From contig OY101126.1 of the NCBI GenBank assembly GCA_956465555.1, positions 414,501-478,500 of the forward strand: a stretch of 64,000 bases of DNA. The letters are read 5' to 3'. Origin of the DNA: Nitzschia sp. pyKryTriq1 (taxonomy: Eukaryota; Bacillariophyta; Bacillariophyceae; Bacillariales; Bacillariaceae). Both the position numbers and the translations under genes were made by a program. Shown one piece after another: positions 1-64,000 of the stretch. Within the stretch, counting starts at the first letter, position 1. Each line of letters opens with the position of its first letter. The notes beneath the pieces were generated by a model that ran no database searches, was not told the DNA's origin, and worked only from the letters and a program-made list of their open reading frames with translations.

Positions 1-114
1 CCCAACTAATAATTGCCAACAGTCTACTAGTAGGAAAATATTTAGAGTGATCGACGAAAACTAATAGTCATCATCCTCAAACCATCCCCAGACAAACCGG
101 CGACAGACATTGAA

Positions 115-698
115 TTACTCATGCACACGCTTGGAACCATTGTATTTCTTGGCAAATTTCTGGTTTCTCAGAAATTTGGGGTCCATGCCTCGTGTCGAAA
201 CATATTTGCTCTTCTTGGCTTTCTTGATCCCGTTGGCGTGAGCCTTTTGGGTGTTGTTGTGTGCACAAGTGTTCTTTTGCTGCAAATCAAAAACGAAAAC
301 AAAACAAACAGAAAATAAATGTGAGAAAACAAAGATTCAAAAGAGGATAACACTCGATGGGATTTTGGCCAGAGGCAGAGGCGGGGATGAGGACTCTCGG
401 TGCGTTGGGTGGGCCAGGAGAGGAGTGGGAGGGGGCGGAGATGTGGTACATCCGGCGAAACTTCGCTGTATCGTGCTGCAAACTCAAAGAGTGAACATAA
501 AATAGACGGATACCACTCAATGGCCTTCTTTCGAATGCATGTCACAATTGAAACAGCGTCGAGAGACAGACCGCCCATCTGAAGCACGAGCTAAAAATCA
601 ACGCCCTTCCCATCTCCTTCTGCTCCGAGCTCATCTCTAGAGAGATCCCACACAACCACTACATTCAATCAAGCCTTGTCAACACTAACCTTGACCAT
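115..698 (-). CDS. RPL29: Large-subunit ribosomal protein eL29, two exons
   Basis: Component of the cytosolic 60S ribosomal subunit. Exon 1 is only nine bases (698-690, Met-Val-Lys) and ends at a GTTAGT donor. Exon 2 runs 279-115 after a TTTGCAG acceptor. The joined product has 57 residues and reads MVKQKNTCAHNNTQ, then KAHANGIKKAKKSKY and MDPKFLRNQKFAKK, which matches the short basic eL29 family along its whole length. The 410-base intron (280-689) placed right after codon 3 is typical of ribosomal protein genes and is long for this window. The gene is easy to miss because neither exon starts a long open frame in its correct phase. It is divergent from the apyrase gene. Confidence 0.88.
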
Positions 699-1460
699 GA
701 TTGCAAATTAAATTCGACTCGGTAGATGTGAACACTACTTTAGTGAGTTCCGACAAGAACAAGGACAACGTCTTGGTACGTGAGGGAGTACCGGTACCGC
801 GACGATGATGCTCATCGCACCGACCATCCCCCATCGCCACAGCCACACCATAGCAAGGCGCGGAAACGCAGTTTGGTTGTTTACCGCTCACCACCTTACT
901 ACAAAAGTTGAATTTCAGACGACTCGTCCGACTTGTTCTTGGATACAAGGTCCGCCCGTCGCTCGTCGCTTCAAATCCACGTCCGTCCTTCAACCCGGTC
1001 ATTGGTCCCGGTCATTCCATCATTCATTCAAATTCAGTTCGTCGTCACGCGCGTCGTCCAACGGCAACAAAACAACGTGCGTTTCGGCGAAAAGCATGAA
1101 TGAAGCGAGAATGTGAGAAGTGAGAAGGTCACTGGTACGAAATCTACCAGTCTCTTCATACTACTGAGCTCTTTTCTCTCTTGGTCTCGATATAACATTG
1201 AGAAAGGTCCCAATCCTATCCTATACCACTAGCGTTGCTGTCCGCCCTTGTTATCACCTCTCTTCCTTTTCAAAATATTACATTCCTACAAGCTGTTTGT
1301 TCCGCAGCGACGAAAGACTGACAAAATTAGGAGCCGACAAGGAAGTACCGATTCCATTGCAAAGTCCCCAGCTACCACTGGTGGATTAATCTTGGAATCT
1401 GAGCAGTTCAATAAAAAGAACAACCTAGCAGAAGAAGACGATTTAGATTTCGATATCGAG
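699..1460. other. Intergenic region between divergent eL29 and apyrase genes
   Basis: About 760 bases shared by two divergent genes, presumably holding both promoters. A palindrome-like gtaccggtac lies near 789. The frame of the apyrase stays open upstream of its first ATG to about 1233 and looks protein-like, so part of this stretch (about 1233-1460) may be coding in a gene with an upstream first exon that I could not place. I see no other gene. Confidence 0.4.
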
Positions 1461-2735
1461 ATGATAGCACCGGCGCCCGTCTCGCGGGGGGAGAGTATGG
1501 CGTATCCCCGCCATCACTCGACTGTCTTGTCCAAAGTCCAGTGGTATCTGCGACAGCATTCTCGGGCCGTCCTTGCGACGATGGCCTTCATTCTTTTTGT
1601 TCTGGTGATTTCGTCGGATATTCTTCACGACTCGGAGTTGGGACCGGGTGGATCGATTCGAGGCCAGTCCTTGTTCAAGCAGAATTATGGAGGGAACACG
1701 TTTGCCGGTGCGGCTCGTGCCGGTTACTTTCGTCCCGAAGACAGCAAAGTCAAAGAAAATGTCTTTCGGTTTGCGGCAGTCACGGATCTGGATCAGCTTT
1801 CCATGGTCAAAGGCAAGAAGCCAATGTTCCGCAGTGTTCTCTTGCCAGGAAAGATCACGTATGATCCCGAGAGTAACACCTACGAGTTGGAAACGGAAAC
1901 GTCCCGAGAGTTAATTACGGGTCACAACGAGGCTGGTCGTGGAGCCGAGTTTAGTGAGCTGACTATTTATAACAATCGTTTGCTCACGTTTGATGATCGA
2001 ACGGGCGAAGTCTTTGAGATTTTGAATTCCGCGGACGGCAAGTCGAGTTTTGTGGTGCCGCGCTTTGTCGTGACGGAAGGAGACGGGGATACCGATAAGG
2101 GTATGAAGTGGGAGTGGTCTACCGTCAAGAATGGGGAGCTATACATGGGCAGTATGGGCAAGGAATATACTCGCCCGGATGGAAGTATTGCGAATACCAA
2201 CAATCTGTGGGTGAGCGTTCTCACATCGAACGGCGAACTCCGACGCGTGGACTGGGAGAGTAAGTTCAACTACGTTCGCAACGCTTTGGGCGCCCAAGCT
2301 CCTGGATACCTTATCCACGAGGCAGTCAATTGGAGCCCCAATCTGAAGAAGTGGATCTTTATGCCTCGCCGAATATCGACCGACAAATACGATGATGTAC
2401 TGGACGAGAAGCGAGGGTCGAACAAGGTCCTCTTGGTCGACGAAAAGTTTACTTCACATGAAATTGTCACAGTCAAGATGAAGAGCAATGATGGTTTGCA
2501 TGGATTTTCATCTTTTGCTTTTGTCCCTGGATCAGGGGACAAACACATCTTGGCACTTCGATCAGTGGAGGAAGATTGCGCGGGAGATGATTTGGATGTC
2601 TGCAAACAACGCTCGTACTTTGTCATTTTCGATGTGACAACGGGTGATGTCTTGATGGACGAGAAGCTTATCGACGAACCAATGAAATACGAAGGTGTCG
2701 AATTCGTCAACATGTACACAATCCCACCTCCATAG
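1461..2735 (+). CDS. Calcium-dependent apyrase (soluble calcium-activated nucleotidase family), membrane-anchored
   Basis: Hydrolyses nucleoside di- and triphosphates, preferring UDP/GDP in animal CANT1. In the Golgi or ER lumen it removes the UDP left by glycosyltransferases. The first ATG gives 424 residues: a short cytosolic start, a membrane segment at about 36-54 (LATMAFILFVLVIS), then the apyrase fold. Family motifs seen are EFSELTIYNNRLLTFDDRTG, KGMKWEWSTVKNGELYMG, HEAVNWSPNLKKWIFMPRR and GFSSFAFVPG near the end, with the acidic residues that bind calcium in this fold. The layout suggests a type II luminal enzyme. The open frame continues upstream of the ATG without a stop to about 1233 and encodes a plausible basic/acidic stretch, so the true start may be in an unrecognised first exon. 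Confidence 0.86.
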   Translation: MIAPAPVSRGESMAYPRHHSTVLSKVQWYLRQHSRAVLATMAFILFVLVISSDILHDSELGPGGSIRGQSLFKQNYGGNTFAGAARAGYFRPEDSKVKENVFRFAAVTDLDQLSMVKGKKPMFRSVLLPGKITYDPESNTYELETETSRELITGHNEAGRGAEFSELTIYNNRLLTFDDRTGEVFEILNSADGKSSFVVPRFVVTEGDGDTDKGMKWEWSTVKNGELYMGSMGKEYTRPDGSIANTNNLWVSVLTSNGELRRVDWESKFNYVRNALGAQAPGYLIHEAVNWSPNLKKWIFMPRRISTDKYDDVLDEKRGSNKVLLVDEKFTSHEIVTVKMKSNDGLHGFSSFAFVPGSGDKHILALRSVEEDCAGDDLDVCKQRSYFVIFDVTTGDVLMDEKLIDEPMKYEGVEFVNMYTIPPP

Positions 2736-3412
2736 ACCACAACCGGCGTGCTAGCTGGTCGTGTGCTCTGGGTTTGAGACAAATAATGAGATGGCGATTT
2801 CTCTGGCTTTTGACTTCTCAAAGATGCAATTACGATCAAACTACATTATTTACTTTAGATGCATATTCCTGTGTACTGTTCTAGCTTAGGATCCCCTGTT
2901 TATTCTTCATACAAGACGCGCAATATGATTTCTGCTCTGCTGGATCTCTCTCTCTCTACGACTCTAGAATCTCCTCATATTGACTACCAGCTACAGTACC
3001 AGTTCCGGGTCGTACTTGTACAGTCCTTGTACCGAACAGGTACAGTACTGTACTGTACTGTACGAATACCTGTACTGGTACGCAGTACCGTACCGTACCG
3101 GTACCAAGAAGAGTACAGCACGGGTAATGATTCATTCGACCTCCTAATACTCGGTACTTCCTACTGTACGTCCTACGGTACGGGAGTACGAGTACCGGTA
3201 CGGTACTCGTATGAGCACAGTATCTTCGTTTGCGTTCGCGATCTTTTATGATCGATGACGTTCCGCGAAGCTCATCGTGTATGCAGGAACGTTTCGCTAT
3301 ACCAGCTAGCAGAGAGCATCGTTCTTCGGGCATCTTTGTGTTTCAGCAACTGATGTTGCCTCACACCTCACACAAAATCTCCGGCATACCAAATACACAG
3401 GACGCCGACAAG
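2736..3412. other. Intergenic region with dense GTAC/ACCGGT palindromes
   Basis: No convincing gene. From about 2992 to 3215 the sequence is crowded with GTAC tetramers and longer palindromes such as gtaccggtac, plus a run of tacagtactgtactgtactg. The region lies between the apyrase stop and the glutathione S-transferase start, so it should include the promoter of the latter. Similar islands recur between other genes in this window. Confidence 0.5.
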
Positions 3413-4090
3413 ATGGTTCTTCAAAACTGCAAACTCACTTACTTTCCTATTCCCGGGCGCGGCGAAGCGATCAGGTTGGCTTTGACCATCGGCGGAATCG
3501 TATTCACTGATGAGAGAATCAACTTCCCACAATGGCCCGAATTAAAGGGGACAACACCTTGGGGATCGCTTCCCGTCCTCACCTTGTCGAGTGGTCAAAA
3601 GATCGCACAGCAGCGTGCCATTCTCCGCATGGTGGGTAAAGAAGCCGGTCTCTACCCTGAAGATGGCGTTCAAGCAGCGCTTGTCGACTCAGTCATTGAT
3701 TTCGTAGACGACGTTGGACCAAAGATCAACAGTCAAGGGCAAGGTCTCCCGAAAGAGGAAAAAGAAGCTGCTAGAGCACAAGCTGTTGCAAAGGGTGGTG
3801 TGGTTTATGAGATGATTGAGAAAATCGAGAAATTTGTCGGCGAAAATGGTACCGATGGATATGCGGTCGGGAATTCGCTGACCATTGCCGATTTGTTCAT
3901 CTTTACAATGCTGGGAACACTTGTCTCTGGGCTTTATGATGGCGTACCCGTCGATGCGATTGATTCAGAGGACTTTTCAGGGCTTATGACTGTTCGCAAA
4001 ACAGTGCGATCCCATGCGGCTGTTTCCAAGTGGTACGACGGCCTTGATCCGGCATTCAAGATTCCGGCTTCATTCGGTCCATTCAACTAG
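3413..4090 (+). CDS. Glutathione S-transferase, sigma-like
   Basis: Predicted cytosolic enzyme that conjugates glutathione to electrophiles or isomerises prostaglandin-like substrates. The start MVLQNCKLTYFPIPGRGEAI gives 225 residues, the usual family length. The N-terminal thioredoxin-like domain (about 1-80) has the candidate catalytic Tyr in LTYFPIPGRGEAIR and the cis-Pro in GSLPVL. The glutathione-contact helix reads QQRAILRMVG, where many family members have Q-S. The helical C-terminal domain (about 90-225) contains NSLTIADLFIF, the conserved N-capping box of GSTs. The frame is open upstream with other ATGs (for example 3248), so a longer N-terminus is possible, but this start fits the family best. 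Confidence 0.87.
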   Translation: MVLQNCKLTYFPIPGRGEAIRLALTIGGIVFTDERINFPQWPELKGTTPWGSLPVLTLSSGQKIAQQRAILRMVGKEAGLYPEDGVQAALVDSVIDFVDDVGPKINSQGQGLPKEEKEAARAQAVAKGGVVYEMIEKIEKFVGENGTDGYAVGNSLTIADLFIFTMLGTLVSGLYDGVPVDAIDSEDFSGLMTVRKTVRSHAAVSKWYDGLDPAFKIPASFGPFN

Positions 4091-4934
4091 AGGAGCACTG
4101 GGCTTTTGTGACGGTTTTTGTGACCAAATGGAAAGAAGGGAACCATTTTAAAGGGATGGATAAGGTTGATTTTAGGATTTCCGAAGAGAAAGATCTTGGA
4201 AGAAAAAAATGGTTGGGCTTTCGAGTGCTGCCGGGTAGCACATCACACCGATACTTTTCACCAAAAACATCTACGACAACACAAAATAATTTCCATGGCT
4301 GGCATATACATCAAGCAATAGCACAACCAGTTGATCTCAAATAGACAGACGACATCTAGTAGACTCCGCTTGGATATATAATGCTAGCGGAACTCTACTC
4401 TTGAGACTTGCTTGAGGGTTGTTTCGAGAGAGAGAGAGAGTTTCAGCGAGGAGGGGCACTGTTTGAAGAAGTCGAACAAGTCAAGTGCGTTACCTTTCGA
4501 GCTCTTGTAACAGTGACAGTTTTCGCGAGCTCCGGCGTGTACCACCGTTCGTAATATATTGTGTCCGGCCAAGCGAAAGAAACAATAAAGAGCCTGCTTC
4601 GACTGCACGGAATTTTTGGCTCGGCACCAACTTTCGCGTTTCCCAAATTTTGTCGATGATGACTTCTTATTTCCGTTCCCTTTTCGCATTCCTTCTTCGA
4701 GAGAGAGTGTCGAGTTGACATCAGGGCGACGACGCTGCGAACCACTCCTTCTTCGAGAGAGAGTGTCGAGTTGACATCAGGGCGACGACGCTGCGAACCA
4801 CTCCCCAGAGGGTACAGTACAGATAGTAGACACACGGCACAATCATCCATCTACTAAAAGTAGAATAAAAAACAGTCGACTGCCTTCATCGTCTTCCCCG
4901 TTTGCGTTTTCTTCAAGTGCGCAGAAGAAGTAGG
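4091..4934. other. Intergenic region, 3' flank of the GST and promoter side of the MsrB-like gene
   Basis: No gene recognised. Contents: a GA microsatellite near 4427-4441, and a perfect 56-base tandem duplication at 4691-4802 listed separately. A cytosine/thymine-rich stretch follows just before the next start codon. Confidence 0.5.
4691..4802. repeat. Perfect 56-bp tandem duplication
   Basis: Two head-to-tail copies, 4691-4746 and 4747-4802, each beginning ccttcttcgagagagagtg and ending gctgcgaaccact, with no differences seen. The repeat lies 130-250 bases upstream of the MsrB-like start codon, so it may affect its promoter or 5' leader. The identity of the copies suggests a recent duplication or an assembly artefact. 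Confidence 0.9.
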
Positions 4935-6248
4935 ATGTCTGGCTTTGATCGGCGAGTCTTTGAAGTGGACGGGACTCCTCTCAAGCATTGGGACCCCAAT
5001 AATTTTCAACCCGAACGAGATGAAAGTTGTCGAGTTGTGTATAAACCAAAAGATGGCTCTGACTTTTTCCAAAAGATCCTTCGAAAAGAAGATTATGTGG
5101 TCATGCAGCGAGAAGCCATGGAGCAACCCTACTTCAGCAAATACAACCGATTTTATCCCAAGAAAGGACATTTCTGCTGTAAAGCCTGTGGCAATCCCCT
5201 CTACTCGCATACGACAAAATTGAAGATTGAGGATGGCTGGCCCGCTTTTGGTGCCTGTGTTGACGGTGCTGTGGGAATGATATCCGAAGAAAAACGAAAA
5301 GAAAAAGACGAAAAGGAAAGGACCGCAGCCATACGTTTACAGTCGTTTGTCCGTGGATGTATGGGCCGAGCCAAACTCAGCCGTCAAGTGGAAATGTTAA
5401 TTGAGCATGTGGCAGGACTTGCCAAGGAGTTGGAAAATCAAGAATTGAACGGATCGGATGAGGAATATGAAGATCTCGAAGAAGAACCGGGTGCCATCAA
5501 AATTGGGAGAGGTTCGGAGTCCCGGGACTCCCTATTCAAAAGTTTGTCGCTACACTCTCTTGACTTATCACTCTTGGACGGGAATAGCTCCTCCTCTTCC
5601 TTTGCATCATTCGGTGATGATTCTTTCTCGGAGGCGATACCCACGTCATCAAATATTAAAAACAGCAGCAGCATCAAGCCCAAGCGCGAGCCCTCCCAAG
5701 GCAGTCAAGTAGCAGCTTCGGCGGCGAATGCTGCCATGAAACGAACGCAGGACCGGGAATCCAAAAGCGCGATCCTCACGGCGCTCGGTGAACTCTACCT
5801 TGAAATTCATTGTCATAGATGCAAATCCTATCTGGGGAAAGTCTTCGAGGGAGAAAGTCGCGGACAAGACGGGGAAACGTATAAAGAGCACCATCGGGTA
5901 AATGGTCGAGCACTGAAATATGTGGAAGATGATCTTCCCAAACGTACCATGGCAAGAACGAGTATACTATTTGCGAATCAATCACAGATGCGGTTGATGG
6001 GATTGAAACTGGTCGCTCCGACGCATAAAGAGGAGCCAGCGTTTGTGCTTGCTAGACCACGCCAGCCCTTTGTCAGTCCACGATCGAAACGAAGGAGCGT
6101 TGCCATTGGCGACTCACTCAAAAGTCCCAAGATGAGGGCAAAACCTGGGATTGGAGTATCGTTTCAAAGCCCGGAAAAATCGCCCAGAAAACTTTCATCG
6201 AAACAGAAAAAGATGGAGAATTTCTTCCTTAGTCGTTCAGTCCATTGA
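4935..6248 (+). CDS. MsrB-like zinc-site protein interrupted by an IQ-motif insertion; catalytic Cys missing
   Basis: Related to methionine-R-sulfoxide reductase B. The product has 437 residues from MSGFDRRVF. The first half of the MsrB fold is at about 66-112: FYPKKGHFCCKACGNPLYS gives one zinc CxxC (C82, C85), and DGWPAFGACV matches the GWPSF box. An insertion of about 165 residues follows, with an IQ calmodulin-binding motif (LQSFVRGCMGR, about 135-145) and acidic and Ser-rich stretches. The fold resumes at about 279: EIHCHRCKSYLGKVFEG gives the second CxxC (C293, C296). The catalytic motif RYCxN is replaced by HHRVNG (319-324), so Arg321 sits where the catalytic Cys should be. The C-terminus is basic with several SP sites. 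I infer a non-enzymatic or altered-function protein; methionine sulfoxide reductase activity is unlikely. Confidence 0.75.
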   Translation: MSGFDRRVFEVDGTPLKHWDPNNFQPERDESCRVVYKPKDGSDFFQKILRKEDYVVMQREAMEQPYFSKYNRFYPKKGHFCCKACGNPLYSHTTKLKIEDGWPAFGACVDGAVGMISEEKRKEKDEKERTAAIRLQSFVRGCMGRAKLSRQVEMLIEHVAGLAKELENQELNGSDEEYEDLEEEPGAIKIGRGSESRDSLFKSLSLHSLDLSLLDGNSSSSSFASFGDDSFSEAIPTSSNIKNSSSIKPKREPSQGSQVAASAANAAMKRTQDRESKSAILTALGELYLEIHCHRCKSYLGKVFEGESRGQDGETYKEHHRVNGRALKYVEDDLPKRTMARTSILFANQSQMRLMGLKLVAPTHKEEPAFVLARPRQPFVSPRSKRRSVAIGDSLKSPKMRAKPGIGVSFQSPEKSPRKLSSKQKKMENFFLSRSVH

Positions 6249-6460
6249 TGTGATAGAAGGCTCGCAAGCAGAGCAAGCACAACAATTCTGATAGCACACG
6301 TGGAAAGCGTTTTGGCATGCTGGGGCATTCTGCTAAAATAGTTGAATACATACTACCCATAGCTTAACTACCTTTAGGAATTGAATGTGATGTGCTTCAG
6401 AGACACCACTTTAATTTCTCTTTCTACTAGTAGTGGTAGACAGGCTTGTTAGTATCGGCT

Positions 6461-7426
6461 TTAAAGTTTTCCTGCCCGATGATCTTCGATGAGCTTGATA
6501 AATTCGCTCTTCTCCATGAATCCAACAGCCTTGGACCCCAAACCAGCCTTTTTGATGGCGGCCTTGAGCTCCTTTACCGACATGTCCTTGGGTTCCTTGA
6601 GTTTGATTTGGCACGTACTATCTTCCGGCACTATTTGCGAGACAAATCGCATCATATTGCGGATCTCTTCCGGGCTGACGCTGTGCGGAATAGGAAACGT
6701 CTCCAATGTGTAACTTTCCACACCTGCTTCCAAGAGTCGTGACTTCGTCTTTTCCGCCATTGAATACTGTACCATCGGATCCATGCTTCCGTGCCCGTGC
6801 CAGACCGGAACCTTGAACTGCTTTGGTTGGAATTTCTTTGCTGCAGGTAGGTAACCACTCATCACGACAATCCCTGCCAGAGTTTGTTCGAGCTGCAAGC
6901 CCGTAAACAACGAAAGAGCACCTCCTTGACTAAAACCAGCCAGTACCATTCGACTGTACGGCAAGCCCGTCGCGGTGTGTTCCTGTTCCAATATTCCTTC
7001 AATCCGAGCTCGCGACGCTTCGATCCCTTTGCAGTCCTCATTGGATCGCTCGTCCAAGCCTGTGATATCGTACCATGAGGGCATGGGCATGCCCATGTTC
7101 ATAGACACTGGTTGTGTGGGAGCGGTGGGGAGAATGAATTTGATATGCGGCATCTGGGAAGCCAGTTGCTCGGCCACGTCGGCAAAGCCTTCGGCCGAAT
7201 CTCCTAAACCGTGACAAATCACCATCAGAGCCGACTGCGAAGCCTCATTGCGAGGAGAGACTGTGATGGTGCCGGATCCATCGCGTTCTGTTACGTGAGT
7301 GCTCATGGCGGCGACTGTACTGGAATTCCACCAAACTACTGCTGCTGGAACAACAAGGAAACTACGAACCAAGCGGCTGATTGGTCGGTTGGAACGATGA
7401 CACTGGCGCGAAGACACTGAGATCAT
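6461..7426 (-). CDS. Acyl-protein thioesterase/lysophospholipase-like carboxylesterase with C-terminal SAP-like helices
   Basis: Alpha/beta-hydrolase of the APT1 (LYPLA) group, which removes palmitate from protein cysteines or hydrolyses lysophospholipids. The start MISVSSRQCHRS gives 321 residues. The core begins near residue 41 (MSTHVTERDG) with the oxyanion motif VICHGLGDSAEGF. The nucleophile Ser is in LAGFSQGGALS, the Asp in GHGSMDPMVQY and the His in FPIPHSVSPEE, so the triad is complete. The last 50 residues (MSVKELKAAIKKAGLGSK...) resemble a SAP or MANF C-terminal helical hairpin, an addition not found in animal APT1. The 40-residue N-terminal extension is basic then hydrophobic (LVRSFLVVPAAVVWW), so organelle or secretory targeting is possible; translation from the internal ATG at 7306 would give a cytosolic form. 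Confidence 0.85.
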   Translation of the reverse strand: MISVSSRQCHRSNRPISRLVRSFLVVPAAVVWWNSSTVAAMSTHVTERDGSGTITVSPRNEASQSALMVICHGLGDSAEGFADVAEQLASQMPHIKFILPTAPTQPVSMNMGMPMPSWYDITGLDERSNEDCKGIEASRARIEGILEQEHTATGLPYSRMVLAGFSQGGALSLFTGLQLEQTLAGIVVMSGYLPAAKKFQPKQFKVPVWHGHGSMDPMVQYSMAEKTKSRLLEAGVESYTLETFPIPHSVSPEEIRNMMRFVSQIVPEDSTCQIKLKEPKDMSVKELKAAIKKAGLGSKAVGFMEKSEFIKLIEDHRAGKL

Positions 7427-8612
7427 ACAATGAACACAAAAAGTGACCCGTCTCTGTCTCTTTCTTCTGGCAAGATCGAGGTAGGGCAGAGAAAGTAGAC
7501 TGTTGCGCTTCAATGATGTTGTTTTTGTTGCGTGTTTCTATTCTCTACTCCGTCCCTTCTCGCTGTGCGTGCTTGTGCTTGGCGTGCTCGCCAATGCGCA
7601 CGCAAGCTGAAAGATGATTCGAGTTAATCCGCCCGTGGACCCCAGCAGCAGGCAGGCAGGCCAGGCGCCTACTTGTACCGCGGCCGAGTCTAGTAGTGGA
7701 ACTCTTTGTTGCTCTGACATGAAGTCGGTCTCGTAGAGTGTTTGGGTCATCGTCACCGACTTGTCTTCCAGGTTGCGATCAAATGGTAGATTGTTCGAAA
7801 AGATGAAGGCTGCGAAAATAGAGGTGGAGTCGATCACGGCAAAATCAGGGACGCTACTGGTGTTCGATAGTCGCTGTCTACATGATCAGTCATCAATGCC
7901 GAATCATATGACTGATGCAACAAGATAGACCCTAAACTGGTTGGTCGAAGTGTAAATAACTAAGGATTACTAGAGCTGCGTTGTTACTTTACTTTTTCTT
8001 TAGTTGTTACTCTACTTTTTCTTTAGCACGAGTGTACATGCCGAGGCTTCATGAGTATACATACAGTGGATTTTGTGAAGCTGATGGAATATTTTCTGTT
8101 TTGGCATGAATTTTGTTCGGATCGATCGATCGATCGCATTTTATTACCCCGCTCGGATGAGAAGTGATCGGATCGGTCACATTTTACCGAAGAAAGGGAT
8201 GACAGACGGAAAAAGGACGAAAAGGGAGGAAGAGAACAAACAGACGCCGCAGACACGACAGACACTACCCATTGGATATATCATAAAAAGTATTCGGATA
8301 TGAAGAATCCTGAATGTTCGCTTATCCATTGGATATGCAAAAGACGCATCCCAACTCGCGGACAAAGGACAGACACACATCGACTGGCCGCACGGCTATA
8401 CGAGTAGAACGCAGCACGCAAAAGCCCTCGGTTGACCACATAGTGTGCCACGGTTACAATACCGGTACCGGTGCTGTAGGGCAGATCTCTACAGTGCCGC
8501 ATGTACCGTACCGTATCACGAGGAACACAATTTAACATATGTGTTGCAATTGCTGACTTGTTTCTACCATCTTACAAAGTTAGAGTTGTAGTTTTAAAAT
8601 GCCATACACCTA

Positions 8613-8639
8613 CCCACCCGCCCACCCACCCGCCCACCC
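8613..8639 (-). repeat. C-tract array able to form a G-quadruplex on the minus strand
   Basis: Seven CCC tracts separated by single A or G bases (ccc-a-ccc-g-ccc-a-ccc-a-ccc-g-ccc-a-ccc). On the minus strand this is seven GGG tracts with one-base loops, a strong quadruplex consensus. It lies between the two minus-strand genes, downstream of the EF-hand/Ser-rich gene. Confidence 0.7.
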
Positions 8640-8716
8640 TACCGGTACTCTACTAGTAGAGAGGGATACGACCCGGCCAGATCAGAGACGGTCCGGTCAA
8701 AAAAGTGGACAAACCG

Positions 8717-8732
8717 CCCCCCCCCCCCCCCC
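8717..8732. repeat. Poly-C homopolymer, 16 bases
   Basis: An uninterrupted run of 16 C in non-coding DNA, about 80 bases from the C-tract array. Such runs are unstable and error-prone in sequencing, so the exact length is uncertain. Confidence 0.8.
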
Positions 8733-9112
8733 AATGAAAGGAGGCCACCATAGCCAATAGACAAAAAACACAAGACTAGTACTGCACTACCCCTCTCATA
8801 CTTTTAGGGCCGGCCGCGGGCGGGGAGACCGACTTCAAAATGGATCAAATAAAAGGTACGGAGCGAGAAGCGTCGAGCCTACTAACTTGTAAAAACTCGT
8901 TCTGGTACTCGCGATGCGGGAAAGAACCCGCGAATGAAAGTACTCGCAGTCTACTCGTACTCGTTACGAGTAGAGATGATTAAACTCGTCGCCTCATCAC
9001 ACCCTCTCTCAACTGCTCTCTGCGAGTAGATTAGAGAGCTATTCATTCCTGTGGGTGTCGACTCACTAGTAAAAAGTATCACATTACAAGTAACGACAAA
9101 GATGCTATTTCC

Positions 9113-12100
9113 CTACTGCTCATCTGCAAAGCTACCTTCGTCCTCCCCGCTAACATAGCTCCCCTCTGCACCGTCTTCGTTGGAATAATAGGAACGCGAT
9201 CCTTGACTTTGAGATCCTTCTTCTCCTGAATAGTAAGATTTAGATCCTTGACTTTGAGATCCTTCACCTGAATAATTCGAGCGACTCCCTTCTTGGGAGC
9301 GTTCCTCTCCGGAATAGTCCGATCGAGATCCTTGAGATCCTTCCTCCCCTGAATAGTACGATCTGGATCCTTGTGAGCCCGGAGAGCCTTCCTCGCCACT
9401 ATATTGACTGCGGCTTCCCTCTTCACCACTGTACTGGCTGCGACGCCTGCTACCGGAATGACTTCCGCTTCGGCTTCCGCTTCGGCTGCCGGAATGACTT
9501 CCACTTCTGCTACCGGAACGACTTCCGCTGCCGCTTCGACTGTCCTCCCCACTGTAATATGATCGACTTCCCTGACTCCTGCTGACTTGACTACCTTCAT
9601 CGCTGTACCGGCTACGGCTTCCTTCTTCGCTGTAATAGCTTCTGCTGCCGCTTCGACTTCCACTTTGGCTTCCCCGGCTTCGACTGCCTTCGTTGCTGTA
9701 ATATGATCGACTTGCACTGCCTGATCCAGAGTGAGAGCGACTTCCTTCTTCATCATCATAGTAGGAACCTTCTTCTTCGCCCTCTTCGAAAGGCTCGTCA
9801 GCTCCTCCAAAGGCGCCTTCGTTTCCAAAGCCCATTTGGCCTTGATCGTCACCAAAGTCGCCTTCTCCTTCATCGAACATGCCTTCAGCTGGAATCGGTA
9901 GGCTGGCGGCGGCAATTGCGGCCGTCCCAGCTGCTGCCCCTTCAGCTCCGCCTGCAAGCGCAGAGCTCAGTGCAAAGGCTCCATCTTCTCCACGTTGAGG
10001 CCGGTTCTTGCTCTTGTGCACCGCTGCACGAGCTCGTTGAGTCGCGCTCCGCTCCTGCATTGTTTGGAGTGTAGACACCAGTTCCGCCTCGCGCCCCTTG
10101 AATTGTTCCATCATGGCGTCAACCTTCTCGACTTCGTCAGGCAGTACAAGACGAACTAATGCATCCACTTGAGCATGATATTCGGCTCGTTTTTCTCGGT
10201 CTTCTGTCATGGTGGTCGCGGTGGTTGCGGAACCAGAGGCGCTTCCAGAACCACTTTCTGAGCCGCTGAACGAATCTTCATCGTCTTCAACATCCGAGTC
10301 TGTCACGCTCTTATTATCCTTGCGGGAACTACGCTTGGAGGACCCTGCAAGGCTGGAACCGGCAAACGAGTCGGCGCCTGCAGCAATTCCGTCCCAGTTC
10401 CCATCATCGTCCACCTGCCCCGACCCGCGTGAGCCAGACGCGTAGCTACTTCCCTCGTCAGCAGATGAACGGGAATATGAGCCGCTACCTTCATCTCCAT
10501 CTCCATCCTCCCCCTCTTCGCCTTCTTCTTCGGGGTTGCCCGACTCGTACGTGCTATCCTCGGAACTGGTGTAGGAGCCCTCCTCAGAACCAGAATCGGA
10601 GCGGGAGCGAGAGCCCGAGCCTGATCCAGACGATTCCTTCGGTCCTGCCTCGCCAAATCCCGAGTTGCCGAAGAAATCGTCATTACCACCTTTCTCCTTA
10701 CCTCCCCAATCACCACCTCCATCATTGCCGAAGAAGCCACCGGCTCCATTAGCGGTGTTCCCCCAACCTGAATCAGTAGCACCAAAAGCGTTGTCCTTTT
10801 CGGCTACTGAGCCATCTTGGCCATCGCCGTTTTCTCGAGCTACAGAGGGTTCGTCGAATGCGAAAAGCTCCATATTATCATCGTCGCCAAATGTACCGTT
10901 AGTTTGTGCAGCGTCGATTCCGAATGCATTATCATCGTCGTTTTGCTTATTTTTCTTGCCGAAACCAAACACATTCTTTGTGTCTTGAGCTTGTTCGGGC
11001 TTGTTGTCCTCATCTTTGTCGCCACCAAAGCCGAAAGCATTTTCTTTTTCTCCATCGGAAGCATCATCGTCTCCTTCTCCCATCTTGTCATCATCGTCGT
11101 CAAGACCTTTTTTCCCTTTCTTTTTACCAAATTTGGATGACGCCCACCCAATAAAGGCGCAGAAAGCAATTCCTCCAAAGATTCCACCTACGATGGCACC
11201 GGCGTTTCCTCCGCCACCGCCATCGTCGTCGCCTTTTCCTTTTCCACCTCCGCCTCCTGTAGGCTGAGGGGCTTCGGTCTGGAGCGGGGCGGCAGTAGGA
11301 GGCAAGGTACTAGTCAGAGGGAAAGAGGCATCCACAATCCGAAGACCATTTCTTGGATCCTCCGCCGTGAGGATGTCTTGAAGGATACCATCGGCAATCG
11401 ACTTTTGCCCCGCAGCAGAGTACTCGTCGGTAATTTTCTGAGCATCTTCTTCGTCTAGCTTCACCTGGAACTTTGCGAAAGCGGTCTGGCACGTTTCGGT
11501 ATCATCCAGGCCTTCGGGACAATCATCGTCAAGGAGAAGATAGATTTCGTCAGTTCGCGTAATAAAGCTCACGGCCAGTCGTCTGTGTCTAAGTTGTTGC
11601 TGCAAAAGACGTCGAGCTTGCGAAAGAGAATCAACTGTTTGTTTTGCAAACTCGCCATAGGCAGTATCCAATCCTTGCCTGTCCGGACCCGTTTCAAGAT
11701 CCAAGGCGGTCAAACCTCTGATGTTTGAAATTATGAAGGAGCTGTACACTTCGGCTACCCCGGGAGGCAACGTCGGCGGAGGCGAACCCGGGGGAGGAGT
11801 CCCGGCAGGTGCTTGCGTCCCACCGAGTTGATCCACAGCTACTGAGACCTCATAACAAATCTCCAAAAGAAAGTCTTCTTGTTCTTGTGTAGCGTCTTGG
11901 CCTGGCATAGCACCGAAAATTGGAATCTGCCCGGTCTCATCCGATAGTTTGTCATAGGTTTGTGGTAGAGGGCTTTCCAGTGTCGCAAAAGTAGCGCCTT
12001 CAAATTGATCCAGCGTGAGTCGATTAAGAAATAGAACGTATTCTTCCTGATTGAGATAAGCATCACGATTCTGATCTGACGTCGCCATGGCAGTCCGACA

Positions 12101-14110
12101 CAAAGCGTCAGAGAATGTCGGTGGCCCATCTCCTCCACCCTGCGGTTGCGCCGTGGGTGTTCCACCACCACCTGGCGACGCTGATGGCGGCGTACCACCC
12201 GAGCCACCTGCCTGTATTGCAATGGCGGTGTCCACGCAGAACTCATCAAGAAATTCTGATTGAGCGGTGCTTGGGCTTTGACCTGGCTTAGAACCAAAAA
12301 TGTTGATTTCGCCGCTTTGGGCGTTGCTTTCGAAATTATTCTGCAGCTCTGGACTCAAGTCAGCAAACGCTGATCCTGAGTATTGATTTTGGGTCAACCG
12401 ATTGAGGAATCGCACGTATTCGTCTTGATTCAAATTGTCGTCTCGGTTAAAGTCCGACGATGCCATTGCAGTCCGACAGACCTGCGGTAAATATGTTGGC
12501 GGGGATGACGCTACGGGTGGACTTGGTTGAGGCGCTCCTGTGGGCCCATCTCCTCCCTCACCTGGGTTGTCGATAGTTAAATCGGTTTCACAACACAGGG
12601 CGGCGAGGAAATCAGCCTGCGCCGAAGTTGGCGTCTGCCCCGGTTTTGACCCCGTAACATCGATCTGGCCGTTGGTCACAGCAAATTTGTCATAATTGCT
12701 CTTCAAACCCGCCGGAAGAGCGTCGAATTCAACGCCACTGTACTCGTTGTTGGAGAGTCGGTTGATAAATCTTACGTATTCCGATTCGTCCATGAGGTCA
12801 TCACGACTCAAATCGGCGATAGCTATGGCAGTGTTGCACTGAGCCTGGGAGATAGTCCCTGAACAATCTGGACCTTCGCCACCCGCGTTTTCTGATGGTG
12901 CCTTTGTCGGTGACGAAACAGGAAGTCCTGGGTTCTGGATGGCTAGATCGGTTTCACAGCATAAAGCATCGAGCATAACATCTTGGGCGGCAGTAGGAGT
13001 TTGGCCGGGTTTGCTTCCTGTCACATCCACAACGGAAGCATCTGTGGCAAATTTTTCGAATGTGCTCTGAATGTTGCCAGGCAGTGCGTCAAAGGTAGCG
13101 CCTTGGTAGGCATTGCTGGACAATCGATTGACGAAGCGGACGTATTCACTAGGGTCCATCTGATCATCTCGACTCAAGTCAGCAATCGCCAGGGCGGTGT
13201 TGCATTGGGATCGTTGAATAGTTCCAGTACAGTCCACTTCTCCGGCTCCGCCTCCTCCAGTAGGTGCGGCGACAGGAGCTCCCACCACTGGTGAACTATC
13301 CGTGCACGGTCCATCTGGTGGATTCGAGTCGACAATGGCGATGATCTGGGTACACATGTCACTTATTCTTTGTGATTCTTCCGCACTAGGAGTTTGACCG
13401 GGCTTGGTTCCTTCAACATTGATTGTATTTGTTCCACTGTCTGCGTACTCAGAAAACGTTTCTTGTAATTCACAAGGTAGCGAGAGGAACGTTGAACTCG
13501 CATACTGATTTCCAAAGAGCTGATTGAGAAAGGTGACATATTCAGTCTGGCTCAGTTGATCGTCCCGATTAGAGTCCCGAATGGCTATGGCAAGAGTGCA
13601 TTGCTGCTCCGTCTGCAGTCTCCGAGAAACTAGACTTGAAGAATCGTCACCCGCAAGATCGGGCGACCACCGTGCGGACATCCACTCTTGCTCGGAGAAA
13701 TTCAACATTGTGGGCGATGATTCCTCTATTTGTTGGTATGGCCTGGGCGGTAAGGGATCGTGTGCCTCTCCGGTCGATGCTGCCAGTAACACACCTAGTA
13801 CCGAAACGGGTAACAACCTTTTACGGGAGCCAGATTTTGCCCCGGAATTGGTGCGAGGTTCCTTGTTTGGATGTTGGCAACTACTTCGTTCACCATCTGT
13901 GTCTCGGTTTGACGCACCGGTAGTATTGTCATAGAAAGATGCCCCATCTTTCCCGAAAGACGGCAGCGGCATCTTTCTTTCTGAAGGTGCCGCGGCGGTC
14001 CGAGCTCTTTGTCGTTTCTTCATCGTTGGTCTACTTCGTTCACTGGTAGTTGTTTGCCGAACGCGCACTTTCTTGCGGAATGATGAACGTAGACACTCGT
14101 GGGTATTCAT
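9113..14110 (-). CDS. Large single-pass membrane protein: five EF-hand-like repeats and a long acidic Ser/Arg/Tyr-rich tail
   Basis: No known name. The 1665 residues are in one uninterrupted frame. A hydrophobic signal-like segment (about 97-115, PVSVLGVLLAAS) sits after a basic leader, so translation may start at a later Met. An RRLQ site (163-166) resembles the RxL processing site of diatom cell-wall precursors. Five repeats of about 110-125 residues follow (about 168-260, 295-390, 416-515, 544-632, 669-760). Each has a single EF-hand-like loop (D-x-NRDD-x-L-x-x-x-EYVxFLNxL), a paired Cys frame and a signature G(T/S)KPGQ(T/S)P; the fifth is more divergent (GAMPGQ). A Pro-rich hinge and a conserved-looking region (about 785-935) lead to a membrane segment (969-990, AGAIVGGIFGGIAFCAFIGW) and a basic stop-transfer. 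The tail (991-1665) is acidic, contains a helical block (about 1300-1365, EKVDAMMEQFKGREAELV), then repeats of YSGEEGSxSQGSRS. I infer calcium binding outside and a phosphorylatable tail inside. Confidence 0.8.
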   Translation of the reverse strand: MNTHECLRSSFRKKVRVRQTTTSERSRPTMKKRQRARTAAAPSERKMPLPSFGKDGASFYDNTTGASNRDTDGERSSCQHPNKEPRTNSGAKSGSRKRLLPVSVLGVLLAASTGEAHDPLPPRPYQQIEESSPTMLNFSEQEWMSARWSPDLAGDDSSSLVSRRLQTEQQCTLAIAIRDSNRDDQLSQTEYVTFLNQLFGNQYASSTFLSLPCELQETFSEYADSGTNTINVEGTKPGQTPSAEESQRISDMCTQIIAIVDSNPPDGPCTDSSPVVGAPVAAPTGGGGAGEVDCTGTIQRSQCNTALAIADLSRDDQMDPSEYVRFVNRLSSNAYQGATFDALPGNIQSTFEKFATDASVVDVTGSKPGQTPTAAQDVMLDALCCETDLAIQNPGLPVSSPTKAPSENAGGEGPDCSGTISQAQCNTAIAIADLSRDDLMDESEYVRFINRLSNNEYSGVEFDALPAGLKSNYDKFAVTNGQIDVTGSKPGQTPTSAQADFLAALCCETDLTIDNPGEGGDGPTGAPQPSPPVASSPPTYLPQVCRTAMASSDFNRDDNLNQDEYVRFLNRLTQNQYSGSAFADLSPELQNNFESNAQSGEINIFGSKPGQSPSTAQSEFLDEFCVDTAIAIQAGGSGGTPPSASPGGGGTPTAQPQGGGDGPPTFSDALCRTAMATSDQNRDAYLNQEEYVLFLNRLTLDQFEGATFATLESPLPQTYDKLSDETGQIPIFGAMPGQDATQEQEDFLLEICYEVSVAVDQLGGTQAPAGTPPPGSPPPTLPPGVAEVYSSFIISNIRGLTALDLETGPDRQGLDTAYGEFAKQTVDSLSQARRLLQQQLRHRRLAVSFITRTDEIYLLLDDDCPEGLDDTETCQTAFAKFQVKLDEEDAQKITDEYSAAGQKSIADGILQDILTAEDPRNGLRIVDASFPLTSTLPPTAAPLQTEAPQPTGGGGGKGKGDDDGGGGGNAGAIVGGIFGGIAFCAFIGWASSKFGKKKGKKGLDDDDDKMGEGDDDASDGEKENAFGFGGDKDEDNKPEQAQDTKNVFGFGKKNKQNDDDNAFGIDAAQTNGTFGDDDNMELFAFDEPSVARENGDGQDGSVAEKDNAFGATDSGWGNTANGAGGFFGNDGGGDWGGKEKGGNDDFFGNSGFGEAGPKESSGSGSGSRSRSDSGSEEGSYTSSEDSTYESGNPEEEGEEGEDGDGDEGSGSYSRSSADEGSSYASGSRGSGQVDDDGNWDGIAAGADSFAGSSLAGSSKRSSRKDNKSVTDSDVEDDEDSFSGSESGSGSASGSATTATTMTEDREKRAEYHAQVDALVRLVLPDEVEKVDAMMEQFKGREAELVSTLQTMQERSATQRARAAVHKSKNRPQRGEDGAFALSSALAGGAEGAAAGTAAIAAASLPIPAEGMFDEGEGDFGDDQGQMGFGNEGAFGGADEPFEEGEEEGSYYDDEEGSRSHSGSGSASRSYYSNEGSRSRGSQSGSRSGSRSYYSEEGSRSRYSDEGSQVSRSQGSRSYYSGEDSRSGSGSRSGSRSGSHSGSRSGSRSGSHSGSRRRSQYSGEEGSRSQYSGEEGSPGSQGSRSYYSGEEGSQGSRSDYSGEERSQEGSRSNYSGEGSQSQGSKSYYSGEEGSQSQGSRSYYSNEDGAEGSYVSGEDEGSFADEQ

Positions 14111-15454
14111 CAAATGCTGCTAAAAGGGGCTGATTGATTCTAATTCAATTTCTTTGTCTTGATAAGACAATAGTCCGGAGGTACTCTTGATTGATTGCCT
14201 GATACCGGACGGAGTTATTGTTTTTGTTGTTCTACAGTACTACTCTAGCTAGAGAGCAAAGAGTTTTTGGTTTTGCTTCATCTGCTGGCTTCCGTGTCGA
14301 ATGTAGAACCCATTGTCCGCCCGTGCGTTTTGCTACTAACTGTACGAAGTAATGAATGCACAGTAGTACAGTAGCTGGCTGTGGTCATCGATCATCATCT
14401 CGTTCGGGCCAAATCACTCGTGCATTCCTAAATAATGAAGATCATATAAAATATTCGGATCTGAATAAGTAAATCCAATGAGGCATCAAAGTTTCAACCC
14501 CAAACTACGCCAAATTTGGCAAGTTGGAAAGTTCAATCTTGTCTAAAACAAGGAGTCAAATGACTGTTTGCGTCATGGTACGACACATTTAAATATGCCC
14601 CATAACGGTCGTTCGACTAATTATTATGTAGATGCACTAAAAGGACCAAAAAACCAGTCTGTACGTCAGCCGATGGCTGGCTGGCTAGCACCGCACACAT
14701 TCGCAACCTTTAGTTTACATGCGCAACCTTTAGTTTTCTCGTGCGCAACTTTTATTCTACTTAATTAACCTACGTCACACTATGTCACAACCATAAGTAA
14801 AAAAGCGCCTCCTGTGGGCTCTCCCAGGGTCGTTTTCGGAGGCTTTCCCCCCACCCAAACACCTCCACACAACCAGGGATGAATAAACAACTTCGGATGT
14901 GCAACGCCCATAGAAGGCCGTGTTCGGTTCGTGGAGTTCAGGAGCAAGACGGCCGCGTGATAGCTCGTGATAACTCCTAAAGCACAGATAAACCTCGCAA
15001 AACACAAAAACGATCTTTTGGTTGAAATCTGTGGTCACACTTCTTTGCCTTCAAGGCTTCATATTCATCTTCAGAATCATCTTCAGAATCCATTTCCAGT
15101 ACCACAGAGTAAGATTCAGTTACACCGATCCAAGACTCTAGCAGATCGATGTCGTTCCGAGTATCCAAACTGAGACGTGGAACTCGATCACGAGCTGTCG
15201 ACACATTCGATTCATTACGTCTGGCCAGCTGTCCAGCACGATTTCCGACACACGCGCGTCTGAACGACGGGGAGGTTTGACACTGCTCTTAGCTCCCGGC
15301 ACGCGTCGAAGTAACACAAAATGTATATTATTTTATAATCTTAGAGCGCGCAAGAGTGGTTGAAGCAGTAACACAACATTCAAAATGATAATCCGAATAA
15401 AAATCCCAGAAAGTAAATGATATCCACACCCGAGATCCTCTAGTAGTGCCCGTG
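14111..15454. other. Intergenic region upstream of the EF-hand/Ser-rich gene
   Basis: About 1.3 kb with no supported gene. Three near-copies of cgcaacctttagttt lie at about 14700-14755. A short minus-strand open frame at 14977-15204 contains an acidic DSEDDSEDEYEALKAKK segment but has no family match I recognise; it could be a decayed exon. The 3' end of the Ca2+-ATPase gene is at the right edge, with a CTAGTAG motif at about 15439. Confidence 0.4.
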
Positions 15455-18400
15455 CTATTTCTGATGCCCGTGGTCGTCAAGGCTGGCCTTGCCGTCGTCA
15501 TAAGGCTGCGTTGTAAGATTTCGGTTTTTCTTCAGTCGCTTTTTGATGCGGTAACCTTTGTAGTTCGAGCCGGCTGCATACAGAACATTGATGATTTGCT
15601 GCACTGGTAACGCCCCCGCTCCAAGAAGCAGACAGAGACCCCAGTATTTCCCGTCCAGTCCGCCGTCCACGACGGCGAATGCAACGCTTCCAAATTGAAC
15701 GATAAGGCATTGGAGGGCCGATGTAACCAATAAGATACCACAGAACAATGGATTGTTCAGCATTCCCGAAAACACATTGACTGGAGCGGAAGAAAGCGGA
15801 AACTCGTGAGCCAGGAACACATACACTTTTGGACTTCAATACGATGGACTCCGAACTTACATTCCCCCTTGAGATGTCGGGCGTTCACTTCATTGAAGAG
15901 CTGCATCCAAACGAAAGCATTGAAAATTATGGTGTAGTGAGTCGAGTTCTCTCCTTCGTCGTGAAGCACGTTACCCGGTACAACATTGAGGAGGTCAGGA
16001 TTGAAGAGAAGAGTCATGACAACAGTAATTTGATACGATGCTTGACCCAACATGTTGGCCCACATTCGTTTGGTAATCATGTGGTCTGTTCGGTTCACTG
16101 GAGGTTTCTCTAAGAGCGCATCAACCGGAGGCTCAGACGCCAGAGCAAGACTTGCTAAGGAATCCATCAATAGGTTGACCCAAAGAAGCTGAATCGCCGC
16201 AAGTGGACTCACTTGAAACGCGAAGGCTCCGGTGAGGGCAGTGACCACAGCAGAAATGTTCACAGTCAACTGGAACTGAAGGAACTTCTGAATCGAGGCA
16301 TAGATATTGCGACCCCACTTGGCTGCCGTGACGATCGAAGCAAAGTTGTCATCGAGAAGAATGATATCAGCCGCATCCTTCGCGATCTGAGTACCAGCAA
16401 TTCCCATCGCAAAACCGATATCAGCACGTTTCAAAGCTGGGGCGTCATTGGTACCATCACCTGTCATTGCAACAACCTGCCGATCAGGGAAAATGGTAAT
16501 GTTGTCCTCCATGAGAAGCTTCTTACAAGCCGCTTTGTCGGCAAACAAAGTCGATTGATTCAAACCATGGGCAAGAGTCAGTTTGTCGTCCGGTGAAGAT
16601 CGTGCGAGCACACGTAGGTGCGGCCAAATCTTGTCAAAATTACTTTGATCAAATTCCGTGCCAGATTCATTCTCTGCGGGCCGGTAAACCTGCATTCGGA
16701 AGTCGGCACCAGTCATCAACACGTTTTCCTTCAGGCAATCCGCGACCTTCTCTGTCGTTCCCTCTTTGAAGTGGAAATCGCGAAGAATTCCAGCTTGATA
16801 AGCGATACTGACCGCTGTGTTGGGATTGTCTCCAGTGACCATGCGAACATCGATACCGGCGCGATAACACTTTTCGATGGCCAAAGGAACCTCGGGGCGC
16901 AACGGGTCTTCGATGCCGACGAGCCCAACCGCAACTAGATTGGTTTCCGCCTCAAGGGCCGGGCTCCCGTCCGCGTTCTCGAATTTGTCAGACAGTTTCT
17001 CCAAATCAAAGCCACTGGGAAGCTCGGCATAAGCGAGCCCCAAACATCTCATTCCACGACGTGCGTATAGCTGGGCGACTCTTTTGAGTTCCTTAGAAGC
17101 TTCGTCTGTCATTGGCAGGATCTCTCCATGCTCATCAATGTACTTGGTACATCTTGCGTGGAGGACTTCTTGAGCTCCCTTAGTGTAAATGCTATAGCCA
17201 CCCGCCTCATTTGGCACAGCCCAACTCATCATTTTGCGAGCGGAAGAAAAGCCAAACATTTTTCCTTCGCCCAGAAACTCTCCGAGTTTTCCAACGGACG
17301 ACCGTCCCCTCGTCGTGTTTCGGATCTTTTCGTAGTTCATTCCCAGGTCATGCACCAAGGAAAGCAAGGCCACTTCGGTAGGATTTCCGGCTGAGCCCTC
17401 GAGCTCGCCAGTACTCTCCTTGTAATACAATACTGTCTCGTTCATGGTACAGATTGAGATAAGGCGTACAAGGAGATCGACCGCAGAGAGAGAAGGGCAA
17501 TTATCATTCACGTAGTCTCCGAGTTTGATCCTAGGATCATCCAAAATCATGCTATTCATGGCCAGCAAAAGAGCCCGGGCAGTCATCTTGTTTGCCGTCA
17601 GAGTACCTGTGGGGAGCAAAACGGACGATGCAGCATATGAGTTTCTTGGGGTTGTTTATATGACATCCTTGACGCGTGTAAAGAAGCGGACATACCTGTC
17701 TTATCGGTGCAAATAGTTGTAGCGCAACCCATGGTTTCACAAGCGTCCAAATGTTTGACCAAGTTTTGCTCTTTGGTCATCTTGTTCGATGAGAAAGCAA
17801 GAGCCAGCGTGACCGCTAGTGGGAGACCCTCAGGGACGGCGACGGCCAAAACAGTGATGGATACAATCAGATAGTCGATCATTTCAGAGATGGGATCGTT
17901 ATGAATGCCCAACCCAATGATGCAACTAGCAACGAAAGCCACCGTGGCACAGACAGTGCCTGCAATACCAATCTGCTTTGCAATCAGATCCAACTTGACA
18001 AACAAGGGCGAGTTTTCATCTTCGCCGCCGAGTTCGTCGTCGTGATCTGCTGATTCATAGACGCGAGCCTTGATCTTACCGGCCACCGAGTTGATACCGA
18101 CAGCAATCACAACCATTTTACCGGATCCCTCGCTGGCATTTGTGCCACTAAGGACGACATCCCCTGGGCGCTTGGTCACGGTCTTGGATTCTCCGGTAAG
18201 GGTACTCTCGTCCATCTTCAGGTCAGCGACGGGTCCGAGCAAAACGCAGTCCGCTGGAATAGATGCCAAGTTGTGACTGTTGACGGAGAGAATATCACCC
18301 ACAACGATATCATCATCAGTGATGGAGACTTGCTTTCCGTCCCGAATGACAGCCTTTGTGTTTGTCTCGTGTAGACTCTTCGAGAGGCGGATAACGGCAA

Positions 18401-19160
18401 ACTGCTTTGCGTAGTCAATACTGGCTGTCACGAGGACAACGATAGCGACGGAAACCATAATCGCAGCTCCTTCGATCCAGCAAGTTGAACATTCTCCTGG
18501 ATGAGTCGTGACCTCCACAACGATACTGATAATACCGAGAACGAGGAGCATGATGAGCACAAAGTCCTGAATGGCTTCCCAGCAGAGCTGACAGAAGCTA
18601 TCGAGCTTTTTCTCTGTAAGTGCGTTAGTACCGAAGAACTCTCGCCGATGTTCGACTTCGCGAGGGTCGATGCCTGTCTCCGGACTGGATCGGAGCAGCA
18701 ACGAAGTGAGGACATTGGCAGCGAGATCTGCGTTCTTCTCGGCCTCGGCGTGTTCCGGAGTGTAATCCCCGAAAGGCCCCTTCGCCTCGTCTTCCTTCAT
18801 CTTATCAATGAGCTGGCGCAGCTTGGCGTTCATCTTTCGCTCTGCCGATGGGTTCTCGGCGTCCTCCTTCGATGAGCCTTCGCCTTTGGAAAGCGCCTTT
18901 TCCAGGATCTTGATGAGCGCGGCTCGGGTCCGGTCATTACTGAGGATGCCCAAGTCCTCTGCGCTGACCAAATAGTCAGCCATATAATTCCCTAGATCCT
19001 TGCTGAAACTTTCCGCGATGGAGACTTCGATGCCCGCACCGAGACCTCCAAAGCGCGAGTCAGGTTTTTTCTCTTCATCATCGTGACTACCATTCAAGGT
19101 TGTCCCCGCACCGTTCTTCGCGCCGTTGGCTTGCGGCTGCTCCTCTCCTGGCAGGGTCAT
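15455..19160 (-). CDS. Plasma-membrane-type Ca2+-transporting P-type ATPase (P2B), three exons
   Basis: Exports Ca2+ from the cytosol against its gradient using ATP. Exons are 19160-17696, 17606-15861 and 15780-15455, with introns of 89 bp (GTATGT...CACAG) and 80 bp (GTAAGT...TCCAG). The product has 1178 residues. The joins restore DKTGTLTANKM across intron 1 and NARHLKGEFNVFSG across intron 2, both as expected for the family. Seen in order: a 150-residue cytosolic N-terminus, TM1-2 (FVLIMLLVLGIISIVVEV), actuator TGES, VAVPEGLPLAVTLALAFS (TM4), phosphorylation Asp486 in DKTGT, KGAQE, MVTGDN, MTGDGTNDAPAL, and TM5-10 with QLLWVNLLMDSLASLALA. The short C-tail (RIKKRLKKNRN...) lacks a clear calmodulin site, so autoinhibition may use the N-terminus as in plant ACAs. 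Localisation (plasma membrane or endomembrane) cannot be read from the sequence. Confidence 0.93.
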
Positions 19161-21177
19161 CGTGCTATCCTCCAGGCGGCTAACAAATCGAACTAATAAC
19201 AACAGACCAAAACCCTGATTCAATGGGTTCAAGTTCTGGTAGTTTCTTGGGTCTTTTCGACGCGAGAAGGTGTTGTTATCCGAGGAAAACGAGTAGTAGC
19301 GAAAAGTGGGATCGTCGTCTCGTCTCTCTCTCACTCTCTGCAAACGACAAACGATGATGCAGACCGCAGAGCGGAACGACCAGCTCCTACGTATACCCTC
19401 GCTCGATTCTCGATACCTTCTGCTGATGCCGCCCGCCAAAACTGGCGGGCAATTATGGAACGCCAAAAACGGGACAGTAACAAATCCCCCCGAGTAGACC
19501 CCGTATTTCGTGACTTTCTCACTTCCGGTCATTATTATCCACGTTGGAATCCTTAGAAAATCTACCTAGGGCTACAAAGAGTTCGAACACGTTATCCCAA
19601 ATCTGTGCTCTGGGCATAAAAATTACTTGAGTATTGCCCTTCTCCAAAGGATACTTAATGTCTCCGGCAGTTCGGCCACCAAAGATTAAATGATCGGATC
19701 TTGGATGGGCCCAGTGGTATATGCCCTGCAAATCCTGCCCCCTGAGAAAAAGCTGGCAATTGATCTCAATCGCCAGCTTCCCTTGCGCCTGCGCCTTTTT
19801 CGAGCAGCTATGGGTGCCGATGCCGTGTTATTCGGATTCTGCGTCCGTCGTGCGACGGAAATTCACTACTCGGTGGAGATATGGCAACTTTTGACATTTG
19901 CGAAGCCCCGAAAACATGAAAAAGTCTATTCGGATGATGATAACGAATACTTTTCAATCTGATTTTGATGTCAAAAGATGAGTCTTGAAGAGATTGAACC
20001 AAGCATTGAATTCTACAGATCAAACCCAGCATTGAATTCTAGAGATCAAACCAAGCATTTACCTATAGAGATCGAACCACATGGGGTGTTATAGCGCAGA
20101 GCAATTGGGTGTTAATGCCTTGGGGGGGCTAGAGTTGGGTATCCCCTTTTAGCATCCCGCTCTTATTCGAGTCAGTCGACATTTCATTGAGTCAGGCGAC
20201 TCCTCAACATGAACGTAAATTCGACACGTCCGACTGAACAATCACGCGATAGCGCTAGTAATACCGGGTAGGCAATGTTTTATTTTGATTCACGCGATAG
20301 CGCTAGTAATAGGCATTGCTATTTTTTCCTACCACCCCTCTATCGAACCAAGAAGTAACCCCTCTATCGAACACAGCCTTAACTGCAAGTTACGGGCGGG
20401 GGGTAGCAGCCCCCATATTTCAGGTACCCATCCCATAAATGGTACGTACCGGTACGTACATAAAAGAATGGATGACGCAATAATAACTACGGTATTCTAA
20501 CTGGTACTTTATGCATACTTGTTCAGTACCGGTACAATAAGTACCGAGCGAAATCAGCGCGCTGGGCGAGCTATGTATGATCGATTTCGATGGATGGATG
20601 AAACACAAGAACTAAGAAAAGCACGATCGAGGAATCATCATCGTCATCATCAGTCATTACTGGTATTGATACCTCTTCGTCTGAAACCAAGGGAATTGGA
20701 CGACGCTCTGGAGCAGTAAAGAGTTAGTTGAATGACCGATTGTGCTTTTGTCTACTTCTTGTGATGGTGGTGGTGGTGGTGGTTTGACACGGAGCGACGA
20801 GATGTTCTTTTGAGTAGCAGCAGAGGCGCCTCCAAGAACGAGGACTTACAACAGTAGACTGTTTCTTCTTTCCGGAACGTGGCAATTTTTCCTCACATAG
20901 TTCGATGTTTACTTCACAACAGTCCTAGAAATGAATCAAAAGAATGTCTAGAGTGAAAGTTCTTCACAAATGTACAAATCTATGGTCTTTATGGTCTAGT
21001 GGTAAATTTTCTTCTTCTCGTGAACGTTCACATCGTCCTGTGATTGGTATCAAGCTCTTTGTACGTCGGGAAGTTTGTGTAACTTGGTGACAAGAGAAGT
21101 TGGGGGAGTATTGTTGGCCGGCAAAACGTGGCCAAAGTATGTTGGTGGTGTTTCTGACAGAGACCACGAATAATGAT
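19161..21177. other. Two-kilobase intergenic region with small repeats and possible decayed sequence
   Basis: No supported gene. The left part is the Ca2+-ATPase promoter/5' leader. A minus-strand open frame at 19519-19731 (includes HPRSDHLIFGGRTAGDIKYP) reads like protein but has no start context or family I recognise, and may be a decayed fragment. Short direct repeats lie at about 19995-20075 and 20242-20311. A GTAC/ACCGGT island is at 20430-20545, and a (GTG)n stretch is near 20764-20784. Confidence 0.4.
20242..20311. repeat. Direct repeat of 22 bp, period 48
   Basis: The unit tcacgcgatagcgctagtaa (plus ta) occurs at 20242-20263 and again, identical, at 20290-20311. It contains the palindrome tagcgcta. 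Just upstream (about 19995-20075), a separate 30-base unit around agcattgaattct and agatcaaacc repeats about three times with decay. Function unknown. Confidence 0.7.
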
Positions 21178-21822
21178 TTAGGCCAGGAAGCCGAGCTCCC
21201 CACCGTTTTTCTTGGCAAGCTTGATCAGATTTGTTCGAAGTGTGCTGGGAGCTTCCTTTCGCCATTCTTCGAAGTCGATCGCGCCGTTCGCGTCCGTGTC
21301 GGCACGTTCGAAAATTCCCTTGATTTGTTTTTCCTTTAGGTGGTCAAAGCCAAGGTTTCGAAGGGCGGTAGCAAGCTCTTGCTCCTCGATTGTGCCGTTC
21401 TTGTTGGCGTCGGCAAGGCCAAAGAGTGTTCGAAGTACAGTCTCTCCGAATTCTGTCTTGGCTGTGTCAACAAAGTCGCCAATAACCTTGGAATGTTCTG
21501 CGATTGCCTTTCCTCGAATTTTGTTCAATTGCTCTTCACCGAGAACATTCTTGGCAAAAACAACAACGGGAGCAAAAGGTCCGGTCTTGCCATGACCTCC
21601 AGTGACCTTTGCCTTGGGTGTGACCTTCTTCTTCTGCACAGGTGTGGCAGGGGTTTCTGTTTCCATGTTGCTCACACTGTGAGCAACAGTCTTTTCCTGG
21701 ACGGGTCTATCCAGAACATTGACAAAGAAAGGAGCTGGTCGGCTGTTGGGGACAGTAGGCGAGAAACCTTCCGAAGAGGCCATCATAGAGGCGACAAGGA
21801 GAGCGAAAGTAAGGCGATTCAT
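21178..21822 (-). CDS. Plastid-targeted EF-hand protein
   Basis: Small calcium-binding protein of 214 residues. The N-terminus is a signal peptide (LTFALLVASMMA) followed by SSEG-FSP, an ASAFAP-like site with Phe at the predicted +1 position, and a basic, Ser/Thr/Pro-rich transit-like region (30-85). This is the bipartite presequence for diatom plastids. Two EF hands occupy about 130-190: loop 1 DANKNGTIEEQE and loop 2 DTDANGAIDFEE, both with the oxygen ligands at positions 1, 3, 5 and 12. The pair lies in a helical domain with no recognisable catalytic part. It probably senses stromal calcium; the partner is unknown. It is the first of several plastid precursors in this stretch, although not adjacent enough to suggest joint transcription. 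Confidence 0.85.
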   Translation of the reverse strand: MNRLTFALLVASMMASSEGFSPTVPNSRPAPFFVNVLDRPVQEKTVAHSVSNMETETPATPVQKKKVTPKAKVTGGHGKTGPFAPVVVFAKNVLGEEQLNKIRGKAIAEHSKVIGDFVDTAKTEFGETVLRTLFGLADANKNGTIEEQELATALRNLGFDHLKEKQIKGIFERADTDANGAIDFEEWRKEAPSTLRTNLIKLAKKNGGELGFLA

Positions 21823-22792
21823 TGTTTGGGTATTTGTCTGTTTGTAATTGATGTTGTAAGTGTTCAGGCTTTGATTTTATGAGAATGGCAGTGATGGAAC
21901 GTTTGTTGTTTGTTCGAACAACATCGAAATCGCCGAAATAATGCTGCTGATTCTTCTTGCTTGTACGTAACGAAAAAAAGATGAGGTGGCAGAACGCTGT
22001 TTCGTTTGTGAGTCACAACCGCAGGTTTCGTCTCTTTTTATTTAACGACATCCTTGAATCCCGCCTCAGAATTCAAAGATGACGTCGTTCTTTCCCTTCC
22101 AGCGTGCTTGACCAACTCAATCAATCCGAAAATACCACGGGAATTCGGACTCATTCAAGGAATGTGACGAAAGCGGCGGCGAAGATGACAAGCCAACAAT
22201 CATTATGGAAATAAATGCGCGCGGTCGGTGACTCATCAATTTTGCGTCAAAACACAACATCCGAACGATGATCGAGACACGCCAGCGAAACACCAAAAGC
22301 GCAGATGATTTTTTATTCGTACAATATTTACTGGTTATTTTTTGTATCGGGTGAGGAGCCGTCAGAGAGACCCAGCCAATACCGGTAGGTATGTACTGTG
22401 GTAACTCGGGGAATTTTTAAATTCCATTCGTTTATTTCCGTGCCCTCCTCACGACTCCACATTCATTCCACTTTCTACTAGTAGAGAGTAGTAGAGTGAG
22501 TGAGTCGTCCCTCTACTACCGGTAGTAGTCGTCCCTCTAGCTGCTGTACATACGACAAAAGTGCATGCTCCTTTTGATCGGATGTTCTACAGCAGCTAGA
22601 CTAATGGTGCTGATGAATAGTATGTTTTCAAAAAAGTTGGTAGGATGCACTCTCTTAGCGGTACTGGGTACTAGTTTTAAAAAAGAAAAGCACTCAGGGA
22701 GAGGAGTATTTCTCCTATAATATTCAACGGCGCAGCGAAACGGTGAAGTTTCTCGCCACGATATGTTAGAATGCTCGTGTTGCACTTAGCGC
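21823..22792. other. Intergenic region between the EF-hand gene and PsbP-like gene A
   Basis: About 970 bases without a supported gene. It includes the EF-hand gene's promoter (right of 21822) and the 3' flank of PsbP-like gene A. ACCGGTA and CTACTAGTAGAG motifs occur near 22380 and 22475-22530. Confidence 0.4.
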
Positions 22793-23647
22793 TTAGCTGG
22801 AGGCATCCTTTGCCCTGATCCTAAGTCCTGTTTGTGGTGCTGTTGTGGCCTTGAATGATTCCCCGACGGCGATAACTTTTTTGTCACTTCCCTTTTTCCA
22901 ACGGAGGGCCGAGGCGCTGGACACCAGCATTACTGCTTGAGACGAACCAGCAGGAATGGTTGCTACCACGCGTGCCTTTCGTGGAATTTCAGTCTGGGTA
23001 GATTGGCTTAAAGTTGCAAAGCTCACATCCAATACTCGATAGTCCCCGTCGACGGAAGAGGTCCTTACTTTAATATCAGTCGGTTGACCATAAAAAGAAA
23101 AACGGCCGGTCGGAGAGAAAAGCGATCTGATGAAGAAGGAATCTTTTAAATCAGCGAGCGACGACCCACCAACCGAGGGGCTCACAGCCAGAAAGGCAGC
23201 ATCTCCGGTCTCGGAATCCCGACATTCCACATCAAACAAATTTCCCGTCGCCAATGGCCAGGGCGAGGTGAAGGCTGCAATCACAGGAATGTCACCGCCA
23301 CTGGTGCTCTTGACCAAAATTTCGGCTAATACATCCCCCGAGCGGGTGTCCCGGTTGACTTCACTTCCGTCCCGCAAGATGACACCAGTTGTTGGTTTAC
23401 TCTTTCCTGCTTGACCTGACACGCCCATTGGCATCGAAACCATTCCCGTACGGATAAAGTCTTCCGTGTCGACATCCGCGCTAGCAATTGTGGGAGCCGC
23501 AACAACACAGGCACCCACACAAGCGCCAGCTAACCATTGCATCGCCGATCTACGCGTTTGGGTCGAGGGAGGGGCGAGCGCCGAAGCGTTTTTCGACATC
23601 AGCGTTGTGGTGCCAGCCAGCAACAAACCGGAGAAGGAAAATTTCAT
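22793..23647 (-). CDS. PsbP-like thylakoid lumen protein, copy A
   Basis: PsbP-domain protein of 284 residues, of the group that supports photosystem II assembly or NDH complexes in plants. The presequence has three parts: signal peptide (FSFSGLLLAGTTTLMS), an ASALAP cleavage site close to the plastid ASAFAP consensus, and a twin-arginine thylakoid signal (TRRSAMQWLAGACVGACVVA) ending in IASA. The mature part starts near DVDTEDF. The second half fits PsbP: GRFSFYGQPTDIKV, Y-RVLDVSFATLSQ, RKARVVATIPAGSSQ, LRWKKGSDKKV and AVGESFKAT. It is intronless, while the neighbouring paralogue (copy B) has one intron. Metal-binding residues of true PsbP cannot be judged by eye. The subfamily is uncertain; PsbP superfamily membership is well supported. 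Confidence 0.8.
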   Translation of the reverse strand: MKFSFSGLLLAGTTTLMSKNASALAPPSTQTRRSAMQWLAGACVGACVVAAPTIASADVDTEDFIRTGMVSMPMGVSGQAGKSKPTTGVILRDGSEVNRDTRSGDVLAEILVKSTSGGDIPVIAAFTSPWPLATGNLFDVECRDSETGDAAFLAVSPSVGGSSLADLKDSFFIRSLFSPTGRFSFYGQPTDIKVRTSSVDGDYRVLDVSFATLSQSTQTEIPRKARVVATIPAGSSQAVMLVSSASALRWKKGSDKKVIAVGESFKATTAPQTGLRIRAKDASS

Positions 23648-24230
23648 TCTTTTTGCTGTTGTTGGAATGTGACCAAGTAACTATATTGTTCTGCTACCGT
23701 TCGTATCGATACGGTATAAGTGAGCAAAGAATCCCGTGCCGTACCGTTAGGTATGGTATGGTATCGCATCATCAATCATCATCTACTTCATTGTCTATTG
23801 TCTTTTCATCCGACAGATGAAAGGGGTTCACCACGCACCACACGCCCGCTCGTACAGTAACGCCCGTACATGCATAAAATACACTGACTCAGTATTGGAC
23901 GACTCATCGGACTGCAAAGGAAAAGCGAGCTTCTCGTCATCATCAAGCCCGCGTGCGCGGGCTCTTTCAAGCCTCGGAGAAGAATGCGTCACGCACCTCG
24001 ATTGCTCGATCGCATCGATCGATGACCCGACGCATCAACGCGTATTCGCATCAAACGTGATGACGACGACTGACGACTGCGACGGGGGCCTAACATTAGA
24101 CTTTTCACTTTTCTTGTCAACAGAAAACCCTGACACGCTAGCACCAATTGAATCAAAGAGTGGCCACTTCAGGGATTGCACCTACCTACTTTATCATTGA
24201 TCAAGAAACACACGATGAAAAGGCGGTAAA
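23648..24230. other. Intergenic region upstream of PsbP-like gene A
   Basis: No supported gene. A GTAC/TACGGTA-rich patch at 23700-23765 lies directly upstream of the PsbP-like copy A start, followed by a GATC/ATCGAT-rich patch at about 24000-24020. Confidence 0.4.
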
Positions 24231-24599
24231 ATGATGAGGAAAGAACCACCCACTCTGCTCCGGTTGTGCGATTTGCTCTGGCGGCAACGATGCACTCGAT
24301 ATCTGCTCTTGGTTTTCTTGCCGGGATGTCTCGTCGGTTTGAATCTTCGCCTGTTTATGATGCAAATGCCAGACAGTAATAGGCCTTTTCCCTCTGTTTC
24401 AAATGCCGGTCCATCTTTTTCGCACTTTCGAGCAAATCGCCTATCTAAGATAAATTCGACAAGCACCACGGATGCCTCTCATCCGAGTGCTATTGCCGCT
24501 CTTGTTCACCGGCTTGTGGACATATTTTGGTCAGCCTGGTACTATTGGACAGATCAACAAGCAGAAGATTCTACTTTAAAAAATGATCCATCTCCCTGA
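24231..24599 (+). CDS. Possible small membrane protein, unrecognised
   Basis: A 122-residue open frame starting at an ATG (MMRKEPPTLLRL). It has a basic N-terminus and one clear membrane segment (YLLLVFLPGCLVGLNLRLF, about 24-42), then a Ser/Thr-rich part and a second, weaker aromatic helix (LVDIFWSAWYYW). I do not recognise a family. It lies alone on the plus strand between two minus-strand PsbP-like genes and ends 95 bases before the stop of copy B, so it could equally be a chance frame. Conservation in relatives would decide. Confidence 0.35.
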   Translation: MMRKEPPTLLRLCDLLWRQRCTRYLLLVFLPGCLVGLNLRLFMMQMPDSNRPFPSVSNAGPSFSHFRANRLSKINSTSTTDASHPSAIAALVHRLVDIFWSAWYYWTDQQAEDSTLKNDPSP

Positions 24600-24694
24600 C
24601 AAAGACACGATGTGATATTTCTCCTTCAAAATTGCCATTTCCAGGCGTTCCTTGGGAGCAATTTCGAGATTCGACGGCTTTTGCCTACGGGTTG

Positions 24695-25777
24695 TTATTC
24701 TAGACCAAAACTATCTTGACGTTCCTTCTTTCGAAGTTTCATGGACGTCTTCGGTGCCGCTACGGCTTTGAAAGAATCCGCTGTCGCGTACACATTCTTC
24801 TCAGCCCCGCCCTTGGACCATCTCGAAGTCAAAGCACTGCCTACCAACATGACTGCCTGGCTCGATCCTGCAGGTATTGTGGCGACCAGTCGAGCTTTGC
24901 GTGGAATCTCCGTTTGCGTGGATTGCGACAAGGTTGCAAAACTCAGATCCAAAATCCGATAGCCATCCTTTTGCACCGACTTTTTAACCTTGACGTCTGT
25001 GGGTTGCCCGTAGAATGAAAAACGGCCAGTAGGGGCCAGCAAATTTTCGAGAAAGAAAGAATCTTTGATATTCTCAATGGGTTGTCCGTTCACGTTGGTA
25101 GTAACCGCCAAGAAAGCACCATCGCCCTCCTTGTTTCGGCACTCCACATCGAAGAATGAGCCCTTGGCCAAAGGCCACGGCGAGGAGAAACTAGTGAGGG
25201 CCGCCATGCGTTCGCCACTTGTATCCTGCAGCAAAATCTCGGCCAACACATCTCCCGTTCTTGGATCTCTCGAAACTTCACTTCCGTCTCTGCAACAGCG
25301 AATAATAACCAAAAAGTCAAGTATCCAATACTTCGGATGAGAATCCATCCATTCAGGCACCAACAGTTTCCACAAGATCATCTATCCGAGTAGTCTAGAT
25401 AATACTCACCGAAGGAAGACACCTGTTTCGGGTTTGCTTTTCCCGGCTTGGCTACTGACACCCATATTGCCGCCCGCGTCCACGCCGGAACGCAGAAAGC
25501 GATCGACGTCCATAGAATCTTGTACGGCACTCGCCGCCCATGCAGGGGATGCGGAAACGGGGGAAAGGCCAGTTGCAAGCATTGAACCACCGGTAGAAAC
25601 GATCCACCCCAACGTCTCGCGTCGGGAAGAAAACATTATCTCTGTTATCCCTTGCCGATGATTGTTTCTCTGCGGTTGCTGCTGTTGGAGGGCAGAGACC
25701 GAGCATTCCTGATGGTGTCCACCAGGAACCAAGACGACGAAAAGCAGCCAAGCTTTTGTGATTTTGGAAAACATCAT
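24695..25777 (-). CDS. PsbP-like thylakoid lumen protein, copy B, two exons
   Basis: Paralogue of copy A, 1 kb away in the same orientation. Exons 25777-25410 and 25289-24695 with a 120-bp intron (GTGAGT...TTGCAG). The joined frame reads TGVFLRDGSEVSRD, matching TGVILRDGSEVNRD of copy A. The product has 320 residues: signal peptide (AWLLFVVLVPG), a Gln/Asn/Arg-rich linker, a twin-arginine lumen signal (SSRRETLGWIVSTGG...) ending in SPAWAA, and a PsbP-like mature domain with GRFSFYGQPTDVKV, RILDLSFATLSQSTQTEIPR, ATIPAGSSQAVMLV and RWSKGGAEK. The copies share long stretches in the mature domain but little in the presequence, consistent with an older tandem duplication followed by divergence of the targeting region. 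Likely a lumen factor of photosystem assembly; exact role unknown. Confidence 0.82.
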
Positions 25778-26324
25778 CTTGTGAGTCTTCTTTTGTCAAT
25801 TTTTTTTAAAAGAAAGAACGTCGAAATGGTTGTCAATGACTTTCTAATGATACCGGTAGCAGGGTATGTGGAAGAATGGCAATCTGATGTGCTTCTCTCA
25901 CCTCCCGCCATCTTCATCGGGTTTATTGTACCGTACCGCCGGTACTTGTACGGTACCCGTATGTGATGAGATGATCGGGCACGACTGACGTACGCACAAA
26001 GATAGTGTCTGAAATAGCTCGCAACCATCTATCAAAATCGTTGGACAAAAGAGCTCGACACGAAGCGAACAGTGGCTGATGGCGCCTGCTTTCGATGTGT
26101 TATTTGCGAGCAGATGATGATGATGATAATACTGTAGGAGGTGTGGTGATGTGCATGATGTTTTGTGGAGATGGCGGATGTATGGCGGCGGCGATGACCG
26201 ACAAGGAGACAAAACCTGACAAAAGGGGATCATCGGCTCTCTCTCTCAACAAGCAAAAGTATCATACCGGTAGTACACATACCATGCCACAACAAAAGGA
26301 TAGTTCAAAGTAGAGAAGGAAAGT
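25778..26324. other. Divergent intergenic region between PsbP-like copy B and the carrier gene
   Basis: About 550 bases shared by two divergent plastid-precursor genes, so a bidirectional promoter is plausible. An inverted gtaccgccggtac-like island lies at 25925-25965. No gene recognised. Confidence 0.4.
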
Positions 26325-29300
26325 ATGATCCCCCAAAAGCGAATACGAGTACTACAGTTACTTGTGCCAGCGGCGATATTCGCACTCTGGGCGTTTCCCT
26401 TCTCCGTCGACTCCTTCCCCTCGAATCAACGGAGGCCAAAGTGTTCCCATCGGCCGACACATCAATATTTTCAAGATTTGTTTTATCAATCTTCTCAAGC
26501 TCGCCTGGTGCGTTACTCTTATGCATCCAATGATGACGACACCCAAGCCGTAGGTGAGGAAACTGCCGGTGATGTGTCTAGACGTCGAGCACTTCAAACA
26601 ATGATGGTGGCGACAGCCGCAGTCATTCTCCCCGTAGAGCCTGCATTCGCTGGGAAGCCAGAATACGACAAAGTTACAGGAGCGTTATATTCGCCCAAGG
26701 CAGAGATGCTGTCGGGTGGGAGTGCCGCCGCAAGAGGCACAACCGGCGTGTCACCGACCTCTTCTCCCCGAAAGCTACAACCGGGCCAAGCGCTTCAAAC
26801 AGTCTACGAAACAAGATTTATCACCTATCTGTCGCGATTCTTGCTGACGTTCGATCCGTCCGCCAACGCTTGGTGGGTACAAAATACAGGGAGTGCCGAC
26901 ACGTGGGATTTGGGGACAGGAAGTATCAACACATTACGCGAAGGTCTGACTCGTGATGAAGTAGACGCTAAATTCGCGGAGTTCGCAGAGAGTGTCGAAA
27001 TTGGCCTCGCAGATTACTTTGTCGGACCCTATGGTAGCTACGGCTCAGTCACTGCCGCTAGAGCTGGACTGACTGCCGCGCAGCAAGGTACAACAACAAC
27101 TGCAACAACACATGCCCCCGACGACGGCAGTGGTTGACGCATCAATATCAATATCAACATCGATGTCAATAACGCGTTCCTCTCACACTAGCTGTGTCCC
27201 GCTAATTCATCCATTCTTTATTACAGTGAGGTCCGCCCGACCAAGCAGTGACGGTAGTATCTCGTCGAAAGACGGCGACGAAAGTCCTCCAACAGTTTTG
27301 CTTGGCTTGTTTGGGAATGCTGTCAAGAACGCCATCACCCGAAAATCACAAAAGGATGCCAACGCGAAGGATCGAGACGCCATTGCGAAGCAAGGTGTCT
27401 TGAATTTGTATACATTGCTCAAGGCTCGATACACTTCGAATGCTGCCAAACGCCAGCTCGCCATTCTGTTCAGTTTCTTTAGCAATGGCGACCTGCAACC
27501 TACCGCTGAAATCCAGTCGTTGCTCGGTGAAGCTGATAACGCCACAATTTCAAGAATAGACTTTGTCCGACCGTACCCTCTAGATGAGGCTGCCTCTCGA
27601 ACAAGTTGTCGACGAGGTGGGGGATACTCGCTCTTCGAACCACCGACAGTCACAGTCGAGCCCCCACCTGCGCTAGGATCCTTCTACACTCCGGCCAAGG
27701 CAAAAGCCATTTTGGAACCAACATCGCGAGTATTGCGGATTCGAGTGACAGATGGAGGCGAAGGCTATACCTCGCCTCCGGAAGTTGTAGTCAGTTCCGG
27801 TGATGCACAACGGGTTTGCTCTGCCTGTGCCATTTTGGACCGAGAGGGTCACGTGGAAAGTGTGGTGGTACTTGATCCAGGATATGGATATGGAAAACTA
27901 AAAAAGAGAAGAATACCATTAGAGCCACCTAAGATCATGATTGCAGTTCCGTCCACTGAAAGCAATATCAAGGGACGTCGAGCAACGGCAGTTGCTGAAA
28001 TGGAATATGAAATCGTGGGTATCAACACTACAAGCGGTGGGAATGGCTACGTCAACACGGAACCACCTGAAATCACCATTTCAGAACCTGCAGAAGATCC
28101 AGATTGGTTTGTTGAGGTCCCCGAACTAAAAGTTCTTTTGTCGGAATTCGGTCCTGTCCGCGCAGAAGTCGCAGAGATGAGGGGACCTACAGGCAACCTG
28201 GCGTACTCCATCGGCGACTATCCCAAGGTGTCTCGTCAGAGTATATCCGTGGACCGCATCAAGCGAGATCCCACGGAACTACTCCCATCGTCTATTCGAC
28301 TAGAGCGCAATAGTATTGGCAAATATATCATCCCATCGATTGCGGCCGTACCCACGTACAGCACCTCGCCGAATCCACGTTACCGAGCAGTAGACCCACT
28401 GTTCGGTTCGATTGGAAGTGTACCCGTAACCAAGAGCGCTTTGGAACTCAAGCCGAGTGAGTATGGTCGCCTTGCTCTGAGTGGTGCGGTGTGCACTGTA
28501 CTTGTACGAACAGCCTTGAATCCTCTTGAATTGATCAAGACCAAACAGCAGCTGAAAAACGATAAGGAGTTACTGGATTTTGCGCAGAAACGAGCAAAAA
28601 AAGCGAAAAAGACCATGGACGAAGCACAACAAAACAATACGAGAACAGACGATGCAACGAACCCCCAAGCCGAACGGGGAGAACTGAAAATTGGTTCCGT
28701 AGAACTCATCTTGAGTCTTGTGGAGCTTCGCGGACCACTGGCGCTCTTCCAAAGCGCAGATATTACTTTCCTGGCATCACTCATGTTCGGTTCTTTTGGA
28801 TTCGGAGCCACTGAACTTTTCCGACGTTATTTTACAATCGTGTTCTTCAATGAAGGAGGAACCGGCACCAGTTCTGAAGTGATCTTGTTGCTTGCAGCAA
28901 CAGTGGCAACTATTATCACAAGCTTCTTTGCCTCACCATTTGAGCTTTTGCGCGTTCGTAGTATGGGTCTGGTCGACGCAAAGAAATGGACTGAAGTTTT
29001 GCGTGAATTCATCGACGAGAAGTCAAACAATAATGGTAACACCAAGACCATAGAGGCAAAAGATGATAGTGCCGAATTCAGTCTCAAAGATCTGAACCCG
29101 CAGGATTTGCTCCCACTGTGGGCCGGGTTTCCTCCCACAGCATCTCGTGAACTTGCCTTTGCCATCCCCAAGTTTCTTGCGTTTGATGTGTTGGCAAAGG
29201 CGTTAACTGCATTTTTCAACGCGCAAGCCGGACCTGGATCTCTTCCTATCCAAGTAGGAGTTGGAACAGCTGGTCTAGCGATTTCAGCCATGGCCGGTGC

Positions 29301-29637
29301 GTTTGCTGGTATCGCTGGTGCTGCAGTCAGTCACCCGGCGGATCTAATCCTGACCTACACTTCTGCTGCAAAGAAAAAGAAAGTTGGAGAGGTTGAAGAA
29401 AAGGCGGCTGACTGGAGGGATATTGTCAAAGAACTGTTGTCCCGCGAAGGAGGACCTGCCAACCTATTTATCGGACTCACGCCACGCCTGGTATTCTTCT
29501 TTCTGGTGATTGGTCTCCAATTCTTCTTGTATGATTACGTCAAGAACCTCTTGAACGTTGGATCAGATGATCTAAGCCTTGTACTGGATGTATTCTACGC
29601 TGTCCGACAAGGTTTGATAGACTACTCGTACTCCTAG
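26325..29637 (+). CDS. Mitochondrial-carrier-family (SLC25-like) protein with plastid/thylakoid-type presequence, two exons
   Basis: Exons 26325-27087 and 27227-29637, intron 139 bp (GTACAA...TTACAG); the product has 1057 residues. The N-terminus has a signal peptide (LQLLVPAAIFALWAFPF), a SVDS-FPS cleavage site with Phe at +1, then a twin-arginine-like segment (SRRRALQTMMVATAAVIL) ending in EPAFA. Residues 110-255 form an unrecognised soluble region. Next come repeats of the type GGxGYxxPPxVxxS (DGGEGYTSPPEVVVSS; SGGNGYVNTEPPEITIS). The C-terminal 380 residues carry three carrier signatures, NPLELIKTK (about 686), SPFELLRVR (about 824) and HPADLILTY (about 957), matching Px[D/E]xx[K/R] with loss of the charge in the last. 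I infer a metabolite carrier of a plastid membrane; the substrate is unknown. The fusion of a long soluble N-terminus to the carrier is unusual. Confidence 0.75.
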
Positions 29638-30057
29638 TAGTAGAAGAAAGCTCCACTACAGTACAACTAGTACTATGCACCGTACTTGAAAATCTACAGT
29701 AGCGAAGCCCGCGAGCAAGGTCAGCTGTCGGTCACGAGTCCCAGTCACGACATATAGAAGTCATGTAAGTCGTCTTTGCTTCCCTCCATCATTCTTTCAA
29801 TTCTTCATTCGACACGTTCGCGCATCACGCTTCACGCTTCAGTTCGCGTTCGCATTATTTTTTGACATGACGTTGTGTGACATTCAGTTCATTCTGTGGA
29901 ACAAGAACAACATGCCTGCTGGGTTGCTTCGACGCGACGCCAACATCCCTTCATGCATCTCCCTGTTCTTCATGTCTCCCAGCTATCCGATGATACCATT
30001 ATTTTTCTCAATCCAAACTCATTCATACATAGAACAAGGTGACAGTCAAGTGCAATC
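29638..30057. other. Intergenic region upstream of the phosphate symporter
   Basis: About 420 bases between two tandem plus-strand genes. It starts with CTAGTAGTAG at the carrier stop codon, and has a repeated cgcatcacgcttcacgcttc near 29820. No gene recognised. Confidence 0.4.
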
Positions 30058-32373
30058 ATGTCGCTTTTTATGGAGCCTCCCCATCACGTCTACGCCTCCA
30101 CTCACAACATCTACGATGCCGACGGCGAGCCGTCGATTCTGCAAGAATCTACCACCACTAATCGATCTATCCTTCTCAGAGGTCAACGAGTGGAAGAAAA
30201 TGATGATCTACCTCTCGATAGCAATGTCTCTGTTTTATCAACCGTTTCGTTTGATATTCCACCTGTTCGATTCCTGCCTGCCGATGCATCCTCTGGTGCC
30301 GAGGAACCACGTTTGGGTGGTCTTCGTCGCGGTACGAGTTTTCACTCAATTTACACTATGCACTCTGCCATCATGTCGGATGGTATCCTCAACTGCTTTC
30401 GAGTGGAACGAGATATAGACGACAACGAAAGTAGTGTTCTAGGCCAATTGCCGGCTCGCTACGACGATCACAGCATCAAATCCAAAGCAACCTGGTTTGG
30501 TGCACTCTGCCTGGCCGGTGTTGGCATGTTTGTTGAGGCTCTAGTCATCATTACGACGGGTCAAATCAAGACTATTTGGCATGCACAATATCCTGAATGT
30601 TGGGATGCCGAGAAAGATCAGCACTGTCCGAATTTAATCCAATGTTGCGATCTCTTTCCAAACACACCAATCGATGTTGTCAACGGTGAGATGGTGTGTG
30701 CCGCAAACTTTGACCCCCCAGATTTTTGTCAAAGCGATCAGACCTATCCTGAAGCTGTATTGTGTGGTCCAGGGGTCACAGGTGGCGTCTCTTACTCCGA
30801 ATTTGCTGGAATAATGGCAGGCATGTTGATATTTGGAATAATTTGCGATAAGATTGGTCGAAACAAAGCTGGAACCATCACCTCAATGTTCATGATAGTT
30901 GGTATTTCGGGTATGACACTATTCAATTCAGAGGATCAGTCGACACTTTTTATTCTTTTTTCGGTCTTTTTCTCGGTCTTTGGAATGGGTGTAGGAGGTG
31001 AGTACCCATTGACGGCCTCGGGCGCCGCAGAGTATCACGTGAAGACAACGGAAGACGCCTTGCTGGACGACCAACCACAACACCGCCGCCGAGTCTTCCT
31101 AGAGGCAGCGCAAAATGTTCGCCGTGGCGAGACGATATCGTTGGTCTTTGCCATGCAAGGTGCCGGTGCAGTCATCGGATCCATTTTGTTGGTTGTCTTG
31201 ATCTATGTCGCAGGACAATCGCGAATTGATTGCGATGCGGCAGGAAATAATTCGGCGGGAGCCAATCCTGATGCTCTCGCTGCTATTTGGAGAAGTTTCT
31301 ACCTCATTGGGTTGCTCTGCGTTGTGATGCTCTTGCTCTATCGGTGGCTCATTTTGGAGGAAGACACGGACCACTCCGCCGTCCTTAAGCGACAACAACG
31401 ACGAGAGGCGAAACTTGGACGGGAAGCTCTTAGCAAATGGCGGATCCTCAACTTTTATTCCTTTCGTCTTATCGGTACTGGTGGGAACTGGTTCGTCTGG
31501 GACATTGCTTTTTATGGCCTCAAGCTGTACTCTGGTCCAATATTTGCCGCGATAAATCCTGAGGGAGATCTGGTGGTTCAGAACGGCTGGCTGCTATTTA
31601 ACAATCTATGTGCCCTTGCTGGTTACTATTGTGCTGCTCGTGTGATTGATATACCAACAATCGGCCGAAAGCGATTGCAAATGGCGTCATTTACATTGTG
31701 CGCAATCCTTTTTTCTGTCACGGGGGCAATTTTCAGCCAAGCGCGGCCGGGGGTTTTGATGGTTTTGTTCTTTGCAAGTTCGTTCTTTGGGAATTTTGGC
31801 GCTAATGTTACGACCTACGTCATGGCGGCCGAAACGTATCCGACGGAACTGCGAGCTACCTGTCATGGTATATCTGCCTTCATGGGCAAGTGTGGAGCAC
31901 TTTTTGCTACTATCGCCTTTGCGCACTTGCAGACAGACGAGATCTTCTTCACGTGCGCAGCCACCTCCATAATGGGCATTTTGTTGACGGCCATGTTCAG
32001 CGTTGACCTCACACGAGTTCCCTTGTCGGAGCACGATGCTCAGCTAGAATTATTCCTCGAAGGAAGACTAGAGGTGTACAAGGGCAAACTGAACGCTCCG
32101 CAACACTTGTCATTATTTGAACGCCTGGTCGGTCGTCATGGTGAATACGACCCGAAATGGGCCTCCAAACTGGTGGAGGCCGAAAAGAATCGTATTGACA
32201 CGGAGCGAGGATCACGCCAATCTCTCGCTCCTCACAGCTTCGATCATTCACCATCTCGTCACAAAAGACGAAGGACGCTATCTTCCAAATCAGGAAAGGC
32301 GGTGTTTCCGGTCGTGGAAGAAGACAAGGATGATACCGTGCCAGACATCGTAGCTACTTCTAGTAGTAGCTAG
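30058..32373 (+). CDS. Phosphate:H+ symporter of the major facilitator superfamily (PHS family)
   Basis: Imports inorganic phosphate coupled to protons or sodium. The product has 771 residues, longer than yeast PHO84 because of a 140-residue cytosolic N-terminus and a long C-tail. About 11-12 membrane segments are visible, starting with TWFGALCLAGVGMFVEALVI (about 143-162). The PHS signature GMGVGGEYPLTAS matches GGDYPLS of PHO84/PHT1 with Asp changed to Glu. Others are RLIGTGGNWFVWDIAFYGL (the conserved Asp of the second half), IGRKRLQM and NFGANVTTYVMAAETYPTELRAT. A Cys-rich loop (about 170-240, CWDAEKDQHCPNLIQCC) follows TM1 and is not found in yeast PHO84; it may be a disulfide-bonded outer loop. 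It ends convergently 54 bases from the RluA-like gene. Confidence 0.85.
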   Translation: MSLFMEPPHHVYASTHNIYDADGEPSILQESTTTNRSILLRGQRVEENDDLPLDSNVSVLSTVSFDIPPVRFLPADASSGAEEPRLGGLRRGTSFHSIYTMHSAIMSDGILNCFRVERDIDDNESSVLGQLPARYDDHSIKSKATWFGALCLAGVGMFVEALVIITTGQIKTIWHAQYPECWDAEKDQHCPNLIQCCDLFPNTPIDVVNGEMVCAANFDPPDFCQSDQTYPEAVLCGPGVTGGVSYSEFAGIMAGMLIFGIICDKIGRNKAGTITSMFMIVGISGMTLFNSEDQSTLFILFSVFFSVFGMGVGGEYPLTASGAAEYHVKTTEDALLDDQPQHRRRVFLEAAQNVRRGETISLVFAMQGAGAVIGSILLVVLIYVAGQSRIDCDAAGNNSAGANPDALAAIWRSFYLIGLLCVVMLLLYRWLILEEDTDHSAVLKRQQRREAKLGREALSKWRILNFYSFRLIGTGGNWFVWDIAFYGLKLYSGPIFAAINPEGDLVVQNGWLLFNNLCALAGYYCAARVIDIPTIGRKRLQMASFTLCAILFSVTGAIFSQARPGVLMVLFFASSFFGNFGANVTTYVMAAETYPTELRATCHGISAFMGKCGALFATIAFAHLQTDEIFFTCAATSIMGILLTAMFSVDLTRVPLSEHDAQLELFLEGRLEVYKGKLNAPQHLSLFERLVGRHGEYDPKWASKLVEAEKNRIDTERGSRQSLAPHSFDHSPSRHKRRRTLSSKSGKAVFPVVEEDKDDTVPDIVATSSSS

Positions 32374-32427
32374 TAGTCTAGCAGGAGTAGTTAACCCCAT
32401 CAAAAGTTAGAATGTTTGCTATCATTA

Positions 32428-33641
32428 CTATGTGTAGCTTCCCTCCATGGCTTGTACTATTTCCAAAACATCGCAGTGCTTTCGCATGAGTGCGGCGATA
32501 GCATCCGTGCTCTCTTGGACGATCACGTCCGTAAATTGTGGTGGACACCATACGGCAACGCTCTCGGGATTATCCAGCAATGGAGGGATGAGAATCCCAC
32601 TTGCATGCAAATAGGTTCGTGGAGGAGTGAGTATAATATCTTCGGCAGCGTTGTTGTTCTCGCGTGATGTGGTACTGTCATTCTTGCTGCTACCGTCCTT
32701 GTAAATTGGATCTCCCAACAGGGGCAGGCCCATGGATTTGGCAGCGACTCGCAGCTGATGAGTTTTTCCCGTGTACGGTCGAAATAAAACCAGTGTCAGC
32801 CGGTGGTAGTCGTGGTCGTTGTCTTTGTTGTTTTTGTTATGTCCTCGAATGGGAGCGGTGAAGAATCTCGTCTTTGCAAAATTATTCGCCGCCGTCGTCT
32901 TCGTCTTCGTCTTCGTGTTGGTGCTGGCATTGTCCTTATGATTCCGTGTCAGTTTCCAGGATTTGTCACGGCTTCGTACCATCCCTCCCTGCACCCATCC
33001 TTGTTTCTTTTTGGTCGGACGCTTTGCTGAGATGCCCATGTACACTTTTGAATCCTTCCTTCCGCAAAACATTCTATCAATGCTTGTGCCATTGCCACAT
33101 CCTTGGCGAATATCAAAATCCCCGACGTGACTCGATCCAAACGATGCACGCCCCACAATCGGTCGCTGCCACCACCGTCATCATTGTCGCCGCTTTGTTG
33201 TCGTCGTCGTTGCTTTCGAAGTGCATTGACAATTCCTAGTAGCGACGCATCATCAACATCCGCCTGCTCCTGCTGGTCATCATCCTCGTCCTTTTCTCCT
33301 TGCGGAATGATGTCATTGTGGTGTGCGATGCCGGGTGGTTTGTTGACAATCAAAAGTCGATCCGATTCGTATAAAACGGGGATATCAATGAATGCTGCTG
33401 CTGCTGCTGATGATGATGATGACTCGCCGTCATCCTCGTCTTCATTTATTGTAGTCGCAGCCTGAAGTGAGGCTAACGGAGACACCGTCGGCTTGGTTGG
33501 GATGCGACCGCGGACGGAATGCTGCTGACAAGTAGTAATAGTAGACGTCGATAGTGGTAATTTCAAGTGACCCAAGGCGACGCAGACATGAAGGTACCAG
33601 GCCAATAATGACATTACTGTCGTCGTGCATATTATCCTCAT
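32428..33641 (-). CDS. RluA-type pseudouridine synthase with one apparent frameshift
   Basis: Isomerises uridine to pseudouridine in rRNA or tRNA. The start MRIICTTTVMSLL gives a hydrophobic, then Ser/Thr-rich N-terminus that may target an organelle. The catalytic core has VNKPPGIAHHND and the RluA active-site motif HRLDRVTSGILIFAK, with the catalytic Asp. The C-terminal half (KVYMGISAKRP, TLVLFRPYTGKTHQLRVAAKS, GLPLLGDPIY) is in another frame. The two halves abut at about 33045 within FAEGRIQK / VYMG; re-reading one base gives exactly the family sequence, so a single base seems to be missing or a -1 shift is used. No intron of sensible length fits. Large Asp/Gln/Asn-rich insertions are typical of the species. 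Either a sequencing/assembly error, a recent mutation, or programmed frameshifting. Confidence 0.72.
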
Positions 33642-34123
33642 GGCTGTCCCATTTTCGTCATGTGGATTATAATATTGTTCGTATTTTGTGATGAATGGCA
33701 ACACAAGCAAGACACAAGAATAACAAGATAAGAAAGAGTTGACAGTTGACCAAAGATCCAAAAAAGTAATAATCAAGGGCCGTGGATCGATCGATCCGGA
33801 TCGATCATCGGCGCGACGACCGCGCGCGGCCGCGAGAAAGATGTCCGTCGTCGGTCGTCGCGTCGATCGTCGAACCGTTCGACTGCTGTACGCCTGTCTT
33901 CGTCCGTCCGTTCGCTCGAACCTCGAAACCAATCAATCCAAAAACCAACGAAAAATCCAGCGTCACAATAATCCTAAATCGACCGACCACCGACCGCATA
34001 ATACGGTTGGGCAACACAAAGAAGAAGAAAGAGACTCATCATCGCTCGCCTCTTCCATCTCTTTCGACTACTCTGAAACTTGGCTAGAAGTTCATCAAGA
34101 AGCAATAACCATACAACCACACC
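33642..34123. other. Divergent promoter region between the RluA-like and UTP5 genes
   Basis: About 480 bases between divergent genes. It contains a GATC/CGCG-rich patch at 33785-33870 (gatcgatccggatcgatc). Two rRNA-related genes in divergent arrangement could share control, but I see no known motif. Confidence 0.4.
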
Positions 34124-35905
34124 ATGAGTGCATCCTCATCTTCCACGACATTCCTCCAATCGGCTCAATCGCCGGATCAAAGCTTGGTGGCAGTAGTTCC
34201 TCCGTCGGCGGCGGCGGCGGTATCTTCTTCTTCTCGCTTGTTAGTGCAAATCTACCGGGTGACTTCTTCCTCCACTTGTCAATTGCAGTTGACATTGACG
34301 CATAATACGCCTCCTGCTGATGGTGGCGCCGCTCTTCAAGAGTTGATCTTTTGTGGAAATTCAGCCTTAGTGGCTCGATTCGGCACTGCCCAAATTATTC
34401 TGTGGGATTTGGATCGCGGTGTGGTATCCCAAACCCTCGAAGCGCGTAACGACGAAGAATTCTTGGGTCTTGCTACTTCTAATGGTGGTAACGATGATTG
34501 CTTTTATAGTCTCGTCAAGCATGGAAGCAGCAGCAGCAAGCTGGTGGTACAAGAATATGCTCGATCGACTGGAAAACTTTTGCGAAAGATCAAGAGTGGT
34601 CGCTGGGAAGGTGGTGCTGGTGGTGGCGACGACACGGCGCTGCTGCTGTCTTCGACACTGTGTGTGTCATCGTCGCATGTAGTAGTCCAAACCGCGCCAG
34701 GATCTCTGCGAGTGATGAACAGTCAAACGGGCAAGAAGGTGGGGAAAATCAAGGCTGGGAAGGGTGGTAGTGGTGCGGTAGCCTTTACCAGCATGAAACT
34801 AGTGCAAGGCAGCAGCAGCACCGACCATGGCGACACCATCTTGGCGACGATTCAAAGTGGTGGTGCCATAGTTTTCTACAATGTATCCACTTGTGAAGAA
34901 ACTGCCAAACTTGTGCACCAAGTCACATCGTCTTCCACGCCAGCAGCATCGTCCGATGGGCTTTTGCAACTCATCGGGCGGAACTTGAACTTGGTGCTGG
35001 TGGAAAACACGGTCTTTTCGAAGAAAGGATCGTCGTCCTTCGAACGACTGACAACGCTCCAATCAGCTCACCCCATGGCACCCTTTTTGACAAAGGATGG
35101 TAGAAGAGTCATGGCCTTGGTTCATCAAAATCGCAGTGGTTGTGAAGCACAATGGGTGGACTTGGACGATGCTCCCGAAACGCTCGATTTGGACAAGGCG
35201 GTAGCAGTAGCAGCTGCTGCTGCTTCAGAGGTCAAGGACAGCGCAGGAGCACAGGCGGAAAAAGCTTCCAAGCGCAAGACTACCGAACCCATGATTCTAG
35301 GACCAGGCCAAGCTGGTGTGGAAGTTGCCCCGCCCACGAAAAAGTCCAAGGTGGTGGGAGAAGGCTCTGATAATGATGAAACTGAAGAAGAGGAAGAACC
35401 TTCGGCCAAGGATATTACGATTGCCGAGCGTTTGCAGCAGTTGACAAATGCCCTTGACGACGACGAAGATGACGATGACGAGGATGATGATGAAATGGAT
35501 GAGGGTGGTGGTGGTGGTGGTGCTTCTTCGAAACAAAATTTCAAGCCCCAGCGTGCTACAACCGAGTCTCTGAAGGAGTTGCTGTCACAAGCATTACAAT
35601 CGGGAGATGACTCACTCTTGGAACTTGCCTTGGCTGTTCGGGATGTCAAAGTCATTTCTACTACCTTGAAGGATATTGGCTCCTCTCGCATCGTCACTTT
35701 GCTCAGCAAACTCACTACTCGTCTAGCGTCCAACCCGCTCCGGGCCGAGGGACTGGCTCTTTGGTTGTCGCACTGTTTGAAGCAAGGAAGATTCCAACCA
35801 CACCATTTGGCTCCTTTGCGAAATTTGCTGTACGAACGAACAGAAAGTTTCTCAGATTTGCTACGATTGGAGGGGCGGTTAGCTCTCATGTGCGATGTAG
35901 AGTAA
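34124..35905 (+). CDS. UTP5: U3 snoRNP/t-UTP subunit UTP5 (WDR43-like)
   Basis: Nucleolar component of the small-subunit processome needed for pre-18S rRNA transcription and processing. The product has 593 residues. The first 380 residues form a degenerate WD40 propeller (AQIILWDLDRGVVSQTL, KLVVQEYARSTGKLLRKIK, GAIVFYNVSTCEETAKL). A Lys/acid-rich linker with a poly-Asp/Glu run follows (about 420-465). The C-terminal Utp12 domain (about 480-590) reads SLKELLSQALQSGDDSLLELAL, then DIGSSRIVTLLSKLTTRLAS and RAEGLALWLSHCLKQG, the family pattern. It is intronless and convergent with the LRR gene, 67 bases away. The neighbouring divergent gene is a probable rRNA pseudouridine synthase, so both may act in rRNA maturation. 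Confidence 0.82.
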   Translation: MSASSSSTTFLQSAQSPDQSLVAVVPPSAAAAVSSSSRLLVQIYRVTSSSTCQLQLTLTHNTPPADGGAALQELIFCGNSALVARFGTAQIILWDLDRGVVSQTLEARNDEEFLGLATSNGGNDDCFYSLVKHGSSSSKLVVQEYARSTGKLLRKIKSGRWEGGAGGGDDTALLLSSTLCVSSSHVVVQTAPGSLRVMNSQTGKKVGKIKAGKGGSGAVAFTSMKLVQGSSSTDHGDTILATIQSGGAIVFYNVSTCEETAKLVHQVTSSSTPAASSDGLLQLIGRNLNLVLVENTVFSKKGSSSFERLTTLQSAHPMAPFLTKDGRRVMALVHQNRSGCEAQWVDLDDAPETLDLDKAVAVAAAAASEVKDSAGAQAEKASKRKTTEPMILGPGQAGVEVAPPTKKSKVVGEGSDNDETEEEEEPSAKDITIAERLQQLTNALDDDEDDDDEDDDEMDEGGGGGGASSKQNFKPQRATTESLKELLSQALQSGDDSLLELALAVRDVKVISTTLKDIGSSRIVTLLSKLTTRLASNPLRAEGLALWLSHCLKQGRFQPHHLAPLRNLLYERTESFSDLLRLEGRLALMCDVE

Positions 35906-35972
35906 AAAAGAAAGATATACAGACAGTAAAATCGTACTTAGTAACCGTCATGTATTTACATAAGTTTTATGC

Positions 35973-37031
35973 TCATCGCTTGCTCAGTACAATCCATGTG
36001 CTGGTGGCTGTCTCCTTTATCTTTCTCGGTTGCTGCACGCACTGCCAGCCATCCACCGCCTCGGTGTCGTTGATCTCGTCGTTTCCATTATCATTGTTTC
36101 TCGCGTGGTCGAAAAGCTTGAAAGAACGGATCGCGCTGGTACCTTCGCTTCTATCTTTATTAAATTGGTGTTTTGGTGCGTCCACAACGAGTTCTGCTTC
36201 GTCCACCCAGACAGTTGGACCGTGAACCAAAGGACTACTAGACGTGTGCTGGCATTTTGTTTGAACTTGTAGCTGCACCACATTGGGTCCACCCAAATGA
36301 GGCCTCGATGTATATCCTTCGGGAGCATCAGGGACGGCATTTAGGCAGGCCTCGGAGCAAGCATGTAACAGCAGAGGAATGTCCGTGGATCCCAAACGTT
36401 GCGTCGTCCAACGCTGTAGAGAGCCGCCGCCGCCATCGGCGGCAGTCCCCGCAGGGAAGTCGTTTCGGCACACACTGCAGGAATCGGGTTGAAAATACTG
36501 GTTCATTTGAGGCAATCTTGGAAAGGCGGCGTGATTCTGTAGGTTCCCGTACAAGTCTTCTGTACAGACTTTGACGATGCGCAACGATGATACGTGGACC
36601 ATTTCGTAGGGCAACCAGTGCAAGTGATAGTTGAACCGAAGATCCAACTCTTCCAAATTGCTCATTCCAGCTATTTCAGGAGGGATAAGATTCAGCTTGG
36701 AACTTTGAATGGTGAGCCGCTGCACGGATTTCAATTGAGAAATACTTGCAGGCAACGTCAAGACCAATGGCGAATGACGACCCAAGGTCATTTCTTTCCT
36801 CTGCCGATGAATTCCTCCCCTTACCCACGGCTCTAGACAACGCCAGATCATACTGAATTGAGTCATCGCTTTAGGTCCTGCCAATATCAAGCAATCCCTA
36901 TGGATCCTTAGATCGCCATAATCTTTTGCTCCTTTGAGCTGGCATCGGGGCATCAAACAGATAGACCCACCATCAGCATCGTTGTTGTTCAAACAATCTT
37001 CCGTCGCGTCCGACTTTTCATCAGTGCACAT
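35973..37031 (-). CDS. Leucine-rich-repeat protein with C-terminal Cys-rich part
   Basis: A 352-residue protein of unknown role. Residues about 90-165 hold three to four LRRs of the plant/Ras-suppressor type (LPASISQLKSVQRLTIQ, LIPPEIAGMSNLEELDLRFN, WLPYEMVHVSSLRIVKV). A region after them has SCSVCRNDFPAG and LLLHACSEACLNAV, two CxxC/CxxxC pairs that could bind zinc. No signal peptide or membrane segment is evident, so it is probably cytosolic or nuclear. The pairing of short LRRs with a terminal Cys block resembles many lineage-specific diatom proteins. It ends convergently with UTP5. Confidence 0.7.
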   Translation of the reverse strand: MCTDEKSDATEDCLNNNDADGGSICLMPRCQLKGAKDYGDLRIHRDCLILAGPKAMTQFSMIWRCLEPWVRGGIHRQRKEMTLGRHSPLVLTLPASISQLKSVQRLTIQSSKLNLIPPEIAGMSNLEELDLRFNYHLHWLPYEMVHVSSLRIVKVCTEDLYGNLQNHAAFPRLPQMNQYFQPDSCSVCRNDFPAGTAADGGGGSLQRWTTQRLGSTDIPLLLHACSEACLNAVPDAPEGYTSRPHLGGPNVVQLQVQTKCQHTSSSPLVHGPTVWVDEAELVVDAPKHQFNKDRSEGTSAIRSFKLFDHARNNDNGNDEINDTEAVDGWQCVQQPRKIKETATSTWIVLSKR

Positions 37032-37333
37032 GGTGGTCTGATCGATGATTCATTCATTCATGCAAGGAGAAGAAAAGTGGACGACGTAAGAATTGATGAT
37101 GGTGGTGGTCATGGAAGCAAAGAGCGGGTCTGCGAGACATGGACGTGGTCTACTGCTAGCTCATGCACGAAAATGTGGATTCTTGGAAATTATGTGGGGC
37201 GGGTCTGAAAGAAGGATGAGCTGTGATGAGCAGACGCGGTTGCAAACGAGGACCCAATAAGCTGACACCAGAGACACAATCTAATAGTAGAGAACCTTTT
37301 TTATCCTAATATCTACTTACGTACAGCATTGCG
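37032..37333. other. Intergenic region between the LRR and parvulin genes
   Basis: About 300 bases between two minus-strand genes: 3' flank of the parvulin gene and promoter of the LRR gene. No gene or clear motif seen. Confidence 0.4.
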
Positions 37334-37867
37334 CTATAGTTTGCGCTTTCGAATATAGATCAAATGATATCCAAAATTCGTCTGAATGGGCCCCAACGTA
37401 GTGCCGACCTTGCTGTCGGGGTCGAAGCAGGCCTTGTCAAAGGGAGGCGCCATGGATCCTTGTGAGAACCGGCCCAGATCCCCTTTTGCCACTTTGGAAG
37501 GACACTGACTGTACTTTTCCGCAATGTCCCCGAACTTGCGGAGATTCGTTCCGATATCCTTGGTCATGTCCTCCAAGGCTTTCTTGGTTTTGGGAGAAGT
37601 GTCTTTGACGAGAATGTGGCTGGCTTCGCACCACTGACTGGCAGCGACAAAACTGTAAATTATCTGCACAGAGAAGAGTAGGAGGGCCAGGAAGGAAGCC
37701 GGGGAGAGGTAGAAATTCACACCGGCGACTGTCAAACTGCGCATCAACCACGGCTTGGCGTTCAATCGCGCTTGCTTCATCTCGTCGGCATCGTTCGTCT
37801 CCGCATGCACCGCGGAGATGCACAAGACTATTAGCGCCGACACCAGTGAAAGCCTTATTGAACTCAT
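37334..37867 (-). CDS. Membrane-anchored parvulin-type peptidyl-prolyl isomerase
   Basis: Catalyses cis/trans isomerisation of Xaa-Pro bonds. The product has 177 residues: an N-terminal signal peptide (RLSLVSALIVLCISAVHA), a second hydrophobic segment (about 54-76, LSPASFLALLLFSVQIIYSF), and a parvulin domain (about 82-177). The domain has ASHILVKD, then YSQCPSKVAKGDLGRFSQGSM, APPFDKACFD and GPIQTNFGYHLIYIRKRK, the conserved His and hydrophobic pocket of PpiC/Pin4-type enzymes. No WW domain is present, so it is not a Pin1 type. The two hydrophobic segments suggest an endomembrane protein whose catalytic domain faces either side; the sequence does not settle the topology. Confidence 0.82.
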   Translation of the reverse strand: MSSIRLSLVSALIVLCISAVHAETNDADEMKQARLNAKPWLMRSLTVAGVNFYLSPASFLALLLFSVQIIYSFVAASQWCEASHILVKDTSPKTKKALEDMTKDIGTNLRKFGDIAEKYSQCPSKVAKGDLGRFSQGSMAPPFDKACFDPDSKVGTTLGPIQTNFGYHLIYIRKRKL

Positions 37868-38316
37868 TGCGGTGCTGACTATTCTGTTCTCGTAGTCAAG
37901 ATAGGTGACACCTCTGTACTTGTGCTTGTTCTACGCCGGTAAATACACTGGACGCCAGGTCCATGCCGCGTGTCCTGTTGCCAGTTGCTGTCGTGTCTCC
38001 ACATGATGGTCAAAAAACAAAGTCCCTAATATTCCCGAGTCAGTCGTCTCTGTTGAAATCTCCGTCGTCTGTACGTTGTCAGCTGACGCTTTGACTAGTG
38101 GGACCACTTCCTCAGCCCCGCGTCGTTTAGTGTCGATGTTTGCTAGTAGTTCGTCTGCTCTTCCGACGCACGAACCTAATTTTTCTCAAAGCTGATGTCA
38201 CGGTACAAACTGGTACATCCACGCGTAGGAACAACCTGATTGTTACAATGCAGCGAAAACACCTGCCGTCTGTTGAATCAATGCAACTCATCATCAGTCC
38301 CATGACGAGGAATCAA
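37868..38316. other. Intergenic region, parvulin promoter
   Basis: About 450 bases between the parvulin gene and a Gag fossil. No gene or regulatory motif recognised. Confidence 0.4.
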
Positions 38317-39034
38317 CTATCCAACTTCCAGCTTTGGAACTGCATCTTTCATTTGCCTGAGTCGACAAGTTGTCAAGACAGACGTATTGCCTGGGTTGTG
38401 CCGTAATAATTTTGCTAACAGTTCGGCGAGTTCGGCAAGATCGACGATGCTGTTAAAAACATTGTCGACAGGTTGTGAGATGTCGAAGTGCATGTTGAAC
38501 AATTCCATCTCACGGCCTTTCATCTGTTGGGGTGTAATTTTGCCGTAAGTACCGAAAAGATGTAGTAGCAGCGCGCGGATGCTTGCGGAGTACTGGCCAG
38601 TGGCCCTGTTGAGTACTGCACACAGGTAGATAGGGTCAATGGCTGCCACTATCTGCGCAATGAGCGCTTTTTCTGTAGCTTGACAGAGCTCGAACGTTTG
38701 CTTCAGTTCGCGCCAAACATCTTTTGCTGCTTCGATTTGGGGGCCCGTGCCATTGGCTGGGGGGACGAAGAATGGTCCTGGATTTGCTGGGGACACCCAT
38801 GCTGGGACAGTGTTAGGTAGTAGCATATCTGTTTGCGAACAAAAGTAGGCCCAAATGGCCGTACAGTCCGCCACCAATGGTGGTGGGGACAGAACTAGCG
38901 TTAGCGTTCAGTTCTGTCTGCAGCGTCTGCAGTGATTCGTACACAGGTTGGCTGTGGATACGAGTCAGCACTTTGTGCTGAAAGTAAGTGTCGTTGACAC
39001 TGGGAATACGGGAGGACAACATGGTCAGACCCAA
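38317..39034 (-). mobile_element. Gag fossil of a diatom Copia-like LTR retrotransposon
   Basis: A minus-strand stretch whose conceptual products match the Gag-like leader of stramenopile Copia elements: a GGGLYGHLGLL-type motif, a Pro-rich PGPFFVPP block and a helical segment ending near a conserved LRR-type turn. Only this Gag portion is recognisable; no protease, integrase, reverse transcriptase or LTRs were seen next to it. It is broken (at least one break). The lack of recognisable ends suggests it is older than the LTR element at 51.7 kb. Confidence 0.6.
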
Positions 39035-39441
39035 GAAAAATCACTAAGCTCTGTCACTACCTGTGAAGTAAATCAATAAGAGGAGCTTAGCATCATGGCT
39101 CCGCTATCGGTCATCGACGGACGAAGGACGGACAGTGCTTGGATACCGATAGGAGGAACAAATCGATCTCGAATTCTCGTTGTTCATTCGTTCAGTCACG
39201 CTCTGCGCACACGACTGGCGGTCGGTCATCCAGCATCCCCCATCAACGAAAATGCGAACTCATACAGAACTTGTACAGCAGGCAGCAAGAGGAAAGAGGA
39301 CGGTGGAGGAGGAGGAGGAGGAGCCGCCATACCAGGCGTCGCCCATTTCACAGCTCACAATACTAATTCTCATCACTTCACAATTGAAAACAATATCAGT
39401 ATCGATCCGAAGATAAAGCAAGAGACAAAACAGCACAAATC
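39035..39441. other. Intergenic region upstream of the Cys-Gly repeat protein
   Basis: About 400 bases of promoter/5' leader. A purine-rich ggaggaggaggaggag run lies near 39305. No gene recognised. Confidence 0.4.
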
Positions 39442-40029
39442 ATGCCATTGAATGTCGACAAATGCCCTCATCTGGGTCCGCCAGAGGTCAAAGGTCAGGC
39501 CGCCGAGCCAGAAATTCAAGTCGTTAGCTACGACGAGGAACAACCACCCGAAGCCCAAGCGGTTCCCATCAATGAGTACAAACCTCCAGAGTCCTCACCT
39601 CAACCTGGTACTCAATCTACTACTGGCCATAGTGGTGCCGCGATTATGGGCGACGACGAAGGCTGTGACTGCACAGCCTGTGGCGACGTGAAGATACGCA
39701 AATTATCGCCTGGTTGTCATCTGTCGCTCAGTCTTTGCGGTGATACATACATTGATCTACTCAACGACCGCATGGTGCCTGGCACCAAAATTACCTTATG
39801 GGATATTCGCCTTTGTGGCAACACTCAACTCCTCGTCCCACGCGGCACCCGAGTGGTCGTCCGTCGTTTCATGCTTTGTGGAAGCCGAGACATTCGTGTT
39901 GCCGAGGATCCATACCTAGATCCAGCGCAGGCACCTCGTTTGACTATCACCATTCTGTCGCTTTGCGGCGATGTGCGCGCAAGTAGTGATCCCAATGATT
40001 TGAGTCGATGGTTCTGTAACTTGTCATGA
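39442..40029 (+). CDS. Unrecognised small protein with repeated Leu-Cys-Gly rungs
   Basis: A 195-residue protein with no signal peptide or membrane segment. The N-terminal 70 residues are Pro/Glu-rich and probably disordered. Residues about 78-180 contain five Cys-Gly motifs: ACGDVKI, LCGDTYI, LCGNTQL, LCGSRDI and LCGDVRA, spaced 19, 26, 21 and 29 residues apart, each followed by alternating hydrophobic residues. This is the pattern of short beta strands stacking in a solenoid, as in bactofilin or LiaF-type bacterial domains, but the resemblance is structural guesswork. The aligned cysteines could stack in a ladder and bind metal or form disulfides. Another CDCTACG cluster sits at the start of the domain. 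Confidence 0.65.
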   Translation: MPLNVDKCPHLGPPEVKGQAAEPEIQVVSYDEEQPPEAQAVPINEYKPPESSPQPGTQSTTGHSGAAIMGDDEGCDCTACGDVKIRKLSPGCHLSLSLCGDTYIDLLNDRMVPGTKITLWDIRLCGNTQLLVPRGTRVVVRRFMLCGSRDIRVAEDPYLDPAQAPRLTITILSLCGDVRASSDPNDLSRWFCNLS

Positions 40030-40178
40030 TTGATGATAGTGTACACTGTAAATACTGTGGTATTCGTTCATTGTGTTCTTTTACTTTTGTATCTACCCCC
40101 CGCGACATAGTGTCACCATATATATAGTTACTCGTGTTCATGCACAACAACTACTACTATAAATTTCGGACCAATTTT

Positions 40179-42050
40179 TTATCTCCGAACGACTCCGCAA
40201 CCTCCTTTCTTCTTGTCACAACAGTCCGTGCAGCACGAACAAAGGATGCTTTCTTTTCCAGCACAATCGGCCCAGAAGGTCACAAGGTTCGGACTTTCGC
40301 AAACTTCCTCGGGAACAGCCCCGATAAATGCATTTTCTTGCAATTGGAGCTGCTCCAAAGTAGCAATTTCGCCCAATGATGCCGGGATGGCAGAAGTCAA
40401 GTACAAACCGGCCACCGAAAAGGAAACCAAGTTCTTCAAGTTCCCGACATTCTCTGATAGGCTTCCGGACAAGCCATTCCGACCAAGTCGCAAGACTTGG
40501 AGATTGGTCATTTGCCAGAGAGCTTCGGGGATGGTGCCACTGAACGAGTTCCCTTCAAGTTCCAATCCGACTGGAAAATGGCAAACAGTGAATCAGAAAT
40601 GGTAAGTTTTCCGTGTGGAACAGTTGTCGTACATCATACTACAGCAGCAGTATCATAGTGACGTACCCAAATTCGTAAGTTGACCAATGCCATCAGGAAT
40701 GGTGCCACCAACCCCACATCTTGACAAGTCCAAAGTACGCAGGTTCTCGAGCTTGGTAATCGATTCCGGCAATGAGCTGCCACCGACATTGTTGCCAGCC
40801 AAATCGAGGGTAGACAGTCGAGCAGCTTTATCAATATTGGCTTGAAGGACAATATCAAAGTCGTTGTTGGCAATAATCACTTTGTAAAGTTGCTTCCATT
40901 CACCAGGCAACACCACATCACCTGTCAAAGCGTTGTCGCTGAGATCCAAAGTTTCAAGCTCGCTCCATGCTTGCCAACTTTCTGGGATTGCGCCTTGTAG
41001 ACTCATGCTCGAGAGGATAATGTGTTCCATGTGCTTCCACGCGGTCCATGCAGGCAATTCACCCGCCATGGCGTTTCCTGCCAAATCTAATGACCTCAAA
41101 TTAGCCAAAAGATCCAGGCGAGGAGGAAGTGTCCCGACCAACCCATTGGCAGGCAAGGAAAGTTCTTCGACAATGCCATCATGGTTGCACGTGACACCAT
41201 ACCAAGCGCATTCGGACACTTCCGACAACCATCGGCGCTTGGGGAACTCAGGAGTTGGAAGGTCTGCAACTTCAAGATACTCGTTGCATTCAAGAAAGGC
41301 TTCTGGCTTGGCACAGAGAACTGTCTCATCCTCGGCACCATCATCCATGACACAACGCGAGGAGACGCCATTTCTTGCCACTGATAGATCCGTGGGCACA
41401 GCACTGCACAGATCCCAAGTGGTGCTGGTTCTTCCTCCTCCAGTGGAAAAATAAAATGCCGCCAAGGCAAATCGTTGGATCACGGTGGGATAGTTAGGGA
41501 CGGATCGCATGTCATCTTGCTGCGCAATCCAACGGTAGGCACGTCCAAGTGGAGTGCGGCGATCCTGCAACAAGGACATGTCGATCACTTTCGACAACTG
41601 CTCATCGATGGAGGGCAAGGCAGGACCGCCAGGCATGAATGGAGTTGGTTGCCAGGGTGTAACGGTCGGTGATGGGAATGGCTCAAAACCATTGCCAGAG
41701 TATGTGGGACTATTCTTGGTCCACCACTTGTCGGCGCTCTCGTTGCCGCTTGCATTGTTATTTTCGGCGTTGTTACGGCTGGCCACCAGGCCATAGATCA
41801 AAACACAAATCAGCACCACCATTATCACCATTGCGACAACAAGTTGCCGCCAAACCCTGAGGATTCTGTCTCTCCAATACGCCTGACGCCGTTGCAGCTG
41901 TAGCTGTTTGTGCATTTCTTTATGTTTTTCTTCTTCTCCCATCTCGATCATATCATCCTCATCCCTCTCAAGGGTATGAGTTGTTTTGTTAGTCGTCGTC
42001 CGTTTCAAGGGGATGACATTCGTAAGGGCTGACAAGTCTGGAAGCTTCAT
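40179..42050 (-). CDS. Leucine-rich-repeat receptor-like membrane protein, two exons
   Basis: Exons 42050-40667 and 40570-40179 with a 96-bp intron (GTACGT...TTCCAG). The join reads GQLTNLVGLELEGN, keeping the LRR frame; the product has 591 residues. The N-terminus is cytosolic and acidic/Lys-rich, followed by a membrane segment (about 70-90, LVVAMVIMVVLICVLIYGLVA). A Pro/Ser-rich stalk and a Cys-containing cap (SECAWYGVTCN, the LRRNT-like motif of plant receptors) come next. About ten LRRs of plant type (LxxLDLSxNxLxGxIP) fill the outer region, ending with a Cys-rich tail (CSCCTDCCDKKKGGCG). It has no kinase domain, so it is a type II receptor-like protein of a family expanded in pennate diatoms; the ligand is unknown. 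Confidence 0.83.
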
Positions 42051-43850
42051 GGTGAGGTCGATCAAATCTGTTTCTCTTTGAAAGGAGTAGAGAAAAGGAA
42101 ATTGATGAAAACGGTAGAGTATGGCTTAACGTTTTTATTTTTGTGACCTCTACTGGCCACTTTGCCGTTTATTCCGTGTCAAAATGAGACGTCTGGTTGG
42201 AGTGCTCGTTTTCCCTCCAAGAACAAGACTTCAAAAAATGGCATCAAGCCGATAATTTGTGGCGACTACTGAATTGAAGTTTCCGTTCACAGGGTTCATT
42301 CGTGGGACGAATCATTGCATTTTTTACATCTACGTATGTTTCAATATTCAAATTGTACTTAACGCAAGTTTTGGCCACAAGTCTCCACTTAACGGGGATC
42401 CGGGTGCCATTTTTGGCTGAAACGTCTGTTGCGTTCCAACGAGCGAAGTCTTTCGTGGCGCCATGCCATTTTTGGCTTTGCAACGTCTTTTGCGTACTTG
42501 GATCGGACAACGGCTTTGAAGAATCGTTCGCAAGTGTATACCGTATAATACTAGCAGTACTTCAAATAGACGAAAAACAACAAGCGTCTAGCTGCTGGCA
42601 CTCGAGCCGGATTGTTGGAGGAGAGGCAGGACCTGGTGCTGGTGGTGGTTGGCTGTGAGATGCACAAGCAGCAGAGAAGCTCCTCTGGAGAGTGAGTCAG
42701 TCGCTCGACACTAGTATTGCTTAGACAGCAACTGCCTTTACGAGAAGAAGTATCTTGCGTCGGAGCGATACTGTAGTAGTAGCTAGACTACCGGTACAGG
42801 TAGGACTAGCTGCCACGTTGTTCGATAGATAGCCCAGCAAGGACGAGCGAACCTACAACGAACAGAGGGGTCACAAGGGATCATGAAATTGTTCGACTGG
42901 GACTACTTCTACACGACGGAGAGGAGGCATGAGTACTCGTACCGTACTAGTATTCGTAGACTACTAGCTAGAGAGTGTAAATATTATGCTTTCGTGTACG
43001 AACGTAGTTTGGGTCGTGTACCGGTACAGTACTACATCGTTCCGGCGCAAGAGAGATTCATTGCTCTCGACCGTGAAGGTAGCAGCCAAATTAGACAGTG
43101 CACTTTTTCGCTGCTTTACGATAGTAGTAGACTAGTACAGTACTTGTGCCACAAGAAGATGAGTTCCCATCATGATTATTTGAGATGGCCTGAACCACCA
43201 GCCCGGCAATCAAACGAATTCTGAATTCTGACAGCTGACAGGCAGGGAGCAACAAGATCGTCGTCAACATTTATTGATGAGTTACTCCGATCGATGATCG
43301 AGCGAGAGAGCGAAGCAAGCAAGAGCGAGGCAGGGAATAAAAATACGAGTAGTCTACTGTACCGTTCCGTCCTAGATAGAGCCTACAGCTAGCAGGTAAA
43401 TTGCTCATTCGAGTTTTGTTTTTTAAATAAGGGGCATAAGTGGAGTTGGGGCATATTGAATAGTGTATTTTCGAGGATACTCCACGAAATGATATTTTCT
43501 TAGAAGGAGAACGAGACGCTTCTTTGTGTTCTTTGGAGGTTACGGGCAGGTGTCACAGACACAAACAAGAACCGCTACCCCGTACAGTAGTACCAGGTAC
43601 TACTGTACCTACTAGCAGTACGGACAAAGTTGAACGTGCGTGATGTGTTTTGATTGATTTGAGACCAGAGCGCCCGTGCGTGTTCTTCGCGAGTTGCGAG
43701 ATTCACGATGATTGATGATTCATTCGAGATTTCCTGCATTTCATTCTTTGTTTGGACGACATCAGGAATCGGAAGGCATCACACGCTCTTCTCGATCGTA
43801 GGCCCTATCGATAGTCAGAGCAAAGGACTTGCCACTACGAGCATAACACA
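42051..43850. other. Long intergenic region with GTAC-rich islands
   Basis: About 1.8 kb between two divergent LRR genes. GTAC/ACCGGT-rich stretches lie at about 42775-43150 and 43375-43625. A plus-strand frame at 42883-43224 runs through one of these and has an odd Tyr/Arg-rich composition that follows from the repeats, so I do not call it. Two diverged copies of a ccatttttggctn-acgtctnttgcg unit lie near 42410 and 42465. No gene recognised. Confidence 0.4.
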
Positions 43851-45239
43851 ATGCAGCAAACAACAAAAAGTATTCCTACGATGAAAGGTTCATTGAAGCG
43901 TCCTTTAGTGGATCCCTTGAAGAGCAGCCTGGCGGTACTACCCAAGGCCTCGTCCTTCCAGTTGCTTCGGCGGCAAATAGAGACTAATCAGATCAAACGT
44001 GTCCGGATAGGGTTTTGTGAGTCCTGTCGCACAATCAATGAATATAGCGCCCTGGCAAGGGCGATTCACCAAAACACATCATTGATGGCTGTAGAGATCG
44101 GGTGGGAGCTTCCTCGAACAGTGCTTCTGACAATTCTAGAGCAAGTTACGAGATTGCCCTTTCTTGAATCACTCATCTTGGCCAGCTACACAAGCATTCC
44201 GAAACGGCTACTCCAACGTCTTGTATCAAAGTCTACTCTAAAACGCTTGGAACTGAGAAATGTTACCATCGGTCCTAGCCCATGGAAAGAGCGGCTCATT
44301 CACGCAGCACCAGGAGGCAGCAAAGTTGTAGTCGAAGGCCCAGAGCAGCTACACGTGTCAGTGTTGGCAGGCCACTTTTCCGATTCGATCCAGTCGCTTC
44401 ATATAGTCGCATGTGAGATGGAAGAAGAAGATGTCAGCCGCATTTGTTCCTGGACAAAAACGAGGACCCGACCATTGGATGTGCTCAGCTTTGCACTCTC
44501 CACCTCGATCGCGCCAAAATGCCTGGAAGTCCTCGTCCAGAAAGCTGTCTGCCGGCGACTTGATCTGACGGGCTGTGACTTGATCGACAGTGATTCCGCG
44601 CTGATTGCCCAATCTTTGCCTCAATCCAAGACGATTGAAGAACTTGTAGTTGCAAGAAACCCGCTAGGGGGGAATATTGCTGGATCAACCGAGCATGATT
44701 GTTCCTCTCGCCAAGAAGAAGGGTTTAATGACTTCATCCAGGTGGGGCTACGGCACCTAAAAAGCTTGGATCTGAGCTTCTGTTCCCTATCCAAATGCCA
44801 AGTTCGTCGCATCCTTGAGTTGCTAAGCCAAGACAATGACAATCGCTTGGAGTCTTTGACAATGCTCGGTATTCCAAAGGACTGCGATGAAGGCGGCGTT
44901 TTGTTGAAACAAATATTACGAAACAATAGCGTCCTTAAATCTCTTCGACTCCATCCCACGACGGATCTCTATCGCACTCCTTCTTCTTCAGAGGAAACCA
45001 TAGCGAGTCTTGAAGACAGTCTCTCCGACAACTACACAATGGAACGACTGCAAGTGGGCCACACGAGTCTATTAATGGATCTTCTGCTGGGTCTCAACCG
45101 CGCTGGCCGACGCCACTTGCGCCGAGACCCCAACAGTTCTCCAGTGGATTGGGCCAAAGTTCTAGCTGGGGCCTCTAGTGACCCCGATGTCATGTATTGG
45201 CTACTGAGAAATGGTGCGGGTCACTTTTTCCAAAACTAG
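43851..45239 (+). CDS. RNI-type leucine-rich-repeat protein
   Basis: A 462-residue protein without signal peptide or membrane segment. From about residue 35 it contains repeats of the ribonuclease-inhibitor/NLR type with long helices: NEYSALARAIHQNTSLMAVEI, LTRLPFLESLILAS, KSTLKRLELRNV, QSLPQSKTIEELVVARNPLGG, GLRHLKSLDLSFCSLS and LLKQILRNNSVLKSLRLH. The C-terminus (DWAKVLAGASSDPDVMYWLLRNG) is characteristic of diatom LRR proteins of this class. No catalytic domain is evident. It is probably a cytosolic scaffold; the partner is unknown. It converges with the uS5m gene. Confidence 0.75.
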   Translation: MQQTTKSIPTMKGSLKRPLVDPLKSSLAVLPKASSFQLLRRQIETNQIKRVRIGFCESCRTINEYSALARAIHQNTSLMAVEIGWELPRTVLLTILEQVTRLPFLESLILASYTSIPKRLLQRLVSKSTLKRLELRNVTIGPSPWKERLIHAAPGGSKVVVEGPEQLHVSVLAGHFSDSIQSLHIVACEMEEEDVSRICSWTKTRTRPLDVLSFALSTSIAPKCLEVLVQKAVCRRLDLTGCDLIDSDSALIAQSLPQSKTIEELVVARNPLGGNIAGSTEHDCSSRQEEGFNDFIQVGLRHLKSLDLSFCSLSKCQVRRILELLSQDNDNRLESLTMLGIPKDCDEGGVLLKQILRNNSVLKSLRLHPTTDLYRTPSSSEETIASLEDSLSDNYTMERLQVGHTSLLMDLLLGLNRAGRRHLRRDPNSSPVDWAKVLAGASSDPDVMYWLLRNGAGHFFQN

Positions 45240-45368
45240 TAACGCTGCACTCCTACTCTCTAGAGAATAGAATATCTCGATTATTCCAATCACGACGTTC
45301 TAAGCATTTCGGCTTCGTTTTTAGTGACGAGAAAGTGTTTTATTAAAGAGTGATGCACTACATTGGTT

Positions 45369-46695
45369 TTAAATCTGAAGACGCTTGGCCTTTTGCAGGT
45401 TGACCAGTCTCACTCCACGTTTGAGGGCAATCTCATCCAGGGATTCATGTGTTTGAAGTGCTTTAAACGTCGCTCTCACCACATTCATGTGATTGCGGTT
45501 GCCATGAGCCTTGGCAACGACATTGGTGATTCCCATTAATTTCAATATTTCACAACACAATGGATTTCCACGGAGCCCATTGTCCGTGGCCCGCAAGTAG
45601 ACCTTGCAGGAATTTTGGCGTCCCACGAGATCCCGGGTCAAACTACGATTGCGATATCGATCCACAAAGAAAATGTTCCGACGGGCCATGCGGCTGGCAA
45701 GTTCGACAGCGTCTTCGGGTTCAAAGGCCTTGCCCACACCAAAGCCGGCACATCCTCGGAGGTTGCCTCCAATCACCAAGGCACGGTAACTCTCAATGCG
45801 GCCACCTCTCCACATTTTACAGACTCGATCGGTGCGAATCAACAGTTCACCCCTAAAAGACAAATAGTTTATGGGCGTGTGAGAAAGTGCAAAGTGCAGT
45901 GTTTCGCACAAAGAACTGTAATGGATCCCAGCCTGAGCCAGTCAGTCAGTTCGTCCGACACTCCAAAAAAACCTACCAAGCACCATGTGCCAACTGATTC
46001 GATGGAATGTGTCGACTACCGGTCGCATCGGCTGCCGCGATTTCCTCGGGCGTGGGAATATCCGACTCGGGCAATTCCAAATAATCCACTCGCTCTTGAT
46101 GAATCAATTTATCAATTTCATCTTGGATGGCCTGCCGATCTTTTCCATCCCAGGATTCCAACGACAAGGCACGTCGTTCTCCCACCAGATCTTCGGTAGA
46201 TCCTTGCGCACTGGTAAAGTAATCCATCATTTTCAGTTGGGTTTCAATATCGAGTTCCGCACCCCCATCATGACGAGCCTTTTGAATGGCCGCCATCATA
46301 ATAGGGCCCAGATCACTCCAATCATCATCGTCGCCCAATTCTTCGTCGTCAATGTCCGTCACAGAAATTTTCGACAGGTCGATCTTGGGAATGGGACGTG
46401 TAATATCATTTGGTTCTCTGGGTCCTTTCGGTGCCTTGAATTTCTTCAAAGGTTTGGGTTGATGCCGACTTTGATAAGTCTTTCCCGGTTTTCGGGGTGG
46501 GGAGAATTTCTGGGTCTTACTGGTATTACTACTTGTCTTATTATTATTATTATTGCCAGCTCCGCTTTTGCTGCTCATGCAACATCGCTGGAGGACGATG
46601 GAACTGTTTCTAGCAGTGATGACCTTGGGCAACAGCTGCTGCAAGTGATGCTGGCGTGTGATGAGACCCGTCGTCACTCGGGAAGAAAGCATCAT
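45369..46695 (-). CDS. Mitochondrial ribosomal protein uS5m, two exons
   Basis: Small-subunit mitoribosomal protein. Exons 46695-45977 and 45852-45369, intron 124 bp (GTAGGT...TTTTAG). The junction reads LAHGAWGELLIRTDRVCKMW, in frame, giving 400 residues. The start MMLSSRVTTGLITRQH gives an Arg-rich amphipathic mitochondrial presequence; an earlier ATG at about 46854 is possible but less fitting. After an Asn/Lys-rich linker and an acidic segment, the S5 core (about 240-400) shows VCKMWRGGRIESYRALVIGGN, GCAGFGVGKAFEPEDAVELA, and the C-terminal domain AKAHGNRNHMNVVRATFKAL, matching the two S5 subdomains. It is divergent from UBA1 across about 630 bases. Confidence 0.83.
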
Positions 46696-47328
46696 AACGA
46701 TCAGGGGGGAGAGAAGAGTAAGTGGATTACCGACGGCCCGCACTCTAACAAAGTATACTAGCGATAGAGTGGAAAGTGAGAGAAGAAAGGGAGCAAGCAC
46801 CGCACCGTCATGGTCAACGCAGTCAGCATCATCGTCGCATAGATTAAAAAACATGCGTTGCAAAATACGTTCGCCTTTGCGTCGTCCGTTGTACCGACCT
46901 GGCGGCTGGCGGACCTTGGGCGGACTGGCAGAACAATAAATAACCTTTCTTCGACCCATTCGACCAGCCCGCCGCTGCGGCCGGGCCCCTCAGCGACTTG
47001 ATGGTCCAAGTGGTCATCCTTCGAAAGATCGATCGGCTTCCCTGGAAAAAAGCAACGCTGAATTTATTGCGCAGTCCGTCCGTGTGGAGAAGCAAGAGAA
47101 GATCGCGCTTTTGCGTGTGGCTGCATTGCAGCCATACTTGTACCGGCAGATCGACCATCAAGCCGTTGACGACATCCTCTATCCTCGCTCACCACACCAC
47201 TCTCGTGAGAATCATCGGTTGAGATACAATAGCATCATTGTTGTCCTTCAATCTATCGGATATAGTCAATCTCGTTTCCCTACTAGCAGTTGTTCACTAT
47301 TGCTTCTCCACCGAAAAAGCGTTTCAAA
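46696..47328. other. Divergent region between uS5m and UBA1
   Basis: About 630 bases holding both promoters. The uS5m frame stays open some way upstream of its chosen start, so its 5' end may extend into this region. No other gene is supported. Confidence 0.4.
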
Positions 47329-50300
47329 ATGTCTGCCCCAATGGAGGCCAGCGCCACGACGGAAGGTGAGGCCTACTCTGTGGTGTGATCCAGCTAACTT
47401 TGCTTTGCTTTCCTTTCCCTGATTGATTCCATTGCATTGTCTAACATCTACCATTTCCATTTGTTCAATCCTCTAGTCGACGAAAAGTTGTACTCTCGTC
47501 AGCTGTACGTTATGGGCCACGAAGCACAGCGTCGCATGATGGCCAGCAAAGCCTTGGTGGTGGGATGCAGTGGGTTGGGCGTCGAAGTGGCCAAGAATTG
47601 CATCCTGGCGGGTCTGAGTGCCTTGGTGATTGCCGATCCCTTGCCTCCCACTTCCTTTGATTTGGGTGGCAACTTTTACTTGACGCCCGAGGACCTGGGC
47701 AGCACCAAGAGCCGCGCCGAGCTCTGCCGCGAGAAACTGGCCGAATTGAATCCCTACGTCAGTGTCAGTGTCCCACCAGAAGTGACGGCGTTGACAGCCG
47801 AGCAAATTGCGCCCTTGATGGATACGGGAGTGACTTGTTTGGTGGTCACGGTTCCATTGCCGAAAGCAGAATTAATTGCCTTGAATAACAAATGTCGGGA
47901 AGTCGGAGCCAGCTTCATTTACTCCCTCACCGCCGGAGTCTTTGGAACAGTCTTTTGTGATTTCGGACAGGCCTTTGTGTGTGCTGATAAGGACGGAAAC
48001 CCACCAGCAACTAGTCAAGTCGAATCTGTCTTTCAAGAGGGAGACAATGTGGTTGTCAAGGTCCTAGAAGATCAGGGACGTCACGGACTGGAGACTGGCG
48101 ACCTGGTTACCTTTGCCCGTCTCAAGGGAATTGAAGGTTTGACGACTGGCAAAGAGTACTCCGTCAATGTGACGGGACCGTTTACATTTGAAATCAAGGG
48201 TGAGACTGTAGGGTCTGGTTCGAGCGACGCCCAACAAGGTTACATTACTCAGGTCAAGCAACCCGTTGTGTTGACCTTTGAAACCTATGAAAAGCGTCTG
48301 GTCGAGCCCGGCGAATTTATGCTATCCGACTTTGCCAAGTTTGATCGTCCGCCTTTGCTTCATGCTGGATTTCAAGGACTGGCGCAGGTCAGGGAGGAAC
48401 TTGGTGATTATCCTGCTCCTGGCGACGCGGCGGCTTGTGCCAAGGTTTTGGAGGCCACCAAGGCCCTGTACTCGGAAGACATGACCAAGGCACACGAACG
48501 TATCATCATTCAATTGGCATCGGGATCCAAGGCCATTTTGTCTCCTATGTGTGCCGCTTTGGGTGGTATCGTCGGGCAGGAAGTCCTCAAGGCTTGCAGT
48601 GGCAAGTTTAGTCCGATCAATGGATTCTTCTTTTTGGATGCCGATGAAACGCTACCTGATGATTTGGTACCGGCCGAACTTCTGGCTCCACAAAATAGTC
48701 GCTACGACTCGCAAATTGCTGTTTTCGGCAAGGACATGCAAGAAAAGTTGTTAGATCTGAACTACTTTATTATTGGCGCTGGAGCCATTGGTTGTGAAAT
48801 GCTCAAGAATTGGGCTCTCATGGGTGTTGGTTGCGGTCCCAAGGGACATGTCCATGTCACCGATATGGACCGTATCGAAAAGTCCAACTTGTCGCGTCAG
48901 TTTCTTTTCCGCAATTCGGACATTAACAACTTCAAGTCGACCACTGCTGCCAATGCCGCTCAGGTCATGAATCCGGATTTGAAGATCACAGCCTATCAGG
49001 AGAAGGTCGCCGCGGATACTGAACATTTGTTCGGTGATGAGTTCTATGACAAGCTTTCTGGAGTCTGCACTGCCTTAGACAATGTCGAAGCTCGTTTGTA
49101 CGTCGACAATCGTTGTGTATTCTACCGACTGCCCATGCTGGAGAGTGGTACTCTAGGGACCAAAGGCAACACGCAAATTGTTATCCCGCATTTGACCGAG
49201 AATTACGGAGCTACCCGTGACCCACCGGAAAAGTCGATCCCTGTCTGTACTCTCAAGAACTTTCCCAATCAAATCCAGCACACGCTTCAATGGGCCCGCG
49301 ATTATTTCGAGGGCGAATTCAAGCAGTCGGCCGAAGAAGTGAATAACTATTTGAGCCAAACGCCTGAGCAATATTTGGAAAGCTTACAGCCCAATACCAA
49401 GACGGAGACTTTGAAGAAAGTCAAAAAGACTCTGGTGGACGAGCGGCCGGTAACTTTTGAAGACTGCGTCACATGGGCTCGCTTGAAGTTTGAAGATCTC
49501 TTCAACAATCAAATCCGTCAATTGACGTACAACTTCCCGCCGGATCAAGTGACGTCCAGCGGTACGAAGTTCTGGTCAGGTTCCAAACGTTGCCCCAAGG
49601 CATTGACCTTTGATTTGGATGCCAAGTGCGAAGATGCGGAAATGTTCAATCATTTGGACTTTGTCGTCGCCGCGGCCAACTTGCGAGCCGAAATGTACGG
49701 TATCAAGGGACAAACGGACAAGGCGTATTTTGAAAGCGTGCTCAAGGATGTCATTGTTCCCGATTTTATCCCTTCGGACGGTGTCAAGATCTCTGCCAAC
49801 GATGAAGAAGAAAAGGCAAGCAACGAGAATGCCATGGACACTGGCGATAGCGAAGCCGACACCATTTTCAACGCTTTGCCGAAACCCGCCGAATTGGCTG
49901 GCTTCAAGTTGAACCCTGTGGATTTCGACAAGGATATTGATGATCACATGCTCTTTGTCACATCGTGTTCCAATCTTCGGGCCATGAACTACTCGATTCC
50001 AACCGAAGATACCCACCGTTCACGTGCGATTGCCGGCCGAATCATCCCCGCCATTGCCACGACGACAGCCTTGGTGACGGGCTTGATTTGTTTGGAACTC
50101 TACAAGATTGTTGGTACGCCTCGCAAGGAATTGACGCTGGAAGCCTACAAGAATGCCTTTGTCAACTTGGCCATTCCGTTCATGACATTGAGTGAACCGA
50201 CAGCTCCTGCCAAGACCAAGACCGTGTTCCAGGGCAAGGAATGGAACTGGACCGCCTGGGATTCCTTGGATATGAATCTGGGAAATATTACCTTGGGAGA

Positions 50301-50559
50301 GTTTATGGATTATTTTGAAAGCGAGTACAAGCTGGAGATTTCCATGTTGTCGTACGGGGTCTCCATCTTGTATAGTTTCTTTGCCAACAAGAAGAAGGTG
50401 GAAGAACGCAAGGCGATGAAAATGACCGAAGTCATTACGAGTATCACCAAGAAGGAATTCCCACCCAATCAGTTGTTTATCGTGCTGGAAATCATTGCCA
50501 ATGACACCGAGACGGACGAAGAAGTCGAACTTCCGTACGTGAAGTTCCGATTCCGATAG
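47329..50559 (+). CDS. UBA1: Ubiquitin-activating enzyme E1, two exons
   Basis: Activates ubiquitin with ATP and passes it as a thioester to E2 enzymes. Exon 1 is 37 bases (47329-47365, MSAPMEASATTE plus one base) and exon 2 is 47477-50559, with a 111-bp intron (GTGAGG...CTCTAG). The join reads TTEVDEKLYSRQLYVMG, the canonical E1 start; the product has 1039 residues, the expected E1 length. Visible: the inactive adenylation domain (VVGCSGLGVEVAKN), the first catalytic Cys half, the active adenylation domain with ATP motif IIGAGAIGCEMLKNWALMGV and DMDRIEKSNLSRQFLFR, the catalytic Cys at about 603 in PVCTLKNFPNQIQHTLQWAR, and the C-terminal ubiquitin-fold domain that recruits E2s. All key motifs are intact. 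Confidence 0.95.
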
Positions 50560-50667
50560 ACAATTAGCGCAGTGTATATAGGCAGTAGGGTGTGGTATAA
50601 GAAATGAGTAAACTTACAATAAAGCTACATGACTTTTTCGTATGTTCTTCCGTTGGATAGAGCTAGT

Positions 50668-51390
50668 CTAGTGATAAAGGTCGTCAAACACTCGTTCAAT
50701 CTTGCGAGCACTCCAGCTTCCAGAATTGATAGAGTTGAGAACGACGTCCCCGGCGCTCTTGCGCAAGTGCAAGTAGGGACAATCCAAGAGAGGACGAGGC
50801 AAACATTCTTTTGTGGGCGTGATGGTCATCTTGGACTCTTTTTGCCATATGATTTGATCTTGATCATCCATGAGCCGAAAGGCACCCTGGGGAGACATGG
50901 AAAAGTACGATACGGTGGTGGTAGTAGTAGTAGCAGTGGTGGTGGTGGTCGGGTCGTAAATGACTTTGGTCACTTGCGCTTCACAATCATGCCATTGAAA
51001 GACCCCGAATCTTGTCACTCCAAAACGATACTTATCATTGCAAAGACTCTGTCCCGCATATAGAGGTGTCTCGTGTCCCATGCGATCGGTTTGACATTCG
51101 TACAAGTCATCGCAAATAGGCCACGACGACGACGACGACGACGATGGAGAATTATTAGCATCAGCCACCTGTGGTTGTTCCGAAGAAGAAGAGGACGAAG
51201 TTTTTTCTTGATTTGTCATTTGATGAAATCCAACCATAAAATAGATCATTGCCGAGACCGCAAACAATGCTACTGTTCCCATTGTCAACCATGATCGCCG
51301 GCGGCGGCGACGACTCGATACTGATGCTGCGACCTCGGCCTTGACATCGCTGGCATCATTAGTACTGTCGCCGAGTTCTAAACTTTCCAT
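50668..51390 (-). CDS. Type II membrane protein with bulb-type lectin-like domain
   Basis: A 240-residue protein. The N-terminus is cytosolic with a run of six Arg, then a membrane segment (about 35-55, LTMGTVALFAVSAMIYFMVGF), a Ser-rich stalk and an outer domain from about 95. That domain has LYAGQSLCNDKYRFGVTRFG, FSMSPQGAFRLMDDQDQIIW and YLHLRKSAGDVVLNSINSGSW, which follow the three-fold pattern of mannose-binding bulb-type lectins (G-x-x-L-x-L-x-x-x-G-x-x-V/I-W). Canonical QxDxNxVxY sugar-binding motifs are weak, so sugar binding is uncertain. It is probably in the Golgi or at the cell surface. It converges with UBA1 (108-base gap). Confidence 0.65.
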   Translation of the reverse strand: MESLELGDSTNDASDVKAEVAASVSSRRRRRRSWLTMGTVALFAVSAMIYFMVGFHQMTNQEKTSSSSSSEQPQVADANNSPSSSSSSSWPICDDLYECQTDRMGHETPLYAGQSLCNDKYRFGVTRFGVFQWHDCEAQVTKVIYDPTTTTTATTTTTTVSYFSMSPQGAFRLMDDQDQIIWQKESKMTITPTKECLPRPLLDCPYLHLRKSAGDVVLNSINSGSWSARKIERVFDDLYH

Positions 51391-51710
51391 TGTTCTGAGT
51401 GTTGTCTCTATTAGAGGGAGGGAAAGCAAGAAAGCGGAATGAATGAAAGGAATGAAGTGAGCCAAAATGAGACAAAAAAATAATAGTAAGTTACAGCAAC
51501 TGAAGTATAAAATCTGAATCGTGACTGACCCCCACGACCCTAAAAATGAAGCGAACATAGCGAACGCAGAAACCGGAACGAACGAACGAACGAAGGAAAG
51601 ACGAATCGATCAAAAGGACCCGAAGATTGAAACAACAATTCGAAAAAGATCTTTTTGGCTACCGGTATGTTAAAATACTGAGGTAATGAGCCTAGTATTT
51701 GGGCGAATAG
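51391..51710. other. Intergenic region upstream of the lectin-like gene
   Basis: About 320 bases; promoter of the lectin-like gene. Contains repeated cgaacgaacgaacgaag near 51575. The LTR element starts at its right edge. Confidence 0.4.
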
Positions 51711-52946
51711 TGTTTTAACGTTTCCTAAAATGGAATTATTAAAATTGTGAGCTTTTCGTTATGGGTATTCTGAGGGGAATGGATTCTTTTCATTCTCCCA
51801 TGGATCTCCTCCGATATTCTTCGAGCCTCTTTTCATAACGAAGGGGTTCTTCGAAAGCCTCCGAAGAGTTCTCCAAACGTGCACCATTCGTATTCGGAAT
51901 ACTCCGGTTAATCCCACTCGGAGTCGTGAGAGTGACTCGAATCCTCAGAGCCCATTACCTGATTATTCTTACACTCCCTCTTTCGGGTTGCTCGAGTCGG
52001 CTCAGGCTACCATCCCATGATCTCCTTTCGATGTCGAACTAGGAGCTCTTCATTCAATGGTTTCGTCAGAATGTCGGCAGGCTGATCTTCAGTCGCAATT
52101 TTGTGGATTGTGATCTGTGGATCCTTCCCATCGGTGTACGAACGGAAGAAGTGCAGACGGTTGTTCAAATGTTTGGTTCTTGGTCGGAACTTTGGGACTT
52201 TAGCGATCTTGCAGCGGTGGATCCTCAGTCCTTGAGTCGTGTCCGACTCCGTCCGACTTGTTGTTGAGCTTTTGTCTTTTGCTCACTCGAGCTCCCTCTG
52301 AAGCGGCTTTTCCTCTCTTTGGAATTGGTTTAATTGCCTCACCTCTTTGGTTGACAAAACCAGCCTTTATTTGCCAGAGAGCATCGAATTCGTCCTGCTT
52401 CACCGTGTGGAAGCTTGGATCGAAAGTCACATGAAATTGTGGGCTTACTAGTCCTGTTGTTCGACTCAGTACGTTCGCCACATTTTGTCCGTGATGTGGG
52501 GATCGGCCCAGGTATATGCCTACTCTGGCCCTTATTTTCCACTTATGGTGGATTCCTCGGACGCTTTGTAGCTTTTGCATAAATGCATGCACTGCACGTT
52601 GGAACGGGGCAGTCTTTCAATCGGCTTGGAATGATGCCGAGCTTGGCCATCATTTGAAGCGCTTTCATCGAAAGGTGGCCAAACTTCTTAACGTTTCCTA
52701 AAATGGAATTATTAAAATTGTGAGCTTTTCGTTATGGGTATTCTGAGGGGAATGGATTCTTTTCATTCTCCCATGGATCTCCTCCGATATTCTTCGAGCC
52801 TCTTTTCATAACGAAGGGGTTCTTCGAAAGCCTCCGAAGAGTTCTCCAAACGTGCACCATTCGTATTCGGAATACTCCGGTTAATCCCACTCGGAGTCGT
52901 GAGAGTGACTCGAATCCTCAGAGCCCATTACCTGATTATTCTTACA
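51711..52946 (-). mobile_element. Copia-like (CoDi-type) LTR element, internally deleted, with near-identical ends
   Basis: A 1.2-kb element read on the minus strand. Two direct terminal repeats of about 260 bp flank a 0.7-kb interior. The interior keeps a piece matching the segment after the Copia integrase core (motifs such as IYLGRSPHH and GLVSPQFHVTFD) and, further on, sequence matching the end of the RNase H region (DQ-ADIL-KPL type). Most of the coding part is gone, so it is broken and not autonomous. The outer edges have TG on one side and CA on the other. No target-site duplication was found. The identity of the LTRs points to a young insertion. Confidence 0.8.
51715..51974. repeat. 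LTR, left copy
   Basis: About 260 bp, direct repeat of 52688-52947, offset 973. No difference was found on reading both copies base by base. In element orientation (minus strand) this is the downstream LTR. Confidence 0.88.
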
Positions 52947-52947
52947 C
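52688..52947. repeat. LTR, right copy
   Basis: About 260 bp, matching the left copy across its length. In element orientation this is the upstream LTR and starts with TGTAAGAATA. A GTAC/ACCGGT island begins directly at its outer edge. Confidence 0.88.
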
Positions 52948-53162
52948 CGGTACAGTACTGGTACCGACTACCTAGTCTACCGATACAGTACCATACTCGT
53001 ACCGGTAGACTATCGTTTCGATTTGCTGGAACGTGATATATCGATAAAAGTCGAGAGCAAGCGACAATGATGATGACCGAAGGCGGCCGTCCACCATTCT
53101 CTGCCGTTTCTGCTTGAATTGAAAAATTATATTGACATAATATAAGCAGGAGGTGCAACAAC

Positions 53163-54059
53163 ATGGTAAACGTGACAACACCCCTGTTGATTATCGGGGC
53201 AGCTCTGCCACGGACCGCCACAACATCCTTGGCGGCAGCGCTGGAAGAATTGGGGTATCGCGTATGGCATGCTACCACTTGGAGTCCCGCCATGACACCC
53301 ATATGGAACGATATTTCTCAGGCAGAAGAACAAGGCAACCAAACGGCATATCGGGCGGCCTTTGATCAGTTTGTGGAGCAGCTGAGTTTGGAAGGATTCA
53401 ACGCCACTTTAGATCAACCGTCTTGTTTTGTGTACCAAGAACTCATGGAGTACTATCCGGATGCCAAGGTACTCAAGACAGAACGAAGCGCGCCCTCGTG
53501 GGCTCGATCCATGATAGAAATGGCCTTTAGCTTGGATCTATTTGTCTATCAACCACCGTACAATAATTCTTGGAACAAGGTTCAAGGGCCGTTTGGATAC
53601 TGGGCGAAAAAGAAATTGGGCTTTCAGGATGAGGAAATCTATCCCAAGGGGGTTCCCTTCAACGGCACGAATCATTTGGAATCCAAATCCTCCGTGTCCT
53701 TGGCGAGTTGTGAAGCCGCTTATCATCGATTTCAACAACAAGTCGTGCAAACAGTCCCTCCCGAAAAGCTAGTATCGTATTCGTCCAAGCAAGGATGGGA
53801 ACCTCTATGTCGGCATTTTTTACCGGCGGAGGGAAACCAAAAGTGTCCGCCATTGCATCAAGAGTTTCCTCGTGTCAATAGTCGAAGTGATGGTTTTCTG
53901 CTGGATTTTCGACGGACAGCCTCCGCCAAAGTTCACTTGTACCGCATCCATCCCATCTTGGCAAATCAAGAGTGGCTTGTTCGAAGCATTGTCTTTACAA
54001 TGAAACGGAGGCGCGCCCTAGTGGACTTTTTACAAACCAAAGTATTCCGAAGACGGTGA
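53163..54059 (+). CDS. P-loop sulfotransferase family protein (Sulfotransfer_4-like)
   Basis: Predicted PAPS-dependent sulfotransferase or a related P-loop protein of 298 residues. The N-terminal PAPS-binding loop is PRTATTSL (residues 16-23), within LLIIGAALPRTATTSLAAAL, after a first beta strand. Other family motifs: LGYRVWHATTWSPAM, FNATLDQPSCFVYQELMEYY, and DAKVLKTERSAPSWARSM (3'-phosphate-binding region; the usual R-d-P-x-x-W is partly kept as ERSAPSW). The C-terminal half is helical with CRHFLP and FPRVNSR, matching the family's end. The substrate is unknown. No signal peptide is evident; the first strand is hydrophobic. It converges with the next gene, 44 bases away. Confidence 0.78.
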   Translation: MVNVTTPLLIIGAALPRTATTSLAAALEELGYRVWHATTWSPAMTPIWNDISQAEEQGNQTAYRAAFDQFVEQLSLEGFNATLDQPSCFVYQELMEYYPDAKVLKTERSAPSWARSMIEMAFSLDLFVYQPPYNNSWNKVQGPFGYWAKKKLGFQDEEIYPKGVPFNGTNHLESKSSVSLASCEAAYHRFQQQVVQTVPPEKLVSYSSKQGWEPLCRHFLPAEGNQKCPPLHQEFPRVNSRSDGFLLDFRRTASAKVHLYRIHPILANQEWLVRSIVFTMKRRRALVDFLQTKVFRRR

Positions 54060-54103
54060 TAACCGTTGTTTTAGGGCTAGAGTAGACTAGAGTGCGTCAC
54101 TTA

Positions 54104-55819
54104 CTAAGAGAACTTTGTAGGATCAAAGGCAAAGGACATTTTTCCATCCACATAAGCTGGTGCAGGCGCTGGGGCGGGTGCAGTACTACTAGCACTCTCT
54201 TTGTTCAAGACCGATGCAAAAGCACCTGGAACACTCATGTCGACACCGGCCACCCTCATTCCACCACCACCAGCGGCCTGTTCCTCGGATTCGTCTTCTT
54301 CCTCTTCTTGTTCGTCGTAGGGATCTGGCCCACAACATGAGCATCCTGCACGACTAGCCTGTTTTAGAGTCCAATGTTGTGTGGGCAAGACGGTATCCTT
54401 GAGTGTCTTGTTGCCGATCAAGATGGATTTGTGTTGGAACACGCAGTTTTCAATAGATGCATTTTCGGCTTCGGAAATACCCAATGTTGGTGGATCCACG
54501 TGGTCTCGATTGTAGTCTTTCAGAAACTCTCGGCCAGCATCCATAGTTCCGTCCGCCACCGGTCGCGACCGTGTCCCGGTCACAAATTGCAACAAACTCG
54601 ACAAACTCCAAAAGGAGTCGGTCGCTGGGGCAAAGTCTCCCACGGGGTTTGTCAAAAAAGATAGTTTCAAGACGTATGGTAGATATCCATTCTTTTGTTC
54701 GTCGTCTTTCAGTTTGAAAAAGGCATCGACGCTGCTCATCCAGCTTTCCACACCCCGCGCTTGGGCAATGGGTAGATTGGCGAGTGCTTTCTCCAAATTT
54801 AAAACGGATTTTGTCAAGGGCGAATTGGATGGAAGAGGAGTGGTATTTCGAATAGGATTTTCGGCCACCTTGGAGATGACTGATCCCAGCTCGGTCCGAA
54901 GAACTGTCCCTCGTCCAAATTTAGAACTCTCTCGCATTCCCAAATCGACCGATGCTGCACAGCCATTGTAGGCAAAGACGTGACGGTCTTCTGGGAAGAC
55001 GGCTTGTACTAGCGGCAACAGTGTTGCGACAGTCGATTGCCCCGGTAGTGTAATCATGACGGTGTGTGATGATTTCGCTTGGTCTCGTATAGCCCAGGCA
55101 TCGAGTCGACAAAGAGCAAATATCATCGTTTCCAACTTGCTATTCGAAAAGATTCGAGCTTCTGCAATCCGAGCAAGGTTGGCCATCCACAGAGGCTCAC
55201 TGAGAACAGCCACACCCGTCTTCGCTTCTTTCACCAGTTCTTCCAACAGGCCACTGGCTTTGCCCGAGGATGCATCAGCGACAAAGCAGAGCGTGGTGGT
55301 TGTCAGTTGATTTTCAAAGGCTTGGCGAAGTTTCTGGCAAAACGACACAAGAGGTAACTGAAAGAACTCTGGCTCATTATTGTCGCACTCATCGTCCTGC
55401 TGTCTCATCAAAAACAAGAAAAAATCACCCATAGGATCACTGGGATCTCGATCCAACTTTAACACGGAAAACTTGGACGATGAATCATCGTCTTTCTTCT
55501 TTTTGGAGACTATTCGTTGAACTAGGGAATCTTGCTCTTCGTCGCTTCCCAAATACGTGGTGTTTTTCAAGTTGATTTCTGGATCCGCATTGAAAGCATC
55601 GGTCCCCCCTGCCAAGCAAAAATCCAGTTGCATATGCGCCTTTTCTATAGCGACCTTCCAGTGATACGAATACTCTTGTCGTCGCTTCGCCATGAGACGA
55701 GGCGGCGAAAGAGTCCATCGCGACACGCGATCCGTCTGCAACAACGCCAAGGAAGCCACTGATAGTGCGGCCCCTGTCGCCACCAGGGGAAACAAAATGT
55801 CGGTCGTCGAAGAATCCAT
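54104..55819 (-). CDS. Unrecognised membrane-anchored protein, possibly P-loop/sulfotransferase-like
   Basis: A 571-residue protein whose function I do not recognise. The start MDSSTTDILFPLVATGAALS places one membrane segment or signal anchor at about 10-27. A large soluble region follows. Residues about 180-290 include TTTLCFVADASSGKASGLL, which resembles a degenerate P-loop, then AVLSEPLWMANLARI and VMITLPGQSTVATLLPL, features seen in sulfotransferase-like folds. The C-terminus has CSCCGPDPYDEQEEEEDESEE, a Cys cluster before an acidic run, then GGGGMRV and a Pro/Ala-rich end. The acid run could be a low-complexity regulator. The convergent neighbour is a sulfotransferase, so an ancient link is possible but only inferred. 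Confidence 0.6.
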   Translation of the reverse strand: MDSSTTDILFPLVATGAALSVASLALLQTDRVSRWTLSPPRLMAKRRQEYSYHWKVAIEKAHMQLDFCLAGGTDAFNADPEINLKNTTYLGSDEEQDSLVQRIVSKKKKDDDSSSKFSVLKLDRDPSDPMGDFFLFLMRQQDDECDNNEPEFFQLPLVSFCQKLRQAFENQLTTTTLCFVADASSGKASGLLEELVKEAKTGVAVLSEPLWMANLARIAEARIFSNSKLETMIFALCRLDAWAIRDQAKSSHTVMITLPGQSTVATLLPLVQAVFPEDRHVFAYNGCAASVDLGMRESSKFGRGTVLRTELGSVISKVAENPIRNTTPLPSNSPLTKSVLNLEKALANLPIAQARGVESWMSSVDAFFKLKDDEQKNGYLPYVLKLSFLTNPVGDFAPATDSFWSLSSLLQFVTGTRSRPVADGTMDAGREFLKDYNRDHVDPPTLGISEAENASIENCVFQHKSILIGNKTLKDTVLPTQHWTLKQASRAGCSCCGPDPYDEQEEEEDESEEQAAGGGGMRVAGVDMSVPGAFASVLNKESASSTAPAPAPAPAYVDGKMSFAFDPTKFS

Positions 55820-56499
55820 GATGTCTTCAATCAATCAGTTCAAGTAGTGTCTATTACTTGGATGGGCAGTCAACGCAAAATGGTTACTTTCATCTTCAAT
55901 ATCCATGCATGCGGCGGATGGGCTCCGTCATATTCCATGTACTCGCTACGAGTATGTCCTGGTAGAGAACTGCTAGCCTACCGGTATGGTACAGTACTTG
56001 TACGGTACGTACGTTCCAGCGCGGTAGTGTACTGCCTGCATCTTCTCATGCGGGGCGGGTCCCGGGGGACCCGCCCCGCCCTGCGTGGTGTATGTGGGTA
56101 CACGTACAAGTACCTGGTCCTGGTCCTGGTCCTGGTACCGGTACTGTACCAGTACCTGGTACGATACTGTACGTAATGTACCACGCACGCGACTCGTGCA
56201 ATAAGCCGCAAACCGCTGTTTTTCGGCAAAAAGGCTAAAGAGCCATGCTATTGGAAGACTTTCGGCGACCACAACAAGCAAATTCCATCCTTGCTGCCAT
56301 CGTCATCATCATTGTAGTACGGTACACAACATTGCTAGTCTTTATTGCGTATGGAACACAGCAACACCAATTGGGGCAGAACACACGAACTCGACGACGA
56401 ACTTTGGTTGGCGGCAACGAGAAGGAAATCACCTTTCTTTACGCGCACAGAAAAGGAGTATACTAGCTCCCCATAGTTCCTCAGTACAAGTACAGCAAC
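55820..56499. other. Intergenic region with GTAC island and GC-rich hairpin
   Basis: About 680 bases between divergent genes. It contains a GTAC/ACCGGT-rich island at 55930-56190, a direct run of ctggtcctggtcctggtcc near 56115, and a perfect GC hairpin at 56050-56079 (listed separately). No gene recognised. Confidence 0.45.
56050..56079. repeat. Perfect GC-rich inverted repeat, 14-bp arms
   Basis: Arms gcggggcgggtccc (56050-56063) and gggacccgccccgc (56066-56079) are exact reverse complements, separated by two G. Of the 28 arm bases 26 are G or C. It could form a hairpin or bind a dimeric protein. It lies between divergent promoters, inside a GTAC-rich island, so a role in transcription or as a structural boundary is possible; it is not followed by a T-run. 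Confidence 0.85.
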
Positions 56500-57762
56500 A
56501 TGATGCAAACCAATAGCACTAGCAGCACCAGGGTTGGCCGCCGGAAAAGGCTGATCCATTTCGTGTCGGGGATTTTCATTTTCGCCTCTCTTTACAACAC
56601 GAGAGGTTCTATCGCAGACAGCGGTTCAATAGTGGCACCGGTACAGCAGCAAGCAGAAGTGGATATCATCTCCCCGACCGAAACAACAATATCCCTTGAA
56701 TCCTCCCTTTCAACGGCGAGCATCGATAGTAAACCGATGACGGTGCAAGCCACACCACCACCACCACCACCACCACCACCAGTCATCCCCGTCGAGACAG
56801 CGCCAACAATACTTTTGGCCGCAAAAAATGGTACGAGGGAACAAGGGCAAAATACGGATGACGCGATGACTCGGGCCATTGTAGCCATTTGTATGGGAGA
56901 TAAGGCTACTCAATCAACTTTGGTCGAACGTTTTGTGTGGTCGGCACGGAATAAAGGAGAGTTCAAAGGCTATATTGTAGTTCTCACGAACGCTCCAGCG
57001 GAACGATACGCCGCCATCGCCAACTGGACAGATAACTTCATTACCATCAAGCCTCCCGAGGAGCATTTCTCAAGAGAGCACACCCATTTGGAAATGGCAC
57101 GCAAGCGATTCAAAACATATGTTTTGGAATATCTTAATCTCGACTCAAGGCTCAATTCCGTGAAGTTGGCATACTACCTGGATGTCGATATTATTTTTGG
57201 AAGTCCCATACAACGTGTATTTGAAGGTCTTGAGGAGAAATACCAGATAGGTCATGCTGGTATACAGGAATCTGGCTCAAACAAAGGTCTTGCCAAAATG
57301 TGGATGTTTAAAGGAAACATCGACAAGTGGTCAATTCAGGGCGGGCAGATGATTTTGGATAGGGCGACATCTCAGCCTTGTTTGGACCGATGGAGATGGT
57401 ACATGGACCGAAACTTGGAAGAGCTGAAGGACCAAATGCTTTTAAACATGATGGTCGACGACGAGAAGAAGCTCAAAAAATCTGCTCTTACTTGCAAGAT
57501 CGTTGCAATGGATCAAGAGAATTATATTGAATTTCCAGAAAAATTGGATATGTTCAAAACTGCCAAGAAGGTAAAAGCCTCAGCGAATCACACCTCGGGA
57601 CAAAAGTACTCTCCGCTTGTTCACATTCGCAGTACTGGAGAAGTATCGAATGCTAAGAGGAGATTTTATGAACTATATGTGCAAGATGTTCTGGGAATGA
57701 AGAAGAGGAAAGATGTATTTGGCATCACTTCGAAACAGCGTTTGAATCAACCGCCAAAATAA
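56500..57762 (+). CDS. Type II membrane glycosyltransferase candidate (GT-A fold-like)
   Basis: A 420-residue protein. It begins with a short basic cytosolic part and a membrane segment (about 19-33, LIHFVSGIFIFASLYN), a stalk with a nine-proline run (about 86-94), and a lumenal domain from about 125. The domain has MTRAIVAICMGDKATQSTLVERF and FKGYIVVLTNAPAERY (nucleotide-sugar fold), LAYYLDVDIIFG (a DxD metal site at about 229-231) and GLAKMWMFKGN...GGQMILDRATS, which fit nucleotide-sugar GT-A enzymes. The acceptor and sugar are unknown. Golgi placement is inferred from type II topology. A short tail (KRKDVFGITSKQRLNQ) ends it. Confidence 0.6.
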   Translation: MMQTNSTSSTRVGRRKRLIHFVSGIFIFASLYNTRGSIADSGSIVAPVQQQAEVDIISPTETTISLESSLSTASIDSKPMTVQATPPPPPPPPPVIPVETAPTILLAAKNGTREQGQNTDDAMTRAIVAICMGDKATQSTLVERFVWSARNKGEFKGYIVVLTNAPAERYAAIANWTDNFITIKPPEEHFSREHTHLEMARKRFKTYVLEYLNLDSRLNSVKLAYYLDVDIIFGSPIQRVFEGLEEKYQIGHAGIQESGSNKGLAKMWMFKGNIDKWSIQGGQMILDRATSQPCLDRWRWYMDRNLEELKDQMLLNMMVDDEKKLKKSALTCKIVAMDQENYIEFPEKLDMFKTAKKVKASANHTSGQKYSPLVHIRSTGEVSNAKRRFYELYVQDVLGMKKRKDVFGITSKQRLNQPPK

Positions 57763-57909
57763 TCATTCTACTATCAGTAGGTGGTCAAACAAACAATCAA
57801 TCATAGTTCTATATCATGCACGAAAGTGCTCCTGTGATCGTCCGCTCCAGCATGATACAACTCAAGTAGAGTATGTAGCGGCGTACCGGTAGTCCACTAC
57901 AGATCATAT

Positions 57910-59043
57910 TCATAGAAGGGGTCTGGTCAAACGATCCATCGCATACGACACACACAAAGCTAGAAGTGGACTGGCTCCTTCTGCCACCTCGACTGTTCGA
58001 ATTTCTTGATCACGTACTAGAACCAACGCCTCTTCTTCTTGTCGTTCCGGCGATAATACTGACTCACGAGATGACGAGATTCCAGGTGCGATTTGTCGAC
58101 GGCGATGATTGCAGGATCGTCGCAAATAGGAGCATATTCCCCTTTGTCTTTCCGTAATGTTCAAGTCGTGAAATTCGAACTGCCACATGCATATCCCCAT
58201 GACGATGCACCACGGGCAACACAGTAACATCTTGCGGAAATGTCCGTTTTCAGCCTTCCATCGTATTGTCTTTTTGTCGGGCGATGTTACAGTATACGCC
58301 TTGCCAAGTACTCCTTGCACCACCGTGGCAATCAGATACAGCTCCAGTGTAATGGCATCATCATCATCATCATCATCATCACCAATATTATTGTTCGAAT
58401 GTTCTCCAGGTGCTGGATGATATCGAAAAGTATAGGTGGGATGATGTTCGTCGTCTCGATGAAAGTGGCGCAGTGATCCCAGAGGATGATTCAAAAATGA
58501 GCCCTGTCGGTGGCCGTGATATTGACTCGCAATATCTCCAAAGAGAGATTCTGCCGCCGATCTTGGTCCATAGATGGCATATCCATCCATTCCATGCCGC
58601 GCCTCTCGGACGATCACAGCTACCACTTGTCGATTTGTGTCACCAATTATCATTCGCAAAATAGGCTCGCCTTGAGAGGACTGTATCAATCGTCCTATCT
58701 GTTCCTCCTGTAGGAGTGAAAATATTGTGTGCCCGTGTCTGTTCTTTATGGATCGATTGTAGTGCCACGTTTCTGCGAGGGGAACATACATTTCCTGATT
58801 ACTCGTCGATGGTTCCCATCCACATGGAGGCGTGGATGTTGCGTGCATGAGGGTGGGATGGCCGGAAACTCTGTTAGTGGTATTGGGGGATTGGAAAGGA
58901 TGCCGCTGCTCCTCCTCTTCGGCTTGTGGCTGGTCGTCGTCATCGTGGTCGCAGCCAATCATGTTTGCAATGAGGCTACGGGTGATGGTCGGATCAGGAA
59001 GAGCTGTTGTTGTTGTTGTTGTTGTTGTTATTGAGTTCATCAT
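57910..59043 (-). CDS. LURP-one/Tubby-C-like domain protein with low-complexity insertions
   Basis: A 377-residue protein. The N-terminus is Thr-rich and acidic, followed by a Pro/Ser-rich stretch. From about 110 a beta-rich domain with IFSLLQEEQIGRLIQSS, EPILRMIIGDTNRQVVAVIVRE, GYAIYGPRS, KAYTVTSPDKKTIRWKAENGH and the C-terminal GASPLLALCVSYAMDRLT resembles the LURP-one/Tubby C-terminal fold and its final central helix. An Asp run (encoded by catcatcat repeats) inserts in the middle. No catalytic residues are expected for this fold. Membership is a judgement from pattern, not an alignment. Phospholipid scramblases share the fold and are the main alternative. Confidence 0.5.
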   Translation of the reverse strand: MMNSITTTTTTTTALPDPTITRSLIANMIGCDHDDDDQPQAEEEEQRHPFQSPNTTNRVSGHPTLMHATSTPPCGWEPSTSNQEMYVPLAETWHYNRSIKNRHGHTIFSLLQEEQIGRLIQSSQGEPILRMIIGDTNRQVVAVIVREARHGMDGYAIYGPRSAAESLFGDIASQYHGHRQGSFLNHPLGSLRHFHRDDEHHPTYTFRYHPAPGEHSNNNIGDDDDDDDDAITLELYLIATVVQGVLGKAYTVTSPDKKTIRWKAENGHFRKMLLCCPWCIVMGICMWQFEFHDLNITERQRGICSYLRRSCNHRRRQIAPGISSSRESVLSPERQEEEALVLVRDQEIRTVEVAEGASPLLALCVSYAMDRLTRPLL

Positions 59044-59767
59044 TATTTGTAGCAAGCAGTAAGGTCGTTTGTTCTGAAAGGAAAATAGTATGATGTGTTA
59101 TGTTATGGTGTGAACGTTATTGTGCTTGCAGTTTTGGAGTAGTGTCAGAAGGACGCGAAGCCGAGAAAGAACAGGAAAAAATAATGAGAACGCCATTTTA
59201 TTTTGCATCCATCATCATCCTCGCATCCATCATCATCCATCATCATCAACTAACGAACATATCATTCTGCGGCCACGAAACTCAAAATCTCATGATAGAG
59301 AACTCCTTAACTTAGATGTAAGCATAGCAAAAACATCATCTTGCGAGGTGAGGAAGCCATACTAGTAGACTCTCTCTCTACTAGAAGAGAGAGCTCTCTC
59401 TCGTAGCCTACTACTGTTACGTGTTTGTGCTTCGTGTTTTACCAATACTGAATACTGTACTGATAGTGGGTACGAGTACTCCAGCAAGTCCAACCAGCAC
59501 GCCCGCCTAAAAGGGAAAAGATGTGGTTGCAAGCGAAAAAACAATGCGCGCTTTTGATCGATTCATTTCACTGCAAGACTGTCTGTCTGATGGTGTCGTC
59601 GTCGCGTCGTCGTCGTGTTCCAGCGGTTTCCATTTTCCATCAGTTCTATTCGCATTGCGAAAGTGCCTCTTTATTTTAAAACTCATATGCCAGTTTCCTG
59701 GCAAGGTACTCACTATTCACTCCATTCGGCATTGTATTGGTAAAGCATAACTCGCCGACTTGAAAGG
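59044..59767. other. Divergent intergenic region with GA-rich repeats
   Basis: About 720 bases. A near-palindrome of ctctctctctactagaagagagagctctctctcg at 59370-59403 and ATC repeats near 59210-59240 stand out. No gene recognised. Confidence 0.4.
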
Positions 59768-61063
59768 ATGATGTTGTCTCTGCTGGATGGAATTGGTGGA
59801 ACTGTTCATGGTTCCTTCTTCCGCGTAGATGAAAGTGTGGATACCACCAAGCCGCCGGGTTCGACAAAGACAAAATGCCCCGAATGTCTGTCTGACACGT
59901 TGTACCCTATAGTTACTGGCCGGGCATTTTTCTTCTCGCCGAACTTTTCATGGTTTCTCTTGGCATGTTTCGTCTGGTGGGTGGCACCGTATCAGCTCGG
60001 AAACGCTAATATCACGTGGCAAGATCAACTTCGGGAACGATTGTTGGTGAACCACATTCTAGCCTTTTCATACGTTGGGTTTTGGCACGTCGCGCTATAC
60101 TGGTTACATTGGGGGAAGCGTCCATTTGTTGCTAATCGAACTTATCAGTGGGGAAGGGTCCTTCACAACATATTCTACACTTGGCTTGGAGTGCTACAAT
60201 GGACGGTGGCCGAAGTAGCCTTCCTGCATTGCTACCAAACAGGAGCGATACCATACCGACACGAGACCCTCAGCCTACGTCATCCATCCCTTCTTTTGCT
60301 GCAAACATTGATTATATCTATCTTTCTGCCCAATGCTCGAGACGTTCATTTCTACTTCGCGCACAGGATGATTCACACGAAATTCCTTTACAAGTATATC
60401 CATTCCGTGCACCACCGCAATACGGACGTGGAACCTTTTTCAGGACTATGCATGCATCCCTTGGAACACATGTTCTACTACACATGTTATGCTCCTTGTT
60501 TGGTATTTCCGTTTCACCCATTCATCTTATTCTGGATGGGAGTGCACGTGGTTATTTCCCCTGCCGCCTCTCACTCGGGTTACGAAGACCACTTCAGTGC
60601 GGATATGATTCATTACATACACCATCGACATACCGATTGTAACTATGGGGTGCCACAATCCGTTCCCTTTGATAAATGGTTTGGAACTTTCCGTGATCAA
60701 ATGCGAGTGGTCGACCCATTAGACGACAAGAAAATCGCACCTGTCGACCCCAAGGCTCGGTTAGGTTGGATCCCCGACCACCCGGTCTTCAATGCGTCTT
60801 GGATACTCCTGTGGGGAACTGTCTGGTATGCTCGTGATTTCTTCCTATCTCGGCCCCTGTTGGGTGCGCTACTGGTATCGCTTGGGCCTGTCGTCCTGGC
60901 ATGGATGGGTTGCCTCTCGAACGATGTTGGAAAACCCGCGCGCTCGGTCATTGCTCCCTTTGATAAGGATCCGGTTTGGTCTCGGATCCTCCATTTAGGG
61001 GTAGGAACATTGCTGGGAGTGCTTCCAGCCACTGGTCTGGTGTACTTGACACTCTCATATTAG
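59768..61063 (+). CDS. Fatty acid hydroxylase/sterol desaturase family protein
   Basis: An integral membrane di-iron enzyme of 431 residues that hydroxylates or desaturates a lipid or sterol. At least four hydrophobic segments are visible (FSPNFSWFLLACFVWWV, ILAFSYVGFWHVALYWLH, SLLLLQTLIISIFLP, HPFILFWMGVHVVIS). His boxes: HRMIH (about 199-203), HSVHHRN (about 211-217), HPLEH (about 229-233) and HYIHHRH (about 281-287), with the spacing of the family. The C-terminal quarter adds two more hydrophobic segments (LLGALLVSLGPVVLAW, LGVGTLLGVLPATGLVYL). The substrate (sterol C4/C5, ceramide, or alkane-type) cannot be read. It has no plastid presequence, so the ER is likely. It converges with the J-protein gene. 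Confidence 0.85.
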   Translation: MMLSLLDGIGGTVHGSFFRVDESVDTTKPPGSTKTKCPECLSDTLYPIVTGRAFFFSPNFSWFLLACFVWWVAPYQLGNANITWQDQLRERLLVNHILAFSYVGFWHVALYWLHWGKRPFVANRTYQWGRVLHNIFYTWLGVLQWTVAEVAFLHCYQTGAIPYRHETLSLRHPSLLLLQTLIISIFLPNARDVHFYFAHRMIHTKFLYKYIHSVHHRNTDVEPFSGLCMHPLEHMFYYTCYAPCLVFPFHPFILFWMGVHVVISPAASHSGYEDHFSADMIHYIHHRHTDCNYGVPQSVPFDKWFGTFRDQMRVVDPLDDKKIAPVDPKARLGWIPDHPVFNASWILLWGTVWYARDFFLSRPLLGALLVSLGPVVLAWMGCLSNDVGKPARSVIAPFDKDPVWSRILHLGVGTLLGVLPATGLVYLTLSY

Positions 61064-61185
61064 GTTCTGTTTCACTGTCTGTAGGAAGTCTTCTGCTATT
61101 GACGCCACATGATGGCTGTACGCAATGAGATTGTAGAAGTACGTACCGATAGTGACACACTGTACCGGGCTGCACGTCGGACCCA

Positions 61186-61764
61186 TCACTTCTCCTTGTT
61201 CACCATGTCAGAAGCATTGTGCTCTTTGGGATCCCATGGCTTGAATTCCCTGGGTTGAACCCATTTCGATCGTCCCGTCCCGACCGACGACGCCCGTTTT
61301 CCTTCGCCCAGATACTCTCCTTTGACTTTGTTCCCCATTCCACCCGGATGTCCCAGCTCTCGGCCGTATATTTTGGTTGATGCTGGCTGGATTGGTCGTT
61401 TCCGTTTGACACCCGCCACGTCGTCTCGATCGAGCGCAATCCGGTCACCCTGTCGCCAAATGGCAACCCTCCATTCTTCGAGGTCGAGATTATCTTGACC
61501 AGTCACAGATTTCATCAACGTCTCGTACGCCTTTTGTAGTTTTTGGAACTTTTGAATTGCCTGTTCAGGAGAATCGGTCTTGTTGACATCTGGGTGCAAG
61601 AGCTGGGCTTTCCGCCGAAAGGCCACTTTGATGTCCGCGCTGCTGGCGGCGCCGCCCCACTCCAATCCTAAAATCGCAAAAGGGTCATTCGACTTGGTGA
61701 CTGAACCGTTCGTATAATAGGATCGACGGGCAATCCGCCAACTGGCTGTAAGAGAGCGGTGCAT
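61186..61764 (-). CDS. Mitochondrial J-domain (DnaJ-like) protein
   Basis: Co-chaperone that stimulates Hsp70 ATPase. The start MHRSLTASWRIARRS gives an Arg-rich amphipathic mitochondrial presequence of about 22 residues; total length 192. The J domain (about 26-95) has DPFAILGLEWGG, FRRKAQLLHPDVNKTD with the invariant HPD, and AIQKFQKLQKAYETLM. The rest is basic and Gly-rich with no Zn or client-binding domain (a type III J protein). An upstream stretch of the same frame (to 61899) has no ATG before this start. It may assist import or Fe-S assembly; the specific Hsp70 partner is unknown. Confidence 0.8.
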   Translation of the reverse strand: MHRSLTASWRIARRSYYTNGSVTKSNDPFAILGLEWGGAASSADIKVAFRRKAQLLHPDVNKTDSPEQAIQKFQKLQKAYETLMKSVTGQDNLDLEEWRVAIWRQGDRIALDRDDVAGVKRKRPIQPASTKIYGRELGHPGGMGNKVKGEYLGEGKRASSVGTGRSKWVQPREFKPWDPKEHNASDMVNKEK

Positions 61765-62392
61765 GGTTTGTAGTTGTGTATGTACTTGTGTACTTTCTGG
61801 AAAGAAGGAATGTCCATGGTGGGCGGTATTTGCGGTGAGAATGAGACGAAGAAGAAAAACATTACGCGCAAAATACCGCGGTAACCGGTACGGTAACACC
61901 TCGCCACTTGCCAGCTATTCAAAGATTAAAACATGTACCCCCAAGCACAAAGCCCCAAAATAGACTATATGTAGTGTAGTATGGTTATTCTTCATTACGA
62001 CCCTTGCTCAGGGTGTGACTGACGTCAGTATGAGAGACCGCCCGCCCCGTCCGCCCGCCCGCCGGAGAGATCAGATCAGACGTGAGAGCAAGACGATGTT
62101 GTTGTCAATAGCTACTAGTAGGTCTACTTGGACGAAGCAAGGAGCAATGGAACAGAACGAAAGCGACAATCCAAGATTCGTGTACTATGCTGATACTGTA
62201 CTTGTTTTGCTTGCTTGTCGCCTCCAGCATCTGCAAGTAGAAACTATACAGATACTACGGAGTAGCTACTCCTAGCAGAGAAGCACAACAACATAATAAC
62301 CGTTGCCAACTTTCCAGTTTGAGAGCAATGGATCACAAGGATAATACCTGTACCTGTACTAATATTTTCGTTCTCTACTGATAATAAATGAG
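61765..62392. other. Intergenic region between J-protein and RCC1-repeat genes
   Basis: About 630 bases between two minus-strand genes: J-protein promoter and 3' flank of the RCC1-repeat gene. A cgcccgccccgtccgcccgcccgcc stretch near 62040 is C-rich. No gene recognised. Confidence 0.4.
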
Positions 62393-63622
62393 TTAGTCCT
62401 CGACAAGACAGCCTGCATGCGCCCATCCTGCTGACATGGCCACTACACGATGGTCCGCGAGAGTATGAATCAGTTTGGCTTGGTTGAGATTCTTTGTATT
62501 CGGTCCCAAACCCAAAGATCCAGTTTTTCCAACGCCCCAAACATAGATCTGATGGTCTTCTGATAGTGCCATTGTGTAGTCGTTGCCACATTCGACGTCA
62601 ATTATCTTTGTGTGTAGTACTTCTGGGACACGTACGGGTTCCAAGAAAAGACTCGATCCCCAAGTGAACAGTTCGCCACTGTCCGTAACACAGGCAGCAT
62701 GTGAATGCCCCGCCGCTACCTTGGTGACAGTTCGGTTGAGTAGTTCGTCAGCATCCAGGAGGTACGGAACTTGTTCCATCGAATACATGTCGACAGCCAT
62801 TCCGAACCCTGTTCCGAGCTGCCCTTTGTGATTGCGTCCCCAGCCATAGATAACACCATCAGCTAGCGCCAAAGTAAAGGACTTTCCACCAGCGATTTGA
62901 TCGGCCTTTTTCAGAATTTCTACTGGCTCGAGGAAGAGTTGATCCACCGAGGTTTCTCCATTTCCCAGCCGGCCGTAACTCGAGGATCCCGTAGTCAACA
63001 CTTCTCCTTCTCGAGTCAAGACAGTCATGTGTGATTCACCCATGACGGCATCTTTGACATAACATCCATCTTCTACCAAAGATTCGACCAATTTTGGTTC
63101 CAAATAGGATTCGCCATCGCCCTGGCCGAGACATCCCATACCCGCCACCAGCGACCCACCAAATCCAAACGTATACAAATCTCCCTCTCGCGTCACCACG
63201 GCCGTATTACTGGGCCCAAAGGCTACTTTTTCCGCGGCAGGCAGGTTCGGAATTTTTGTCAATTTGGGGACAGGATTGGTGTGGCCGAGGCCCAATTGGC
63301 CCGACTTGTTGGTGCCCGCCACGAGAACGTCACCGTTCTTCAAAATCACCGCCGTATCGGTGGGCCCACACGACACACTGACAATCTCATCTTCCAACTC
63401 TCCCACTTTGGTGGGCTCCCACACAATCTTCTCCGTCGTGTCCTGCAAGAGAGAACCATTCGTATTGGCTCCCCAAGTGTACAGGGACAACGGTGAAGGT
63501 GCGGCTTGGGTTGTGGAAAATGTGCGACTTGCTGCCGCGGCGGTGCGAAGAAAACAAGCAGGCGGACACCGCCGTACCACAAATGCCCCTTTTGTTCTCA
63601 GTACTTGTAGTGAGCCTAGCAT
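62393..63622 (-). CDS. Mitochondrial RCC1-repeat beta-propeller protein
   Basis: A 409-residue protein of the RCC1 superfamily. The N-terminus (MLGSLQVLRTKGAFVVRRCP...AAAASRTFSTT) is an Arg-rich mitochondrial presequence. Seven blades follow: LYTWGANTNGSLL, VLVAGTNKSGQLGLGH, LYTFGFGGSLVAGMG, VLTTGSSSYGRLGNG, IYGWGRNHKGQLGTG, LFTWGSSLFLEP and IYVWGVGKTGSLGLG, completing a propeller. It may act on mitochondrial translation or Rho-type GTPases (as human RCC1L does), but the partner is not evident. It lies upstream, in tandem, of the J-protein gene on the same strand; the common organelle target suggests only loose association. Confidence 0.82.
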   Translation of the reverse strand: MLGSLQVLRTKGAFVVRRCPPACFLRTAAAASRTFSTTQAAPSPLSLYTWGANTNGSLLQDTTEKIVWEPTKVGELEDEIVSVSCGPTDTAVILKNGDVLVAGTNKSGQLGLGHTNPVPKLTKIPNLPAAEKVAFGPSNTAVVTREGDLYTFGFGGSLVAGMGCLGQGDGESYLEPKLVESLVEDGCYVKDAVMGESHMTVLTREGEVLTTGSSSYGRLGNGETSVDQLFLEPVEILKKADQIAGGKSFTLALADGVIYGWGRNHKGQLGTGFGMAVDMYSMEQVPYLLDADELLNRTVTKVAAGHSHAACVTDSGELFTWGSSLFLEPVRVPEVLHTKIIDVECGNDYTMALSEDHQIYVWGVGKTGSLGLGPNTKNLNQAKLIHTLADHRVVAMSAGWAHAGCLVED

Positions 63623-64000
63623 ATTCTTCTGGTTCGTCGACGAGCAAAGGGGTTTGTAAGGCGAAGATGAAACAAATAATTATTGTATTGGAACAGGCAC
63701 AAGTTTCAGAAATGGGTTGACATCTCTTTTTCATCATTCACCATCATCGTGGGGTCGGATGAGATGGGATGCGAGATCGCGAAGCGCAAAACGAGATCGA
63801 CGACCCCTTCGACTTTAGGACAACCGCACAGACGCACCATCAAAAACTCACTCATCTTGAAGCGAAGCAAGGACAGACATGCAGACTGATTTTGTCTTTT
63901 CATGTCATCGAATTAGCTCAGCTCCAAGATTCTGCTACACTACGAGAGACTCTCTGGTAGTGAGTGGGAGACTTTACTTTTCCATAGATATAATCAATGT
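63623..64000. other. Right edge, upstream of the RCC1-repeat gene
   Basis: About 380 bases, presumably the promoter of the RCC1-repeat gene. Short frames here are not supported. No gene seen. Confidence 0.4.

Follow-up and report, generated by a model that had tools for sequence, protein, structure and literature searches.

The window, the 64,000-nucleotide stretch of a Nitzschia sp. genome analysed here, carries on its minus strand a long open frame whose predicted product has a signal-like stretch, five EF-hand-like modules, a juxtamembrane domain, one membrane span and a long tail (Table 1). From the base composition of the window, the chance of 1665 codons staying open is about 1e-36. The translation start is uncertain and the true one may lie further in, because residues 1-97 deviate in codon-position GC (0.49/0.60/0.42 vs 0.57-0.63/0.47-0.58/0.42-0.53 in the remaining frame) and because the hydrophobic stretch of three relatives, for which we chose the ATG, starts within about 30 residues; in the window protein the signal-like stretch, recognised by hydropathy only, lies 97 codons past the first ATG.

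A P-type cation ATPase gene lies upstream on the same strand. Its two frames (15760-17619 and 17601-19532, minus strand) carry Cation_ATPase, hydrolase, E1-E2 and N- and C-terminal cation-ATPase domains. What looks like the end of the ATPase gene is a shorter frame (15455-15826) some 1.3 kb upstream of the first ATG of the EF-hand gene. By its sequence we take this gene to encode a plasma-membrane-type calcium pump. In a nuclear genome such nearness is weak evidence.

Table 1. Features of the EF-hand-module gene and its product, in window positions and ordered from the N terminus.
Feature	Position	Strand	Basis
Whole protein frame, 1665 codons + stop	9113..14110	minus	open frame without internal stop
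Residues 1-97, basic N-terminal extension; possibly untranslated or partly 5' leader	13820..14110	minus	codon-position GC
Signal-peptide-like hydrophobic stretch, residues 98-117	13760..13819	minus	hydropathy, weaker than span 970-990
RRL, residues 163-165, before module 1	13616..13624	minus	sequence
EF module 1, residues 171-263	13322..13600	minus	module alignment, relatives' profile, loop pattern
EF module 2, residues 303-394	12929..13204	minus	module alignment, relatives' profile, loop pattern
EF module 3, residues 425-516; modelled module	12563..12838	minus	loop pattern, relatives' profile
EF module 4, residues 545-635	12206..12478	minus	module alignment, relatives' profile, loop pattern
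EF module 5, residues 671-762	11825..12100	minus	weakest match to relatives' profile, E 0.066
Juxtamembrane domain, residues 785-934	11309..11758	minus	conserved CP...C and I..G.LQ..L in alignments with relatives
Two RRL sites, residues 833-835 and 843-845, within juxtamembrane domain	11576..11614	minus	sequence
Transmembrane segment, residues 970-990, then SSKFGKKKGKKG	11141..11203	minus	hydropathy, one clear span
Cytosolic tail, 675 residues, net charge -69, 128 Ser	9116..11140	minus	cytosolic side inferred from charges
GNWDGIAAGA, residues 1235-1253, resembles relatives' GDW repeats by eye	10352..10408	minus	sequence comparison
Conserved tail helical domain, residues 1302-1372	9995..10207	minus	relatives' profile without window, E 1.5e-18
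SRS / YSGEE-type repeat region, residues 1451-1647	9170..9760	minus	motif scan

The modules start at C171, C303, C425, C545 and C671. Aligned together (n=5), they show 33-43% identity to module 1 and 19 invariant columns, including two cysteines per module; module 3 is 64% identical to module 2 at the DNA level. The calcium loop of an EF-hand has 12 residues with oxygen ligands at positions 1, 3, 5, 9 and 12, and a PROSITE-type pattern for it fits four of the five modules; in 2000 shuffled versions of the luminal part it occurred 0.007 times on average and never more than once. Loop 5 (DQNRDAYLNQEE) falls outside the pattern, in our reading because of its position 6. The five modules described in an earlier note on this DNA, each with one EF-hand-like loop and conserved cysteines, are confirmed. 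The GxKPGQxP signature, which the same note placed in every module, is kept in modules 1-4; module 5 has GAMPGQDA, without the K and the last P.

Several comparisons bear on the fold. No Pfam family exceeded its cut-off in the window protein, EF-hand_1 falling below it at 20.5 bits (cut-off 25.4). With an E limit of 1, a profile built from eight modules, five from the window and three from relatives, found 47 PDB sequences. Most of these are EF-hand chains such as S100, calmodulin and troponin C, and one is a dockerin; the best whole-chain E of 4e-4 is the sum of two EF-hands that each score only 4.6-4.9 alone. An AlphaFold2 model of module 3, made on the alignment of the five window modules (pLDDT 88.6, pTM 0.83), runs in the order helix, loop with short strand, helix, helix, two short strands, helix. 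Foldseek searches with this model returned 260 matches at E up to 10, none below 0.001. Among the best 50 of the 260 (query TM 0.34-0.51), 48 are EF-hand proteins, judged by title or by our knowledge of the chains, and the two exceptions, 8v3l and 7rro, are microtubule structures. In viral proteins Foldseek gave 66 matches, the best of which (E 0.98) is an EF-hand protein. The module model, the PDB profile matches and the Foldseek matches all look EF-hand, in line with the EF-hand reading first made from the sequence. More specifically, the module looks like a divergent EF-hand pair whose second loop would have lost its ligands and become the GSKPGQ turn, and the modules of the window protein probably bind calcium.

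The juxtamembrane domain is matched at residues 821-928 (E 9.5e-9) by a profile made from three other proteins of the genome (C14, C17b and C5, named here by contig) and containing no window sequence. Blastp between the window protein and its relatives gave no match here, only in modules and tail, so that the assignment rests on the profile and the alignments. A PDB search with the profile produced one match at chance level, and a single-sequence model, at pLDDT 43.5, is unusable as structure. SEA-type domains lie near a span and carry a processing-like site. The window domain, of about 150 residues near the span and with a conserved processing-like site, resembles them in these respects; Pfam at E up to 1 found no SEA match in the window protein or in the C14, C17a and C17b frames.

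Three RRL sites (163, 833 and 843) occur where only a single RRLQ site had been noticed; in 2000 luminal-part shuffles the average is 0.081 and the highest count 2. The site at 843 aligns with an R-x-L whose R and L are invariant in all five sequences of the family alignment; four of them have RRL proper and C17a has RHL. An R-x-L site conserved in the juxtamembrane domain of relatives agrees with the earlier reading. RXL is reported to be a processing site of biosilica proteins (PMC5647440, PMC5525289), and the window protein may likewise be cleaved, perhaps at RRL. Alternatively, the RRL sites could have arisen by chance or have a role in another part of the secretory pathway.

Hydropathy gives one clear membrane span, in agreement with the earlier description. 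An Ala-rich stretch at about 1383-1412 was considered as a further span and not accepted, its hydropathy being weaker still than that of residues 98-117 and the weakest of the three stretches. Positive charges mark the cytosolic side of a span (the positive-inside rule) and KFGKKKGKK follows this one directly; we therefore place the tail in the cytosol. The length and acidity once given for the tail (670 residues) hold for it as a whole, although its last 195 residues, which bear the SRS/YSGEE repeats, are nearly neutral (net charge -5), and that account left out a conserved helical domain at about 1306-1361. This domain lies about 310 residues beyond the span, and blastp aligns residues 1212-1356 to C14. 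Elsewhere in the tail are four N-[AV]-F-G motifs (1024-1110), twelve Y-[SD]-x-E motifs (1451-1646) and, inside the SRS/YSGEE region, a short 24-base tandem repeat.

A PDB search with the tail-domain profile gave two matches at chance level. Weak matches to a WW-domain protein, a kinesin and a cyclophilin/FG-rich protein (named by eye) reached E 1.1e-5, 2.4e-4 and 1.6e-3 among 633 frames and an equal number of shuffles; because the same loci had been chosen beforehand by a whole-genome tail-helix search, in which they scored E 0.20, 0.48 and 0.28, these values are flattered and the matches are leads rather than findings. A viral collection yielded 51 and 40 pattern stretches with the tail and module alignments and a prokaryote collection 18 and 224, none of them confirmed, and phage records gave no match.

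The window protein had been thought to match no family, but at least six genes of the same genome carry the EF module. A whole-protein search of the genome found two other loci, reached via the tail, and a search with the tail helix found C14, two places on C17 and three marginal loci. Module 3 gave three weak matches outside its own gene (E 0.029, 0.42 and 0.99), of which the second and third lie within genes already reached through the tail, on C17 and C14, and upstream of the tail match there. The first, on C6 (L026), was rejected: it lies in a frame of 108 codons and covers query residues 39-91 only, a part that does not include the EF loop. When module 4 served as query, the only matches were the five modules of the window gene itself. 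Gene models of the relatives predict 1039 aa for C14 and 1124 aa for C17b, both with GT-AG introns, and 858 aa for the intronless C17a. By eye, all three read signal-like start, one EF module, P/S/T linker, juxtamembrane domain, span, GDW repeats, tail helix. Two further members, C7 (E 2.7e-13 including the linker, 2.2e-4 for the module alone) and C17c (E 8.1e-8 and 3.1e-10), came from searches with C14 and C17b. C17c is a compact protein of 490 aa, by eye signal peptide, EF module, span and tail, with neither RRL nor a tail-helix match. The window gene and these five make up the six, itself a lower bound for the genome. Five modules are seen in the window gene only and the tail helix in four of the six; EF module, juxtamembrane domain and tail helix stand in the same order in the window gene and three others.

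Profiles from the relatives, all built without window sequence, were scored against 360 targets: besides the window protein, these were its reversed sequence, 200 shuffles and 158 further open frames no shorter than 100 codons. The EF profile came from C14, C17a, C17b, C17c and C7 and the tail profile from C14, C17a and C17b; C17a was left out of the juxtamembrane profile. The window protein scored E 1.3e-28 (EF modules), 9.5e-9 (juxtamembrane) and 1.5e-18 (tail helix), and the best decoys 0.35, 1.0 and 1.9, respectively. The EF profile touches all five window modules, the best stretch of each at E 1.3e-6 to 0.066. Since C14, C17a and C17b were first found with the window sequence, the tail and module profiles are partly dependent on it. 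Single-sequence module matches between the window protein and relatives are weak (E 0.42, 0.99 and 0.45; none with module 4), and, as far as sequence comparison goes, the match is strong through profiles only. Among three relatives compared with it, the EF-hand loop pattern fits C14 and C17a and does not fit C17b. On these sequence grounds the window gene belongs to a small, unnamed diatom family as its expanded member, and the protein is not an orphan. In the literature searched, no such protein appeared in titles or abstract openings among the matches listed; it may still be in print.

The setting is that of a silicifying diatom, as the earlier note implied. In the genome there are eight matches to the silicon transporter family PF03842, all eight over cut-off. 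A pattern for the first six residues of GGQKFAL has two matches, on C1 and C6, and a backward control pattern has one. The C1 match lies in a 430-residue silicanin-1-like protein with full GGQKFAL and, before it, 18 predicted luminal cysteines, the published number for silicanin (PMC5525289); on C6, no frame of at least 150 codons covers the match on that strand. The silicon transporters and the silicanin-1-like gene lead us to regard the genome as a silicifying diatom's.

Known membrane proteins that span the membrane around forming silica are few, namely silicanin and the silicalemma associated proteins (SAPs), and the window protein resembles them in general layout. Silicanin-1 (Sin1/SiMat7) is described as having an NQ-rich domain with 18 conserved cysteines, the heptapeptide GGQKFAL ahead of the span and a cytosolic end of 20 residues (PMC5525289). 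Like it, the window protein is from a diatom and has a signal-like stretch, RRL, a cysteine-bearing luminal part and one span; unlike it, the window protein has EF modules, a 675-residue tail and no GGQKFAL. Residues 166-969 also contain 18 cysteines, a coincidence of number without aligned similarity. SiMat7-like proteins in the wide sense, of which 15 are reported in T. pseudonana and 10 in P. tricornutum, have an ER signal, RXL and a C-terminal span (PMC5501833). The window protein has RXL and a span as well, and a putative signal stretch; the comparison, made against the silicanin-1-like protein of this genome only, gave a best blastp E of 1.1, which is insignificant. With that value and without GGQKFAL, silicanin membership was rejected on these tests. 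In the SAPs, serine is reported to be abundant in a luminal region (in TpSAP1, 18 of 23 residues are Ser), and a conserved segment of 28 residues directly follows the span (PMC5647440). TpSAP1-3 resemble the window protein in signal-like stretch, RXL sites, one span and a conserved cytosolic segment. They differ in that the luminal maximum of the window protein is 6 Ser in 23 residues, which lacks the serine richness of SAPs, and in that its conserved tail domain stands far from the span. Lacking one defining silicanin feature and one SAP feature, the window protein is filed under neither. The death-specific protein (DSP) of the diatom Ulnaria acus, reported as 214 aa with signal peptide, two EF-hands and no membrane span (PMC10888605), is similar in its signal-like start and EF-hands and differs in lacking a span.

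We tentatively favour, with somewhat less than even confidence, a type I secretory-pathway protein with a calcium-dependent ectodomain, perhaps RRL-processed, and a tail that holds cytosolic partners, situated at the silica vesicle or the cell surface. The EF modules would face the lumen or the outside and bind calcium, which would stiffen the Gly/Pro-linked modules into an arm able to bind wall or vesicle matrix. Cleavage, perhaps at RRL, may free or remodel the arm; for silicanin-1 and TpSAP3, cleavage is reported to leave luminal parts behind in the silica, the proposed silicanin-1 cut being at GGQKFAL and one TpSAP3 fragment fitting an RXL site (PMC5525289, PMC5647440). On the other side, the tail helical domain and the S/Y-rich stretches may hold partners, perhaps cytoskeletal, under phosphorylation control. 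The protein would most likely sit in the membrane of the silica deposition vesicle or in the plasma membrane beneath the wall.

Arguing for this linker reading are the excess of EF-hand patterns, the PDB and Foldseek EF-hand matches and the module model, together with a three-domain family in which order is kept, the RRL excess and the R-x-L conserved in relatives. The silicon transporters and silicanin-like gene of the genome and the upstream cation ATPase gene are consistent with it, as are, by analogy, the published single-span, RXL-bearing proteins of the silica vesicle (PMC5525289, PMC5647440). Counter to it are the weak single-sequence matches, the EF-hand_1 score under cut-off, the lack of the EF pattern in C17b, a best PDB match that needs two EF-hands added together, the unusable juxtamembrane model, RRL sites that may be fortuitous and the marginal likeness of the tail domain to a kinesin and two other proteins; the suggested link to silica rests on the organism and on a layout common to proteins of unrelated sequence. 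How silicanin-1 and the SAPs reach the cytoskeleton was left open in the published accounts (PMC5525289, PMC5647440). A family that has predicted calcium modules on one side of a membrane and, for four of its six members, also a conserved helical domain on the opposite side offers a concrete, taggable set of candidates, and the window protein is itself a candidate for connecting the cell interior to the wall or to the wall's vesicle.

Ranking not far behind the linker reading, and possible though on balance unlikely, is a plasma-membrane adhesion or signalling receptor unrelated to silica, whose modules would bind extracellular polymers or a partner cell and whose tail would signal or anchor actin, for example in attachment or gliding. 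The linkers between modules, Gly/Pro-rich in the window protein and P/S/T-rich in relatives, are usual in extracellular stalks; the juxtamembrane domain also adjoins leucine-rich-like repeats (by eye) in the C5 protein L062; and the window protein has neither a serine-rich stretch nor a K-[SG]-[SG]-K motif. Such a receptor fits poorly with the Pfam scans, which recognised no adhesion domain in the window protein or in the C14, C17a and C17b frames, and with RXL cleavage sites, which in 2017, according to a passage in one paper, were known only from biosilica-associated proteins (PMC5647440).

It is improbable that the protein is a secretory-pathway calcium buffer or storage protein, the acidic modules of which would simply hold calcium. 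The net charge of -56 over residues 169-780, up to five predicted calcium sites and the adjoining cation-pump gene would suit such a role. However, a buffer needs no span and no conserved cytosolic domain, and the C terminus of the window protein, which ends ...SFADEQ, has no KDEL-like ER retention signal.

STIM proteins combine a luminal EF-hand pair, one loop of which is degenerate, with SAM, one span and cytosolic helices, and their CAD/SOAR coiled coil gates Orai. The window protein resembles STIM1 in its putative EF-hand pair with degenerate loop, its one span and its tail helices, and differs in its five modules, its RRL sites and the juxtamembrane domain in SAM's place. That it is a luminal calcium sensor of this layout, signalling the calcium of a store or vesicle to partners in the cytosol or plasma membrane, is less probable still. 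The degenerate second loop of the module model and the layout, by eye, of single-module relatives and compact C17c argue for a sensor, as does a published statement that STIM1 is undetected in diatoms, which have Orai (PMC11085791). Yet long P/S/T linkers and an extra domain stand between EF module and span in C14, C17a and C17b, the RRL sites suggest export, and C17c is without a tail-helix match. The 47 PDB matches of the module profile include no STIM chain, Pfam (E up to 1) showed no SAM in the window protein or the C14, C17a and C17b frames, and no Orai (PF07856) exceeds the cut-off in the genome, although diatom Orai is said to be divergent. The sole weak PF07856 match falls on a frame that is ABC-transporter-like by eye. 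Very doubtful, finally, is the broader proposal that the EF-module family is the diatoms' luminal calcium sensor replacing STIM, with C17c and the single-module members as its plain form and the five-module gene as its expanded form, the EF-hand pairs reading calcium in silica vesicle, ER or periplasm and relaying it via the span to the tail; if true, it would fill a gap named in the diatom calcium literature (PMC11085791).

The last alternative, a chance open frame in repetitive sequence with no gene, could appeal to the low complexity of the tail and the deviant codon pattern of the first 97 codons; we dismiss it as practically negligible, refuted by the improbability of so long an open frame and by the profiles from other loci that match three domains.

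The RRL juxtamembrane domain of the EF-hand protein is shared with a protein encoded on contig C5 of the same genome (L062), whose frame, read by eye, runs from a long N-terminal part through a hydrophobic span, a PT-rich linker and the juxtamembrane domain to leucine-rich repeats. The compact relative on C17 (L061) passes from a signal-like start through one EF module and a span to an acidic tail, and RRL is absent from its 490 residues. The C14 relative likewise has a PT-rich linker, which in a search of the same genome matched two very long open frames on contig C14.

Weak copies of the tail helical domain occur at three other loci of this genome (L010, L011 and L012), whose host proteins resemble a WW-domain protein, a cyclophilin/FG-repeat protein and a kinesin, in the last case at its C-terminal end. 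The N-[AV]-F-G motifs of the window protein are distributed across its acidic tail.

The paired family members on C17 lie about 4 kb apart, and the gap contains a further frame, 838 codons or longer, that looks RelA/SpoT-like. In the window, about 1.3 kb separates the EF-hand gene from a P-type cation ATPase gene that appears calcium-pump-like and lies upstream on the same strand. A run of G lies some 380 bases downstream of the EF-hand gene.

Coordinates of the features discussed (G000, the window's own genome; C, contig)
Feature	Location	Strand	Details
N-[AV]-F-G motifs	window ~10778-11041	minus	four; residues 1024-1110; motif search of window protein
Run of G	window ~8713-8735	minus	
P-type cation ATPase gene	window 15455-19532	minus	PF00690, PF00122, PF13246, PF00689
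Compact relative (L061)	G000:C17:69500-77500	minus	490 residues
C5 protein (L062)	G000:C5:2463500-2470500		coding frame 619-5784; 1722 codons
Paired family members (L034, L035)	G000:C17:713000-728500	same for both	two members
Very long open frames	G000:C14:1180471-1218745		two; 7155 and 6261 codons
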